From contig NZ_JACJPY010000002.1 of NCBI RefSeq assembly GCF_014696345.1, positions 62,001 through 126,000 of the forward strand: 64,000 bases of DNA. The letters run 5' to 3'. Below are positions 1 to 64,000 of this stretch, one piece after another; position 1 is the stretch's first letter; each line of letters opens with the position of its first letter. The notes under the pieces were generated by a model. That model saw nothing but the letters and a program-made list of their open reading frames with translations. It had not been told where the DNA came from and did not search any database. The stretch comes from Pseudanabaena cinerea FACHB-1277 (GTDB taxonomy: Bacteria; Cyanobacteriota; Cyanobacteriia; Pseudanabaenales; Pseudanabaenaceae). The position numbers and the translations under genes were made by a program.

Positions 1-566
1 ACCTTGGGTTGATATCCTGGCAAATCCACCTCAGCATCAGGGTGATAGGCAAATTCTTTTTGACCGATATCCTTAGGAATGTCAATCAGTACAGGCCCTG
101 GGCGACCAGTGCCAGCAATATGAAAAGCCTCCGCCACAATCCGCGCAATATCTTCTGGGCGGCGAATCACATAGGAATGCTTGACAATGGGCAAAGTGAT
201 CCCCCAAATATCGGTTTCTTGGAAGGCATCCGTACCGATCGCATAGGAGGGAACTTGCCCCGTAATAATTACCATCGGGATCGAATCCATTTGGGCAGTA
301 GCAATCCCCGTCACCAGATTAGTCGCTCCAGGACCTGAGGTTGCCACACATACACCCACCTTACCAGTAGCTCTAGCATAGCCATCTGCTGCATGGACTG
401 CTCCTTGCTCATGGCGCACTAGATAATGCTTAATTTCTCCTCTCGCTTCTGCCTGATAAATTTCGTCATACACAGGCAAAATTGCGCCGCCTGGATAGCC
501 GAAAATATGCTTTACACCTTGTCGCCTCACACTATCGATGAGGGCGAATGCACCCGTTGTTTGCAA
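1..566 (-). CDS. ilvB: Acetolactate synthase large subunit, N-terminal part (truncated by window edge)
   Basis: Minus-strand translation reads [108 protein letters not shown] start preceded by GAGGAGG. Not in the supplied ORF track. Confidence 0.93.
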
Positions 567-842
567 AGTAGCCTCCTCTAGACTCTTAATTCCGATAATT
601 CAAACTGCAATCTCCAAAAACACTGGCGAACTACGCCTTAGCCTGTGGCAATTTTCATGCTGCCGTAGTCAGTATGAAAACATGAAACCCTTGCTAGGAT
701 TATTTTTTGTTTTTAAATGATTTTGTAATAAATGTTCACTCATTACAAAATCGCAATAGTGCATCAACTTAGTGATGTTTAGCGCTGTTTAGCGATGTGT
801 CAGGTACTCCAAGGGCTTTTTGCCTGACTACAGCCTTAGTCA

Positions 843-868
843 AGCTTTACTAAAGTTATAGTAAAGCT
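843..868. promoter_or_regulatory. Perfect 10-bp inverted repeat AGCTTTACTA-AAGTTA-TAGTAAAGCT upstream of petH
   Basis: Read directly; about 270 bp upstream of the petH ATG. Operator or terminator role unproven. Confidence 0.4.
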
Positions 869-1135
869 GTGATACATAAGTTGTAGTTTGTTGCAAGTAC
901 CTTTAGTTGAAAATCTAAGGTTAATTGTATCCATAATAACATATGCAACCCTAGACGACTACCCATTTGCCGCCCTCCCCCCATATTTCAGCAATTTTGT
1001 TTCGGCTAAATCTTAATAAAGATATAAGTTTTGCCCCACTCAAACAGATCTTTAGGCTACATCATGCTGACAAGTCGCATTTGAAAATATAATGACATCG
1101 TGTTTCTTTGTCATACATTCCCTACATAACGTCTC

Positions 1136-2029
1136 ATGAGTGCAAATTCAGAAAAAGATATTCCCGTCAACATCTACCGCCCAGCTAGCCCCTTTACAGC
1201 CAAGTGCATTCTCAATGAAGTATTGGTCAGACAAGGTGCGGCTGGCGATACCCGCCACCTCAAGTTCGATATTTCTGGTGGCAGTCTACGCTATTTAGAA
1301 GGTCAGAGTATTGGTGTAATTCCTCCTGGTGAGGACAAAAATGGCAAGCCGAACAAGCTCCGTCTCTACTCGATCGCCTCTACCCGTCTAGGTGATGATC
1401 TCGATGCCAAAACCCTGTCTCTCAGCGTCAAACGTCTGGAATACACCAACGAAGCTGGCGAGTTGGTGAAGGGTGTCTGCTCTAATTTCTTAACCGATCT
1501 TAAACCTGGCGATGAGGTGAAGCTGTCAGGTCCTGTGGGCAAAGAAATGTTGCTACCCGATGATCCTAATGCCACAATCATCATGATTGCCACTGGCACA
1601 GGGATTGCTCCTTTCCGCGCTTTCCTATGGCGGATGTTTAAGGAACAGCATGAAGATTACAAATTCAATGGCTTGGCTTGGCTCTTTTTTGGTGCGCCCA
1701 CCGACAGCACCGTTTTGTACAAGGCTGATCTGGAGTGGATGGCTTATAAGCATAAGCGCAACTTCCGCTACGATGTGGCACTCAGCCGTGAACAAAAGAA
1801 TGCCAAAGGCGAAAAGATGTATATTCAAAACCGCATGGCTGAATATGCCGATGAGCTTTGGGAAGTGCTGCAAAAGCCCACCACTCATACCTATATGTGC
1901 GGTTTGCGCGGTATGGAAGATGGTATTGCTGAATTCATGACCAAGACTGCGGAAAAGAATGGCGCAAATTGGAAAGAATTTGAAAAGCAAATGAAGAAGG
2001 ATGGACGCTGGCACGTTGAAACTTATTAA
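1136..2029 (+). CDS. petH: Ferredoxin--NADP+ reductase, two-domain form without CpcD-like N-terminal domain
   Basis: [35 protein letters not shown] and terminal WHVETY motifs; 297 aa. Confidence 0.95.
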
Positions 2030-2033
2030 TTGG

Positions 2034-2054
2034 CTGTTAGCTGTTAGCTGTTAG
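2034..2054 (+). repeat. Heptanucleotide array (CTGTTAG)x3
   Basis: Read directly, just after the petH stop. Confidence 0.85.
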
Positions 2055-2067
2055 CTGGATTTTTTAC

Positions 2068-2090
2068 TAGGCGGCGCATTGCGCCGCCTA
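2068..2090 (+). terminator. Hairpin TAGGCGGCGC-ATT-GCGCCGCCTA, likely petH terminator
   Basis: Perfect 10-bp GC-rich stem. Confidence 0.7.
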
Positions 2091-2155
2091 TTCTGCGAAT
2101 AAGCAACAGCTTAAAGTCAAAAAAACTCAATTTTAAAGTAGCACTAAGCGCTGTA

Positions 2156-2211
2156 AAAACTAAAAGCTAAAGGCTAAAAGCTAAAGGCTAAAAGCTAAAA
2201 GCCAAAAGCTA
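2156..2211 (+). repeat. Heptanucleotide array (AAAGCTA)x8, degenerate
   Basis: aaaacta aaagcta aaggcta aaagcta aaggcta aaagcta aaagcca aaagcta. Confidence 0.9.
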
Positions 2212-2230
2212 AACTCTATAGGCATATTAA

Positions 2231-3541
2231 GTGGAATTACTTTGGCTGACAGTGGGAATTGTGATTGGCGCGATCGCTACCAGTGCTTGCTGGTTTAGCT
2301 GGAGTTATGCCAAGCGGTTGCGCGATCGCAAATCACGTCAGCGATCGCGTCATGTTTCTAAGATAAAGTCGATCCGCAGTTTCCAATCTTGGGCATATGG
2401 TTTGCAAAGGGATATTAAACAAAAATATCGTCAAAAATTTGACCCGAAAGAGATATTGATAACTGAGCAGGAGCAATTGCAGAAGCAAATGCTATGGGAA
2501 ACAATTGTGGAGTCGGCTCCCATTGGCTATTTGCAAGTTGATCAAGACAATCGCCTCACGGTTTGTAATCAAAGGGCTGCTCAAATGATGGGGATCAATA
2601 ACCTTCAGCAAGGGTTGCAGCGCAAACCATTTTTGTTACAAATTATTCGTTCCTATGAGTTAGATGCGTTGGTAGAACAGACGCGATCGCAGATGCAAGG
2701 CGCTCAAATTGATTGGGTATTTCATCCTGCGATTCCCGATCCTGCTGATCCTGTGCCGCAGACTAGTAAGCCCATCCGCGCTCACAGTATCTACTGCCCC
2801 AATAGACAAGTGGGGATCTTTTTGGAAGATCGCCAAGAAGCAGTACTAATTGCTCAACAGCGCGATCGCTGGACTTCTGACGTTGCCCATGAGCTAAAAA
2901 CGCCCCTAACTTCAATCCGTTTGGTTGCCGAAACCATTGAGACACGTGTTGATCCTTCTGCCAAAATTTGGGTAGAACGTTTGCTCAACGAAATAGAAAG
3001 AATTACAAATCTCGTTAACGATCTATTAGAGCTAGGACAAATGGATGTGGGGATTACGCCCTGCTTACATAAGAGTGAAATTGATCTAGAGAATTTGATC
3101 AAAGCGGTATGGACAAACCTAGAGCCGATCGCCAATCGGAAAAAGATATCCTTAAATTATCATAGCGATGGTCAGATCAGGCTCCATGGTGATGAGTCAC
3201 GCCTCTATCGGCTATTGCTCAATATTATCGATAATAGTATCAAGCATAGTCCAACCCTTCAAAGTATAACTGTGGCAGTGGCAGCGATCGATGATTTTGT
3301 GCAGATTGAAACTATTGATGCGGGGGATGGGTTCCCTGAAGAAGCATTGCCCCATATTTTTGATCGGTTCTATCGTATTGATCCATCACGTACAAGGTCG
3401 GGCTTAGATCGTGGCGGTAGTGGGCTAGGTCTGGCGATCGCCAGTCAGATCGTGCAACTCCACGAAGGCACTATTTCGGCTCACAATCACCCCGAAACAG
3501 GGGGCGCATGGATCATTATCAAGTTGCCTAAGCATCTATGA
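2231..3541 (+). CDS. PAS-containing sensor histidine kinase, PhoR/SphS-like
   Basis: N-terminal TM segment; H-box WTSDVAHELKTPLTSIRL; N-box LLNIIDNSIKHS; G-box GSGLGLAIA. GTG start. Confidence 0.88.
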   Translation: MELLWLTVGIVIGAIATSACWFSWSYAKRLRDRKSRQRSRHVSKIKSIRSFQSWAYGLQRDIKQKYRQKFDPKEILITEQEQLQKQMLWETIVESAPIGYLQVDQDNRLTVCNQRAAQMMGINNLQQGLQRKPFLLQIIRSYELDALVEQTRSQMQGAQIDWVFHPAIPDPADPVPQTSKPIRAHSIYCPNRQVGIFLEDRQEAVLIAQQRDRWTSDVAHELKTPLTSIRLVAETIETRVDPSAKIWVERLLNEIERITNLVNDLLELGQMDVGITPCLHKSEIDLENLIKAVWTNLEPIANRKKISLNYHSDGQIRLHGDESRLYRLLLNIIDNSIKHSPTLQSITVAVAAIDDFVQIETIDAGDGFPEEALPHIFDRFYRIDPSRTRSGLDRGGSGLGLAIASQIVQLHEGTISAHNHPETGGAWIIIKLPKHL

Positions 3542-3605
3542 TATTTTACGATATCTTCAATTGCTCTGGCAACTCGCTTTAATGTTTCTTTGAGGTTATT
3601 TTCGT
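3541..3605 (-). pseudogene. Short remnant resembling an Rpn-family (PD-(D/E)XK) nuclease
   Basis: Minus-strand NENNLKETLKRVARAIEDI resembles DNPEETLRQVAQKIENI at about 6121-6180. Confidence 0.35.
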
Positions 3606-3668
3606 TATATCTGTATTTTATTTGTATTTTATTTGCATCTTATTTTTATTATGTACATATTTTGGCAA

Positions 3669-4271
3669 TCATTGATTGCAGGATGAATTCTCAGCTAACC
3701 GCATTGAACCTAGGAGCGTGGAAATAATGACACATCTTTTGCGATCGCCACCTGCTCTGTTCGCAAATGTGATACGTCCCAATTCTCCAATTCCATTTGG
3801 GTTGCCCTGGGGCTTAAATTGAACGCGATAAATATCTGGCTCAGGCACTGCTGTCAGTTTTGTTAGGGTTGTGCGAGGTTGAGACTCGGTATTATCCACA
3901 ATTCTCACGCCTTGATCAAAATTTTGCCAAGGCAGACTATCCCAATATTCTGCGGTCATTGATGATGGCGGCGACTGATGTACTGCATATTGAGAAACAT
4001 TGGGAGTATTTCTAAAGGTTGCTTGCCACATGGTTTGGGTGCGCTTGGCATTGCTCTGGGCTAAGCGCAAGGTGCTGAGGGCTGTACTCTGTGCGGAGGT
4101 TAGTCTCTGATTGTTCAAAAATCCTAGCCAAGATGGTGCAGCGATCGCTGCCAGAATACCCGCTATCACCATTACTACTAAGACCTCTAGCAAAGTGAAG
4201 CCAAGGTTGTTATAAATACCTGCGTGAACGCGATCGCGTCTTTGCCGATAATTATTCCGCATCCGCATCAT
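3669..4271 (-). CDS. GspH/FimT-type pseudopilin
   Basis: Prepilin motif GFTLLEVLVVMVIAGILAAIAAPSW. Confidence 0.88.
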   Translation of the reverse strand: MMRMRNNYRQRRDRVHAGIYNNLGFTLLEVLVVMVIAGILAAIAAPSWLGFLNNQRLTSAQSTALSTLRLAQSNAKRTQTMWQATFRNTPNVSQYAVHQSPPSSMTAEYWDSLPWQNFDQGVRIVDNTESQPRTTLTKLTAVPEPDIYRVQFKPQGNPNGIGELGRITFANRAGGDRKRCVIISTLLGSMRLAENSSCNQ

Positions 4272-4395
4272 ATTTCTTTGTTGTTTTTAACTACAATTAT
4301 CTTGCAAGAGTAGCATTTATTTCTTAATTTGTTCCTATATTAATGCCCATTTAGGCATTGCTACTTATAACAACACCTTTGGATATTGAAAACGC

Positions 4396-4797
4396 TTACT
4401 GAGGTTTTGCTGAACGTTTAGCCCTTGGCGATTTAGGATTTTGGGATTGTTTTGCAGAAAGCTGTTGTAATTTTTGGACTTGCTTGAGGGTTAGTCCTGT
4501 AAATTTGGTGACTAGATCAGGGGAAATATGATCATTGAGCATATTGATCGCAATTTGGCGGGTAGCTTTCGCTTCACCCTTAGCTAAACCCTGAGCCTCA
4601 CCTTGAGCGATGCCTTGAGTGATGCCTTGAGCGATGCCTTGAGCGATGCCTTCGGCTTTGCCCTCCAGTAAAATTTCTTGGTAAATCACGGATGTCTTCA
4701 TGATTTCGCTCCTTAAAAGTCTTTGGATGATTTCTTTGTTTAGGGCTATGCCCGATATTATCAGAAAAATGGGTTTAAAAACCCGTGCTTCTAGCAC
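4396..4797 (-). pseudogene. C-terminal fragment of Rpn-family nuclease, cut off by the TnpB element
   Basis: IALNKEIIQRLLRSEIMKTSVIYQEILLEGKAEGIAQGIAQG...; first 12 codons (MLEARVFKPIFL) come from the element's left end. Confidence 0.8.
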
Positions 4798-6083
4798 GGC
4801 TTTATATTAATTGTATCAATATGTCGCATCTTATGTTAGAATATACTACATAAGATTAGATAAATCCATGTTAGTCCTCGAAGCAAAACTAAAAGGCAAA
4901 ACAGAGCAGTACAACCTCATTGATGAGGCTATCCGTACTGCTCTGTTTTGTCGTAATAAGGCTTTGAGGTTCTGGATAGATAATCGCGGCGCTGACAGAT
5001 ATGACCTCAATAAGTTCATGGCTGTGCTTGCAAAAGATTTTGATTTTGCGAATAAATTAAACTCTCAAGCAAGACAATCAAGCGCTGAAAGGGCATGGTC
5101 AGGCATTGCCAGATTTTTTGATAACTGCAAGAAGAAAGTATCAGGCAAGAAAGGATATCCAAAATTTAAAAAACGTGGTCATTCCGTTGAGTATAAAACT
5201 ACAGGGTGGAAGCTTTCTGAAGATCGTAAATACTTAACTTTGACTGATGGTTTCAAAATTGGCAGACTCAAGCTAGTTGGCAGTCGTGACCTTAACTTCT
5301 ACCAGATAGAGCAAATTAAACGTGTCAGACTGGTAAAACGGGCTGATGGTTACTACGCTCAATTCTGTGTAGATGTTGACCGTAGAGAAGATATAGAACC
5401 AACTCAAACCACGATTGGTTTAGATGTTGGGTTGAACCACTTCTACACTGACTCCAAAGGTAAAGTAGTCGAAAATCCTAAATTTCTTAGAAAGTCAGAG
5501 CGTCAGCTTAAAAAGTTGCAACGCAAAGTTTCTAAGCGTAAAAAGGGATCGGCTAATCGGAGGAAAGCAATTAAGCGGTTAGCAAAAAAGCATTTGCAAG
5601 TAATTAGACAGCGTAAAGACTTTGCGGTAAAGACTGCAAGGTGCGTAGTTCGGTCTAACGACCTGATTGCCTATGAAGATTTGCAAGTGCGGAATATGGT
5701 CAAGAATCATAAATTGGCTAAGTCTATTTCAGATGCAAGCTGGTCTATGTTTCGAGATTGGGTTGAGTATTTTGGCAAAGTATTTGGCAAGGTCACGGTT
5801 GCAGTGCCGCCACAATATACAAGCCAAAATTGCTCAAATTGTGGAACAACGGTCAAGAAATCGCTGAGTGAGAGATCTCATCAATGTAGCCATTGCGGTA
5901 CGGTTTTAGACCGTGACCACAATGCTGCTTTGAATATCTTGGCTATTGGATTAAATAGGGTAGGGCATACCCAAATTTCTACGCCTGTGGAGAGTTCGAC
6001 CTCTGCCATTTAGATTTAGGTCTATTTGGTAAGTTGTCTCACTGAATCAGGAATCCCCGTCACTTCAGTGCGGGGAGTGTCAA
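4762..6083 (+). mobile_element. IS200/IS605-superfamily element carrying tnpB only (IS1341-like)
   Basis: Left-end hairpin CCGTGC-TTCTA-GCACGG (4783-4799), right-end hairpin CCCCG(T)CAC-TTCA-GTGCGGGG (6055-6075), no tnpA; joining the flanks at 4761/6084 restores the nuclease frame (..VAASTA|IISGIALNKE..). Confidence 0.82.
4868..6013 (+). CDS. tnpB: RNA-guided transposon nuclease TnpB
   Basis: RuvC motifs TIGLDVGLNHF, IAYEDLQV, LDRDHNAALNIL and zinc finger CSNCG...CSHCG. ORF track starts at 4811; family N-terminus MLVLEAKLKGK points to ATG 4868. Confidence 0.93.
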   Translation: MLVLEAKLKGKTEQYNLIDEAIRTALFCRNKALRFWIDNRGADRYDLNKFMAVLAKDFDFANKLNSQARQSSAERAWSGIARFFDNCKKKVSGKKGYPKFKKRGHSVEYKTTGWKLSEDRKYLTLTDGFKIGRLKLVGSRDLNFYQIEQIKRVRLVKRADGYYAQFCVDVDRREDIEPTQTTIGLDVGLNHFYTDSKGKVVENPKFLRKSERQLKKLQRKVSKRKKGSANRRKAIKRLAKKHLQVIRQRKDFAVKTARCVVRSNDLIAYEDLQVRNMVKNHKLAKSISDASWSMFRDWVEYFGKVFGKVTVAVPPQYTSQNCSNCGTTVKKSLSERSHQCSHCGTVLDRDHNAALNILAIGLNRVGHTQISTPVESSTSAI

Positions 6084-6103
6084 AGCTGTCGATGCGGCTA
6101 CAT
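5930..6103 (+). ncRNA. Predicted omega-RNA/reRNA: scaffold to about 6083, guide about 6084-6103
   Basis: Position at tnpB 3' end/right end as for TnpB guides; scaffold ends ..CGGGGAGTGTCAA, then AGCTGTCGATGCGGCTACAT. The 5' limit is approximate. Confidence 0.5.
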
Positions 6104-6486
6104 TACTTTGGACTTGTCGATCGCTAATATTTTCAATTTTTTGGGCGACTTGCCTTAATGTTTCTTCGGGATTATCGGTTTGAGATAGGGCGGCAAAGGG
6201 TAATAGTCCTGAATAGTTTTGAAATATGGCTGTTGGCTGTTCCCAGAGGCGAATTACATCGATAGTCCGCCATGCGGAAGGGAATATTTCTATTCGGCTC
6301 GGTTTGAAATTCGATGTGCAGGATTAGGTCTGATGCTTCGAGAAATATTACTGAGTCGGCACGGATCGGTTCTACCAAAAGCTCTGATGGTTCGAGTTTG
6401 GTTAATTCAATGGGTTTGCCCAATAGCCAACTGGCAAAGTCTGACGAAAAGCTTTCTGCGAGAAATTTACAGATATTGTCTATCAT
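6084..6486 (-). pseudogene. N-terminal and middle part of Rpn-family nuclease with internal deletion/frameshift, disrupted by the TnpB element
   Basis: MIDNICKFLAESFSSDFASWLLGK...LHIEFQTEPNRNIPFRMADYR, then another frame: VIRLWEQPTAIFQNYSGLLPFAALSQTDNPEETLRQVAQKIENISDRQVQSNVAASTA. Confidence 0.8.
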
Positions 6487-6499
6487 TGCAGGAAGTTAA

Positions 6500-7102
6500 C
6501 TATAGCGTGCAATTGCCTTCACCTGTAACAACAGCACCCAATAGGGTTTGGATTTTAATCCACTTAGTCTTACCAGTGCTATTCGTCAAATTAACGCAGA
6601 TTGGCACTAATCCAGATTGTGTCGGTGGTAAAAAGCCTCTGGAGTCAAATTCTAGATATTTATCACTACCAGATACAGGCAAAGTTCCAGAACTAGTAAC
6701 GGATAAAGTAATTCCATCTTCTATTTTCTGATCTTTCCCAGCATTAGCTTTGACGTTATCTAATCTAATTGCGTTACTTTTAAAAGTAATTCTGGTTCTA
6801 TTGCCACTGGAGTTTTTGCTATCACTAACTTTACGAGTTTTTGCTTCTGACTGTGCTGTTTTAATTGCTTGTAAGACCAATGTTTGTGAAGAGTTCATGC
6901 GTTGACTATTGATAAAGCCAGACCATGCGGGGGCAGCGATCGCTGTTAGTACACCGACCATCACCATTACAACTAGAACTTCAATTAGGGTAAAACCCTG
7001 CGATTTGCGATTTTTACGGTATTGTGGGGCGATCGCTTTTGGCAATGATTTAAACATCATATTTAAAATATTTAAATGGGAATTAATATTAAGCATGATC
7101 AA
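6500..7102 (-). CDS. GspH/FimT-type pseudopilin (paralogue of 3669-4271)
   Basis: GFTLIEVLVVMVMVGVLTAIAAPAWSGFINSQRMNSSQ. Confidence 0.87.
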   Translation of the reverse strand: MIMLNINSHLNILNMMFKSLPKAIAPQYRKNRKSQGFTLIEVLVVMVMVGVLTAIAAPAWSGFINSQRMNSSQTLVLQAIKTAQSEAKTRKVSDSKNSSGNRTRITFKSNAIRLDNVKANAGKDQKIEDGITLSVTSSGTLPVSGSDKYLEFDSRGFLPPTQSGLVPICVNLTNSTGKTKWIKIQTLLGAVVTGEGNCTL

Positions 7103-7216
7103 TTTACCTTGATGATTTGATCTACGTTTTAGTGTTAATCCCCCCTTTGTAAAAGGGGGGAGGATTTTCTGCTTCCCCCTTCACAAGGGGGATTGAGGGG
7201 GATCAATCAAGATTTT

Positions 7217-8620
7217 TTATCTTGTGATACCGATCGCACTACGTCCAAAACTACGCACGTTAGCAGTGGGGAAAAAGGCGGTGTTGGCCGTGGTGGGCTG
7301 TCTGAAGTTACGCGGTTGTGGGCGATCGCCTAGTCTGGCTAGGGCATTGCCCCTCAAAAATAGCCGTACAGTTGTATTGTTAGGGGCAACACAGGCATAA
7401 AAGCTGCTCAATCCCGCAGGGTTGGCAGTGGTGCTTGTAAAGTCGGCAGGTACGCGCTGCGTAAATGTCCCTGCGGCGTTACTAGCGGTTACAGGATTGG
7501 TATTGCCCACGCCGATCGACGGATCATCACAGTCGGGATTGGTAACTACGCCTGCAATGGTGACATTTTTGCCAATGGGAATGCGTAAGGCAGCAGTGGC
7601 GGTTGAGGCTGTGCCTGCATCATTGTTGCCGCCTTGGTTTACGTTATAGGCTGTGTCATCCATGAAGTCAACAAGGGGGACAAACTCAGTAGCGGGACGG
7701 GCTGGAAGCACCGAAGGAGGATTATTGTCTAGTTTATAATCAGTGAATTTTCTCCAACTTAAAATGCTGGTAGCACTGGAAAAATCTGGGCGATTGAAGC
7801 CTTTATCGGGTGGAATAAAGTAATCGCTATCATCTGTTGCCGCAGGCGAAATAGCTGGATTGTTACTGCTAACTAATGCAGATGGAGTTCCGCCATCTCT
7901 ATTGAAAGCTATTGTGGTTGGGCAGTTAGCAGTATCAGTGATAGTGCCACCAGTGCTGCAATACCAAGGATAGCCGTCTTTAAGTTCCCATCGCAAAATT
8001 CGGGCGGTGTTTGACCAGCTAGAACTACCAAGATTTGTATCATTTTTGAGGTAGTAAGCAACTAAGGAATAGCCATAAATCTCGCGTCCAAAGGCTGACT
8101 GAAACGGATTTGTTGTTGCATTATTAGATTCACAGGCGGCAAAGTCTTTGTAAGGCATACATCCTAACTTTCGCGTCTGTAATGTACTATTCGGATCAAA
8201 GGATGTTCTTTTCCAGAAGACTAAAATGGGTGTGCAGTTGCTGGAAGTGCATTGGGTGTTGGTCTGCATATGGGGTAATTGAGCATTGATGCCCGCAATG
8301 CCTTCAGCGCCGTAGATATACATTGCTTCTTGCAGGTCGTCAGCAATATAGGCGATCGCCGATTGTAGTTCTTCTTGGGCGTTGGACTTGGCAGTTTCCT
8401 TACGATCGCTTTCTAACACTCCCGTCAAAAAACTCAGCATTACCACCACCATAAAGGAGGCAATCAGTGCTGATACCAATAATTCTATCAATGTAAAACC
8501 AGCTACTAGGTGACGATCGCGCCGTAGTTTAGAGCGCCGCTTTGATGGCTTATTAGCGATCGCTGCTATTTTAAGAAACAACCTGCGAAACCAGCTTTTC
8601 ATATAACTTCCAGACCCCAT
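7217..8620 (-). CDS. hpsC: Prepilin-type pseudopilin, HpsC-like
   Basis: GFTLIELLVSALIASFMVVVMLSFLTGVLESDRKETAKSNAQEELQSAIAYIADDLQEAMYIYG; adjacent to hpsB/hpsA-like genes. Confidence 0.75.
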   Translation of the reverse strand: MGSGSYMKSWFRRLFLKIAAIANKPSKRRSKLRRDRHLVAGFTLIELLVSALIASFMVVVMLSFLTGVLESDRKETAKSNAQEELQSAIAYIADDLQEAMYIYGAEGIAGINAQLPHMQTNTQCTSSNCTPILVFWKRTSFDPNSTLQTRKLGCMPYKDFAACESNNATTNPFQSAFGREIYGYSLVAYYLKNDTNLGSSSWSNTARILRWELKDGYPWYCSTGGTITDTANCPTTIAFNRDGGTPSALVSSNNPAISPAATDDSDYFIPPDKGFNRPDFSSATSILSWRKFTDYKLDNNPPSVLPARPATEFVPLVDFMDDTAYNVNQGGNNDAGTASTATAALRIPIGKNVTIAGVVTNPDCDDPSIGVGNTNPVTASNAAGTFTQRVPADFTSTTANPAGLSSFYACVAPNNTTVRLFLRGNALARLGDRPQPRNFRQPTTANTAFFPTANVRSFGRSAIGITR

Positions 8621-8643
8621 TCTTTCTAGTTGTTTTTTGTGAA

Positions 8644-9447
8644 TTAATTTCTTGAACCGATACCTGTTTTAATGTCATCAAGGTTATTTGCATTTACCGT
8701 GGGCATTATTTGCGATCGCATTGTCACCAATGGGCAGAGAATCGAGGCTGTGCTAGAAAATGGGGTTTTGCTTCTGGCACATTCTGGTTCAGTGCCTTTT
8801 TTGAGAGTATTTGCACCATTGAGCGCATCGGCACGATAGACCCGCACCGCCAACCAAAAGCCCTGACGTTGTAGATCTGTTGCTGCTGTTGCTGAAGAAC
8901 TCAAAGGGCCACTTCGCATCGGTTGGATCACCAGATCTTGAGGATCGTTAACACTAAATCCATTACCATCGGCATCAATTCTAATGCCGCGTACTGGGTT
9001 GGCCGCCGAGGTGCTATCTAGGGTGATTAGGGTGGCTGTGGGCGGAGCAATACTTTCAAAAACGTACTGCCCTTGAGCATTTTGGCTACTTGAGATCGGC
9101 GGCAACACGATATTGTTAGGAAATGTGCTGACATCAATCACACCACCGCGCACTGCGTCTATGTAGGATCGGGCGGCTTGAGTGGCTTGGTCGATACGGC
9201 GAGCATTAACACGGGCAGAGGTCGACAGTGCCACCATCGGCGCGATCGCCACAATCAAAACGCTTACCACTGCCGCCGCTACCAATGACTCGATCAATGA
9301 AAATCCTGCTTCTGGGTTGGCTTTTTGATCTGGCGATCGCTTAGCTAAATTAGAGGCAATGACATTCACTAGCGCTAGCCTTGGCGATCGTGTTGACATA
9401 TCTGAACAGTGGCAATTTGACATTAGATTTGACATTTGCTTAGACAT
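8644..9447 (-). CDS. hpsB: Prepilin-type pseudopilin, HpsB-like
   Basis: GFSLIESLVAAAVVSVLIVAIAPMVALSTSARVNARRIDQATQAARSYIDAVRGG. Confidence 0.75.
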   Translation of the reverse strand: MSKQMSNLMSNCHCSDMSTRSPRLALVNVIASNLAKRSPDQKANPEAGFSLIESLVAAAVVSVLIVAIAPMVALSTSARVNARRIDQATQAARSYIDAVRGGVIDVSTFPNNIVLPPISSSQNAQGQYVFESIAPPTATLITLDSTSAANPVRGIRIDADGNGFSVNDPQDLVIQPMRSGPLSSSATAATDLQRQGFWLAVRVYRADALNGANTLKKGTEPECARSKTPFSSTASILCPLVTMRSQIMPTVNANNLDDIKTGIGSRN

Positions 9448-9551
9448 TGGTTGTCATCCTCCGCTTAAATGTTCGCTAATACTGATAGACACTGATAGAC
9501 AAAATAGTATTGCCATTTTGTCTATCTCAAAACCCCGTAGGGTTAAATTAA

Positions 9552-12500
9552 TTATTGATACACGTTGGGAATTGTGCCATCGGTAGCCGCCGCCCCGCCA
9601 TAGAATGAGCTATTGCAGCTAGACTTGAGGTCAGTACCGCGTAAGGTGCGGCGGCGATAGTTGGTTGGTAGGACACCGATACCTTTTCTTGTATTTTCAT
9701 CGATTGTTGATGGCTCCAGGGCGCATAGTAATCCCTCTACCCATTTATCATCGGCGCTAACCTCTCTAAAGAATTCATTAGCCCCTGGAATCGGTACGGC
9801 AAAACGTTCGGCAAAGCGATCGGGTTGCTGGGTCAATAAGCCCACATCATAGCCCCATAGGCGGTTAGGTGGAGCATAGTAAGGAATACGGCTACCTGTA
9901 AATGATTGATATTGGAGATTATAGCCGCCCGAAATACGGCCGTCAGTCGTGCCTGTACCAGGATGAGCGGGATTGAGGAAGACAGTGGTGGTGTCGCTGA
10001 TACCGTCAACTTGTGGCGTAGTTGGTGCAAAGGGGGCGGTAGCAAATCGGCTCTTTGTATTTTGGATAAATCCACCTGTGATCTTAATTGGTATATCTGC
10101 CCAATTTTCCAAGAACCTCACAAAGTTTGCCAAGCCGCCACCTGCCTCAGCGATATTAGCTTGGGCGGCTGTGCCAGTGGCAGTGCTGCCAAATAGGGTG
10201 CTAGAGGCGCGGTATGGTACTTCATTTCGCGCAGGGCTGTTACCTGCGACAAAGTAGATATTAATTTCGGTTCTGACGGGGCGAATTGTCCATTGTCCTG
10301 ATCGCACAGAACTAACGCCAGTGCCTTGGGGTGTACCATTGATACCACCTTCGGTAGTTATAGATGCGGGTTGTTGGATCGTGGTTGTGCCATCGGCTAG
10401 GGCATTAGGCACACTAAGCTGTACCACTGGCAACAGTTGCGGTTGCTCAACTGAGGTCATCGCCACAAATAGAGTTTCGCTATTAACTTTTTTGGCATCT
10501 CCCCATAGACCCAAGAAGCGCACACCTCTGAAGGAGTTGTAGTCTTTGCTGGTTGTCGGATCGAGTCTAGTTGTGAATACGGAAGTATTATCTTCAGTGG
10601 GAGTGCCAGTACCTATGGTATAGCCCAAGAAATTACCAGTAATAATATTCGGTCTGCCCTTCATCCCTTCAAATACGAATGCAGGCTCAGCCCCTAGTTT
10701 AAACTCTGCATCACCATCAATGTTGACTTCATTTGCAACACTGTTGCAGTTGTATCCACCAGCAGGCGGCGGAACTAAGGATAGCTTGACCTTAGCACCA
10801 GCTTCACAAGCAATGTAATAGGGTGTACCTGCACTCAACCCTGATGGCAAAGTATTAGTACCATCAGAAAATATAATGCGTTTACCAATTTTTATACGCT
10901 GGCTATTAGGATTGCTAGGGAAAAGAATAAAGTTATTGTTGGCAGGGTTTCCTGTTGCTGCCGTCGATTTGACAGGATCTAGCCTTTCTTCTGCCCTTGA
11001 CGATACCCAGAAAATGTTATTGGGATCAACGCCGTCTAGCTTGATTTGCAAGCCCTTAAATTCGATACTTTCATTGGGCAAGCCTCTGAAAATGAATACG
11101 GGGCTAGGTCCACGGCGGATGCTGGTGGGGGTGCAAGCACTATCTGCATTTGTTACAGGGTCGGCACAGTTGGCTCTGAGGGTCAATGTGCCTGATAGCG
11201 ATCGCAGATCTGGCGCTACTGCAGGATCGCCTGTGGGCTCAGTTGTGCCGAGGCTGCTGATGTTATAGACCTGAACGCGATTGTCGGCAAAGGTGTTTCT
11301 GGCTCTGACGATCGCATCCATACTAAAGGCAAATCTGCCAATCCCCACCTTGGTGTTATCAGTCCCAAGTTCTTCGTCAACGATATTTAAGGCAGCGCCG
11401 CCCGAGGTTTTGGCAATCTTAAAGCGATTGTTAAATCCAGTTTGAATTTCGCGGACGTAGTAGGTTGACTTAACATCTAGCCTTCTGACAATGATGCCAT
11501 TGCCACTTAGAAGTGGCACATTCACAAATGTTAGCGGATCACCATTAAGGGTGTCAGATAAACCAAACTGAGTACCAGAGCGATTTACCACATAATAATC
11601 AGTATCAACGGTTAGAGGAACGGGCAGTAGGGGTAGAGTGCCTGTAAACCTGATTAAGTCGCCATTTACTAGGTCTGCGCTAGATACCAAACTATTGGCG
11701 ATCGCTCCTCCTGTAAAGCTGAATGACTCAGTATATTTAGGTAACTGTCCATTTTTGCTGACAGGGAAGACGCGCAGGGGCTGATTTTCGGTAAATGTTA
11801 CGCCTGTTGTATTAACATCGGCGGTAAGGAGGTCGTTGGTTGTGGGGACAAAGGGAATTGCGCCACGCACAAGGGCATCGGCAGTGGCTGGCAGTGGCAC
11901 AACGCCAGTACTGTTGGTAACGTTAGGCACTAAACCAATAAAGGCATCGGCTCCTGTATTTCCAGGATTAAGCTTGGCGCTCAGCAAGCCAGTACCGCCT
12001 GTTAAGGTTGTGCCAGTATTGGGATTGGGTAATGTTCCGACAAAGTTCCTAATTGCTTGACCAGGACTATTTGCACCTTGAGGACAACTGCCAGCGCTGA
12101 TGTCGGTTTTGCTTAGGGATGGACGCTGGATCGCTTGATAATTGCGGGTGTTGCCCGTGCCGCCGCAGACTGTAAAGCTAGTGGCAGGTTGGACTGAACT
12201 AGTTGCGTTAATACGACTAACATTGTCGGATGGGAAGTGGGGGTTGTAGGGAAGATTGAGGTTGAGCAGGGTGACGGTGCTATCGGGATCTGGAGCTTTG
12301 ACGATGCTAGTATTAAAGTCATAGGGCTTGGTGGTGCAGCGATCATCGACAGTGCCATTGCTGAGGTTGATGCAGGGGGTGGGCGGCAATACTAAGCTGC
12401 CTGTGGAGTTTAGATTTGCCCTAAAGCTATTAGCACCACTGCCAATAACAGGGAAACTGAGGTTATTGATAAACAGGTTGTTATTGTTTTGATAGCTGAT

Positions 12501-15500
12501 GTTGCCACCTTCACCAAGATAGTTGGCATTGCTTACTGCTGTCCTAAACCATAGACTACGGTTTGCGCCAGTGGGGCGATCGCGCCGCATTTGCCGATTA
12601 TTAGCGTTAGTAGCATTATTCTCAGAAATTGCTTGCGTGAAGTCACCAGGCAGCATGGGAATTTCGCCGCCAGAGGCTGGACGGGGTGGAATATTCGGGA
12701 AGATATTCTCATTGGGATCTGTTATATCAATAGTGCCATCACCATTGACATCTTCGCCCCATACATATCGTCCGCCCTGTGTTCCGCCATTTTCTAAATT
12801 AGAGGGTGGATTAAATGGACGGTTAAAAATATCGCCAGAGGCATGGGGGAATGGATAGGCAGCCGCAGGAGATGAGATCATTGAGAAGGGTAAGCCCGAT
12901 GGCTTGGGCAAGCTGGCAAATACTGGAGGAGTAATTGAGTTAAGAATAGGTCCACCACCACCAGGCGTTGGCGTTGGCGTGGGTGTTGGTGTTGGCGTTG
13001 GCGTTGGCGTTGGCGTTGGCGTGGGTGTCGGTGTCGGTGTCGGGCAAGGCCCTGATGGAATTTCGCGATCATCGTTATTTGTATTAGTTAATCCCGATTC
13101 ACAAGTGGGAGATTGATTCTCTTCGGGATCTCGAGAAAGGATTCGTCCGCGCCTCGTGCGATTACTACCGTAGGTGGCTTGAGGTCCCCGAATATTATCA
13201 AGACGAATCTCAAAATCTTCATTATTTGGCTCGTCAGCGCTATCGCGAACCACCAACACAGTCACAGTTTTGACAGTCGGATCGTCGGCTGTACCAGTGG
13301 GACCAGTCCAAGTCAGTACAGTACAGTAACGATCTGCTTCACAAGTGGCTTGTTCAGGTATAACAGTTTCTGGACTACTTGCGCCAATTCTCAGGCGAGG
13401 ATATTGTCCACCGTTGGCAGTAACTGGAATGCTGGCGGAGATAGTACCTGTACCTGCGGTGACTGCGCCAGTTGTACCGTCTAGCGTCTGAATATTGACA
13501 GCACTAGGCACAGTCATAGCTAGTGCTGTTGATGATGGATTGACTAGACGATTAAGATAGTCAGCTTTAGTTTGAGGATCAGCGTCATTTATAGTTGGGA
13601 ACTTGGAAGGTAAGCCTGGGAAATTGGAAGCCCCTATTTCACCTGGTTGAGCGGTTCCAGTCCTCCTGAGCGTGACCCTAACCCGTATTGTTTCTCCTGC
13701 GGCGAGGGTGGCTCTGTCAGAGCCTTCTATCTGGACATTAAAGTTAAATCTTCTGTAAACAGCATTATTCGTACTACGAGATCTATTAGTGGGGTTATTA
13801 GTAGGATTGGTAGCGCTAGTACTACTCTGACCACTCTCGTTGTCAGGAGAGTTGGTTACACTGCCTTCTGCTGTATTAGGACTGGGGATAGTTGTTACAC
13901 CATTATTGTCACCAGTTCCCCAAGTGACTGTGGGTAGATTGTCGGACCCAAGCTGATCTTCAAGAGCGCCAATAGCAGCGCCGCCAGTTGCTTGGTTCTG
14001 ATCGCGTCTACGACCTTCTGCAATATCTTGGTTGCCACTGCTAATCGTTACCCTGATACCACGCTCAGGACATGGCACAGTGCCATAGCTACTATTATTG
14101 TTGTTGTTGCTAAGGTCAAAAGGAGTGAGGCGATCGCCCATCACATGGGGGAAAGTATAGCCAGTTGTGGCATTGTCACCATTAATAACCCCAATACCAA
14201 GCGGGAAAATCACAGGGGGGCTAGCAGGATTTCTACAGCTACTAGCAAAAAGTAACTGTTGATTGCCATCTTTGTAAATATCATCAAAGCGCAAGAACGA
14301 AACCCTGCGGGCATAGCGAGAATTATCATTAGAAATAAATCTAGGTGCGCCTGCTGCTGTCGAGACAACTCCAGTCGTGGCATCAAACGCAGGTAAAGTG
14401 GTTGTACCCGCGCCAGCCTTCACCCAATCGGAGAAAGTACATTCACCAACAGGGAACTTGCGGCACATCTCCATGCCATATTCAGGGAAATTGACCCGCC
14501 GTTGAATTGGTGTAACCCCATTGGCATTGTAACTAGCAAGGTTGCCATTATTTGGAGGGGTCGCGGCGGGATTAGCAGGCCAGAAATTAGAATCGTCAAC
14601 GGCGGCTCCATCAGAGTTACGGCGATTGAGCCAGAGGGCGCTCGTGGCAAAATTATTATTAAAGAAACCAGAACGGCGGCGCTCAAGCACATAGGTACTA
14701 TCCTTGGGCGGATCATTGGGATAGCGTACAGGATTTAATTGCGATTGCCAGTTAATGCTAGTTGAAGTATTGGCATTATTTCGCAGGTCAAAATCGCCAT
14801 CGGTGCGATAGCCATCGCGGAAATTAGCAGATAGCACCGTGACCGCATCCGCCAAAACCGTGGCTGGTCGCCATTGATCTCCCAAGGTGCAAGTGGGGTT
14901 TTGACCAGGACGACAGGCAAAGTTAGGATCAAGCTCGTCATTATTGCCATTATTAGCGTGGCGGCGATAAAAATTGCTCCAATCATCTTGCAATAGCTGC
15001 GTAAACTCTTCGCGAGTATGCCTATTAAAGGCAGGAACCTCATTAGCAAGTGTGGTGGAGTTAGTGGGATCTCTTTGCGCCCTGACATAGACAGGCAGGT
15101 TAGACACAAGGGTTAAACCCTTTTCGCCCTTAGTTGCTTCTGTCCAAGGATAACTGGCATAGGTAACATCTGAAACTGGCAACTCATTGTTGACTCTATT
15201 GAGGTTGGCAGTATTGGTGAGAGCGCTGCGCCAGAGACGATAGCCATTGATCAGGCGGATCGCGCTAGGCTTGCGGGTAGGATCGAGGAGGAAGTCGGTA
15301 GAGCTTAGGTTTTTGCGCTTGGCTAGAGGTGTGGCGATCGGATCGAGGGTGGTAGAGTCGCGATCGTAATAGCTGAGGTCTTCGAGCGCATCTTCACGGG
15401 TAGCATAGACAACGCCACTATAGGGGAGTAAATAGTCAGTGGCAACCCCCGTGTTATTGCCGCCAACAAGCCTAGACCCACGCAGCCGATCCATGTCAAT

Positions 15501-18500
15501 ATCTGTGGTACGAATTTCCAGAGGTTGACGCTGCTCCAGTTCCAAATCGTAAATATCGCCACGATTTTTGGCGACTAGAGCTAAGCCCTGTGATCCAGCA
15601 GTATCAGTAACTCGTGGCTCATTACCAACAGCCGCCTCGGTCAATGACTCATTGCGATTGAGCGATTTTACTTCCCGTCCATCTAGAAACGCACTCTCTT
15701 TGAAAGCGCCGTGGGGAATTTGCACTGAGGTGAGGGCGGTGCTGCCTGAGGCGGCGGCGGGGGTAATACTAGCAGAGGCGGCGTTGGTGTTGGCAAGGGT
15801 GATCGAGCTGTCCAGAATTTGGAGGGCGCAGAGGTTAGAGTCAATGGTGGATTGCTGCGGTAGGGTCAATCTCGCTACGGCAGGGTTAGCTGAGTTGCTA
15901 GTAATAATCTTTTTGAGAGCCTCACGCAATGGCTCATTGGCAAAGCGTCCGTTAGGGAAGATTAGGTTCGCCTGATATGCCAATTTTTCGCCATAGGAGC
16001 CTGTCGTGGTTAGGGTTCTCGCAGCATTAGTAAATCTAAAAATGCCACTGCCTACGGTGCTAACACTGGTGTCATAGAATAAGCCCGATGCTGTGTCATA
16101 CCGAATATTGGTAAAGGTGACATCGGTGGAGGATGCTGTCCTGCCAACATTGTAGACTAGCCCATTATTAGAACGTCCTTGAGCATCGGCATTCCAAGGG
16201 GCAGCCGTTCCGCCAATGGGTGCATTTCTGGCAGTAATGGCATTGGAAGGATCGTAGTAGCTGCTGACACAGGCGATCGGGGCTTGGTAGTTGGTTGGTG
16301 CGCCGATCGCATTATAAGCGTCATATTTGTAGTGATAGATCGCCGATGCCCGCATTTGCAGATCGCCTTTGCGATTGTCAACGGTCGTACTCCAGCCATC
16401 AACATCATTCCCTGCATCGGGGTAATAGTAACCTGCGGTTGACCTCGGAGGGGTGGTGGCATTATTGAGCCAGCGCACATTCCCTGTCATGGGCATGGAG
16501 TCTTGCCAAACCACATAGTTGCGATTGTCATCAACGCATTCTTTGGTGGTGGTGTTGCAGCTAAGCTGGGCAAATTTGCGCTCATCAATGTCGCCTGTAA
16601 TGGGGTTGTCAATAGGCTTGCCATTCCATAGCGGCATACTCGACTCATCAAGATCTAGCACTGTGCCAGTGGAGCTGCTGCGATCGTCGGAGAAACCTGT
16701 ATGGAAGCGGGGTAAAAATGTGTCATTGATACTGCGGCTGTAAATACCTGCATTGGTGACAACACGCAAGCCACCAGTACGGGGTGATGGTTCTGGCGTT
16801 TTGATGGTGGGGTTAGTCGGATCGGTGATGGAGGGGTCAAGGGCGGCGGAGATTTCCCAGAAACCACCGCGATCGGTTACGCCAAGATTGCTAAGGGGGG
16901 TTGATCTAGTGAGGCGATAGCGCTCAGTACTGCTTACAGTTGCACCGCTAGTATCACTAGCGTTGTTCCAAAATACAGAAGCATTGGTGGTGAGGGGGTT
17001 TGGCTCAGTGTCACCAACAAATTCTAAGGAGCCTGAAACGGTATTAAGCTTTAGCCATTTTGCGGGTAAGCCATTGCCCACGAGAACGCGATCGCCCAAA
17101 AATCTTTCATTGTTTTTAGCAACCTCGGTTGGATCTGCCGCAAAGATAGATAGGCGATTGGCTGAGCTGGGAGTGAGCAGTGACACGCCATTGGTCGAAT
17201 CCAGAATCGCACCCTTGCCATCAAAGCCTGTCCCCGAAGGTAAGGAAAAACTGGCAATACCCTTACCAAAGTTGGCATTGGCATAGGCGGGCAACATCCA
17301 AGCGATCGGTGGCGCTAACTCATTAGGCTGTCCTGGGACGGGAATTGGAGTTAAGAGCGTAGTCGGGTCGGCAATTATGGGCGGGATTGCAGTGGTAAAG
17401 GGAACATCTCGGAAGGACACCTTACGGGTGCGTTCACCAAAATAGGCGGTTAAGGCAGCGCGTCTTGCCACTTCCACCTCATCATTAGAGGATAGAGCTT
17501 CGTCTAAAATGCGCTTGACTAGATCTTCTCTAACAGAAGTGGGATCGCCTTGGCTAGCAGGGCTGTAAGTTAGATTGGTCGATGTAAAGTTGCTGGGAAT
17601 TGGAGAAGGAATTGTCACCGTGCTACGGGCGATCGCCGCATCAACTAAGCGCCCAATCCGCCGATTAAATTCAAAATCGTTGAGTGCCAAACCTGAACTA
17701 CGGTTTTTCGGAATATTGACACTGCTATTGACGCTAACTGTGGAAGTATCGGCACTGCCAGTATCAGTAATTGTTAGCCTGCCCCCTGCAACAGTGTCAG
17801 GTGGTACACCAGCACCTCGGAAAAGATCCACTGATACATCCGTACCATTTGATAGCGTGGCAGGATCATCAAAAATTGCATTCCCTTCAACCACATTACC
17901 CGCAACCGCAATTTCACCATTCTTCTTTTCGTAATAGCAAGAACCGTATAAATCGGGATTTGTCGTGGTGGTTGGGGTACTGTCTAAGCTGCCCCCTGAG
18001 CTACTAACTTGATAGAAACTGATCGGGTTTTGCGATGCAGCCCCCACCATCAAATTACCAGCGCTATATATCCGTCCATTAATACGGAAGGTGGCAATAT
18101 TAACGAGTTCCGTATCTCCTTCAAAGAATACAGCATTGTTATTTTGTGGCGATCGCGCCCGATCCTGTTGCAACTCAACCGCACTAATGGAAGTAGTACC
18201 GTTATAAATCTCGTAATTGGTCGAATTAGCAGGAAAACTTCTGCTATCTGTAATGGGTAAAGTAACGGCATAGACAAAAAATGATTTGCGAAGTCGATTG
18301 TCACTAGATACCGTCCAACCGCCATCACTGGCAATGTTTGTTACGCTCCCAGTAGAGACGCAAGCCCCTGAAAGCGTTGTCTCATCCATTGGTAAAGTCC
18401 TTGACTCAATGGGTGTGATCGGGCGGTTCGCAATTGTGGGTGGACGGGTGCGGAAGAGAATGCTGTATAAACCATAGGAATCAAATTTGCCATTGTTATC

Positions 18501-19073
18501 GGTGTCAATGGGAAACTTCCATGCCGTTGACACATATTCCCGATTCTCAATTTGGGCGGCAGTAACGTTAATATTGCCATCAGGAGTCGTGGCTGATGAT
18601 GTGCCGCGAAAATCGTAGACTAGTTGCAGCCTCGTCTCATCGGGCAGAGTATATTTGCCGCTATCGTTAGTAATAACACTATCAAGGGTGAGTTCGGGTG
18701 GTGTGGTACGCGGCAGCTTGCCATCACTGAGCAAAGCATCAATTTTTGCCCTTGCGCGATCGACTATGGGCGTGGCTGCACTTCTAAAAACTTGCTCTTG
18801 TCTGGCACTAGCGGCACTTTGCGCCCTTTCTGAAGATCTAGATACGGTCGTAACCACGAGCAAAGTTACCACAAGGGTAACAAGTGTCACTGTTGGTAAT
18901 ACAAAGCCAGCCGCCGCCCCCTTGCCACGCCCCCGCGTTGCATTTAATAACTGCCGCACAAAGCGTCGACTAATCCTTACAGGACTACCGATTTTATTCA
19001 GCCATTTTCTTAATTTGGCAATAAATTCTGCAAAAAAACGATTAATTTTGCGGCTTTGATTAGAATCAGACAT
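9552..19073 (-). CDS. hpsA: Very large HpsA-like hormogonium polysaccharide biosynthesis protein (3173 aa)
   Basis: N-terminus GFVLPTVTLVTLVVTLLVVTTVSRSSERAQSAASARQEQVFRSAATPIVDRARAKIDALLSD, followed by the HpsB/C-like pseudopilins. Confidence 0.78.
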   Translation of the reverse strand: MSDSNQSRKINRFFAEFIAKLRKWLNKIGSPVRISRRFVRQLLNATRGRGKGAAAGFVLPTVTLVTLVVTLLVVTTVSRSSERAQSAASARQEQVFRSAATPIVDRARAKIDALLSDGKLPRTTPPELTLDSVITNDSGKYTLPDETRLQLVYDFRGTSSATTPDGNINVTAAQIENREYVSTAWKFPIDTDNNGKFDSYGLYSILFRTRPPTIANRPITPIESRTLPMDETTLSGACVSTGSVTNIASDGGWTVSSDNRLRKSFFVYAVTLPITDSRSFPANSTNYEIYNGTTSISAVELQQDRARSPQNNNAVFFEGDTELVNIATFRINGRIYSAGNLMVGAASQNPISFYQVSSSGGSLDSTPTTTTNPDLYGSCYYEKKNGEIAVAGNVVEGNAIFDDPATLSNGTDVSVDLFRGAGVPPDTVAGGRLTITDTGSADTSTVSVNSSVNIPKNRSSGLALNDFEFNRRIGRLVDAAIARSTVTIPSPIPSNFTSTNLTYSPASQGDPTSVREDLVKRILDEALSSNDEVEVARRAALTAYFGERTRKVSFRDVPFTTAIPPIIADPTTLLTPIPVPGQPNELAPPIAWMLPAYANANFGKGIASFSLPSGTGFDGKGAILDSTNGVSLLTPSSANRLSIFAADPTEVAKNNERFLGDRVLVGNGLPAKWLKLNTVSGSLEFVGDTEPNPLTTNASVFWNNASDTSGATVSSTERYRLTRSTPLSNLGVTDRGGFWEISAALDPSITDPTNPTIKTPEPSPRTGGLRVVTNAGIYSRSINDTFLPRFHTGFSDDRSSSTGTVLDLDESSMPLWNGKPIDNPITGDIDERKFAQLSCNTTTKECVDDNRNYVVWQDSMPMTGNVRWLNNATTPPRSTAGYYYPDAGNDVDGWSTTVDNRKGDLQMRASAIYHYKYDAYNAIGAPTNYQAPIACVSSYYDPSNAITARNAPIGGTAAPWNADAQGRSNNGLVYNVGRTASSTDVTFTNIRYDTASGLFYDTSVSTVGSGIFRFTNAARTLTTTGSYGEKLAYQANLIFPNGRFANEPLREALKKIITSNSANPAVARLTLPQQSTIDSNLCALQILDSSITLANTNAASASITPAAASGSTALTSVQIPHGAFKESAFLDGREVKSLNRNESLTEAAVGNEPRVTDTAGSQGLALVAKNRGDIYDLELEQRQPLEIRTTDIDMDRLRGSRLVGGNNTGVATDYLLPYSGVVYATREDALEDLSYYDRDSTTLDPIATPLAKRKNLSSTDFLLDPTRKPSAIRLINGYRLWRSALTNTANLNRVNNELPVSDVTYASYPWTEATKGEKGLTLVSNLPVYVRAQRDPTNSTTLANEVPAFNRHTREEFTQLLQDDWSNFYRRHANNGNNDELDPNFACRPGQNPTCTLGDQWRPATVLADAVTVLSANFRDGYRTDGDFDLRNNANTSTSINWQSQLNPVRYPNDPPKDSTYVLERRRSGFFNNNFATSALWLNRRNSDGAAVDDSNFWPANPAATPPNNGNLASYNANGVTPIQRRVNFPEYGMEMCRKFPVGECTFSDWVKAGAGTTTLPAFDATTGVVSTAAGAPRFISNDNSRYARRVSFLRFDDIYKDGNQQLLFASSCRNPASPPVIFPLGIGVINGDNATTGYTFPHVMGDRLTPFDLSNNNNNSSYGTVPCPERGIRVTISSGNQDIAEGRRRDQNQATGGAAIGALEDQLGSDNLPTVTWGTGDNNGVTTIPSPNTAEGSVTNSPDNESGQSSTSATNPTNNPTNRSRSTNNAVYRRFNFNVQIEGSDRATLAAGETIRVRVTLRRTGTAQPGEIGASNFPGLPSKFPTINDADPQTKADYLNRLVNPSSTALAMTVPSAVNIQTLDGTTGAVTAGTGTISASIPVTANGGQYPRLRIGASSPETVIPEQATCEADRYCTVLTWTGPTGTADDPTVKTVTVLVVRDSADEPNNEDFEIRLDNIRGPQATYGSNRTRRGRILSRDPEENQSPTCESGLTNTNNDDREIPSGPCPTPTPTPTPTPTPTPTPTPTPTPTPTPGGGGPILNSITPPVFASLPKPSGLPFSMISSPAAAYPFPHASGDIFNRPFNPPSNLENGGTQGGRYVWGEDVNGDGTIDITDPNENIFPNIPPRPASGGEIPMLPGDFTQAISENNATNANNRQMRRDRPTGANRSLWFRTAVSNANYLGEGGNISYQNNNNLFINNLSFPVIGSGANSFRANLNSTGSLVLPPTPCINLSNGTVDDRCTTKPYDFNTSIVKAPDPDSTVTLLNLNLPYNPHFPSDNVSRINATSSVQPATSFTVCGGTGNTRNYQAIQRPSLSKTDISAGSCPQGANSPGQAIRNFVGTLPNPNTGTTLTGGTGLLSAKLNPGNTGADAFIGLVPNVTNSTGVVPLPATADALVRGAIPFVPTTNDLLTADVNTTGVTFTENQPLRVFPVSKNGQLPKYTESFSFTGGAIANSLVSSADLVNGDLIRFTGTLPLLPVPLTVDTDYYVVNRSGTQFGLSDTLNGDPLTFVNVPLLSGNGIIVRRLDVKSTYYVREIQTGFNNRFKIAKTSGGAALNIVDEELGTDNTKVGIGRFAFSMDAIVRARNTFADNRVQVYNISSLGTTEPTGDPAVAPDLRSLSGTLTLRANCADPVTNADSACTPTSIRRGPSPVFIFRGLPNESIEFKGLQIKLDGVDPNNIFWVSSRAEERLDPVKSTAATGNPANNNFILFPSNPNSQRIKIGKRIIFSDGTNTLPSGLSAGTPYYIACEAGAKVKLSLVPPPAGGYNCNSVANEVNIDGDAEFKLGAEPAFVFEGMKGRPNIITGNFLGYTIGTGTPTEDNTSVFTTRLDPTTSKDYNSFRGVRFLGLWGDAKKVNSETLFVAMTSVEQPQLLPVVQLSVPNALADGTTTIQQPASITTEGGINGTPQGTGVSSVRSGQWTIRPVRTEINIYFVAGNSPARNEVPYRASSTLFGSTATGTAAQANIAEAGGGLANFVRFLENWADIPIKITGGFIQNTKSRFATAPFAPTTPQVDGISDTTTVFLNPAHPGTGTTDGRISGGYNLQYQSFTGSRIPYYAPPNRLWGYDVGLLTQQPDRFAERFAVPIPGANEFFREVSADDKWVEGLLCALEPSTIDENTRKGIGVLPTNYRRRTLRGTDLKSSCNSSFYGGAAATDGTIPNVYQ
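12964..13044 (-). repeat. 6-bp tandem array encoding a (TP)n linker inside hpsA
   Basis: ggcgttggcgttggcgtgggtgttggtgtt... read directly. Confidence 0.95.
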
Positions 19074-19299
19074 ACACTTTTACCAACCTGACTGCAATAT
19101 ACTACCCAAGCCAGAGGCAAAAATTGCAAAAGCTTTGATCTAAGTTTGCAGTTAATTTGTAGATTTAGAGCAACTTGATTGACTATGCAGTCTCCCAATT
19201 TTGCCTAAGCTTTGTCTAAGCAATGATTAACCTAGATAAAATCTATCTAAAAACTCACACCCCAATTCGAGGTTATTTAACAATTCTCTAGAGGATTTT

Positions 19300-20394
19300 A
19301 TGCCACCCAAATCATCCATCCCCAAAACACAACAACACTTCTCAACGTTTGATCCGCGTTACTTTTCGCAACAAATTCAAGTTACTTCAGCGCCCATGAC
19401 CGATGAGCTGAGGCGTTGGATCGCGGACAACAAATTTGCTGGGGTTGGCGATCGCTGGCTTGTGCAGGAGCTAATAAATCACGGTATCAGCCCTAGCGCG
19501 GCTAACCGAGAAGTAACCACAGTTAGTCAAAATCCTTATTTTCAAGCGGGGCAGAAATTTCTGCAACTACTAAAAAAACACGAATCCCACGCTAGCATTC
19601 TTGCTGACCTAGCATCACTATCCCCACAATCACAATCGATTGAATGCAGAGAAAAGATTAGCCGCAACGATTTTCTAGAAAATTATTATGCTAAAAATGT
19701 GCCTCTAATCCTTACTGGGATCACCAATAACTGGGCAGCCCTTTCACTTTGGAATCCTGAATATCTAAAAACTAATTTTGGACAAGTTGAAATAGAAGTT
19801 CAGAGCGATCGTAACAGCGATCGCCTTTACGAAATCAATATCGAAAAGCATCGCCAAAAAATGCAAATGGCAGATTATGTGGATGCTGTTGTAAAAGGTG
19901 GGGCAACTAATGATTATTATATGGTGGCAAATAACGGCAATCTTGAAAAAACAGCACTGCGCGGATTGCTCAATGATCTAGAGATATTTCCTGAATATCT
20001 CGATCCTCAGGATACCGATGGTAAAGCTTTCTTTTGGTTTGGCTCAGGGGGAACAATTACGCCTCTGCATCACGATCCTGTAAATCTGATCTTTGTGCAG
20101 GTTTATGGTCGCAAGGTATGGCAAATTATTTCACCACATTACACCCATATGTTGTACAACTATCGCGGTGTATTCAGCGAAGTGGATATCGAAAATCCCG
20201 ATTATGAAAAATATCCCCTATTTCAAAGGATTCCTATTATTGAAGTCACCCTCGAACCAGGGGATGCGATCTTTATGCCCGTTGGTTGGTGGCACGCTGT
20301 CAAATCCCTCGACATTAGTATTTCTATGTCCTTTACTAACTTTGTATTTCCCAATAAATATGACTGGAACTTTCCATCTATTACTTATACTTAA
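19300..20394 (+). CDS. Cupin-like/JmjC-domain protein
   Basis: GTITPLHHDPVNLIFVQVYGRKVWQIISPHYT and EPGDAIFMPVGWWHAVKSLDISISMSFTNF. Confidence 0.85.
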   Translation: MPPKSSIPKTQQHFSTFDPRYFSQQIQVTSAPMTDELRRWIADNKFAGVGDRWLVQELINHGISPSAANREVTTVSQNPYFQAGQKFLQLLKKHESHASILADLASLSPQSQSIECREKISRNDFLENYYAKNVPLILTGITNNWAALSLWNPEYLKTNFGQVEIEVQSDRNSDRLYEINIEKHRQKMQMADYVDAVVKGGATNDYYMVANNGNLEKTALRGLLNDLEIFPEYLDPQDTDGKAFFWFGSGGTITPLHHDPVNLIFVQVYGRKVWQIISPHYTHMLYNYRGVFSEVDIENPDYEKYPLFQRIPIIEVTLEPGDAIFMPVGWWHAVKSLDISISMSFTNFVFPNKYDWNFPSITYT

Positions 20395-20470
20395 AACGCA
20401 GACTGTCGTGCCAACCGCTAAGCGGGCGACAAGGCATCTGGGTTTAGTTTATAACTATGTTGAGATACTT

Positions 20471-20589
20471 AATTATGTTAACCAAACAAGGTCAGTACAA
20501 TTGGCTATTAATCGGGGGAGGGTTATTGGTATTTCTAGCCTCTCTTTTTTCAATTATGGGATTTTGATCGCTTTCCCTATCCTGTATTT
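20471..20589 (+). pseudogene. Decayed duplicate of the 5' end of the downstream GT39 gene
   Basis: MLTKQGQYNWLLIGGGLLVFLASLFSIMGF*; near-identical DNA at 21981-22101. Confidence 0.9.
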
Positions 20590-20597
20590 AGTCTTAT

Positions 20598-21995
20598 CTA
20601 AAATACTCGTGATAACGAGAACTGTATACAGTAAAAACAGAGAAGCATGGTTGTAATAAAATCCAGATATTTCTCAAGATGTTTATACTTGGAAACAAAA
20701 ATTGCCAACATTATGTATAGGGTAAACATTCCCGTAATGTAGCGAGATCCACTTAACAGCCATGTTGGCGAAAATGATATAAGAATGTAAGCAAAGGAAA
20801 ATAATGCATAGGATATTCTCATGTTTCTAAATGTATGTATAAGTATTGAGAAGGATAAAAAAAATAGAAATGTTTGTGGAATCCATACATTTATAGCCAT
20901 AATTTTACCTAGGGCAAAGATATTTATAAAGCCATTTTTTAAGTTCTCTGCAAAAAAGCCAAAATTTTGTATCCAATGCTCTTTTTGATAGGTTAGAAAC
21001 GTCAACCATTCACCAGACACAAATTTGTTGAGTAATAGATACCCAAACGTGCCAAATGGAACAAGTAGTAAACTAATCATCATTTGCAAATATGTCACAA
21101 AATATTTTTTATTAATGCTGGGTTGACTTTTTTTATTTAAATTGTTTAAATTTTTACATTCATAGATTATTTCAGTGATAATAGGTATCAGTAAAAGGAT
21201 TCCCTGCGTTCTTGTAAGAGCAGCTAGTAAACCTAGAAATCCTGACAAAAGCCAATTTTTCTCCCTTAAAAAATAGAAAGTCATAATACATAGACACATG
21301 AAAAGACTTTCTGTATAGACTATACTAAAGAAAAATGAAAAAGGAAATATTAGGATATATTTTATTGTATTAAATGCTATTTCATCATTTTTTAGTTCCA
21401 TCAGAATAAGTCGATAAACATAAAATAAAGCGACAATTAAAAATATATTAGATACAACTAATCCTGACAGGAAATAATCATTTATAAGTCTGTTGAAAAT
21501 ATTTATTAAGAGAGGATATAATGGATAAAAAACAATTAAGAATCTTTCATCTCCAGTATTTTGATAGCCATGCTGTGCAATTGAAAGATAATTTGCTGTA
21601 TCCCACTTACTCCATATTGCTTTAAGATGTTCAAGTATAGATAGTTTGCCACTATTTTCTGATATATAAAATGTAAAGTTGAGTATAAAAATTGTCATTC
21701 TATTCACAAAGAAAAAAGGCAAAATTTTAGTTAGAATATCTAAATTTTCATATAGTCTAAAATTTGAAAATGGAAAATTAAGATAGTTTAATCGTTTGAT
21801 TAGCTTGCTATCAGATTTAAATTTATTGACAGTAATATAGTTAGTCTCATTGTTATTAACTATAGGCAATATTTTGTCTGTATTGGAGTTCAATATTATC
21901 CTTTGAATCAGCAATATCAAGCATAGTAAAGTAATAAGCAAAGCTAAAATAGCGGTAGAATTAGCAAAAAAATTCATACAAATTATGTTAACCAA
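20598..21995 (-). CDS. PIG-V-like mannosyltransferase family membrane protein
   Basis: Multi-TM; FYPLYPLLINIFNRLI, FPFSFFFSIVYTESLFMCLCIMTFYFLREKNWLLSGFLGLLAALTRTQGILLLIP. Visibly AT-rich. Confidence 0.75.
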   Translation of the reverse strand: MVNIICMNFFANSTAILALLITLLCLILLIQRIILNSNTDKILPIVNNNETNYITVNKFKSDSKLIKRLNYLNFPFSNFRLYENLDILTKILPFFFVNRMTIFILNFTFYISENSGKLSILEHLKAIWSKWDTANYLSIAQHGYQNTGDERFLIVFYPLYPLLINIFNRLINDYFLSGLVVSNIFLIVALFYVYRLILMELKNDEIAFNTIKYILIFPFSFFFSIVYTESLFMCLCIMTFYFLREKNWLLSGFLGLLAALTRTQGILLLIPIITEIIYECKNLNNLNKKSQPSINKKYFVTYLQMMISLLLVPFGTFGYLLLNKFVSGEWLTFLTYQKEHWIQNFGFFAENLKNGFINIFALGKIMAINVWIPQTFLFFLSFSILIHTFRNMRISYALFSFAYILISFSPTWLLSGSRYITGMFTLYIMLAIFVSKYKHLEKYLDFITTMLLCFYCIQFSLSRVF

Positions 21996-23391
21996 ACAAG
22001 GTCAGTACAATTGGCTGTTAATCGTAGGGGGGCTATTTGTATTTCTAGCCTCCCTCTCTTTAAGGTTATGGGATCTTGATCGCTTTCCCTATCCTGTATT
22101 TGATGAGGTGCATTTTCCTAAGTTTGCCGAGAACTATTTATTGGGGATACCATCCAACGATGCACATCCGCCCTTAGGTAAATACTTGATTGCTTTGGGA
22201 ATTGTGTTATTTGGACATAACGAAATAGGCGATCGCGTTGCCAGTGCGGTCATCGGTGCGGCGATTCCTTTGCTAGTGACGGGGCTAGTCTATCGTCTTA
22301 CCTCAAAGACTTTTTTAGCCATATTGGCGGGGATAATGACCTTTGCCGATGGTTTGCTTTTGGTAGAGTCGCGCTATGGATTATTAAATGTCTTTCTGGT
22401 AGCACTGGGACTAGGATCACAAATTTTTCTGTTGACAGGTTTAGAAAGTCAATTAGCACATCAAGCAAAGTCACGTTGGCTAATGCTGAGTTTGTCAGGG
22501 ATTATGCTTGGTTTTTGTGCTGGGGTCAAATGGAATGGTGCTGGTTTTTGGTTAATGACTTGGATTTTGATCGCGATCGCCTTATTGGCAAGAAATCCAC
22601 TAATTCAAAAATTATTATCAAAGATGAATATAAATCTCAGCATCAAACTCGGTAAATTGGCAGACCTAGGGACTTTGCCTTGGTATCAATACTTGGTTTG
22701 TTTTGTGATTATGCCTGCGATCGCTTACATCCTCCAATGGACTCCCCACGTAATCATGGTACTAAAAACCTTTGCTCCTAATGCCACAGGCTGGCAATGG
22801 CTTCAGGCTTTTGGTAAACATTTAGCGATGAGTAACCAATATATTTACCAATGGAATACATCGCCTAGTTCTATTGGCACACCCGATCATCCGATCCATC
22901 CATACTGCTCAAGCGCTCTGTCATGGGCTTTGTCGATGCGTCCTGTTGCTTACTATTTCCATGCCGATGGCGATGTTTGGCAGAATGTCCATGCTTTGGG
23001 CAATCCGATTTTGTGGTGGCTATCGACCTTAGCGGTCATCGCGATCGCCTGTTGGGGAATTGTGAAAATGCGTCCAGCCCTAATCTATGTATCAGTGGGC
23101 TATGCCGCCAACTATTTCCCTTGGTTTATCGTCAAGCGTTGCCTATTTATTTACCATTACATGAGTCCTTCGGTATTTAGCTTCATTGCTCTAGCCATAT
23201 TAACTAATTCCCTCTATCAACAAAAGCAGATTTGGGGCAAAATTCTCGCTGTCATAATTATGACGGCGATATTTTCAGCACAAATATTTTTCATGCCGAT
23301 CTGGTTGGGTCTGCCCCTATCACCCCAAGCCTTTTATCAAAGAATGTGGTTTTTACCGAACAGCCCATTTTCAGGATTTAACTGGATCTAG
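21985..23391 (+). CDS. Dolichyl-phosphate-mannose--protein mannosyltransferase family (GT39)
   Basis: FDEVHFPKFAENYLLGIPSNDAHPPLGKYLIALGI, FCAGVKWNGAGFWLM, MRPVAYYF, PWFIVKRCLFIYHYMS. Confidence 0.87.
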   Translation: MLTKQGQYNWLLIVGGLFVFLASLSLRLWDLDRFPYPVFDEVHFPKFAENYLLGIPSNDAHPPLGKYLIALGIVLFGHNEIGDRVASAVIGAAIPLLVTGLVYRLTSKTFLAILAGIMTFADGLLLVESRYGLLNVFLVALGLGSQIFLLTGLESQLAHQAKSRWLMLSLSGIMLGFCAGVKWNGAGFWLMTWILIAIALLARNPLIQKLLSKMNINLSIKLGKLADLGTLPWYQYLVCFVIMPAIAYILQWTPHVIMVLKTFAPNATGWQWLQAFGKHLAMSNQYIYQWNTSPSSIGTPDHPIHPYCSSALSWALSMRPVAYYFHADGDVWQNVHALGNPILWWLSTLAVIAIACWGIVKMRPALIYVSVGYAANYFPWFIVKRCLFIYHYMSPSVFSFIALAILTNSLYQQKQIWGKILAVIIMTAIFSAQIFFMPIWLGLPLSPQAFYQRMWFLPNSPFSGFNWI

Positions 23392-25491
23392 AAAATTTGC
23401 GCGCAAAACAATGTAAATCAAAACCATAGCCATCGCCCAACTAATCTTGCTTCCCCATTGTTCGGCTTGAGTACCGACATACTGCAACCGCAATAAATGT
23501 CGACCTTGAGGAATGGCAACCTGTACTTGTCCCTGCGAGTTTGCATCTAGGAGAGCGCTTTTATCATCAATCCACACTTGCCATGCAGGATAATAAAACA
23601 TTCGCAAAGTTAAATATTTATTAGATTGATTAGGATCGCCTTCATTGCCCAGAGATTGATTCTCCACCAAAATTTGCCTCCGTCCAAACTGCCATGACTG
23701 AATTTGGATCGACTCTGCGGTATCGGGCTCGGCATAACTCGCTAGTGGATAAGTGCGATCGGGGGGCATCGGCATTGTTACTTCCTTAGCGCGATATTCA
23801 GGCACATCAACGATCGCCAAACCATCAGCAAAGCGCCAATGCCACCAGAGTATCGATGTACCTTGCCCTTCCACATTTGGTTCTTTGGGAAATTCTTTTT
23901 GACTAGCAAGAGTTGTAAATTTAGTCACCAAGGCGGGATCGAATCCAGTATGTTGAAATACGATTTTGTCTGTGAATATATAGCTAGTCAATGTCAAACC
24001 AATGATGAGAACTGTGATAAATATTTGGGTTGATTTTCTTAATAAGAGCTGCACCATAATACAAGGAACTAATTTTTGGTGATGCGGCGAAGCCACGTCA
24101 CCAAAAGTTTGGTTCCATATTTGCCAACCTAGACCACCCAAAATCATCGGTATTGTCGTGACCGTAAGACCATACCACCGCCAAGAAAATTGAATTTTTT
24201 GCAATATGGGAACAAATGAATAGAGCCATGCCCCTAAGTCAGTTGTCATTAGTAAGGCGATCGCACTGATGCTCAACCATAAGCCCATAGAGTCATTGCG
24301 GTTAATTAGCCAAGCGATCGCCCCAATTAGCAGCACCGTCACGATTAGTCCAAAGTAGGGAATCATGCCTGAACTGGTTTCAAACCAATGGCTAGCGAAA
24401 TGAGGATGTAAGCTATGTAAGCCATCTAGGAGCAGGCGATTTTGTGGTAAATATTCAGGTGAGAAATTGATCGATGCAATTTGGACCAGTTGCTGATCGC
24501 AGATAATCGGCAATAGAAAAAAGCTAATTCCCACAAAGCCCAAAATGGCACTGAGATAGCAGCGTCCCACGGCAACAACATAATTGCCGATATTAACGAT
24601 AAATCGCTGGCGCGTCCTACTAGCCCCCTCTGTTTGATCTTGTTGATCTTGATGCTTGAGTAAGTCTTTGAGCAACCACAGAGGGATTAGTAACCAGACT
24701 AAAAAACTAATCAACAGAGTTGGTAGATGCGATAGCCCCATCATTCCCCAAGCGATCGCTAAACTGATGGCATGGTTGGGTTGACTGAACGTTACAGGAG
24801 CTTGATTAACTTGATTAATTATTTGATCGATGAGTTTGTAAGTGGCTCGCAATACCCAAGGAATGAAGGCGATCGCCCAAACCTCAGCGATCGCCCCACG
24901 CTGATAAATATCAATCAAAAAATAGGGCGAAGCTACTGCTAAACCAGCAATCACTAAAGCCAACCAAGAGGGGAAGTACAGTTTTGCGTAGAGGTATATC
25001 CCCCAAGCAAGGGTAAAAGCTGCTAATACCATGCTCCCTATCAAAGATGAAGGCACATCCATTCCCAAAAGACTAAAGGGCAGAGTAGCAATCATTAACA
25101 TTGGTGGATAGAAGACAAAAGTGGCATTACCGAAGCCAAAATTAGAAAACTCTAACCAGCGCGGATAAAGCTGTCCACTTGCAAATTGACGTTGATATTG
25201 AAATGCCCAACTTAGATTAAATTGCGTGGAATGGGTAATCGGATAGCCGTGGATAAGCATTGGTATAATTGCGATCGCGGCAATTCCCACTAAAACCAAG
25301 CCAAGCAATAATCCATTAATAAGTTGTCTTAAATTTAACTGTTTTGAGTGGAAATCTTGCTTTAGATAACTAAGCCCCATAGTTTTAGATAAATAATTAC
25401 TTTGTAGAATGGACAGTCTATTGAGGCTTTGAGGAATACAAAAATATCTCCAATCTGCTTTGTCTATGGGAAGCGATTTTTTGCCAAACAA
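23371..25491 (-). CDS. Multi-TM membrane protein, YfhO/6-pyruvoyl-tetrahydropterin-synthase-related type
   Basis: HSTQFNLSWAFQYQRQFASGQLYPRWLEFSNFGFGNATFVFYPPMLMIATLPF; C-terminal beta-rich domain. Start uncertain. Confidence 0.68.
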   Translation of the reverse strand: MFGKKSLPIDKADWRYFCIPQSLNRLSILQSNYLSKTMGLSYLKQDFHSKQLNLRQLINGLLLGLVLVGIAAIAIIPMLIHGYPITHSTQFNLSWAFQYQRQFASGQLYPRWLEFSNFGFGNATFVFYPPMLMIATLPFSLLGMDVPSSLIGSMVLAAFTLAWGIYLYAKLYFPSWLALVIAGLAVASPYFLIDIYQRGAIAEVWAIAFIPWVLRATYKLIDQIINQVNQAPVTFSQPNHAISLAIAWGMMGLSHLPTLLISFLVWLLIPLWLLKDLLKHQDQQDQTEGASRTRQRFIVNIGNYVVAVGRCYLSAILGFVGISFFLLPIICDQQLVQIASINFSPEYLPQNRLLLDGLHSLHPHFASHWFETSSGMIPYFGLIVTVLLIGAIAWLINRNDSMGLWLSISAIALLMTTDLGAWLYSFVPILQKIQFSWRWYGLTVTTIPMILGGLGWQIWNQTFGDVASPHHQKLVPCIMVQLLLRKSTQIFITVLIIGLTLTSYIFTDKIVFQHTGFDPALVTKFTTLASQKEFPKEPNVEGQGTSILWWHWRFADGLAIVDVPEYRAKEVTMPMPPDRTYPLASYAEPDTAESIQIQSWQFGRRQILVENQSLGNEGDPNQSNKYLTLRMFYYPAWQVWIDDKSALLDANSQGQVQVAIPQGRHLLRLQYVGTQAEQWGSKISWAMAMVLIYIVLRANFLDPVKS

Positions 25492-26201
25492 ACAATCGAA
25501 ACACCAAAAGGCAATGATATTTGTGATAGTAAATTTTTTTCCAGTTTAAACACTTGATAAAGCAGATTATTTATTAAGGTTGATGGGAGCTTAGCATCGG
25601 AGCTATGGTGACGCTGATTGAGATTGCCAACTAAACGAGTGATCACAATCAGAGGAAATAGAAATGTATTGAGATAGGACACAAATACGATTTCATATCC
25701 TGCTTGATTTAACAATTCCGTAAGACTTTTTTTAGTATAGCGGCGTTTGTGGTGGTGAATCTCGTCATGGGCGCTCCAAAGAAACTGATAGGCAGGGACT
25801 GTAATTAATATTTGACCTTGGGGCTTGAGATAATGCTTCGCCATGAGCAAAGCTGATAAATCATGATCCAGATGTTCAATCATATCGAGAAACATTACGA
25901 GGTCAAAATCATGCTCTGGCAAACTATTTTTTTCGAGAACCCCCTGCGTAACTTGAGTTAAACCCTTATCATGGCAAACCTGAACTGCGATCGCCTCAAT
26001 ATCTATTCCCCAAGCTTCATATTTACTAGCAGATTCAGTTTTAAAAGCTTCCAAAATAAAACCTGTACCACAGCCAACATCAAGGATCTTGCCTTGGGGC
26101 AAATATTGCCAAATTAGACTGGTCAGAATCTCGCGGCGGGCACGAAACCACCAATGCTGAGACTCTAATTCATACATTTCTTGATAAAGTTTAGTTTCCA
26201 T
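25464..26201 (-). CDS. Class I SAM-dependent methyltransferase
   Basis: ILDVGCGTGFILEAFK; LVMFLDMIEHLDHD. Confidence 0.86.
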   Translation of the reverse strand: METKLYQEMYELESQHWWFRARREILTSLIWQYLPQGKILDVGCGTGFILEAFKTESASKYEAWGIDIEAIAVQVCHDKGLTQVTQGVLEKNSLPEHDFDLVMFLDMIEHLDHDLSALLMAKHYLKPQGQILITVPAYQFLWSAHDEIHHHKRRYTKKSLTELLNQAGYEIVFVSYLNTFLFPLIVITRLVGNLNQRHHSSDAKLPSTLINNLLYQVFKLEKNLLSQISLPFGVSIVCLAKNRFP

Positions 26202-26278
26202 GTGAGTAGCTCAACATAAATTAAAATCTAAACCCAGAAATAGTTCCGTCCGCTACGCGGGCAAAATTATCTCTTGGT

Positions 26279-27061
26279 TTAGCTACTTAATACACTTGTT
26301 TCTGTGTAGTTTTCTAGTAGATGTTTGCGGACTTGGCGCTTCATTTGTACTAAGACATAAAACATTTCCCAAGAGTCTCGCAATGGGGACACACTAGAGT
26401 TAGGTGAATTATGCCAAGTTATCGGCACTTCGCAGATGGAGATACCTAACTCTCGCGCTATTAATAATATTTCGACATCAAAAGCAAAGCGCGTAGTTTG
26501 TAGTAACCCAAAAATTTGCTTTGCAGTATGGGCGCGGAATACTTTAAAGCCACATTGCGTGTCATGGATACCATTAATTACAAATAGACGCACTAGCATA
26601 TTAAAAATTCTGCCCATCAACTCGCGATAGAGGGGCTGATGCTGCACAATCTGAGACTGAGGTAAAGCCCTTGAACCAATGGCGATCGCGTAGTCGTTTT
26701 GAACTGCCGCAATTAATTTGGGTAATTCCGTAATTGGGGTCGATAGGTCAGTATCCATAAATGAGACATATTTGCCCCTAGCGGCTTCTATGCCAACTTT
26801 GACTGCATAGCCTTTGCCCATATTGTGCTGAAGATTGATCAATCTCAACTCAAAATCAGGAAATTGGCTAATGTACGCACTTACAATTTCTCCAGTGCGA
26901 TCGCCGCTACCATCATTGACCACAATCACTTCAAATCGATCGCCCAATTGTTTCCCCTCAATTGCGGGCAATATCAATGGCAACTCCACCCTAAGTTGAC
27001 TAATAGACGACAAAATTCGTTCTTCTTCATTGTATGCAGGTAAAATAATAGAAGTAAGCAT
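26279..27061 (-). CDS. Glycosyltransferase family 2, dolichyl-phosphate glucosyltransferase-like
   Basis: SIILPAYNEEERI; FEVIVVNDGSGDRTGEIV; GKGYAVKVGIEAARGKYVSFMDTDLSTPI; DTQCGFKVF. Confidence 0.87.
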   Translation of the reverse strand: MLTSIILPAYNEEERILSSISQLRVELPLILPAIEGKQLGDRFEVIVVNDGSGDRTGEIVSAYISQFPDFELRLINLQHNMGKGYAVKVGIEAARGKYVSFMDTDLSTPITELPKLIAAVQNDYAIAIGSRALPQSQIVQHQPLYRELMGRIFNMLVRLFVINGIHDTQCGFKVFRAHTAKQIFGLLQTTRFAFDVEILLIARELGISICEVPITWHNSPNSSVSPLRDSWEMFYVLVQMKRQVRKHLLENYTETSVLSS

Positions 27062-27099
27062 AGTTTACGATCGATGAATAGAAAAGCACAATAGGTTAA

Positions 27100-27185
27100 G
27101 ACTTACGCAAAACGGTCAAAATTAGGGGCAATTTATGAATTGCCCCTACGATAGAATCAGGATTTCAAGGTCTCTTGCGTAAGTC
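27100..27185. repeat. MITE-like element with 11-bp perfect TIRs GACTTACGCAA/TTGCGTAAGTC
   Basis: Both TIRs read directly; internal hairpin TAGGGGCAATT-TATG-AATTGCCCCTA. Confidence 0.75.
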
Positions 27186-27274
27186 CTATAGGTACGGGAT
27201 CAAGTATTCACTTTTTCACAACTATCCTCTCAGAATTTAGTGCTTAGCGATTGTGTTTGCGAAAGGCGATTTGA

Positions 27275-27808
27275 TCAATAGCCTAGACTTTCATTATGAT
27301 TTTGTTTTGGCACTTCGGAAACTGTCGCAGGCACCTCCCGCTTAGGACGCAGGGGCGCGGCTTGCAAAAACAAAGACTGCTCAGGACGTTCGCGTACTAA
27401 CTCCCCTGGCTTATTTTGAATAGACTGTAATCTCTCATTATCAAAAGCACCAGTGGCATTGGTTAGCTGTCGCTCTTGGCGCTTTAGTTGTTCTAACTTT
27501 TTATATTGCTGATTCCATTGTTCTTGGGCATAGACTGTCCAGCCGTAAATCGCAAAAACCGCCACAGTCAATAACACCGTTGAGGCGATCGCTAACTTTT
27601 GAGTGGTAATTAGCAGCTTTAACCATAAAGGCAAAGGAAACTGATTAGTCCTTGGCAAACGCTTGAGATTGCGGTTAGGATTGCGAGTTTTCACCTGTTG
27701 AGGGGTGGGCAGACGCTTACCTTGGCGATCGCGAGGTTGAGGATATCGCTGCGGTTCGGAGACTCTGGCTCTGCTTGCTGTCATTTTTTTAACTCTACGC
27801 TCACTCAA
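27275..27808 (-). CDS. Single-TM coiled-coil protein, FtsL/DivIC-like topology
   Basis: Basic N-terminus, TM IASTVLLTVAVFAIYGWTVYAQ, then EQWNQQYKKLEQLKRQERQL. Confidence 0.5.
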   Translation of the reverse strand: MSERRVKKMTASRARVSEPQRYPQPRDRQGKRLPTPQQVKTRNPNRNLKRLPRTNQFPLPLWLKLLITTQKLAIASTVLLTVAVFAIYGWTVYAQEQWNQQYKKLEQLKRQERQLTNATGAFDNERLQSIQNKPGELVRERPEQSLFLQAAPLRPKREVPATVSEVPKQNHNESLGY

Positions 27809-27906
27809 ATTTCACCACTGCTACTTTTACCATACTCAAGAGAGATGCCTAAATCAAGACCCTAGGGTCTAAACCATGAAAATTTGCAATCTTAGAATTA
27901 TAGTGA

Positions 27907-28494
27907 TTATTGGTTTTTTGGCAATAAAAATTTAATCATTACCTGATCGCCTTCTTTTAAGCCCAACTCCTGAGTTAGTCCAGCGCGTACCTCAATTACA
28001 TTATCCGCCATAACCCCACCTTCAGGATAGATCGGACAAGGATCGCTCACACACATAGTGGCATTGCGGGCGATCGCCTGTACCTGGCCATTTAGCAGAA
28101 AGATCATATCCAGTGGTGAAGGCGTATTTTTCATCCAAAAAGCAACAGGACGCGCAGGCGTAAAAGGAAATAACATCCCGCGATCGTCGGGCAGAGGCGG
28201 ACGAAACATTAGCCCTTGAGCTTGTTGTTGGGCGGTGGCTGCCACCTCTAGCTGGATTTCACGTCCAGCAATATTGACTGTCGCCGCAATCGGTAAATAT
28301 TGGGCGGGATCAACCACTGCATTAGGTTGAGTAGGTGCGGTGGTTTTGATCGGTTGTGAGTCAGGGGTTCTAATTTGATCCGAAGCCACAGGTGTGTCGC
28401 AAGCCATCAATAGAAAACTTAAACAGGCTGCCAAGGCTAATGATAATTTAGGCTTGATGCCAATCTCAGGTTTGTATTTGGAGGTTTTTACCAC
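27907..28494 (-). CDS. DUF192 domain lipoprotein-like protein
   Basis: FLLMAC; QGLMFRPPLPDDRGMLFPF, FWMKNTPSPLDMIFL, VIEVRAG. Confidence 0.87.
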   Translation of the reverse strand: MVKTSKYKPEIGIKPKLSLALAACLSFLLMACDTPVASDQIRTPDSQPIKTTAPTQPNAVVDPAQYLPIAATVNIAGREIQLEVAATAQQQAQGLMFRPPLPDDRGMLFPFTPARPVAFWMKNTPSPLDMIFLLNGQVQAIARNATMCVSDPCPIYPEGGVMADNVIEVRAGLTQELGLKEGDQVMIKFLLPKNQ

Positions 28495-28663
28495 TTTTTT
28501 GTTTTTTTATCTTTTTTTAGTTGAAAAATAGAGTTTGATCATCTTAATGTTTCAGCATCACCTGTTGTGCCATGGATCACTTAAATATTGTCTTTAGATC
28601 GAACTAGGATGAGGTATGTCACAATTTTTAGAAGTCCTGACCAGCAATATCGCCAGTTAAACT

Positions 28664-30883
28664 ATGTCATATCCTTTACATATCGCATTCATCTGGCATC
28701 AACATCAACCCCTCTACAAAAGCGCGATCGCTGGTAAATATCACTTGCCTTGGGTACGCTTGCATGGAGTCAAAGACTATTTAGATATAGCGCTATTACT
28801 GTCAAGATACCCCAAGCTCCATCAAACGATCAACCTCGTCCCATCCCTGATTTTGCAACTTCAAGACTATGTATCAGGAGATGCCTTTGACCCTTATCTA
28901 GCACTTACCCTTACACCTGTCGATACCTTAACGCGATCGCAAAAGCATTTTATAGTTGAGCATTTTTTTGATGCCAATCACCAGACGATGATCGAGCCAT
29001 ATCCCCGCTATGCCGACCTACTGGCACAACGTCAAGCCTATGGCATTGAATGGTGTGTGAATAATTGGCAAGCCCCCGATTTTAGTGACCTCTTGGCTTG
29101 GCATAACCTGACATGGATTGATCCCCTATTCCGCGAAATTGATCCCGAAATTGCGGCATGGTATGAGCGGGGCAAAGACTTCACCCTAGCCGATCGCCAA
29201 CGCATTTACAGTAAACAACGGGAAATTATTGCGCGAATCTTGCCGCAACATCGGCAAATGCAAAATAACGGGCAGTTAGAAATCACCACCACTCCTTACA
29301 CCCACCCAATCATGCCCCTATTGGCGGATACCCAAGCGGGGCGCATTGCCGTACCGCAAATGTATCTCCCCAACAACAGATTTCGCTGGGAGCAAGATAT
29401 TACTTTACAACTAGAAAAAGCTAAAGATCTTTACCGTCAACACTTTAGCCGCGATCCCAAGGGGCTATGGCCCTCGGAGCAGTCAGTCAGCCCCGCGATT
29501 CTGCCCCATGTGTCCAAGCAGGGCTTTTCTTGGTTATGCTCCGATGAAGGGGTCTTAGGCTGGAGCCTAGGGCATTATTTTCGCCGCGACGAGAGGGGAT
29601 CGATCAATGCGCCCCATCTGCTCTATCAGCCCTATCGCCTTGAAACTGTGCATGGTGACTTGGCAATTGTTTTTCGCGATCGCCTGCTCTCTGACCTGAT
29701 TGGCTTTAACTATGGCGCACTACTGCCCCAAGCCGCCAGCGATGACCTATGCGATCGCCTCCTCAAAATTCAGCAACAGCAAAATGAATATCTAGCCGAG
29801 CATCCCGAAGGGCAGCCTTGGCTGGTCACGATCGCCCTTGATGGTGAAAATTGCTGGGAATTTTATCCCCAAGATGGCAACCCCTTTTTAAATACCCTTT
29901 ACACTAACCTTTCACAAAATCAAAACTTCCGACTTGTCACCGCCTCTGAATATCTAGAAAAATATCCGCCCATTGAAAAAATCCCCCCCCACCAACTCCA
30001 TAGCGGCTCATGGATTGACTCCAGCTTCACCACTTGGATTGGCGATCCCGTCAAAAATCGGGCTTGGGAGTTACTCAGTGAAGCCCGCCAAGTCCTTGCC
30101 AATCACCCCGAAGCTACCCCTGAAAATAACCCTGAAGCATGGGATAGCATGATGGCAGCCGAAGGCTCAGACTGGTTTTGGTGGTTTGGTGAAGGGCATA
30201 GCTCCAATGACGATGCCATGTTTGATCGCTTATTTCGCGAACATCTGCAAGTCCTGTACCGTGCTGTCAATGAACCCGTACCCCATGCCCTGCTCTATCC
30301 CCTCGAACCCCATGATGTTCCTAGCAGCGATCGCCCCACCAACCTGATCAACCCGAGCATCAATGGCAAATTAGACAAAGATGACTGGCAGGGCGCAGGA
30401 CAGATCGAAATCAGTGGCGCTAGGGGAACCATGCACCAAACATCTCCCGTCAAGCGTCTGTGGTATGGATACGATCATTTTTATTGTTACTTACGCCTAG
30501 AATTTAGTAATCTAGAGAATGTATTTCCGAGTCAACTGCATCTATTGTGGTTTTATCCCCAAAGGATACACCCCAATAGTCCAGTGAGACTAAGGGATAT
30601 GCCTGATGTATCGCCACTAAACTATTTGTTTCGCCATCATTTAGCGATCAATTTTGCCGATAAATCAGTTCATCTGCAAGAATCCTTGGAAGACTTTCGT
30701 TGGAAAACGATCGCAACTCACACAAAGATTGGGTTTGAGCAATGCTTAGAAATTGCTATCCCTTGGAGCGACTTGGCAGTCAAGCCTCAATCGATCGCCA
30801 GATTAGTTTTAATGCTTAGCCAAAAAGATCATTTCCAAATGTCTTTGCCTGAGTACACCATTATCCCTATTGAAGTACCATAG
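28664..30883 (+). CDS. Glycoside hydrolase family 57 protein
   Basis: IAFIWHQHQPLYK; GLWPSEQSVS; FSWLCSDEGVL; TIALDGENCWEFY. Confidence 0.9.
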   Translation: MSYPLHIAFIWHQHQPLYKSAIAGKYHLPWVRLHGVKDYLDIALLLSRYPKLHQTINLVPSLILQLQDYVSGDAFDPYLALTLTPVDTLTRSQKHFIVEHFFDANHQTMIEPYPRYADLLAQRQAYGIEWCVNNWQAPDFSDLLAWHNLTWIDPLFREIDPEIAAWYERGKDFTLADRQRIYSKQREIIARILPQHRQMQNNGQLEITTTPYTHPIMPLLADTQAGRIAVPQMYLPNNRFRWEQDITLQLEKAKDLYRQHFSRDPKGLWPSEQSVSPAILPHVSKQGFSWLCSDEGVLGWSLGHYFRRDERGSINAPHLLYQPYRLETVHGDLAIVFRDRLLSDLIGFNYGALLPQAASDDLCDRLLKIQQQQNEYLAEHPEGQPWLVTIALDGENCWEFYPQDGNPFLNTLYTNLSQNQNFRLVTASEYLEKYPPIEKIPPHQLHSGSWIDSSFTTWIGDPVKNRAWELLSEARQVLANHPEATPENNPEAWDSMMAAEGSDWFWWFGEGHSSNDDAMFDRLFREHLQVLYRAVNEPVPHALLYPLEPHDVPSSDRPTNLINPSINGKLDKDDWQGAGQIEISGARGTMHQTSPVKRLWYGYDHFYCYLRLEFSNLENVFPSQLHLLWFYPQRIHPNSPVRLRDMPDVSPLNYLFRHHLAINFADKSVHLQESLEDFRWKTIATHTKIGFEQCLEIAIPWSDLAVKPQSIARLVLMLSQKDHFQMSLPEYTIIPIEVP

Positions 30884-31023
30884 TTTAGGAAAATGCGTGA
30901 AAATGTATTTATATGTATTTATACTTTCATGGGTTTCACAAGCGTAAAGTGCTGTAAGCGGTTATAACCAATTGAGAGATGTCAGCCATCTTTTAATTGC
31001 AAAACCCTTACTGAGTTTGGTTG

Positions 31024-31066
31024 TTAACTCGCAAAAGTGTCGTCAAGCTTTAGTGAATTGGTATTA
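31024..31066 (+). repeat. Short dispersed repeat, copy 1
   Basis: ttaactcgcaaaagtgtcgtcaagctttagtgaattggtatta. Confidence 0.55.
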
Positions 31067-31132
31067 CGATTTTCAAAATGAAATCTAGCTCTATTTTGAA
31101 AGTTGATATTAGCGTTATTAACAGAGATCACA

Positions 31133-31690
31133 GTGGAAAATCAAGAAAAGACTAGCATTGAGTTGATCGTTGAGCAGGCTTTGCAGGATGGCTACCTAAC
31201 TCCAGCCATGGAAGCCGAAGTGGGGCGGATCTGTGACAGTGCTTTTGAACTGTCTGTCCAAGAGTACATGGCGTTAGATCGTTTGATGGGGGCTTTGCTG
31301 ACTGGGGAAGTGGTGGCAGTACCGCGCAAACAATTTATTAACGTAATGGAAGAGTTGGTACTAAGTGAGGCAGTGGCGCGGGTTGCCGAGATTGAGGCAA
31401 CTACCAATAAGGTTTTAGATTTGGGGGATATTGCCGCCTATGCCCTCAATCGCCTGCCACCCCTCTATGCCACCACCGAGCAGGGCGCAAACTATCAAAG
31501 GGAAAGGGCATTAGCTGATCTTCAGCATTTGATCTCCCAACAGGTCAAAGAGGCGATCGCCCGTAATATTGATCGTCCTGAATTTTTCCCCGATCGCTCA
31601 ACCTTTGGCTCTAAAAACAAAGATTCAGTCCTATCGCAGCTTAGTACCCTGTTACAGGCATATGCCCCAGACTTTGAGGAAAAGTCGTAA
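31133..31690 (+). CDS. Late competence development ComFB domain protein
   Basis: YMALDRLMGALLTGEVVAVPRKQFINVMEELVLSEAVARV and AAYALNRLPPLYATTEQGANYQRERA; GTG 31133 a likelier start than TTG 31103. Confidence 0.8.
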   Translation: MENQEKTSIELIVEQALQDGYLTPAMEAEVGRICDSAFELSVQEYMALDRLMGALLTGEVVAVPRKQFINVMEELVLSEAVARVAEIEATTNKVLDLGDIAAYALNRLPPLYATTEQGANYQRERALADLQHLISQQVKEAIARNIDRPEFFPDRSTFGSKNKDSVLSQLSTLLQAYAPDFEEKS

Positions 31691-31763
31691 ACCCATAAAA
31701 CTTGGTAATGCCAGGTTTTAGCTCACACACCAAAGCTCCGTACTATATCCATTTACAGGATGA

Positions 31764-32117
31764 GTGACGGAAGCCTCCAAGTTTAAGATTATTGGTCAAT
31801 CCCAAACACCCCTAAAAAATATGTTTGATTTACTTATAAGCGCAGCCGTCACTACTAATCAGGTTCAAATTATTTCTCAAGCTAAATTAACAACTGTTTA
31901 CCTACCAGTCTCAACCAAACAATCTAATCAATCAGGCTGTGTTGCTTTTACAGCTACCAATAATACTGGTAGAACTGTTAAAGATGTTAATGCTAATCTT
32001 CGTGACAATAAGGGGGTAATCACGAAGCGGTTTTTGGTTTCATCTTTGGGTAATGGTAAATCTACGACATTTCTCGTATGCAACAGTGGTTTTTCTAGTG
32101 TTGAAGCCCGACAGTAA
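31764..32117 (+). CDS. Small hypothetical protein
   Basis: 117-aa ORF; SGCVAFTATNNTGRTVKDVNANLRDNKG resembles FxLYD-type beta domains. Confidence 0.4.
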   Translation: MTEASKFKIIGQSQTPLKNMFDLLISAAVTTNQVQIISQAKLTTVYLPVSTKQSNQSGCVAFTATNNTGRTVKDVNANLRDNKGVITKRFLVSSLGNGKSTTFLVCNSGFSSVEARQ

Positions 32118-32178
32118 GTTGTGAAGATATCATTTCTACAGGGATTTAGTTTCTGTACGTCAGGATTATCATTGGTTT

Positions 32179-32221
32179 TTAACTCACAAAAGTGTTGTCT
32201 CATTTTTGTGAATTAGTATTA
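32179..32221 (+). repeat. Short dispersed repeat, copy 2
   Basis: ttaactcacaaaagtgttgtctcatttttgtgaattagtatta. Confidence 0.55.
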
Positions 32222-32968
32222 AATATGCCCTAAATTTTCAGGTGCTAAGCGATCGTTCACAATTTGACCATCCCGAAACCAAATAATGCGGCGAGTATTT
32301 CTTGCCACATCCGCCTCGTGAGTCACCATCACCACCGTAATGCCACTGGCATTCAACTCGCCAAATAGCTCCATGACCTCAGCAGTGGTGTGAGAGTCTA
32401 GCGCCCCTGTCGGTTCATCGGCAAGCAGCATTACAGGATTATTCACCAACGCCCTCGCGATCGCCACCCTTTGCTGCTGTCCACCCGACATTTGGTTAGG
32501 ACGATTATTCATGCGATTGCCCATAGCCACACGCTCTAATGCTAGCGCCGCCCGTTCGCGCTGCTCCTTGGGGCGCACATTAGCATAGGCCATCGGCAAC
32601 ATCACATTTTCGATCGCCGATAATTGTGGCAATAAATGATATTGCTGAAACACAAATCCCAATTTCAGATTCCGCACCCGCGCTAAATCCGCATCCTGCA
32701 TCCCTGATACATCCTGTTCATCCAAAAAGTAATGCCCTGCGGATGCAGTATCGAGACAGCCAATAATATTCATACAGGTAGATTTACCTGAACCCGAAGC
32801 GCCCATAATTGCACAATATTCGCCCTCTTGGATCGTAAAACTAACACCATCCAGCGCCTTCACCAAGGTGTCATCTTGACCGTAATATTTGCAAACATTG
32901 ACCAGATTGACGATATTGCGTTTGGATTCAGTTTTTTCTAAGGGTAGGGGTAAGGAGGTGGTAATCAT
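32219..32968 (-). CDS. ABC transporter ATP-binding protein, MacB/LolD type
   Basis: GASGSGKSTCMNIIG; MSGGQQQRVAIARALVNNPVMLLADEPTGALD. Confidence 0.95.
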   Translation of the reverse strand: MITTSLPLPLEKTESKRNIVNLVNVCKYYGQDDTLVKALDGVSFTIQEGEYCAIMGASGSGKSTCMNIIGCLDTASAGHYFLDEQDVSGMQDADLARVRNLKLGFVFQQYHLLPQLSAIENVMLPMAYANVRPKEQRERAALALERVAMGNRMNNRPNQMSGGQQQRVAIARALVNNPVMLLADEPTGALDSHTTAEVMELFGELNASGITVVMVTHEADVARNTRRIIWFRDGQIVNDRLAPENLGHI

Positions 32969-32993
32969 TGTTTAGGGATGGATAATGAATATT

Positions 32994-33024
32994 ATTATGG
33001 TCAGCGCGAAGCGCTGACCATAAT
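32994..33024. terminator. 14-bp hairpin ATTATGGTCAGCGC-GAA-GCGCTGACCATAAT between the ABC genes
   Basis: Perfect stem read directly. Confidence 0.65.
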
Positions 33025-33026
33025 AT

Positions 33027-34253
33027 CTAAATGCTTCTCAAAGCCACGATCGGATCGAGTCTGGCGGCTTGGCGAGCGGGGAAAATACCAAAAAATAGAC
33101 CGATACCCCCTGATACGCCCACGGCTAGGGCGATCGCGCCGATGGATATGCCTGCTTGTAAGGGGGTGACAACGGATAAAAGTAAAACCCCACTGATGCC
33201 GATACCTGTGCCGATCGCGCCGCCTAGGAGTGACAGGATCACCGCTTCGATCGTGAATTGGGTGAGAATGTCACTGGGGGATGCGCCGATCGCTTTGCGG
33301 AGTCCGATTTCTTGGGTGCGTTCGGTGACAGATACGAGCATGATATTCATAATGCCGATGCCGCCAACTAACAGGGAAATGCCAGCGATCGCCGCCAATA
33401 AAATTGTTAGCGCCCCAGTGATATTGCCCACAATTTCTAACGCATCTTGCTGGGTGCGAATGGTGAAGGTATCCTCCGCATTCATATCAGTGCTACGGTG
33501 ACGCAATCGCAATAGATTAGCGATTTGAAACTGCGCGGCATCAACATTGTCGTTACTAGTGGCGGATACATTAATCACTTGGATGGCAACGCCATAGGGA
33601 GAGGTGCGTCCCGTTAGTTGATTAGTCATGGTGGTGATGGGCATAAAAATAGTGTCATCTTGGTTGGTTCCCAAAAATGCACCTTTCTCTGACATGAGAC
33701 CGATCACTTCGTAACTAGTGCCACGAATGCGGATTAGTTGCCCGATGGGGTTGCCTTGGGGAAATAGTTCCTTAGCGATCGCTGCCCCCAAAGTTACCAC
33801 CCGCGCATTGCGCTTGATGTCATCATTGCTCAAAAATCGGCCAGAGCCAACCTCAGCATTCCGCACGATCGCATAGCTGTCGGTTGTACCGATCAGGGTT
33901 GCCCGTTTGGTATTATTGCCAGCGATCGCCAACTCAGAGCCATTGATTTGCGGTGCAACACTGCGGACTGTGGGGACTTGTTCGGCGATCGCATCGGCAT
34001 CAGCCAACACAAGGCGATTGGGCGGTGCAATCACATTACGCCTTGCATTATCTGTCCCCGTAATCACAAAAATTACATCCGTACCAAGGGATTGAAATTG
34101 CTGCGAAGCATATTTCTGTGCGCCCTGCCCCACCCCCACCATCAAAATTACAGAGGCATTGCCGATAATAATACCAAGCATCGTCAATGTGCTACGCAAT
34201 CGATTGGCGGCAAGGGTTTTGCCTGCCATCTTAAAACTTTCCCAAGTGTCCAT
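33027..34253 (-). CDS. ABC transporter permease, MacB/FtsX family
   Basis: AANRLRSTLTMLGIIIGNASVILMVGVGQGAQ; GGIGIMNIMLVSVTERTQEIGLRKAIGA. Confidence 0.94.
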   Translation of the reverse strand: MDTWESFKMAGKTLAANRLRSTLTMLGIIIGNASVILMVGVGQGAQKYASQQFQSLGTDVIFVITGTDNARRNVIAPPNRLVLADADAIAEQVPTVRSVAPQINGSELAIAGNNTKRATLIGTTDSYAIVRNAEVGSGRFLSNDDIKRNARVVTLGAAIAKELFPQGNPIGQLIRIRGTSYEVIGLMSEKGAFLGTNQDDTIFMPITTMTNQLTGRTSPYGVAIQVINVSATSNDNVDAAQFQIANLLRLRHRSTDMNAEDTFTIRTQQDALEIVGNITGALTILLAAIAGISLLVGGIGIMNIMLVSVTERTQEIGLRKAIGASPSDILTQFTIEAVILSLLGGAIGTGIGISGVLLLSVVTPLQAGISIGAIALAVGVSGGIGLFFGIFPARQAARLDPIVALRSI

Positions 34254-34423
34254 TTCCCGAAATTACTAAGCAACTGCAAAGAATCTATCAAAGTCTCGCC
34301 TTAAACGCATCGTCACATAGAGCGAAAGTTACCACTAATGGCAAAAGCCAAAATGGCGTAGTCATTTTGGCTTTTGCTGTGAAATAATAAATTTTTGTAA
34401 CATTAATTTTCCCACCGCCACCT

Positions 34424-34669
34424 ATGCCCAAGCTGTCGAAACCGCCCGATCCTAATGATCCTGAATACCAAAGCCTAGAGCGCAGAGTCAACTTTTATCT
34501 GCACCTTGCCATCTATTCAGCTTGCAGCACCTGTATGTGGTTTATCCAATCCATTACTGATAAATTGTGGATATGGTCAGTTTGGGTAGCTGTAATTTGG
34601 GGCATAACTATTCTTGGACATGGCATTTGGGTATTTTCTCAAGAAAATATTTTCAAACCCAAGAGCTAA
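34424..34669 (+). CDS. 2TM-domain small membrane protein
   Basis: Two predicted TM segments in 81 aa. Confidence 0.68.
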   Translation: MPKLSKPPDPNDPEYQSLERRVNFYLHLAIYSACSTCMWFIQSITDKLWIWSVWVAVIWGITILGHGIWVFSQENIFKPKS

Positions 34670-34672
34670 AAA

Positions 34673-36010
34673 CTACGCCGATTCAGGCTTAGGGATCGAA
34701 GCAGGGTGCTGTAATATCTCGGCTGTGGATAATTTTTCCACCATATCGCGGGTAATTAAGCACTTTGTGACATCCTTACGGGAGGGTAACTCATACATCA
34801 TATCTAACATCAAATGCTCAACAATGCCGCGTAAAGCCCTTGCCCCCGTTTTGCGGCGATAGGCTTCCTTGGCGATCGCCTGAATCGCATCGACTTGAAA
34901 CTCAAGCTGCACATTGTCCATTTTTAGCAACTTCTTGTACTGCTTGATCAATGCACTGCGCGGCTCAGTCAGGATCGCAATCAAAGCTGGCTCATCAAGG
35001 GGATCAAGCACGGCGGTAACAGGTACACGCCCAATAAATTCGGGAATCATGCCAAACTTAACTAGATCATCGGGCTGCACATTTTTGAGGGTTTCGGAGG
35101 TGCGCTTCTCTCGCGGCATTGCTTCCCCCTGCTGCACAAATCCCATCGATTTTTTGCCAATGCGTTGTTCGATAGACTTTTCCAAGCCCCCAAACGCGCC
35201 GCCGCAGATAAATAAGATATTTTTCGTATCGATCTGAATACAGTCTTGGTAAGGATGCTTACGTCCACCCTGCGGCGGCACATTAGCGATCGTCCCTTCC
35301 AACATTTTTAGCAAAGCTTGCTGCACGCCCTCTCCCGACACATCACGGGTAATCGATGTATTCTCGCTCTTGCGGGCAATTTTATCGATTTCATCAATGT
35401 AGATGATCCCGCGTTGCGCCTCTTCCACATCCAAGTCCGCCACCTGCAAGAGTCGCAGGAGAATATTTTCCACATCCTCGCCCACATAGCCCGCCTCGGT
35501 GAGGGTGGTTGCATCTGCCACCGCAAAAGGCACATCGAGCATTTCCGCCAGAGTTTGCGCTAAGAGGGTCTTACCGCAACCCGTTGGACCAATTAGGAGA
35601 ATATTGGATTTTTGTAACTCAATGCCATCTTCTGACAGCCCCTTACCATTGGATTCTAAAAAGCTGAGCCGCTTGTAATGGTTATAGACCGCCACAGACA
35701 GGACTTTTTTTGCTTCATCCTGCCCAACCACATTCTCATCAAGATAGCGCTTGATGTCGCGGGGCTTGGGGATTTGGTTGAGGTTGAGATTTGCCGCAGT
35801 TTTTGTTTTGCGCTTTTCATTGGCATTATCTTTGCGCTGTACAGCTTGCGGCGGAGCGCTGTTAAACAACTCTTCGTCAAGGATTTCATTACATAAATCC
35901 ACACACTCATCACAAATGTATACCCCAGGCCCTGCGATTAGCTTGCGTACCTGTTCCTGTGATTTACCACAAAAAGAGCATTTAAGATGAGAGTCATATT
36001 TACTGGGCAT
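34673..36010 (-). CDS. clpX: ATP-dependent Clp protease ATP-binding subunit ClpX
   Basis: [58 protein letters not shown]. Confidence 0.98.
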
Positions 36011-36043
36011 AAGCTGCTATCTCAATGGGTTGGTTACGCGGAG

Positions 36044-36754
36044 CTAAACGAGGGCGAGAGGAGAGGTTTGGGGACTATTGGCATTAGCTAAAACTTGGTC
36101 AATTAAACCATATTCCAATGCTTCTGCGGGAGACATGAAGAAATCACGCTCAGTGTCTTGCTCAATTTTATCTAAAGGCTGACCTGTGCTGGCAGCAAGC
36201 ATCTCATTCAGCGATCGCTTGATGTATAAAATTTCCCTTGCCTGAATCTCAATGTCAACCGCCTGTCCTTGAGCGCCGCCAAGGGGTTGATGGATCATAA
36301 TCCGTGAATTGGGGAGAGACATCCGCTTGCCCTTTGCCCCTGATGCCAACAAAAATGCCCCCATACTAGCCGCTAATCCCATGCAAATTGTGCAAATATC
36401 TGGGCGGACATGGTTCATTGTGTCGAGGATCGCCATCCCTGCATAGACAGAGCCACCAGGGGAATTGATGTAAAGGTAAATATCTTTTTCGGGATCTTCA
36501 GCTTCTAAAAATAAAAGCTGCGACATGATCAAGTTAGCACTGGTGTCATCTACCTGAGAACCCAAAAATACAATCCGTTCCCGCAGTAAGCGCGAAAAAA
36601 TATCAAATGCTCGCTCACCCTTTCCCGACTGCTCAATCACCATCGGTACAACTTGATTTTGGATCTGTTGTTGGTGTTGGACTGAGGCGATCGCGTATTG
36701 ACTAGGCCTAATTTGGCTGGAAATCTGGCTGTTTTGACTATACAGAGAGGACAT
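36044..36754 (-). CDS. clpP: ATP-dependent Clp protease proteolytic subunit
   Basis: [57 protein letters not shown]. Confidence 0.97.
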
Positions 36755-37030
36755 TCTTTTTGGATTGATGTTTGAATTTATTATTGGTTTAACGCATTAT
36801 TTTAGGCAGGTTTATTAGATTTTCACCATACCTCATAGGATTTATTATAGCTTTTCCTACGGTAGCACCCCTGATTGATTGATCAATCTCCCTCAAAAGC
36901 AGCAAGCAGGATGCCCGCGCTACAGGGCTTTTAAATTAAAATTTATAGGGTATAGATATTGTCTGATGAGGACTTTAGATTTTGATTTTAAATCAGGATT
37001 TTAAACATTTTTGTCAGTAGCACCAAGTAA

Positions 37031-37061
37031 TAAAAGAGGGATGCTCTGCATCCCTCTTTTA
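37031..37061 (-). terminator. Terminator of tig, TAAAAGAGGGATGC-TCT-GCATCCCTCTTTTA
   Basis: 14-bp perfect stem. Confidence 0.85.
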
Positions 37062-38489
37062 TTATTCAGCGTCCGAAGCAGTTGCTTCAATGGTGACAGT
37101 GCCATCAGGAGCAACTTCAGTCTCAGAAATTTGGGGGGGCTGAGCCTTTTCAGCAAGGGAGCCTTCAGCTACTAGCTCAATTTCTGAATTTTCCACAAGC
37201 CAATCAAGGGCATTCTCAGTCAAAATTTCTTCAGTGACCACCGCGATTAATTTTTTGCGATCAATAGTTTGACTTTGCCCCTGCTCCCTAAAATATTCCA
37301 TGGCATTGTCAACCTTTTCTTTTAACTGCACTTGATCGACCTGCAAACCTTCCCGCTTGATGATTTCATCAAGGGCTATTTTACGCTTAATGCGAGTGAT
37401 GGCTTCGGGGTAGCTGAGGCGGCGCATTTCTTCAACCAACTCTTTGGTGAAAAGTTGCTTGAGCATCGTTGGATCAACCTGCTGCTCTAGAAAATTTACT
37501 TGCTGACGCACCAAAAAGTCCAGCTCTTGCTGGATGAGGGTTTTGGGGATATCAAATTCAATTTCAGCCGTAATCGCATTAAGCACGGCATTTTGTTGGT
37601 TGGACTTGGTTTTTGACTCCGCCTCTTCAATTACTTGCGTTTCTAATAATTCCCTGAGTTCAGCGATCGTTTGCTTGTCGCTAATAGATTGGGCAAACTC
37701 ATCGTCAAGGGCAGGTAACTCACGCCCTTTGATGGTTTTGATCGTAATTACATAGCGAATTGGTTTACCAACATATTCTTCAGGATAATATTCTTCAGGA
37801 AAAGTGGATTCTAGCTCGATCACTTGGTCAAGATTTGCGCCAATGATGGCTCTAACCACTTCAGGAATAAAGGCTTTTTCATTAACATCTAGTTGAAAGT
37901 CTTCTTCCCCTGCATCTTCTATGGGTTCACCTGTCTCAAGATCAATTACTTTGAGATCAATTGTCGCCACGTCATCGACTTGGATAGGGCGATCTTCTAC
38001 AGGTACGAGGGTGGACTTACGTACCTGAAAACTGTGCAATGTGCTGTCAACCTTGGCAAAGTCTGGTTTGATCTCTTCGGCGTGGACAGTGAAACCTTTG
38101 TGTCTAGGGAGTGTCACTTCAGGATCAACATCGATCGCTGCCTTAAAGGAAATTTCTTGTCCAGGGACAAAACCCACTACCAATTCAGTCAAGTCAGAAA
38201 CTAGCTCAAAATTGCCTAATGCTTTTTCTTGAACTTCCTTATTCTCTTTAAGGGCTTCTTCGAGGGCTTTTTCAATTAATTCTTCAAGTACATTTACCCT
38301 GATGCGATCTGTGCCAACCTGCCTCAGGACTAGCTGTTTTGGGGCTTTGCCCTTGCGAAAACCAGGTACTTGAATGGTACGGGTTAGATCTTTAACGATG
38401 CGATCGTATATTGCTTGAGACTTAGCCCCTTCAACTTGAATATCAAAACCAATTTGACTAGCGGGAAGTTTCTCTAAAGTAACCTTCAT
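37062..38489 (-). CDS. tig: Trigger factor
   Basis: VPGFRKGKAPKQLV; upstream of clpP-clpX on the same strand. Confidence 0.96.
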   Translation of the reverse strand: MKVTLEKLPASQIGFDIQVEGAKSQAIYDRIVKDLTRTIQVPGFRKGKAPKQLVLRQVGTDRIRVNVLEELIEKALEEALKENKEVQEKALGNFELVSDLTELVVGFVPGQEISFKAAIDVDPEVTLPRHKGFTVHAEEIKPDFAKVDSTLHSFQVRKSTLVPVEDRPIQVDDVATIDLKVIDLETGEPIEDAGEEDFQLDVNEKAFIPEVVRAIIGANLDQVIELESTFPEEYYPEEYVGKPIRYVITIKTIKGRELPALDDEFAQSISDKQTIAELRELLETQVIEEAESKTKSNQQNAVLNAITAEIEFDIPKTLIQQELDFLVRQQVNFLEQQVDPTMLKQLFTKELVEEMRRLSYPEAITRIKRKIALDEIIKREGLQVDQVQLKEKVDNAMEYFREQGQSQTIDRKKLIAVVTEEILTENALDWLVENSEIELVAEGSLAEKAQPPQISETEVAPDGTVTIEATASDAE

Positions 38490-38738
38490 TATTAAATTAT
38501 GCCTAGATTGAGTATGCCCAGACCGATGCTGATCTAAAGGGCGAATTTATTGCAAACGATATCAGCGATCGCAGATCATACCATATCGTTGCCAAGTTTT
38601 GGCGAGATTTTGGCAAAGCTGCATGGGCTTAATTTTATGTCAAATTTATGACAGATGAATAATACTACATCAAATTTGATCCAGAAATTGCGTCTCAATA
38701 TGTCTCAATATCTCAATATATTGATATTGTCTAGCGGT

Positions 38739-39182
38739 TTAACGCCGCGACATGATTGTGGATCGACCATCAGCAGATTTAGTTGTTTTGGGCTGTGCAG
38801 CAGATTCACGTCCAGAAGGGGTCATTGACTCTGAGGCATCTAGAATAATTTGCAGCCTTGGTCCTGTGGTGGCAAGGCGAATAGTCATGCGATCGCGCAC
38901 TCTTTCTTTGTCAATCTGTTGATCATCTATGTAAGTACCATTTGCGCCGAGATTGACTAATTCCCAACCCAACGGCTGACGGTGCAGTTCTACATGGTAG
39001 CGGGAAACAACGGAACTGTAGAGGATCACATCATTGTCTCCCGATCTGCCAATTCTGATTGTTGATTCAGAGTCAAATTTCCAAGTTTGAATTGGGGTTG
39101 CCTCAATAGGATGCAGCAGGTTAAGCGTAATCACGGCTTTAGTCGCAGGGTATGAGTACAAGCATGAAGCTATAATGCCCAT
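38739..39182 (-). CDS. FHA-domain protein
   Basis: IRIGRSGDNDVILYSSVVSRYHVELHRQPLGWELVNLGANGTYIDDQQI; start uncertain. Confidence 0.85.
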   Translation of the reverse strand: MGIIASCLYSYPATKAVITLNLLHPIEATPIQTWKFDSESTIRIGRSGDNDVILYSSVVSRYHVELHRQPLGWELVNLGANGTYIDDQQIDKERVRDRMTIRLATTGPRLQIILDASESMTPSGRESAAQPKTTKSADGRSTIMSRR

Positions 39183-39222
39183 GTAGTGGGTATTCTATCA
39201 CTATCCGTAAAGTGCGTAAGGA

Positions 39223-40398
39223 ATGCAAAATATAAATATCATTGGTTGCGGCGTGATTGGCGCAGCGATCGCCTACCAACTCAGCAAAACCTGTCAGGAG
39301 ACAAAATGCAACGCGAGTATTAAGGTTTTTGAAGCAAATCCTGCGCCTGCGATGGGGGCAACGGGGGCAGCTTTGGGGGTGCTGATGGCTGCCTGTAGCT
39401 CTAAGGCAAGGGGCGATTTGGTAAGTCTGCGGTTGGCGAGTTTGCAGATGTATGATCGCTTGATTGATGAATTAATTGCTCAAACCAATTTGCCAATTCT
39501 TTACAATCGGTTAGGCATTTTAAATTTGTATCGCTCGCCTGTAATTAACAAGATGCGATCGCTAGTTGAAATTCGCCAAAGCCAAGGATTTGACTTGCAA
39601 TGGTTAGAGCGATCGCAGGTTTTGGCAGATTTCCCGCAATGCCTAGGGGATGGTGCATTATTTAGTCCATGCGATCGGGCGGTGCATCCTGTGCAGCTAG
39701 TTCAGGCGCTGGTGGCGGCGGCGGCTCAGAATGGGGTGCAGTTCCATTGGCAAACGCCGATTTTAGATTTAGAAGCCCTAATAATGGGCGATCGCGCCAC
39801 AGCAGCCGATGTAACCGTGATTGCCTCAGGCATGGGCGCAAATGCCCTAGTTGCCGATTTTCTGCAAAAAACTGTTAATGCTGATGCGCCAAGCGGCGAT
39901 CTCTTGCAGCCTGTGGGTGGGCAAGCATTGCGGGTACGAGTTCCCGATCTTAATTTGAGCGCGGTGATCCATGCCGAAAATCCTGATGCTGGTACTGCGA
40001 CTCTCAATGATTTTAATATTGTGCCGCTAGGTAACGATCACTATTGGCTAGGGGCAACGGTGGAGTTTGAGAGATCGCCCCTACCCGATCCCGAAAATGT
40101 GACGCTGTTGTTAGAGGTGGCTAGGGCATGGTGTCCAGCTTTTGCAAAGGCGGAAGTTATAGCAACATGGGCAGGCGATCGCCCCAGACCACAGGCGGCA
40201 AAAGCGCCGATTTTAGGCTTTTTATCAACCCAGCCCCAAGTCTTGCTGGCAACAGGGCATTATCGCAATGGGATAATGATGGCTCCAGTTACGGCACAAA
40301 TTATTAGTGATTTAATTTGGCATGGCAGCAGCGATTTACCTTGGCAGTCTTTTTCCCCAATTGTCAAAAATCGTAACGAATGTAGCGATCGTCACTAG
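39223..40398 (+). CDS. FAD-dependent oxidoreductase (DAO/glycine-oxidase-like)
   Basis: INIIGCGVIGAAIAYQLSK; C-terminal TWAGDRPRPQAAKAPILGF..GHYRNGIMMAPVTA. Confidence 0.87.
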   Translation: MQNINIIGCGVIGAAIAYQLSKTCQETKCNASIKVFEANPAPAMGATGAALGVLMAACSSKARGDLVSLRLASLQMYDRLIDELIAQTNLPILYNRLGILNLYRSPVINKMRSLVEIRQSQGFDLQWLERSQVLADFPQCLGDGALFSPCDRAVHPVQLVQALVAAAAQNGVQFHWQTPILDLEALIMGDRATAADVTVIASGMGANALVADFLQKTVNADAPSGDLLQPVGGQALRVRVPDLNLSAVIHAENPDAGTATLNDFNIVPLGNDHYWLGATVEFERSPLPDPENVTLLLEVARAWCPAFAKAEVIATWAGDRPRPQAAKAPILGFLSTQPQVLLATGHYRNGIMMAPVTAQIISDLIWHGSSDLPWQSFSPIVKNRNECSDRH

Positions 40399-40543
40399 CG
40401 ATAAGCGTTATGTTAGTAATGCCGAATCATAAAAGCCACCACAGCCCCAAGATGACTGTCATGCTTTTATGGGTTAAAAAATAAACCCAGCAAGGGGTTT
40501 TAAAGCACAAGATGGGTGCGCGACAGCCCCTATTTGTTAAAAC

Positions 40544-41080
40544 ATGAAAAAATCTTTTTTCTATCGCACATTACAGGTTGCGAGCATTATTGCTGCGTAC
40601 TCAGCCATTTACATTTGGGCATCGACTACCCACGTCGAGCCAATATACAGCATCCTTACGGATCTAGATGCACTACTAGTATCCTTAGCGCTCGCCATTG
40701 CCCTGCCCTTCTTTTGTTTTAAAGTACTACGCAAACTTTATACGCCGCCCCAGTCTTTGCAACTGCAAAATTTGCCTCAATCTAAAAATAGAGTCACCGC
40801 AACGGAGAGTTATTTAGACAACGATGAGCTAGATGTTGAGACGATGCAATATCGAGGAATGCGCTATAACCCCGATGAGTTACTTACCAACTCAGACCTA
40901 ACGCAACAACAGGGTATTGACAATGCAGAGTCCAAAACTGTTATTAAGTATCGTGGTGTCAGTATCGAAAGCGAAAACAAGCCACAAAATATACCAGCTT
41001 CCGAGCCAAAGCTGCCAAGCCAAGAAACAACGCGAAAATTAAAGCAAAAAATCAAGTATCGCGGCGTTTACATTGATTAA
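40544..41080 (+). CDS. DUF4278-type protein with three YRG motifs
   Basis: MQYRGMRYN, IKYRGVSIE, IKYRGVYID behind two TM segments. Confidence 0.7.
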   Translation: MKKSFFYRTLQVASIIAAYSAIYIWASTTHVEPIYSILTDLDALLVSLALAIALPFFCFKVLRKLYTPPQSLQLQNLPQSKNRVTATESYLDNDELDVETMQYRGMRYNPDELLTNSDLTQQQGIDNAESKTVIKYRGVSIESENKPQNIPASEPKLPSQETTRKLKQKIKYRGVYID

Positions 41081-41133
41081 TTGCACAATTTGGTTACAAC
41101 GCTTTGCGCTTCCTTAATAATCCAGCAATATTT

Positions 41134-41162
41134 TTGAAAATGGCGCGAAGCGCCATTTTCAA
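41134..41162. terminator. 13-bp hairpin TTGAAAATGGCGC-GAA-GCGCCATTTTCAA
   Basis: Perfect stem read directly. Confidence 0.75.
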
Positions 41163-41196
41163 GTTCTGTACTGCTTATAGCCTCAGTAGGCTGCAT

Positions 41197-41436
41197 TTAG
41201 TTTTTATCTAGCTTTTGCCTGATTTTTGCAATTATGCCACTGGCGATCGCCCCTGCCATCACGATGCCTAGCACAGGCTGGATCATGGGTTGCCACAGTT
41301 GCCGCCATAGCGCTAGCCCCAAATTTAGGTGCATACTGTCGCCAGCCAAAGCTGCCACAAACCAAGCAAAAAAGAAAAATACTAAAAACAAGTTAAACAT
41401 TAAGAACTTGTTAACCCAATTGCCAATAGTTTCCAT
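41197..41436 (-). CDS. Small two-TM hypothetical protein
   Basis: 79-aa hydrophobic ORF. Confidence 0.55.
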   Translation of the reverse strand: METIGNWVNKFLMFNLFLVFFFFAWFVAALAGDSMHLNLGLALWRQLWQPMIQPVLGIVMAGAIASGIIAKIRQKLDKN

Positions 41437-41517
41437 AGTTCAAATAACGCTAAAAATTTCGAGCTAATGGCGATCTAATAGATATTGGTAGATCTTCGTC
41501 CTACCAATATCCCGACA

Positions 41518-41552
41518 AAAGAATCGGGGCAACGTAGTTGCCCCGATTCTTT
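41518..41552. terminator. 16-bp hairpin AAAGAATCGGGGCAAC-GTA-GTTGCCCCGATTCTTT downstream of psbK
   Basis: Perfect stem; second hairpin ATATTGGTAG/CTACCAATAT at 41481-41509. Confidence 0.8.
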
Positions 41553-41672
41553 GGCGTTTCTTATCTTTTTTTAATAAACGGGTCAAACAGTTTGGTTAAT
41601 TAAATTTGTAAATTTTGTAAATTTATAATGCAGATGATGATATTAATCTTCTGCAAGAAAATTTATTTAAAA

Positions 41673-41810
41673 TTACTTAAAACCAACAGCCGCTTGCCAT
41701 ACGAAGGCAAGAAGCAAGAAAAATACGGGAATAACAGGAAGAACATCCACCAATGGATCAAAAAATCTGTAGGCTTCAGGTAATGTTGCGATTAGTAGGG
41801 AAAATTGCAT
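41673..41810 (-). CDS. psbK: Photosystem II protein PsbK
   Basis: [48 protein letters not shown] track over-extends the start to 41897. Confidence 0.95.
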
Positions 41811-41867
41811 TAAAAATAGACCTCCTTCAAGAGCTAAGATGAATTCTACCACTCTAAGGGTATTTAT

Positions 41868-42374
41868 ATGACGATCGCAAATTATCGAATTCAGCATCCA
41901 GATCAGCTTAGTAAAACTAAACCCGTTGCAAGTTTATGGCGATCGCTGCAAATAGCCTGTCTATCTTTACTTATTTGTTTACCAATTAGTCTGAGCATAT
42001 TTGCTTTCAGCGCCCCCGCTTGGGCAACCGTACAAATAAAGCTTTCGGATTTAACCTATATTCCCTGTGAAGGTGATATTGGCAAAAACATGGTGATTGG
42101 CGGCGGTGTCATGTCCGCTAATTGCTATGTCATTAAAGGTATGGCAAATAATGTATCTGGCAAGCCTGTTTACAATGCCGATATTTTTGGTAGAATCTAT
42201 GATGCTAATGGCAATGATGCAATGCCAGAACGCACCAGACTGGGTTCTGTCGATGAGCTCCCCCCAGGTAAAAGTGAATTTCAGCTTATCGTGGCGATCC
42301 CTGCGGATCAACCCGAACCGCTAGATCTCAAGCAGTTCAAAGCATCAGGCTTTGCGGGTAAAGTCAGAAGATAG
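41868..42374 (+). CDS. Secreted hypothetical protein
   Basis: Signal-like [28 protein letters not shown] then beta-rich domain. Confidence 0.6.
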
Positions 42375-42479
42375 CAAGGTTTGGCGGCATTTTGCCAAGA
42401 TGTCTAAAAGTTGCTACTTGTACAGGACTGACCGTGAATATGGCAGAATCAAAATCTAACAAAATTAATCAAAAAACAT

Positions 42480-42755
42480 ATGGCAGTTAAAGTTCTAATT
42501 CCTACGGCTCTTCAGAAATTTACCGATAACCAAGCGCTCGTTGAGTGTGAAGCCGCTTCGGTGAACGAAGTGATTGATTCGCTGGAAGTTAAGTTTAATG
42601 GTATTAAGTCGCGCATTTGCGATGAAGCGGGTCATCTTCGCCGCTTTGTAAATTTTTATGTCAATAGCGAAGACATTCGCTTTCTTGAGGGAGCAAGCAC
42701 TACCCTCAAGGATGGCGATGAGGTGAGTATTGTGCCTGCGGTTGCTGGGGGCTAG
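42480..42755 (+). CDS. MoaD/ThiS-family ubiquitin-like sulfur carrier protein
   Basis: 91 aa ending [12 protein letters not shown]. Confidence 0.85.
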
Positions 42756-42762
42756 TCAGCAT

Positions 42763-42789
42763 AAAAGGGTTCGCATTGCGAACCCTTTT
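42763..42789. terminator. Bidirectional terminator AAAAGGGTTCGC-ATT-GCGAACCCTTTT
   Basis: 12-bp perfect stem between convergent genes. Confidence 0.88.
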
Positions 42790-42790
42790 G

Positions 42791-43111
42791 CTAGGCACTC
42801 AGCATGATTTGGGCTATGTAAAGCATCCAAATTAAGGATTGTTTTTTGGGATCAGATTCGAGCTTTGGGTCAACCTTGACGCGACCGCCCCATGATTGAA
42901 ACCACTGTCCTAGATTGGTAAAAAAGGCGGTTGTCCATTTGCTGATTTGCTCAAAAATTTGCTGTGGCCCCACGCCCGTCAATACTTGAACTGTAAAAAT
43001 CACAGCAACGATCAAAAATGCGGTTTTAAAGCTGGCTTTGATGACGCTCATGAGCCACCATAGCAATAGTATTGAAACTAGTAATGCGCCAATAACGAGG
43101 GGCAAATTCAT
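42791..43111 (-). CDS. Hypothetical membrane protein
   Basis: 106-aa ORF with two N-terminal TM segments. Confidence 0.55.
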   Translation of the reverse strand: MNLPLVIGALLVSILLLWWLMSVIKASFKTAFLIVAVIFTVQVLTGVGPQQIFEQISKWTTAFFTNLGQWFQSWGGRVKVDPKLESDPKKQSLIWMLYIAQIMLSA

Positions 43112-43140
43112 AAATTTTCCTAGATTTTTTCTCAGTTGCT

Positions 43141-43803
43141 TTGCTAAATAATTTAACCCGTTTACCCAATTTATACTTTACTCAAGCCCAATTAAATATC
43201 AATATCGATGAATATGATCGCCTAAGGATGTTGTTATCCCTTGACGAACGCGATCGCGCTGATCGGTTGCGGCATCACTCAGCGCGACAAAATTTCGTGG
43301 CGGCTAGGGGCAATCTGCGGGAGATTTTGGGGGAATGGCTAGACTGCGAGCCTGAAGATATTCAGTTTGGCTATGGCGATCGCGGTAAACCATTTGTGCA
43401 GAATCACAGTGTATATTTTAATTTGGCACATTCCCAAGATTTAGCAATTTATGTAATTAGCAATGACTATGCGGTGGGCATCGATCTGGAATATGTGGAT
43501 CGCGGGCGCGATGTAATCAAAATTGCCAAACGTTATTTTGCCGAAGCGGAACAGGCATTAATTATGGGCGCGGGCGATCGCTATGTACAACAACAGACTT
43601 TTTTTAAAGCTTGGACATTAAAGGAGGCTTACGCAAAGGCAACAGGTCAGGGCATCGCCAATATTTTAAATGTAGATGTTGCAGTGTTGTTAAAGGGTGA
43701 TTGTCATACATTGCAAATTGGTGAGTGGCAATTAAAATTAATTGAGCATGAATTGGCGATCGCCCCAGATTTTGTGGCAGCTATATGCTGGGGATGCCCC
43801 TAG
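43141..43803 (+). CDS. 4'-phosphopantetheinyl transferase (Sfp/HetI-like)
   Basis: NFVAARGNLREIL; FNLAHSQDLAIYVISNDYAVGIDLEYVD; FFKAWTLKEAYAKATGQGI. Confidence 0.9.
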   Translation: MLNNLTRLPNLYFTQAQLNINIDEYDRLRMLLSLDERDRADRLRHHSARQNFVAARGNLREILGEWLDCEPEDIQFGYGDRGKPFVQNHSVYFNLAHSQDLAIYVISNDYAVGIDLEYVDRGRDVIKIAKRYFAEAEQALIMGAGDRYVQQQTFFKAWTLKEAYAKATGQGIANILNVDVAVLLKGDCHTLQIGEWQLKLIEHELAIAPDFVAAICWGCP

Positions 43804-43900
43804 TTTAAAAAATGGGTTATTTCACTTTTTGTTATCGAAGTCAAAGAATATTCGTACATAAATCTATGCTTTTGGGCTAAATAAAGTTAAACTAATTATT

Positions 43901-44701
43901 ATGTCAAGTGCAAATACTGGAATTGAGTGGACGGACAAGACTTGGAACCCGACCACTGGCTGTGATAAGGTCAGTGCTGGGTGCAAGTATTGTTACGCTG
44001 AGGCGATTACAGAAAGATTTACTCATAACTTTCCGAATGGGTTCAACCTAACTCTGCATGAAGATCGCATTGATCAGCCTAGACATTGGCGAAAGCCTAG
44101 CCGAATTTTTGTAAATTCAATGAGCGATCTCTTTCATGATGACGTTCCTCTAGAATTTTTGCATAGGGTCTTTAAGGTTATGCAAGAAACTCCACAACAC
44201 ATTTACCAGATTTTGACTAAACGCCATGAAAGACTTGAACAAATTGCAGATAAGCTAACGTGGTCGCCGAATATCTGGATGGGAGTATCAGTTGAGAGCC
44301 AAAGATATGTTGATCGTGTAAATTCTTTAAGAAATATTCCTGCTGCGGTAAAGTTTTTGTCTTGTGAACCATTGCTAGGATCTTTAAAACTAGACTTAAC
44401 TAATATTGATTGGGTAATCGTGGGCGGTGAGTCTGGACGGAACCATAGACCAATTGAGAAAGAGTGGGTTGAAGATATTTTGCAGCAATGTCAACACAAA
44501 AATGTTGCTTTCTTTTTCAAGCAATGGGGTGGCTTAACACCAAAATCAGGCGGAAAAATACTTAATGGTGAAACTTGGCAAGAGATGCCCATTGCATGGG
44601 AACAGCATCTTGCTAGGCTTTCACTTATGTCTATTAGGGAAAAACAAGTAATCGCCAAGCAGCCAGTTCCATCAAAAGTTAAAGCCGTGATTCTTGTGTA
44701 A
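43901..44701 (+). CDS. Three-Cys-motif protein, phage Gp37/Gp68 (DUF5131) family
   Basis: IEWTDKTWNPTTGCDKVSAGCKYCYAEAITERF; IFVNSMSDLFHDDVP; WVIVGGESG. Confidence 0.9.
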   Translation: MSSANTGIEWTDKTWNPTTGCDKVSAGCKYCYAEAITERFTHNFPNGFNLTLHEDRIDQPRHWRKPSRIFVNSMSDLFHDDVPLEFLHRVFKVMQETPQHIYQILTKRHERLEQIADKLTWSPNIWMGVSVESQRYVDRVNSLRNIPAAVKFLSCEPLLGSLKLDLTNIDWVIVGGESGRNHRPIEKEWVEDILQQCQHKNVAFFFKQWGGLTPKSGGKILNGETWQEMPIAWEQHLARLSLMSIREKQVIAKQPVPSKVKAVILV

Positions 44702-44737
44702 TTTATCCAAGTCCTTATAAGTTAACAATTCTAAGCT

Positions 44738-45994
44738 ATGAGTAAGTTGCTATGGTCTGCTGATGGAAGTCATATTCCAACAATTGATCCACATACGAAA
44801 GCTAAGCATTTGATTATAGAGAAGTATGTAGAGGATTTGATATGCACTCTTTATGGCAAAGGAAGACGTGGTGTTGATACATTTACTTTTATCGATGGAT
44901 TTTCTGGTGGGGGAATATATAAAGATGACGAAAGTGAAAATAAGGAATGGTTGGGTTCCCCAGTTAGGCTTATTAAAGCTGTTCAGGAAGGATTTAAAAA
45001 AGCAAAACGGGAATATCCCATTAACGTTAAATTTATTTTTATAGATGATAAACAAGATCATATTGATTGCTTGAAAAACTATGTAATGCCAAAATCAGGG
45101 CTTGATGAACTTTCTCAACCTAAAGATTGTGAATTTAATTACGAATTCATTTGTGGAGAATTTGAAAAAAATATCAATTATTGTGTCTTTACAGCAGAGC
45201 AAAGAAAGGGGCATTCTTTCTTTTTGCTTGATCCTCAAGGATGGACTGATGTATCTATGCAGAGCATCAGAAAGATAACGGATATGAAGAAATCAGAGAT
45301 ATTGTACACTTTCATGATTGATTACATAATTAGGTTTATTGCAGGGAGGGAAGATAGTTTAAAACGTGGATTTGAAGATGTCTTAGAAGCTGACGGCTAT
45401 TATCAAGAGGCTCGTAATTCTAAGTTGACAAGCTCATCAGTTCAATTGTATTTAAGACAGGAATCCATGAGATTATTTAGAGAAAAAGGCAAGGCAAAAT
45501 ATGTTTTTAGCTTTGCTGCTGTTCCTAAAGGCGATACCAGAGTTTTATATTATCTTCTCCACTTATCCAAAAATCTTACTGCACTAGAAGTAATGAAAGA
45601 TAGTTTCTGGGAAGAAAATACACTAGGCTATGAATATTTTTTTAATGTCTATGGCTTCGGATTTAGAACGGTAGATTATTACGAAAGAAACCAGATGAGG
45701 CTTAAGTTTGAGAAATCTAAAGATCAAGAATGTATTGAATTACTTGATCGAGATTTAGGAAGAATATTAGAAAGTCATCCAGATGGTATTACTTTTCGAG
45801 AGGCAAGTGAAAAAACAATGGAATTGAATCCCGCTAGAAAATCTCACTACGAGCAATATATTAGACAACTGCGAGAAGACCAACTGATCGAAATCGTGAG
45901 AGAAGGGAAGGTAATTAATAGCAAAAGTCCTGATTTAAGGCGTAAGGATATTATTAGAAAGAGCCGAGCAAGACAGTTGATATTACCTTTCTAA
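44738..45994 (+). CDS. tcmP: Three-Cys-motif partner protein, TcmP-like
   Basis: HTKAKHLIIEKYVEDL, FTFIDGFSGGGIYKD, GSPVRLIKA, SFFLLDPQGWTDV; follows the three-Cys gene. Confidence 0.85.
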   Translation: MSKLLWSADGSHIPTIDPHTKAKHLIIEKYVEDLICTLYGKGRRGVDTFTFIDGFSGGGIYKDDESENKEWLGSPVRLIKAVQEGFKKAKREYPINVKFIFIDDKQDHIDCLKNYVMPKSGLDELSQPKDCEFNYEFICGEFEKNINYCVFTAEQRKGHSFFLLDPQGWTDVSMQSIRKITDMKKSEILYTFMIDYIIRFIAGREDSLKRGFEDVLEADGYYQEARNSKLTSSSVQLYLRQESMRLFREKGKAKYVFSFAAVPKGDTRVLYYLLHLSKNLTALEVMKDSFWEENTLGYEYFFNVYGFGFRTVDYYERNQMRLKFEKSKDQECIELLDRDLGRILESHPDGITFREASEKTMELNPARKSHYEQYIRQLREDQLIEIVREGKVINSKSPDLRRKDIIRKSRARQLILPF

Positions 45995-45997
45995 AAT

Positions 45998-48655
45998 ATG
46001 AAATTAATAGATTCACCGCCAATTTGCGATCGCCATTCCCAACGTTTTGTGAATGTAATTGTTGATTGTATTGGTATTAATGATTTATTGACCTATCGCA
46101 TTGCTGATGAAATGGAAGTGGCGGTGGGGGATATTTTGAGTGTGCCTGTGGGCGATCGCCAAGTGGGAGCGATCGCGCTGCAAATTACGGATACTTCAAA
46201 AATTGCGACAAGGGATATAGAAATCAAATCCGTTACCGCGGTGATTAGTTCGGGCATATTCCCCAAAGCCTATTGGGAATTATTAACTCGCACTGCTGAA
46301 TATTATCGCACGCCCTTGATGCAAACTGTGAAAACGGCTTTGCCGCCGAAGTTATTAGATCAATCCCATTATCGGATCAAGGTTAAGGAGATAGAAATAT
46401 TACCTCTACCTGCACAAGAGGAACCGCAGGATAAATTAGCAGCAGATGGTTTACTTGGGCATGGGGAGCAGTTTAGTTTAATCAATTGGGAAGATGAACT
46501 TGAAAATGGCGATCACGGATCTATAGATTCAGATCCAAAGTCAGATCGTAAGAATATTCCCAAATTGCCCAAAGCCGCACAAATTGTTTGGGATTTCTTC
46601 CAAGAACATCGGACTAAATCTAAAGGAATTAGCCGCCGTTATATTTATCAAAAACTAGGCAAATATGCAGGGGCTGGACTAAGGGATTTACAACAGCGGG
46701 GATGGGTTGAAACGGTTTTAGAACTGCCGCAGCGTCCGCAACCTAAATATGAAGATGTGGTGACACTAAATCAATTGGCTTATGGCGATCAAAAGTTCAC
46801 GCCTAAGCAAATGGAAGTATTGAAAATATTGCAATATCAGGGAGGAGAATGCCTGAAAGCAGAATTGGCGAAACTTGCTCAAGCTTCAACTTCCGTAATT
46901 CAGGGGTTAGCCAATAAGGGCTATGTTTCTATTTCTAAAAGGGAATTACTGCGGCTAGGGGGCAAAAGTCATCAAGTGCTGCGCGATCGCCCCAAGATGC
47001 TTACTGAGCATCAAGATCTAGCTTTGCAGAGAATTTTGCAGGCGATCGCCGAAGGACAATCTGCTCAACTATTGCTGCATGGGGTCACAGGCTCTGGCAA
47101 AACCGAAGTATATTTGCAAGCGATCGCCTCTGTGTTGGAAATGGGTAAGTCGGCTCTAGTCCTAGTTCCTGAAATTGGTTTAACCCCCCAATTAACCGAT
47201 CGCTTTCGTGCCAGATTTGGCGATGCCAAGGTAAATGTCTACCATAGCCAACTGTCAGAAGGGGAGCGCTTTGATACATGGCGCTTGATGTTGACCCCAG
47301 AGGCACAGGTGGCAATCGGGACGCGATCGGCGATATTTGCGCCATTACCCAATTTGGGCTTGATCGTGATGGATGAAGAGCATGATTCTAGTTTTAAGCA
47401 GGATCAGCCCCAACCCTGTTACCATGCGCGGACGGTTGCCCAATGGCGATCGCAGTTGGAACAAATCCCCCTTGTGTTAGGTTCGGCAACCCCATCAGCA
47501 GAGATGATCTATGCCCAAAAAGAAAATTCGGTCATTTATTTAGAACTGCCCGATCGCATTGGCAACAGACCGATGCCACCCATTGAAATTGTCGATATGC
47601 GAATGGAACTTAAGGATGGTAACTATTCAATTTTTAGTCGCAATTTGCAAGAGGCGATCGCCGCAATGTTAGACAAAAAACAGCAGGGCATTCTCTTCAT
47701 TCATCGGCGCGGCTACAGCACCTTTGTTTCCTGTCGTGCCTGTGGCTATGTTGCCGAATGTCCACACTGTGATGTTTCTCTCTCCTATCACGATCCTCTT
47801 ATTCCCACTGCCCACCAACCCAAGAGCGCTCATCTACGCTGCCACTATTGCAACCACACAGAAATGCAACCGCAAAACTGCCCCCAATGCGGCTCCAGAT
47901 ATTTCAAATATTTTGGTAGTGGCACACAAAAAGTAGAACAGGAATTAGTCAAGTTATTTCCCAATATTCGCCTAATTCGCTTTGATAGCGACAGTACCCG
48001 CAACAAGGATCAACATCGGTTATTGATCGACCAATTTCGGGCGGGAGAAGCGGATTTATTAGTGGGAACGCAAATGCTTACAAAGGGATTGGATATTCCC
48101 CAAGTCACCTTGGTGGGCGTGGTGTCTGCCGATGGGCTGCTCAATTTCTCTGATTATCGCGCTGGCGAACGGGCTGCTCAAACCCTATTGCAGGTGGCAG
48201 GACGGGCTGGGCGTGGCGATGAATTAGGTCATGTAATCATCCAAACCTACACCCCCGAACATCCTGCCATTCAAGCAGTGCAGCAATATCGCCTTGATGA
48301 ATTTATGCAAATGGAACTGGAAATGCGTGAGGCTTTGCGCTATCCACCGATGGGACAAATGGTCTTAATTCATCTCAGTAGTGAAAATCCTGAAGCTGTG
48401 GAATTGGCGGCGCATGGTTTGGCAGAATATTTGCGGCAACTTGAGCATGACTGGGATGTATTGGGGGCAGTACCTGCGGCGATCGCCAAGGTGTCAAATC
48501 GCTATCGTTGGCAAGTCCTCCTCAAGTTTATGCCCAGTATGCTTGTCGATGTGCCAGATCTGGAAGAACTAAAAATGCTAGTCGGTTCCCTAATCGATGC
48601 CGCCACAAAACAGGTGCGCGTTTCCATTGATGTCGATCCGCTTACAATTTTGTAG
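45998..48655 (+). CDS. priA: Primosomal protein N' (replication restart helicase PriA)
   Basis: LLHGVTGSGKTEVYLQAI; VMDEEHDSSFKQDQ; Zn-binding CRACGYVAECPHCD...CHYCNHTEMQPQNCPQCGS. Confidence 0.97.
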   Translation: MKLIDSPPICDRHSQRFVNVIVDCIGINDLLTYRIADEMEVAVGDILSVPVGDRQVGAIALQITDTSKIATRDIEIKSVTAVISSGIFPKAYWELLTRTAEYYRTPLMQTVKTALPPKLLDQSHYRIKVKEIEILPLPAQEEPQDKLAADGLLGHGEQFSLINWEDELENGDHGSIDSDPKSDRKNIPKLPKAAQIVWDFFQEHRTKSKGISRRYIYQKLGKYAGAGLRDLQQRGWVETVLELPQRPQPKYEDVVTLNQLAYGDQKFTPKQMEVLKILQYQGGECLKAELAKLAQASTSVIQGLANKGYVSISKRELLRLGGKSHQVLRDRPKMLTEHQDLALQRILQAIAEGQSAQLLLHGVTGSGKTEVYLQAIASVLEMGKSALVLVPEIGLTPQLTDRFRARFGDAKVNVYHSQLSEGERFDTWRLMLTPEAQVAIGTRSAIFAPLPNLGLIVMDEEHDSSFKQDQPQPCYHARTVAQWRSQLEQIPLVLGSATPSAEMIYAQKENSVIYLELPDRIGNRPMPPIEIVDMRMELKDGNYSIFSRNLQEAIAAMLDKKQQGILFIHRRGYSTFVSCRACGYVAECPHCDVSLSYHDPLIPTAHQPKSAHLRCHYCNHTEMQPQNCPQCGSRYFKYFGSGTQKVEQELVKLFPNIRLIRFDSDSTRNKDQHRLLIDQFRAGEADLLVGTQMLTKGLDIPQVTLVGVVSADGLLNFSDYRAGERAAQTLLQVAGRAGRGDELGHVIIQTYTPEHPAIQAVQQYRLDEFMQMELEMREALRYPPMGQMVLIHLSSENPEAVELAAHGLAEYLRQLEHDWDVLGAVPAAIAKVSNRYRWQVLLKFMPSMLVDVPDLEELKMLVGSLIDAATKQVRVSIDVDPLTIL

Positions 48656-48913
48656 GGATCTGCATTGTTACAGCTTTCCCCTTGCGGCTGTGGTCGGATC
48701 AGTGAAATCTATCAAACTGACTGTAAATTACTAAGCTTTTCTTCCCCCGTAAGTTCCCCAAGCAGAGTCAACATAAAAGGATTATTCACTCGACTTAGGC
48801 ATGGCTCAGTCAGCATTAGGAATAGCGATCGCCCATTTTCAACATCATTTCGACTAATTGCGATACACCATTGCAAGGATTGGAGTATTCAGGTAAGTGT
48901 GTGCAGCTACCGA

Positions 48914-49888
48914 CTATTCTCTCTCTCTACATTTAGCTTTATATGCTTCTACGAGAAAAACTATATTTGAAGCAGTAAGATGCAATATGTAAGAAGCTAA
49001 ATATTCAGGCACACCTCTAATTTCAGTACCTTGACCATGACCAGCTTCTTTATTACGAACAGTAGGAACTCCAGCTTCAAGGACTTGCCTTAAACCTGAA
49101 AAATGGTTTTGTAGATAACTAGGTACAAGTTCTTCTCTTTTTAGGATAATTTCTATAAGTTTTGAAGCAGTGGCAGTTTTGTCATAAGCCCAACTAAATT
49201 TGTCGCAAATAGTTTTCATTGTGCTTTCAAAGGCTTTCAGGGCTTCAACAATTGATGCTTCATATTCTTGATTTCGATAATATTTATGAGCGCTTCGGAA
49301 CTCTTGCTCAGCTCCAATAAAACCTTCATCAGAAATTAGAGTGAGTGCTGGGATGACAGCCTCAGCATGAATAAAATACGAATCAACACGAATAATCTGA
49401 CCATTGTCGTACTGATATCCAATTCCATGCTCACGAAACCGATGATTTAATTCATTAATAGCATCAGTAGGTTTTTGCGATATACCAAATCCAGTTATTT
49501 CTCTTTCTGGTAGCTTTGGTACACCTCTTTCAATATGTAGACAAGTTAGCTCAATTACATCAAGAAGATTATCTGTATGTGTATTAGGATCGAGAAAGAA
49601 AGTCATACACTCCTCATTTGGTGTTGAACTCTCAGGTAGTCCCAGTTCTTTAGCTAATGATTTATAGATTGATTGCCATATCCAGTTAACATGTGGTTCT
49701 ACTGGTCTTCCTTTAAACTTAATATCAGCGTAGATATTCTTTGACCCATAAGTTCCTATAGCATCTTCCCAGATATATATTACCTGCCGCCGAAATTGAA
49801 TTGGTAAACTTGTGTATTGATAAATTTCTGCTTGATCACTAAGTTCAGCAGCTTTTTTTCTCTTGGAATATATATCAATAATTGCCAT
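48914..49888 (-). CDS. HEPN/AbiJ-like protein (STM4504/CBY_0614-type architecture)
   Basis: N-terminus MAIIDIYSKRKKAAE...YQYTSLPIQFRRQVIYIWEDAIGTYG; C-terminal ALKAFESTMKTICDK...RNKEAGHGQG, an R-x5-H motif. Confidence 0.75.
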   Translation of the reverse strand: MAIIDIYSKRKKAAELSDQAEIYQYTSLPIQFRRQVIYIWEDAIGTYGSKNIYADIKFKGRPVEPHVNWIWQSIYKSLAKELGLPESSTPNEECMTFFLDPNTHTDNLLDVIELTCLHIERGVPKLPEREITGFGISQKPTDAINELNHRFREHGIGYQYDNGQIIRVDSYFIHAEAVIPALTLISDEGFIGAEQEFRSAHKYYRNQEYEASIVEALKAFESTMKTICDKFSWAYDKTATASKLIEIILKREELVPSYLQNHFSGLRQVLEAGVPTVRNKEAGHGQGTEIRGVPEYLASYILHLTASNIVFLVEAYKAKCRERE

Positions 49889-49929
49889 GTTTATATTCTA
49901 ATTAATGTTTCAATCGGGATAGTAGGTGA

Positions 49930-50190
49930 TTATAAGCCCTCTAAAACTTTTGCAAGTGATAGCCTTCCGTTGATTGGCTCAAACTCATCTTCTAATAACC
50001 ATAATTGCGCTTCTTCATAGTTTTGGCTAGTCAGAACAACCTTATAATTTTCCACAGGATCGCAAACACGACATACACCCCTGCGATCGCCCATCAGCAT
50101 TAATAGATAAGGTGGCGACTACATTGGATCGATCCAAACCTCAAGAAAATTCCACTCATCCTTCACTGGGGCGAGTGCGGGGGATAACAT
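49930..50190 (-). pseudogene. 87-codon frame with in-frame TAG
   Basis: MLSPALAPVKDEWNFLEVWIDPM*SPPYLLMLMGDRRGVCRVCDPVENYKVVLTSQNYEEAQLWLLEDEFEPINGRLSLAKVLEGL*. Confidence 0.45.
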
Positions 50191-50315
50191 GGTATCGTTT
50201 GTTTACCTCTACATAGTTGAGCCACCTCAATAATACCTGACGAAATAGTTAGTGATTAAAATTATCATGATTTTACTTGGCTCTATCAGACTTTCCAAAA
50301 ACTAGTAATCGACAA

Positions 50316-50771
50316 CTAATCAGAAAAATCATCATCTTCCCAAATTGTATATTTTTGTTTAAAAACCTCATCCCAACTTAGCGCCGTGATTTCGGCTTTC
50401 TTGCCCATCTCATCCCTAGCATCCTGTTTCGCCGCCGCAAAGCACTTATCCCAAATCGAATTAAAAAAATCTCTATTCAGACTTGGCATCTCTCGCTGAC
50501 TTTCTGCAATCTCACGCCGCGCTGAACGAATTGAAATTACGCAACTGGCACTAGGTTTTTCAGGTTGACATTTCCACTTGATGACGTGCAGCATCAACCG
50601 AGTTAACTGACTGCTTACACCCCTTCTTTCCGATCGCCCCATTGACTCCTCTAAACTCTCCAAAAGGCTGTAGGCTTCAGTCATCTGTCCCTCTTGCAAC
50701 AATTGCTTTGCTGTCACCACAGCTAAGTATGGTGACTCAAACACCAGATTATCCCATGTTGTTTTTGCCAT
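50316..50771 (-). CDS. DUF29-like protein
   Basis: ESMGRSERRGVSSQLTRLMLHVIKWKCQPEKPSASCVISIRSARREI. Confidence 0.75.
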   Translation of the reverse strand: MAKTTWDNLVFESPYLAVVTAKQLLQEGQMTEAYSLLESLEESMGRSERRGVSSQLTRLMLHVIKWKCQPEKPSASCVISIRSARREIAESQREMPSLNRDFFNSIWDKCFAAAKQDARDEMGKKAEITALSWDEVFKQKYTIWEDDDFSD

Positions 50772-50904
50772 GACTGCTTATATTTTTAATTGAGTGCGCC
50801 AGATCTCAATCTTAGCTTAGACTACTAAACGCTATAATTGGAAGGAAGCTTAAAATTTCACTTCTTAAAACTTTTATATTTTTTTTAACCTGTAACCCGA
50901 TCGC

Positions 50905-52959
50905 ATGGTATCTTCTCCTCCTTTAGCCCCATCAACTCCAAATATCTTTACACCGATCGCCTTTCCCCTAGCCGCAGTCGTGGGACAAGAGGCGATTAAA
51001 ACGGCCCTGTTGCTTGCCGCGATCGATCCTGCGATCGGCGGCATTGCCCTTGCAGGGAGACGCGGTACTGCCAAGTCTGTGCTGGCGCGGGGTATTCATG
51101 CCCTCTTGCCTCCCATTGAGATCGCCGTTGAGTCCATCAGTAATTGCGATCCCACGCAGCCCGATACTTGGGATGATGCGCTGGTCAAGGCGATGCGGGG
51201 GAAAGATCATAGCGAAGTAGTGACGAAAGTAATTCCTGCGCCATTCATTCAAATTCCTTTGGGAATTACCGAAGATCGCTTGATTGGTTCAGTGGATGTG
51301 ACTCGTTCTGTAAAAGAAGGGCAGACCGTTTTCCAGCCAGGGCTTTTGGCAGAGGCGCATCGAGGCGTTCTCTATATTGATGAGATTAATTTATTAGATC
51401 CGCAGATTTCTAATTTGTTGCTATCAGTTCTCTCTACGGGCTATAACCAAGTAGAAAGAGAAGGGATTAGCTATCAGCATCCCTGTCAGCCTTTGTTAAT
51501 TGCCACTTATAACCCAGAGGAAGGTGCGCTTAGTCAGCATTTGATGGATCGCATTGCTATTAATCTTTCGGCGGATGGAGTTCTATCCCTCGATCAGCGT
51601 GTGGAAGCGGTGGATATGGTATTGGATTATGCCAGTTCCCCTGAAGCGTTTTTAAGTGGTTACGATACGGATATTGAAGACTTGCGGACACAGATTCTCT
51701 TGGCGCGTGAATGGCTGCGGGATGTAACGATTTCGCGGGCGCAGATTCAATATCTAGTGGCGGAAGCAGTGCGTGGTGGTGTGCAGGGACATCGTGCCGA
51801 GTTGTTTGCGTTGCGGGTTGCTAAGGCGGCGGCGGCATTGGAGAGTCGGACACAGGTAAATGCTGATGATTTGCGTCAAGCGGTGGAATTGGTAATTGTA
51901 CCGCGATCGCCTCTTTCGCCAGAGCAACAGCAAGCCCCTGAACAGCAGCAGCAAGCGCCACCGCCACCACCCCAAAATCAGAATGAAGGGGAGCAGGAAC
52001 AACAGGAAGACCAAGAGGAGCAGGATCAAGATCAGGAACAACAGGAAGATGAATCGCCCGAAATTCCTGAAGAGTTTATTTTCGATCCTGAAGGCGTGAT
52101 TCTCGATCCTGAAGTTCTCTTTTTCGCGCAATCGATGCAAAAGCAAGGGCGATCGGGTACGCGCAGTTTGATCTATTCCCAAGAGCGGGGGCGCTATATC
52201 AAGCCTATTCTGCCCCAAGGCAAGAGCGATCGCATTGCCGTTGATGCCACCCTTCGCGCTTCGGCTCCCTATCAAAAGTCACGCCGCTTGCGTCAGCCCC
52301 ACCGTAAGGTCATCGTGGAGAATATTGACATTAGAGCCAAGAAACTGGCGCGTAAGGCTGGGGCGTTGACGATTTTTCTAGTGGATGCTTCTGGCTCGAT
52401 GGCGCTGAATCGGATGCAGTCGGCAAAAGGGGCGGCTTTAAAAATGCTGACGGATAGCTATCAAAACCGTGACCAGATCTCGTTGATTCCCTTTCGTGGT
52501 GAAAAAGCCGATGTGCTGTTACCGCCCACCCGTTCTATTGAGGCGGCAAGGCGGCGTTTGGATACGATGCCCTGTGGTGGTGGTTCGCCCTTAGCTCATG
52601 GGCTGACCCAAGCGGTGCGGGTTGGTTTGAACGCACAGCAGTCAGGGGATGTTGGCTCGGTGACGATTGTGGCGATTACCGATGGGCGCGGCAATGTGCC
52701 ACTGGCGCGATCGCAGGGTGAACCTATCGATCCAGATAATAAGCCCGACATTAAGGGCGAATTAATCGATATTTGTCGCAAAATTCGTGCCCTGAAATTG
52801 GGGCTTTTGGTAATCGACACGGAAAATAAATTTGTATCCACAGGTTTTGCCAAGGAACTCGCCGCCGTAGGGGGTGGTAAGTATTACCATCTGCCCAAAG
52901 CCACGGATCAGGCGATCGCTAATGTTGCCTTGAGTGCGATCGCGGATTTACGAAACTAA
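50905..52959 (+). CDS. chlD: Magnesium chelatase subunit D
   Basis: [16 protein letters not shown]; Gln/Glu/Asp-rich linker; VWA domain [15 protein letters not shown]. Confidence 0.95.
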
Positions 52960-53074
52960 GGGTTAAAGAGGCTTTCGATAAGACCGCTTAGCTGTCCTAT
53001 CGAAAGTCCTTTTGGGTTTTAATTCAGCCCAAAGCGCTGTAAAGTTAATTTTTATTAACTTTTGTTGTCAACAT

Positions 53075-53479
53075 ATGAACTTACCCCTTAGTCCATCGCA
53101 AATCTTGATCTATGGTGTGGCGATCGCCGCAGGATTAGTTTATCTGCCCTATATGGTGGTTGCCTTTGCGCGGGTGAGCGTGGGCTTTGACATGAATGCC
53201 CCCAGAGCAATGTTTGATCGCCTGCCCGACTATGCCAAACGCGCAACATGGGCGCACCAAAATTCCTTTGAAGTATTTGGGCTATTTGCCGCCGCCGCCC
53301 TCACTGCCTATGTTACTGATGTCGCTTCTGAGCAAACTACTCTCTATGTCTTGGCATTTTTAGCCGCGAGGGTTTTGTTTAGCTTCTTTTATATTGTGAA
53401 CTTGCCTTGGCTGCGATCGCCAATGTGGGCAATTAGTATGACCTGCATCGGTGGTTTATTTTTGGCTAGTTTCCGCTAA
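53075..53479 (+). CDS. MAPEG family membrane protein
   Basis: Four TM; RATWAHQNSFEVFGLFAAAAL, LARVLFSFFYIVNLPWLRS; ATG 53075 preferred over TTG 53012. Confidence 0.8.
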   Translation: MNLPLSPSQILIYGVAIAAGLVYLPYMVVAFARVSVGFDMNAPRAMFDRLPDYAKRATWAHQNSFEVFGLFAAAALTAYVTDVASEQTTLYVLAFLAARVLFSFFYIVNLPWLRSPMWAISMTCIGGLFLASFR

Positions 53480-53531
53480 TTTCCTTAAGAGCATGGTGTG
53501 GCTAAGCTTTGAGTAATCGAGAAAAATCTAT

Positions 53532-53560
53532 AATAACCATAGATATTCTCTATGGTTATT
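53532..53560. promoter_or_regulatory. Palindrome AATAACCATAGA-TATTC-TCTATGGTTATT upstream of ndhF3
   Basis: Perfect 12-bp arms, read directly. Confidence 0.65.
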
Positions 53561-53587
53561 AATGTTTTCATTTAGATAAATCTTTGC

Positions 53588-53617
53588 AATAATCATAGAA
53601 TATTAACTATGATTATT
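53588..53617. promoter_or_regulatory. Second related palindrome AATAATCATAG-AATATTAA-CTATGATTATT upstream of ndhF3
   Basis: Perfect 11-bp arms; arm differs from the first palindrome at one base over the shared 11 nt. Confidence 0.65.
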
Positions 53618-53637
53618 TAAAAACCAATAGATTTAAA

Positions 53638-55476
53638 ATGATAAACAACTGGCTGGACAAAATCTGGTTAATTCCTTGTTACTCGCTTTTAGGGGCGATG
53701 CTATCGGTAATTTGGTTTCCTGGCATCACCCACAAAACAGGACCAAGACCAGCAGGCTACATCAACATTTTGATGACCCTGATCTCCTTTATTCATGCGA
53801 TCGCCGCTTTGACTGTAGTTTGGTCGCAGCCAGTCTCATCTATTTCCTTCCCTTGGTTAGAGGTTGGCGGTCTGAAATTTAGTTTCGATCTGCAAATATC
53901 GGCGCTATCCGTTGGCGCGATCGCCTTAATTACAGGCTTAAATCTCCTCGCCCAAATTTATGCCGTTGGCTATATGGAAATGGATTGGGGTTGGGGCAGA
54001 TTTTTTGCTTTGCTTGCTCTGTTTGAAGCAGGGATGTGTGCCTTAGTTTTGTGCGACTCCCTATTTTTTAGCTACATGATTTTAGAAATCCTCACCCTTG
54101 GCACTTACTTGTTAGTGGGGATGTGGTACAACCAATCCTTAGTGGTGACAGGGGCGCGAGACGCATTTTTAACCAAACGGGTCGGCGACTTGTTCCTACT
54201 CGTCGGCGTGGTGGGAATACTGCCCCTCGCTGGCACTTGGAATTTCTCAGAACTAGCGGTATGGGCAAGCAATACCGATATTAATGTCACCAATCCCACG
54301 GCGATCGCTCTTGTGACATTGGCGCTATTAGTGGGACCAATGGGCAAATGCGCTCAATTTCCACTGCACCTATGGCTAGATGAAGCGATGGAAGGACCAT
54401 TACCTAGCACTGTTATCCGTAACTCGGTGGTAGTTGCCACAGGCGCTTGGATATTAGTAAAAATTTATCCTCTGATTGCCCTATCACCAGTTACTCAACA
54501 GGTGGCGATCGCCGTGGGAGCAGCCACAGCCCTCGGTACAGTTTTAATCTCAATCGCCCAGATCGATGTCAAGAGAGCGCTATCCTATCTCACCAGCGCC
54601 TTTATGGGCATCATCTTTATAGCAGTTGGTACTGGCGAAACCCAAAGTGCCTTGCTGCTCATATTTAGTCATGCGATCGCGATCGCCTTACTACTTATGT
54701 CCATTGGCAGCATCATTTCCAACACCATCAGCCAAGACCTCACACTCATGGGCGGTCTATGGAGTCGCCGCCCCATTTCAGGCTTATGCTTTCTAGTGGG
54801 AATGTTTGCTCTCATTGGCTTTCCGCCCCTATCAGGATTTTGGGCAATGGCAGGTTTAATTTCCCATCTGTGGGAACAGCATCCCGCCTTAGCAGAATTG
54901 TTGTTACTGCTGAACGGACTGATCGCTTTCAGCTTAATGCGTGTATTCGGCTTAATTTGGGGCGGTCAACCCAAACAAATGACCCTTCGCGCCGTCGAAC
55001 CCCTTTGGCTCATCGTCCTGCCCATGACACTTTTGGCAGGTGTTGCCTTACATACACCACAAATTCTCAATGCTTTAGGGCTAATTACCGATTGGCGAGA
55101 CTTAATCAACGCAAACTCATTAACCTTACTAGGCTCTAGCGTTTTGGGCTTAACCGCAGGTGGCTATCTCTATCTCAATACTCAAATTGTCAAACCAATC
55201 CAGCTACCTTGGCTAGGTTTACAGAAATTTCTTGCCAATGATTTCTACACACCCAAACTTTACAAAGTTACAATTGTCGGCTTAGTCGATGGCATTTCTC
55301 AAAGAATGTATTGGTTCGATCGCTTCTTTGTCGATGGCGTGGGCAATTTCTTTGGTTTAGCCACATTATTTAGCGGTCAAAACCTACGCTACAGCACCTT
55401 CGGACAGTTGCAGCTATATACCCTAACCATAGTTTTAGGCATTGGCGTATTGGTTTTACTGCTGCTTAATAATTAA
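53638..55476 (+). CDS. ndhF3: NAD(P)H-quinone oxidoreductase subunit 5, CO2-uptake form
   Basis: NdhF-type sequence followed by ndhD3-like, cupA and cupS genes. Confidence 0.92.
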   Translation: MINNWLDKIWLIPCYSLLGAMLSVIWFPGITHKTGPRPAGYINILMTLISFIHAIAALTVVWSQPVSSISFPWLEVGGLKFSFDLQISALSVGAIALITGLNLLAQIYAVGYMEMDWGWGRFFALLALFEAGMCALVLCDSLFFSYMILEILTLGTYLLVGMWYNQSLVVTGARDAFLTKRVGDLFLLVGVVGILPLAGTWNFSELAVWASNTDINVTNPTAIALVTLALLVGPMGKCAQFPLHLWLDEAMEGPLPSTVIRNSVVVATGAWILVKIYPLIALSPVTQQVAIAVGAATALGTVLISIAQIDVKRALSYLTSAFMGIIFIAVGTGETQSALLLIFSHAIAIALLLMSIGSIISNTISQDLTLMGGLWSRRPISGLCFLVGMFALIGFPPLSGFWAMAGLISHLWEQHPALAELLLLLNGLIAFSLMRVFGLIWGGQPKQMTLRAVEPLWLIVLPMTLLAGVALHTPQILNALGLITDWRDLINANSLTLLGSSVLGLTAGGYLYLNTQIVKPIQLPWLGLQKFLANDFYTPKLYKVTIVGLVDGISQRMYWFDRFFVDGVGNFFGLATLFSGQNLRYSTFGQLQLYTLTIVLGIGVLVLLLLNN

Positions 55477-55483
55477 TTTTTGC

Positions 55484-55686
55484 GGTTAGCGGTTAGCGGT
55501 TAGCGGTTAGCGGTTAGCGGTTAGCAGTTAGCGGTTAGCAGTTAGCGGTTAGCAGTTAGCGGTTAGCAGTTAGCGGTTAGCAGTTAGCGGTTAGCAGTTA
55601 GCGGTTAGCGGTTAGCAGTTAGCGGTTAGCGGTTAGCAGTTAGCGGTTAGCGGTTAGCAGTTAGCGGTTAGCGGTTAGCGGTTAGC
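55484..55686 (+). repeat. Heptanucleotide array (RGTTAGC)x29
   Basis: 29 units counted; variant-base order GGGGGGAGAGAGAGAGAGGAGGAGGAGGG. Confidence 0.97.
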
Positions 55687-55698
55687 TGGTAAATCCGA

Positions 55699-55780
55699 AA
55701 AAGCTAAAAGCTAAAAGCTAATAGCCAATAGCTAAAAGCCAATCCCCAATTACCAATTATCAATTACCAATTACCAAATT
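55699..55780 (+). repeat. Heptads AAAGCTA/ATAGCCA then CCAATTA, ending near the ndhD3 start codon
   Basis: aaagctaaaagctaaaagctaatagccaatagctaaaagcca...ccaattaccaattatcaattaccaattaccaaa. Confidence 0.9.
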
Positions 55781-55784
55781 CACC

Positions 55785-57284
55785 ATGCTCAGCACCATCC
55801 TCTGGCTACCCGTAATCGGCGCTTTGGCGATCGCCTTGTTACCCAAGCCTCAATCCAAAAATATCGCCATAATTACATCTAGCCTTGTTGTAGTCCTGAG
55901 TCTAGGCTTACTCACACAATTTGATATTCATAATCCAGATTTTCAACTGTCAGAAAATTTACCTTGGCTCGAAAACTTAGGATTGAACTATAGCCTTGGT
56001 ATTGATGGTTTATCTCTGCCATTAGTCCTGTTGAATGGTCTATTAACTTGGCTGGTAATTTGCTTCGGCGATCGCCAGATCAAAGAGCGTCAACAACTTT
56101 TTTACAGCTTGATCCTGCTAATTCATGCAGGGGTTAATGGCGCAATTTTGGCAACAAATACTTTACTATTTGTGCTGTTTTATGAATTGGAACTAATCCC
56201 GCTTTATTTGGCGATCGCTGTTTGGGGAGGCGCACAGCGCAGCTATGCCGCCACTAAATTTTTGATTTTCACTGCCATCTCTGGCATTTTGGTATTAGTA
56301 GGAATTCTTGCCCTTGGCTGGCTGTCTGCCAATCCTATTCCCAACTTTGACTATCACACCCTGCAACATCTTTCCTTACCCATAGATGTCCAAATAACTT
56401 TGCTCCTAGTGCTATTGCTAGGCTTCACGATCAAAGCCCCTTTTGTTCCCTTCCATACATGGCTGCCCGATACCTATGTCGAGTCCACCACCCCAGTGGT
56501 GATGATGCTCGGCGGCATCGTTGCCAAACTTGGAACTTACGGACTATTCCGCTTTTGCTTGGGGCTGTTTCCTGAAGCTTGGGCGATCTTAGCTCCTTGG
56601 ATTGCATTGTGGGCGGGCTTAGGCATTCTCTATGGGGCAATGACAGCGATCGCCCAAAAGGATATCAAACGCATGGTTGCCTATAGCTCTATCGGACATA
56701 TGAGCTACATTCTGCTTGCCGCCGCCGCCGCTACCCCCCTTAGTCTTGTTGGGGGCATCACGCAAATGGTCAGTCATGGCTTAGTCTTAGCGCTGCTATT
56801 TTATTTAGTTGGCGTGATCGAAGAGAAGGTCGGCACAAGGGATCTCGATGTTCTCAATGGTTTGCTCAACCCTTTACGGGGCTTACCAACCACCAGCGCC
56901 CTCTTGATTTTGGGAGGCATGGCAAGTGCAGGCATTCCTGGATTAGTGGGATTTGTCGCTGAATTTCTCGTATTCCAAGGTAGCTTTGCCAAGTTCCCCA
57001 TCCCCACCATCTTCTCCATTATCGGCTCAGGACTCACCGCCGTCTATTTCGTGATCCTGCTCAATCGCACCTGCTTCGGCAAACTCGACAACAACACCGC
57101 CTACTATCCCAAAGTAACTGGACTAGAGCAATTACCCGCCCTAATTTTGACGGGAATTATCATTTTTCTGGGCATTCAGCCCATCTGGCTAACCCGTTGG
57201 AGTGAAGCTATCACCGTACCAATGGCAGACCAAATTGTAAGTTTCGCTGAAGTTTCGCTTGAATTATCTGAAATTAACGATTAG
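55785..57284 (+). CDS. ndhD3: NAD(P)H-quinone oxidoreductase subunit 4, CO2-uptake form
   Basis: NdhD motifs LIPLYLAIAVWGG, APFVPFHTWLPDTYVESTTPV, MVAYSSIGHMSYILL. Confidence 0.92.
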   Translation: MLSTILWLPVIGALAIALLPKPQSKNIAIITSSLVVVLSLGLLTQFDIHNPDFQLSENLPWLENLGLNYSLGIDGLSLPLVLLNGLLTWLVICFGDRQIKERQQLFYSLILLIHAGVNGAILATNTLLFVLFYELELIPLYLAIAVWGGAQRSYAATKFLIFTAISGILVLVGILALGWLSANPIPNFDYHTLQHLSLPIDVQITLLLVLLLGFTIKAPFVPFHTWLPDTYVESTTPVVMMLGGIVAKLGTYGLFRFCLGLFPEAWAILAPWIALWAGLGILYGAMTAIAQKDIKRMVAYSSIGHMSYILLAAAAATPLSLVGGITQMVSHGLVLALLFYLVGVIEEKVGTRDLDVLNGLLNPLRGLPTTSALLILGGMASAGIPGLVGFVAEFLVFQGSFAKFPIPTIFSIIGSGLTAVYFVILLNRTCFGKLDNNTAYYPKVTGLEQLPALILTGIIIFLGIQPIWLTRWSEAITVPMADQIVSFAEVSLELSEIND

Positions 57285-57354
57285 CAGTTAGCGGTTAGCA
57301 GTTAGCGGTTAGCGGTTAGCAGTTAGCGGTTAGCGGTTAGCGGTTAACTAATAA
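57280..57354 (+). repeat. Heptanucleotide array (RGTTAGC)n beginning in the ndhD3 stop codon
   Basis: Variant order A G A G G A G G G, then ggttaac. Confidence 0.95.
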
Positions 57355-57361
57355 ATTCAAA

Positions 57362-57435
57362 AAAAGCCAAAAGCTAATAGCTAATAGCTAATAGCCAAAA
57401 GCCAATCACCAATCACCAATCACCAATTACCAATC
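57362..57435 (+). repeat. Heptads AAAGCYA/ATAGCTA then CCAATCA, running into the cupA ATG
   Basis: aaaagccaaaagctaatagctaatagctaatagccaaaagccaatcaccaatcaccaatcaccaattaccaatcATG. Confidence 0.93.
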
Positions 57436-58752
57436 ATGACCACGATCGCCCCATCAAAACCAACCCAACTCCCTCCCTCCACCCATCCCTACGCCGAAGT
57501 GATCCATCGCCTAGAGGCGGGTGGTTCGATGCTGCCCGATACGCCCGAAAACTTGATGCAGATTATTGGGCTATACAAGGCATATGCCGTGCCGATGGAT
57601 TTCTACTGGCGAGATTTGTTGTACATAGCCGAACAGGTATTTTTAGAACCCTTACCCGCCTTTAAATATTTCTTACCCCAAGAATATCTAGACTTGTTAA
57701 ACCACTATGCAGGAGATGAGGCGGATTTAAGGATTTGGCGTGGCTATGGCACTGCCCACCATGAGCTATTAGCATTTATGGAGCGTGGTGAATTAAAAAC
57801 AAAGTTGCCCAAGATATTCCATCATCTCTATCACGATCGCATCAATATGGAGTTTGCCGAAGAATGTATGCGGGCAATGTTTTGGCATCGCAATATGGGC
57901 GGCGAATTGGAGCCATATATGGACTCTGAGGAATATCGGCAAAATGCTGATCGCGCCATCCGCGCCTACTTTCGTAATAACCCCGTGATGTTGGGGCTAT
58001 ATAAACTCTTCCCTGAAGTATTTTTAGAACAATGTCGTCAATCGACCATGACCTCTGTATTGGGGCTATTTTGGGAAGTGATGGCTCCTGTGTTTTTTGA
58101 AATGTCCGATATTTACGATGAGGGTGGTTTTAAAGGCGTACCCGATGCCATGGACTTTTTAGTGAATGGCATCTTTGCGATCGCGGGTCGTCCGATTTAT
58201 CACCGTGTCAATATTGGCGGTGAATGGATTGATATCGTTCCCAAATCCAAAGGCTTTACATGGCTCTATGAGGCAGCTTTCCCCTATGTCGAAGCGGTGT
58301 TCTATCGCACTTCACCTTTCCGAGGTACAAAATCCTATAATGCCCAAGCCCATGAAATTCCCAGCGATCAAAATGAATTTCACTATGGCATTCTCTATGC
58401 TGACAAATTCCCCGTTGGCTCCGCAGGTATTCCCCCCACCTTGCTACATCAGGATATGTATCACTTCTTGCCACAATACCTAATCGATTACTACAAGCAA
58501 CATTGTCGCGGTGAGGATGATATGTTGATCCAGTTAGCCGTTAGCTTCCAGCGATCGATGTATAACGTCACCTCTGCTGTTATTCAGGCAGGACGCGCCG
58601 CCTTTTATTATCCTCTGGACGATCCTAACCCCAAGCATCTCCTCGCCAATCGCCATTATTTTGAAGGGCAACTCAATCGCTTCTGCAATCCCAAATATGG
58701 CATGGACAAAACCGCAAGACTAGCCATGATCCAAGATCAGAATTATCGTTAA
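57436..58752 (+). CDS. cupA: CO2 hydration protein CupA/ChpY
   Basis: LYKAYAVPMDFYWRDLLYIAEQVFLEPLPAFKYFLPQEYLDL; downstream of ndhF3-ndhD3. Confidence 0.95.
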   Translation: MTTIAPSKPTQLPPSTHPYAEVIHRLEAGGSMLPDTPENLMQIIGLYKAYAVPMDFYWRDLLYIAEQVFLEPLPAFKYFLPQEYLDLLNHYAGDEADLRIWRGYGTAHHELLAFMERGELKTKLPKIFHHLYHDRINMEFAEECMRAMFWHRNMGGELEPYMDSEEYRQNADRAIRAYFRNNPVMLGLYKLFPEVFLEQCRQSTMTSVLGLFWEVMAPVFFEMSDIYDEGGFKGVPDAMDFLVNGIFAIAGRPIYHRVNIGGEWIDIVPKSKGFTWLYEAAFPYVEAVFYRTSPFRGTKSYNAQAHEIPSDQNEFHYGILYADKFPVGSAGIPPTLLHQDMYHFLPQYLIDYYKQHCRGEDDMLIQLAVSFQRSMYNVTSAVIQAGRAAFYYPLDDPNPKHLLANRHYFEGQLNRFCNPKYGMDKTARLAMIQDQNYR

Positions 58753-58758
58753 TCAACC

Positions 58759-58789
58759 AGTGTTGTGAGCGCTTCGCGCTCACAACACT
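58759..58789. terminator. 14-bp hairpin AGTGTTGTGAGCGC-TTC-GCGCTCACAACACT between cupA and cupS
   Basis: Perfect stem read directly. Confidence 0.75.
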
Positions 58790-58806
58790 ATTACACCGCA
58801 ATAACC

Positions 58807-58827
58807 CTTTTTACTTTTTACTTTTTA
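58807..58827 (+). repeat. Heptanucleotide array (CTTTTTA)x3 just upstream of cupS
   Basis: Read directly. Confidence 0.9.
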
Positions 58828-58834
58828 CTTCCCT

Positions 58835-59302
58835 ATGCCCACCATCGTTGATATCGCCGTTAGCAATAGCGACTTCTCCACCCTCGTTACGGCTGTGAGC
58901 GCCGCTAACCTAGTTTCTGCCTTGCAAAGTCCAGGTCCTTTCACCGTCTTTGCACCCACCGATGCCGCCTTTGCCAAATTACCTGCGGGAACGATTACTA
59001 CCCTTGTGCAGAATATTCCCCAGCTATCAAGGATTCTCACTTATCATGTGGTATCAGGGAAATATACAAAGGCAGATTTACAGAATACTAAATTCTTAAC
59101 TTCCCTAGAAGGCTCTCACATTGATCTAAATATTGATGGGGATACCTTTGAGGCAAATAATGCTACCGTGATCGCCGCCGACATTGAGGCAGACAATGGC
59201 ATTATTCATGTCATTGATACGGTGATCCTGATGCGCCCCCATTGGGTCGCGTCAATTATGGAATCAGGAAGAAAGCAAGTTTTTTCTGGTGATTTGGCGT
59301 AA
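58835..59302 (+). CDS. cupS: Fasciclin-domain protein, CupS-like
   Basis: [40 protein letters not shown]; fourth gene of the NDH-1MS operon order. Confidence 0.88.
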
Positions 59303-59460
59303 AGATCTACATAAAGGGTTTTTACTAACAGATCACTCATTGATTTGGGCTAAACATAAATTTAAGGTGACGATCGCTTCACAGGGGCAAAATTCACTAT
59401 CTTTTAGTCTTTATTTTATAGATAGCGACTTGGATTATGTAATATTTATTATAAATGCGA

Positions 59461-59488
59461 TTGCAATTTTGGTGAAAAATACTATAAT
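59461..59488 (+). promoter_or_regulatory. Sigma70-type promoter candidate for pncB (TTGCAA-16-TATAAT)
   Basis: Read directly, about 30 bp upstream of the start codon. Confidence 0.4.
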
Positions 59489-59518
59489 ACAGGCATAAGC
59501 TTTATCCCCATCAAAGCC

Positions 59519-60880
59519 ATGAGCGCGATCGCCACCAATCCTGCTGCTAACCAAATTTCTAAGCAAGCCCTTAGCCTCAAACCCGCACCATTAAACGTCG
59601 CGCCCGATGAGTATGGACTGCTCACTGATTTGTATCAACTGACGATGGGGGCTTGCTATGTCCATGAAAAATGCGATCGCCGCCGCGCCAGTTTTGAGTT
59701 GTTTGTGCGCCGACTCCCCAAGGGATTTGGTTATTTAATTGCGATGGGGCTGACGCAGGCGGTGGAATATCTGCAAAATATCTGCTTTAGCCCCGAACAA
59801 ATTGCCGCACTCCAAGGCACTGGGCTATTTGCCAATGCCGATCACCGCTTTTGGGAAATGTTAGCGAACTTCCGTTTTGAGGGCGATCTGTGGGCTGTGC
59901 CTGAAGGGACGGTGATGTTTGCTAATGAGCCTTTTTTAAGGATCGAAGCCCCACTTTGGCAGGCGCAATTGGTGGAAACCTATCTGTTAAATACGATCAA
60001 TTACCAAACCCTGATTGCTTCTAAAGCCGCCAGAATGCGGGATGTGGCGGGCGATCGCCTCACTTTATTAGAATTTGGTACGCGCCGTGCCTTTAGTCCG
60101 CAAGCGTCACTTTGGGCAGCAAGAGCCGCGATCGCCGCAGGTATGGATGCCACCTCCAATGTACTAGCCGCCTTGAAGCTGGGGAGACAGCCAAGCGGTA
60201 CAATGGCTCATGCCTTGGTGATGGCGCTGAGTGCCACCGCAGGCAGTGAGGCACAGGCTTTTAGTGCTTTTCACCAAGTATTTCCCGATAGCCCTTTATT
60301 GATCGATACCTTTGACACGATCGCGGCGGCGCACGATCTCGCCACAAAGATGCAAACTGGTGAGATGCAGGTCAAAGGTGTGAGGATTGATTCGGGGGAT
60401 ATTGCGGCAATTTCTCAGGAATTGAAAACGATTCTCCCTGATGTGGCGATTTTTGCCAGTGGTGATATTGACGAAGCGGAGATTTTACGGCTTAAGGCTG
60501 CACCCATTGATGGCTATGGCATCGGCACAAAGTTGGTTACAGGTGCGCCCGTCAATGGCGTTTATAAATTGGTGGAAATTGATAATATCCCTGTTGCCAA
60601 AAAATCCGTTGGCAAACAATCGCTCGCTGGGCGCAAGCAAATTTGGCGCAGTTTTGAGCATGGTGTAATCACAGGCGATCGCCTCACCCATATTTCCACA
60701 GTTCCTAAAGGCGATGAGCAACCTTTGCTAGAGTGCCTCATGCACAATGGCGAATTATTAAAACCATTGGACAGCCTAGAGGCGATCGCCCAACGTACTC
60801 GCGATTCGGTGCGATCGCTGCCAAAATCTATCCGCCATATTGCGGAACCTACAAGCTTAGAAGCAAAAATTGATATTTAA
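59519..60880 (+). CDS. pncB: Nicotinate phosphoribosyltransferase
   Basis: LTDLYQLTMGACY; ASFELFVRRLPKGFGYLIAMG; LLEFGTRRAFSPQA; GVRIDSGDIAAIS. Confidence 0.94.
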   Translation: MSAIATNPAANQISKQALSLKPAPLNVAPDEYGLLTDLYQLTMGACYVHEKCDRRRASFELFVRRLPKGFGYLIAMGLTQAVEYLQNICFSPEQIAALQGTGLFANADHRFWEMLANFRFEGDLWAVPEGTVMFANEPFLRIEAPLWQAQLVETYLLNTINYQTLIASKAARMRDVAGDRLTLLEFGTRRAFSPQASLWAARAAIAAGMDATSNVLAALKLGRQPSGTMAHALVMALSATAGSEAQAFSAFHQVFPDSPLLIDTFDTIAAAHDLATKMQTGEMQVKGVRIDSGDIAAISQELKTILPDVAIFASGDIDEAEILRLKAAPIDGYGIGTKLVTGAPVNGVYKLVEIDNIPVAKKSVGKQSLAGRKQIWRSFEHGVITGDRLTHISTVPKGDEQPLLECLMHNGELLKPLDSLEAIAQRTRDSVRSLPKSIRHIAEPTSLEAKIDI

Positions 60881-61017
60881 GAGATGAGTTGTTTCGTAAA
60901 AGTAGTCTGTAGTTGATATCATGGGTTTAACTCAGGACTCACGTAAAAGCACCTATCGTAAGAGCAATTTATTTATTTATGAACTGCCCTTATGATGCTA
61001 AGCGGGGTTAAAACGGT

Positions 61018-61920
61018 TTGAGCGCAAAGCGCTATATTGGGAAATGCGAAACAAATATTTGCCATTCACAGCTTATTTGTATTGGCATAGGTAACATGAA
61101 AGGAAAACAGAATAGCAATGATTTTGTGTCAGTCGTTCAACTGACCGATACCCATTTGTTTGCAGATATTGAACATTCCTTAGTGGGCATCAAAACTGCC
61201 GCATCTTTGCAGCAAGTATTGATCGAGATGCAAAGGGTATTGCCAAGAACTGATTTGATCTTGATTACGGGGGATCTCAGTCAAGACTGTAGCGATGCTT
61301 CGTATATGCACCTGCGCGAAATGATCGATCGCCTTGAAATTCCCACCTATTGTCTAGCGGGTAATCATGACAGTCTGGCATTGATGCGATCGCATTTATC
61401 TAGCCCATTCATCAGCTTAGAATCTGCCTTGAATATTGGCAAATGGCGCATTCTATTACTTAGTTCAGTGGTAGAAAATGCAGTCTATGGGCGGCTTGAT
61501 CTGTCAGAGCTAGAAAAGCTAGAAGCCATGCTGCAACAGGAACCAGACCGCCCTACCTTAATAGCCTTTCATCACCCTGCTATTTCCATTAACTCGCAAT
61601 GGATGGATCAAATCAGTTTGGAAAATCAAGATGAATTTTGGGCAATTTGCGATCGCTATCCACAGGTGCAGGTTGTGATCAATGGTCACGCCCATCAAGA
61701 CTTTCAACAGATTTATGAAACTCTCCACAACTCCGTAATTTGTCTAGTCACACCTTCCACCTGCATTCAATTTACGCCGCAAAATTCTAAGTTCCAAATC
61801 GATCATCAATCTCCAGGGTTCAGACATTTACGGCTTTATAATGATGGCAGTATCGAAACAGAAGTATATCGTCTCAAGGTGAATAGCTTCAGTCCCGATC
61901 TCACCGCGATCGGCTATTGA
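61018..61920 (+). CDS. Metallophosphoesterase, CpdA-like 3',5'-cyclic-nucleotide phosphodiesterase
   Basis: QLTDTHLFAD, LITGDLSQD, CLAGNHDS, INGHAHQD; true start may be ATG 61096. Confidence 0.87.
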   Translation: MSAKRYIGKCETNICHSQLICIGIGNMKGKQNSNDFVSVVQLTDTHLFADIEHSLVGIKTAASLQQVLIEMQRVLPRTDLILITGDLSQDCSDASYMHLREMIDRLEIPTYCLAGNHDSLALMRSHLSSPFISLESALNIGKWRILLLSSVVENAVYGRLDLSELEKLEAMLQQEPDRPTLIAFHHPAISINSQWMDQISLENQDEFWAICDRYPQVQVVINGHAHQDFQQIYETLHNSVICLVTPSTCIQFTPQNSKFQIDHQSPGFRHLRLYNDGSIETEVYRLKVNSFSPDLTAIGY

Positions 61921-61934
61921 TAACAAAACCCAAT

Positions 61935-61982
61935 GGCACAAAAAGAAAGGGCAATTCATGAGTTGCCCTTTCTTTTTGTGCC
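61935..61982 (+). terminator. 20-bp-stem terminator GGCACAAAAAGAAAGGGCAA-TTCATGAG-TTGCCCTTTCTTTTTGTGCC
   Basis: Perfect stem read directly. Confidence 0.88.
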
Positions 61983-62140
61983 GTAATTAACGGAAACCCG
62001 CAATAACATGATTAAGTGATCTTTGGTAACTAAAGATACGACAACCAAAAGTCAAGTGTATTAAGAATAAATAGAACGATCTATTTAATAGATATTTATA
62101 GATATTTCGATCAAACACCCCCTCACTGGAAACAACGGTA

Positions 62141-62992
62141 ATGGAAACTAAAGTACTAATTAGTCCATCTGAGCTTATCGCTTTGCAAGAACAAGAACCT
62201 GTTGTCATAATTGATACGCGCGACAAGAGTGAATATGACATCGCTCATATCCCCAACGCTGTAAATATTCGAGACATCTTTACCTATCTAGCCACATCTA
62301 GTATGGAAGGAATTGAGAACTTGCAAGCTCATTTTGCTGAATTATTTGGAGCTGCTGGACTGTCAGGTAATGAAACAGCAGTGATCTATGAAGATGCAAT
62401 GAATAAAGGCTACGGGCAGTCATGTCGGGGTTATTTTCTGCTCAAATATCTAGGCTATCCCAAGGTTTGTATTCTGCACGGTGGCTTCAAGGCATGGCTT
62501 GCCGAAGGATATCCCACTACAACCGAAACTCCTACTCCGCAACAGCAAGTTTTCCCGTTGAATGTGGACGACTCAATTATGTTGACTGCGCCACAGATGT
62601 TAGATGTTTTAGGAAATAAAGCGATCGCTCTTTTAGATGTCAGGGATAAAGACGAATGGATGGCAGAAAGTTCTTCTCCCTATGGGAAAGATTTCTGTCC
62701 ACGCATGGGTAGAATCCCTGGCTCTGTCTGGATTGAGTGGTATGACTTTATGGTTCCCGATGCTGAAGTTCCCTCCTTCCGCCCTCAATCTGAAATTTTA
62801 GACATTTGCAGCAAGGCTGGAATTACACCAGATATTCCAGTGTACATTTATTGTTTCAAAGGCTCTAGAGCCTCGAATACGATGGTTGCTTTGAAAGAAG
62901 CTGGCTTCAAAGATGTCAGAAATTACTTTGCCTCTTGGAATGAGTGGTCACGGGATTATGCTTTACCAATTGAGTCTGGTGCACCCGCTTAA
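62141..62992 (+). CDS. Two-domain rhodanese-like sulfurtransferase
   Basis: VVIIDTRDKSEYDIAHIPNAVNI; ALLDVRDKDEWM; VYIYCFKGSRASNT. Confidence 0.9.
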   Translation: METKVLISPSELIALQEQEPVVIIDTRDKSEYDIAHIPNAVNIRDIFTYLATSSMEGIENLQAHFAELFGAAGLSGNETAVIYEDAMNKGYGQSCRGYFLLKYLGYPKVCILHGGFKAWLAEGYPTTTETPTPQQQVFPLNVDDSIMLTAPQMLDVLGNKAIALLDVRDKDEWMAESSSPYGKDFCPRMGRIPGSVWIEWYDFMVPDAEVPSFRPQSEILDICSKAGITPDIPVYIYCFKGSRASNTMVALKEAGFKDVRNYFASWNEWSRDYALPIESGAPA

Positions 62993-63125
62993 TTTTGACG
63001 TTCATATAAGGATATAGATCCCCCCAGCCCCCCTTTTTAAGGGGGATTGAGGGGAATATCTTAGATAGAAATAGAAAACTGTTTTCTTACAGCCTATTAA
63101 AGCCTTGAGTAGTACAGAAATATAA

Positions 63126-63722
63126 ATGATTAAACTATACGATTATTGGCTGTCAGGCAACTGTCACAAGGTTCGCTTGATGCTCTCTATATTAAAACTA
63201 GAGCATGAGTTGATCCCCATTAATATCAAAGAGCTAGAGCAGAAATCCCTTGACTTTCTCCAATTAAATCCTTTTGGTATGGTTCCCGTATTGACTGATG
63301 GAACAGAAATATTACGAGATTCTCAAGCAATTTTGTTTTACTTAGGCATGAAATATGGAGGAGATTGGCTACCAAGAGAGGCGGTGGCGATGAGTAAGGT
63401 GGTACAGTGGCTGTCAACATCGGCTCAAGATATTCAAAATAGTCTTGCGGCGGCAAGAGTACATTTCCTGCTAGGTAGAGATTTAAATATTGGGTTGGCA
63501 CAACAAAGGGCGCATAATTTACTTAAAACTATGGATAAGCACCTTGAAACTCGCCACTGGTTAGAAGGCGATCGCCCCACAATTGCTGATATTGCTTGCT
63601 TTCCCTATATAGCTTTAGCTGGAGATGCCAAGGTTTCTCTTGATGATTATCTAAACGTAGTTACATGGCTGGAAAGAGTAAAACAGATAGAGGGTTTTGT
63701 GTCTATGCAAGGTATGCTTTAA
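63126..63722 (+). CDS. Glutathione S-transferase family protein
   Basis: SGNCHKVRLMLSILKLEHELIPI; LNPFGMVPVLTDGTEILRDSQAILFYL. Confidence 0.92.
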   Translation: MIKLYDYWLSGNCHKVRLMLSILKLEHELIPINIKELEQKSLDFLQLNPFGMVPVLTDGTEILRDSQAILFYLGMKYGGDWLPREAVAMSKVVQWLSTSAQDIQNSLAAARVHFLLGRDLNIGLAQQRAHNLLKTMDKHLETRHWLEGDRPTIADIACFPYIALAGDAKVSLDDYLNVVTWLERVKQIEGFVSMQGML

Positions 63723-63783
63723 CCCCAAGTTAGCCATCAGATGCCCATAGATTCTGGGTTCGTTACTCTCTTCTTACTCAAAA

Positions 63784-63818
63784 ATTAGCGGTACATCGCA
63801 AAGGGTTGTACCGCTAAT
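63784..63818. terminator. Bidirectional hairpin ATTAGCGGTAC...GTACCGCTAAT
   Basis: 11-bp perfect stem between convergent genes. Confidence 0.75.
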
Positions 63819-63834
63819 TCCTGAGTTTTCATAT

Positions 63835-64000
63835 CTATAGCGCCAACATTTTTGACGTAACCATTAGACTTTCTTCGTATAACACTTCACGCCCCCAACG
63901 CTGCAACTGTTGCCCTAGTAAAGTATCAGCACTCTGATCTGACATAGGTGATACTTGATGTACACGATAGTTTTGGGCAGCTCCACCTGCTTCCATACGC
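63835..64000 (-). CDS. C-terminal end of an unidentified protein (truncated by window edge)
   Basis: RMEAGGAAQNYRVHQVSPMSDQSADTLLGQQLQRWGREVLYEESLMVTSKMLAL*. Confidence 0.55.
   Translation of the reverse strand, partial: RMEAGGAAQNYRVHQVSPMSDQSADTLLGQQLQRWGREVLYEESLMVTSKMLAL

What the first reader, a model, noticed from the sequence alone, without database searches (positions are those of the whole stretch)
4741..6110. TnpB-only element with base-level junctions; the predicted guide matches its own empty donor site
Seen: joining + strand ...CCCGATATTAT (ends 4761) to AGCTGTCGATGCGGC... (starts 6084) gives a continuous minus-strand frame ..NVAASTA|IISGIALNKEIIQRLLRSEIMK.., so a 1322-bp element is inserted with no target duplication. 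Left hairpin 4783-4799, right hairpin 6055-6075; TnpB keeps all three RuvC acidic motifs and both zinc-finger CxxC pairs. Known: IS200/IS605 elements insert without duplication, and TnpB uses a right-end-derived RNA whose guide is the flanking DNA, next to a left-flank TAM. Inference: guide about AGCTGTCGATGCGGCTACAT, TAM near ATTAT/TTAT, so an excised allele would be cut and the element retained. No tnpA, so mobility depends on one in trans.
Basis: partly seen in the sequence, partly recalled or inferred. Interest (0 to 1): 0.72.

Follow-up and report, generated by a model that had tools for sequence, protein, structure and literature searches.

The report
TnpB-only jumping gene, coding-start hairpin

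Summary
A 1322-bp element (4762-6083), without target duplication, splits a minus-strand Rpn-family gene. Orthologues in three same-genus genomes, beside the same pilin gene, keep the uninterrupted site ATTAT|AGCTGTCGATGCGG (1-3 mismatches in the 20-nt guide). In the host genome 18 of 20 further left ends follow TTAT and all 16 further right ends finish in TCAA. Left guides covary with targets across homologues (TTAT~AAAA, TTAC~AAAG, TGAC~CAAG). TnpB keeps D186/E270/D350 and both CxxC pairs. So it is an IS1341-type IS200/IS605 element; retention by donor-site cleavage is the published model, not a novelty. "No tnpA" holds for the element only: contig 111 has a tnpA+tnpB element with a nearly identical left end. 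The target gene also carries a separate 125-bp deletion. New: an 18-bp perfect stem in tnpB codons 10-28 (4895-4952), kept with compensatory changes in one TnpB clade (21 of 22 rows; synonymous-codon null mean z 2.4; second sample z 2.2) and absent from 52 other homologues (z 0.06). It is probably an mRNA-level brake or processing site; its function is untested.

The parts
4758..4761 (+). Target / presumed TAM TTAT (cleavage site CL)
   Evidence: Precedes 18 of 20 further left ends in the host genome and the ends of close homologues
4762..6083 (+). Whole TnpB-only IS200/IS605 (IS1341-type) element, 1322 bp, no target duplication
   Evidence: Ends shared with other copies; uninterrupted orthologues
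4777..4780 (+). Left guide GL = AAAA
   Evidence: Covaries with the target: AAAA with TTAT, AAAG with TTAC 6/6, CAAG with TGAC 5/5
4783..4799 (+). Left-end subterminal hairpin CCGTGC-TTCTA-GCACGG
   Evidence: Sequence; conserved in copies
4828..4856 (+). Inverted repeat ATCTTATGT/ACATAAGAT around an extended -10-like TGTTAGAAT; possible tnpB promoter/operator
   Evidence: Sequence; similar upstream stretches in several homologues. Inferred, not tested
4868..6013 (+). tnpB, 381 aa, intact RuvC triad and zinc ribbon
   Evidence: Pfam PF01385 and PF07282, NCBIfam NF040570 E 4e-83; ISDra2 TnpB alignment
4895..4952 (+). Coding-region hairpin, 18-bp perfect stem (4895-4912 with 4935-4952), tnpB codons 10-28
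   Evidence: Fold z -6.3; synonymous null z -4.8; covariation; clade restriction; second sample
5984..6083 (+). Presumed reRNA (omega RNA) scaffold overlapping the tnpB 3' end
   Evidence: Similar folds in close copies; sub-threshold Rfam RAGATH-18 match 5984-6053, E 0.15; right hairpin covariation
6051..6054 (+). Right guide GR = GAAT
   Evidence: Invariant in 20 homologues
6055..6075 (+). Right-end hairpin
   Evidence: Covariation
6080..6083 (+). Right cleavage site TCAA
   Evidence: Ends the right ends found in the host genome and in homologues
6084..6103 (+). Presumed guide AGCTGTCGATGCGGCTACAT (flanking DNA)
   Evidence: Position 3' of TCAA; the same DNA follows TTAT in empty sites
4396..4761 (-). 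3' part of the interrupted Rpn-family gene
   Evidence: TIGR01784 match below cut-off; orthologues L143-L145
6084..6486 (-). 5' part of the same gene, with a 125-bp frameshifting deletion near 6258
   Evidence: Alignment with L143; the same gap against many relatives

Best explanation
It is a non-autonomous IS200/IS605 (IS1341-type) element. A Y1 TnpA supplied in trans, most likely from the IS605-type element on contig 111, recognises its end hairpins and the guides AAAA and GAAT and moves it as single-stranded DNA to sites after TTAT. Shown: ends, target, empty site, guide-target covariation, intact TnpB frame, presence of the tnpA. Inferred from the published TnpB model: the 3' end of the tnpB transcript becomes an reRNA whose guide is the flank 6084-6103, and TnpB cuts the excised allele TTAT|AGCTGTCGATGCGGCTACAT so that repair from a sister copy restores the element. 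Added layer: the tnpB mRNA forms a strong stem at nucleotides 28-85 of the coding sequence, kept by compensatory and synonymous changes in one clade of cyanobacterial TnpBs. Most likely it limits TnpB output or marks an RNA processing site rather than acting on DNA, because G.U pairs are tolerated better than A.C mismatches; this last step is inference.
For: Ends and the TTAT/TCAA rule in host copies and homologues. Guide-target code. Empty orthologous sites in three syntenic genomes, one of which (G026) shows no TnpB homologue. Trans tnpA. TnpB integrity. Right-hairpin covariation. Coding hairpin: folding z, strongest window in 9 of 11 genes scanned, clade distribution, changes on both sides in 9 of 18 pairs, fixed-register synonymous null clade z 2.39 against 0.06 elsewhere, second sample z 2.24, wobble asymmetry. 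Donor-site cleavage model: PMC8612924. TnpB processing its own mRNA and an inhibitory mRNA region: PMC10278001.
Against: No expression, cleavage or transposition data. Trans-mobilisation by the contig 111 TnpA is judged from end similarity only, and its right end differs (GAATCACCGTCGCTTCAGCTCGGTGAGTGTTTCAA). Three hosts of close relatives showed no similar tnpA, though those assemblies may be incomplete. RNAalifold called no consensus structure for the coding hairpin alignment, and its outer pairs are poorly kept. Homologues are related, so pooled z values are inflated.
Confidence: 0.82

Rival explanations
1. The element is a recent fossil: TnpB looks intact only because the insertion is young, and nothing is cut or moved now.
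For: Only one full-length copy of this TnpB in the genome, alongside several decayed relatives; the host gene is already broken by a 125-bp deletion.
Against: Open 381-aa frame with all catalytic residues; many near-identical left ends in the genome imply recent activity of a TnpA with this end specificity; 83-93% identical copies in other genera and in viral contigs.
Confidence: 0.2
2. TnpB has been co-opted for a host role (for example an RNA-guided repressor) rather than element retention.
For: The guide lies in a multi-copy host gene family; two host paralogues have TTAT plus 3 mismatches in 18 guide bases.
Against: Nuclease triad intact, unlike TldR-type repressors (own knowledge); host paralogues mismatch at guide positions 4 and 7 or 4 and 10, near the TAM; the element is absent from the orthologous site in relatives.
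Confidence: 0.05
3. The coding hairpin is a by-product of peptide conservation (EQY...RTAL) and codon bias, not a selected structure.
For: Synonymous shuffles of the window gene still form 13.5 of 20 pairs; invariant columns coincide with conserved residues.
Against: Observed 18 of 20; clade mean z 2.39 with 52 relatives at 0.06; changes on both arms including amino-acid changes; second sample.
Confidence: 0.15
4. The coding hairpin acts as DNA, for example as an extra TnpA or replication-fork recognition structure.
For: IS200/IS605 transposition uses single-stranded hairpins; the hairpin region persists in several decayed or internally deleted copies.
Against: The stem is partly broken in some of those remnants; sense-strand G.U is tolerated and A.C avoided; sister TnpB elements with the same kind of ends lack it.
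Confidence: 0.15

Closest known systems
IS1341-type (TnpB-only) members of the IS200/IS605 family
   Same: tnpB alone, subterminal hairpins, insertion 3' of a short T-rich target, no duplication
   Different: Target TTAT with left guide AAAA; carries a coding-start hairpin
ISDra2 of Deinococcus radiodurans (TnpB structures 8BF8, 8EXA)
   Same: RuvC triad and zinc ribbon aligned (E 2.7e-38); reRNA from the right end; TAM equals target site
   Different: ISDra2 also encodes tnpA; TAM TTGAT; TnpB 408 aa against 381 here
IS608 (Helicobacter pylori)
   Same: Right guide GAAT, right cleavage TCAA, target-guide base code (own knowledge)
   Different: IS608 target TTAC with AAAG; here TTAT with AAAA; IS608 carries tnpA
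RAGATH-18 RNAs / IS607 TnpB reRNAs (PMC11061315)
   Same: CCUG/CAGG long-range pairing placed at the tnpB 3' end
   Different: Match below the Rfam gathering score (23.7 against 44.9 bits); associated with IS607 elements
IS200 tnpA 5' mRNA structure (PMC12594629; also cited in PMC10278001)
   Same: Structured 5' part of an IS200/IS605-family transcript
   Different: There in tnpA; here inside the tnpB coding sequence

Membership tests
IS200/IS605 family, IS1341 group | tnpB present, no tnpA inside the element | tested here: met
IS200/IS605 family, IS1341 group | Insertion 3' of a short target without target duplication | tested here: met
IS200/IS605 family, IS1341 group | Subterminal hairpins with guides that match the cleavage sites | tested here: met
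IS200/IS605 family, IS1341 group | Mobilised as ssDNA by a Y1 TnpA | not testable with these tools
   Candidate tnpA found; activity needs an experiment
TnpB RNA-guided nuclease | RuvC D/E/D and zinc ribbon | tested here: met
   D186, E270, D350, CxxC at 322 and 340
TnpB RNA-guided nuclease | Conserved structured RNA at the right end with the flank as guide | tested here: inconclusive
   Structure conserved; transcription not testable
TnpB RNA-guided nuclease | TAM-dependent cleavage of the donor joint | not testable with these tools
   Only the TTAT rule is shown
RAGATH-18 RNA family | Score above the Rfam gathering threshold | tested here: not met
   23.7 against 44.9 bits, E 0.15

The most novel reading that the evidence does not exclude
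A clade of cyanobacterial TnpB-only elements carries a conserved RNA stem inside the first 30 codons of tnpB that controls how much nuclease or guide RNA is made, or is cut out as a separate small RNA: a cis-regulatory device of TnpB that I did not find described.
Probability: 0.55. Interest if true: 0.55.

Novelty: new member of a known kind. Interest (0 to 1): 0.4.

Why it matters
The element is a clean natural test case for TnpB-driven retention: base-level ends, the empty site in relatives, a candidate trans TnpA and near-matching host paralogues are all identified. The conserved coding-start stem gives a testable handle on how a selfish element keeps an RNA-guided nuclease in check, and codon-optimised TnpB constructs would erase it.

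Tried and rejected
The inside of most multi-copy relatives could not be read, because contigs stop within them. Rfam at E up to 1 gave only the weak RAGATH-18 match and a microRNA model that merely sees the coding hairpin's inverted repeat. RNAalifold found no consensus on the coding stem, so a fixed-register count and a synonymous-codon null were used. A first wobble count included four wrongly oriented loci and was replaced. Self-targeting of host paralogues was considered and judged unlikely because of mismatches near the TAM. Paper searches listed no paper whose title or abstract start describes a conserved hairpin in tnpB coding sequence; only PMC10278001 was read for this, and the library is incomplete.

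Full report
Observation. The element runs 4762-6083 (1322 bp). A search of the host genome with it gave one full-length copy and 41 partial matches. Of 20 further left ends, 18 are preceded by TTAT with the base before that free to vary; the two exceptions (L034 TTGT, L045 TGAT) are diverged copies. All 16 further right ends finish in TCAA (L023 after a one-base shift) and are followed by unrelated DNA. The nearest homologues in other cyanobacteria show the same junction rule.

Empty site. The joined flanks match uninterrupted genes throughout the genus without a gap at the junction. In L143, L144 and L145 the gene lies beside the same pilin-like gene, so these are taken as orthologous; their junction reads GATATTAT|AGCTGTCGA.GCGGC with 1, 1 and 3 mismatches in the 20-nt guide. 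One of these genomes, G026, shows no TnpB homologue. The gene is an Rpn-family member by a sub-cut-off TIGR01784 match. The window's gene also lacks 125 bp near 6258, which shifts the frame, so it was broken twice.

Transposition chemistry. Left guides covary with targets across homologues: AAAA with TTAT, AAAG with TTAC (6 of 6), CAAG with TGAC (5 of 5), with a few departures such as L110, L021, L022, L030 and L138. This is the kind of target-guide pairing known from IS608 (own knowledge), and it supports the cut at 4761/4762. The right end has GAAT, a hairpin and TCAA; the hairpin keeps 96% of its pairs, with changes on both sides at 6 of 8 positions. The element has no tnpA, but contig 111 carries a complete element with tnpA (PF01797, E 5e-38), a tnpB frame of 395 codons, a left end 95% identical over 42 nt and target GTTAT. 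A 79% identical TnpA is in the Roseofilum host of L064; the hosts of L062, L065 and L067 showed none.

TnpB. 381 aa, PF01385 and PF07282 above cut-off, NF040570 E 4e-83; D186, E270 and D350 align with the catalytic residues of ISDra2 TnpB. Close copies are in Pseudanabaena (93%), Tolypothrix (87%) and Roseofilum (83%), and on viral contigs (90-92%), so the lineage moves between hosts. The presumed reRNA region folds similarly in eight close copies and weakly resembles RAGATH-18, from which reRNAs of IS607 TnpBs derive (PMC11061315, abstract).

Guide and self-targeting. The guide-equals-empty-site property follows from the published model, in which TnpB cuts the donor joint and repair restores the element (PMC8612924). 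Two uninterrupted paralogues in the host have TTAT and 3 mismatches in 18 guide bases, at positions 4, 7, 16 and 4, 10, 13. Cutting them would be costly, and mismatches near the TAM probably prevent it (inference).

Coding hairpin. Bases 4895-4912 and 4935-4952 form an 18-bp stem (one G.U) in tnpB codons 10-28 (fold z -6.3). Against synonymous-codon permutation within the same gene, folding z is -4.8, 0 of 200. A tree of 74 homologues places the carriers in one supported clade of 22 (96/89): 15 fold strongly (z below -3), six more weakly (z -1.1 to -2.6) and one, L069, does not. In a gap-free alignment 77% of cells pair, against 36-47% when slid; 9 of 18 pairs have changes on both sides; covariation is 0.245 against 0.137 shuffled, 0 of 500. 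With peptide and codon use held fixed, the clade has mean z 2.39 and the other 52 homologues 0.06. In a second sample, 17 homologues grouped by the clade's N-terminal residues gave 2.24 and 16 others 0.45; L208 looks identical to L064 there, so the sample is not fully independent. In 9 of 11 genes scanned the first window is the strongest. In the core, A.C cells fall by two thirds and G.U cells by about a quarter against the synonymous null, which favours a structure in the sense RNA. RNAalifold did not call it. I infer a regulatory or processing role. TnpB processing its own mRNA, and an inhibitory mRNA region in another TnpB, are reported (PMC10278001).

Verdict. The unexpected part is the hairpin, whose function is open.

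Noticed in passing
window 6258 (minus-strand gene 4396-6486): The interrupted Rpn-family gene lacks 125 bp relative to orthologues, an independent frameshifting lesion.
   Followed up: yes
window 4828-4856: Inverted repeat ATCTTATGT/ACATAAGAT centred on an extended -10-like box just upstream of tnpB; similar palindromic stretches precede several homologous genes.
   Followed up: partly
L016-L022, L025-L033, L041-L043, L047-L051 (host genome contig ends): Several further multi-copy families with nearly the same left or right ends; contigs stop inside them, so their contents are unknown.
   Followed up: partly
L023, L037, L039, L040 (host contigs 144, 13, 127, 139): Decayed or internally deleted relatives of this element, one about 480 bp with both ends.
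   Followed up: partly
host contigs C13:81920 and C136:79193 (L206, L207): Uninterrupted paralogues of the target gene with TTAT and 3 mismatches to the guide, possible off-targets.
   Followed up: yes
L209, L212, L226: TnpBs with an EFKL N-terminus fold a similar hairpin at the same place in a slightly shifted register.
   Followed up: no
L237, L238: 90-92% identical TnpB copies on IMG/VR contigs, from transport by viruses or from host DNA binned as viral.
   Followed up: no
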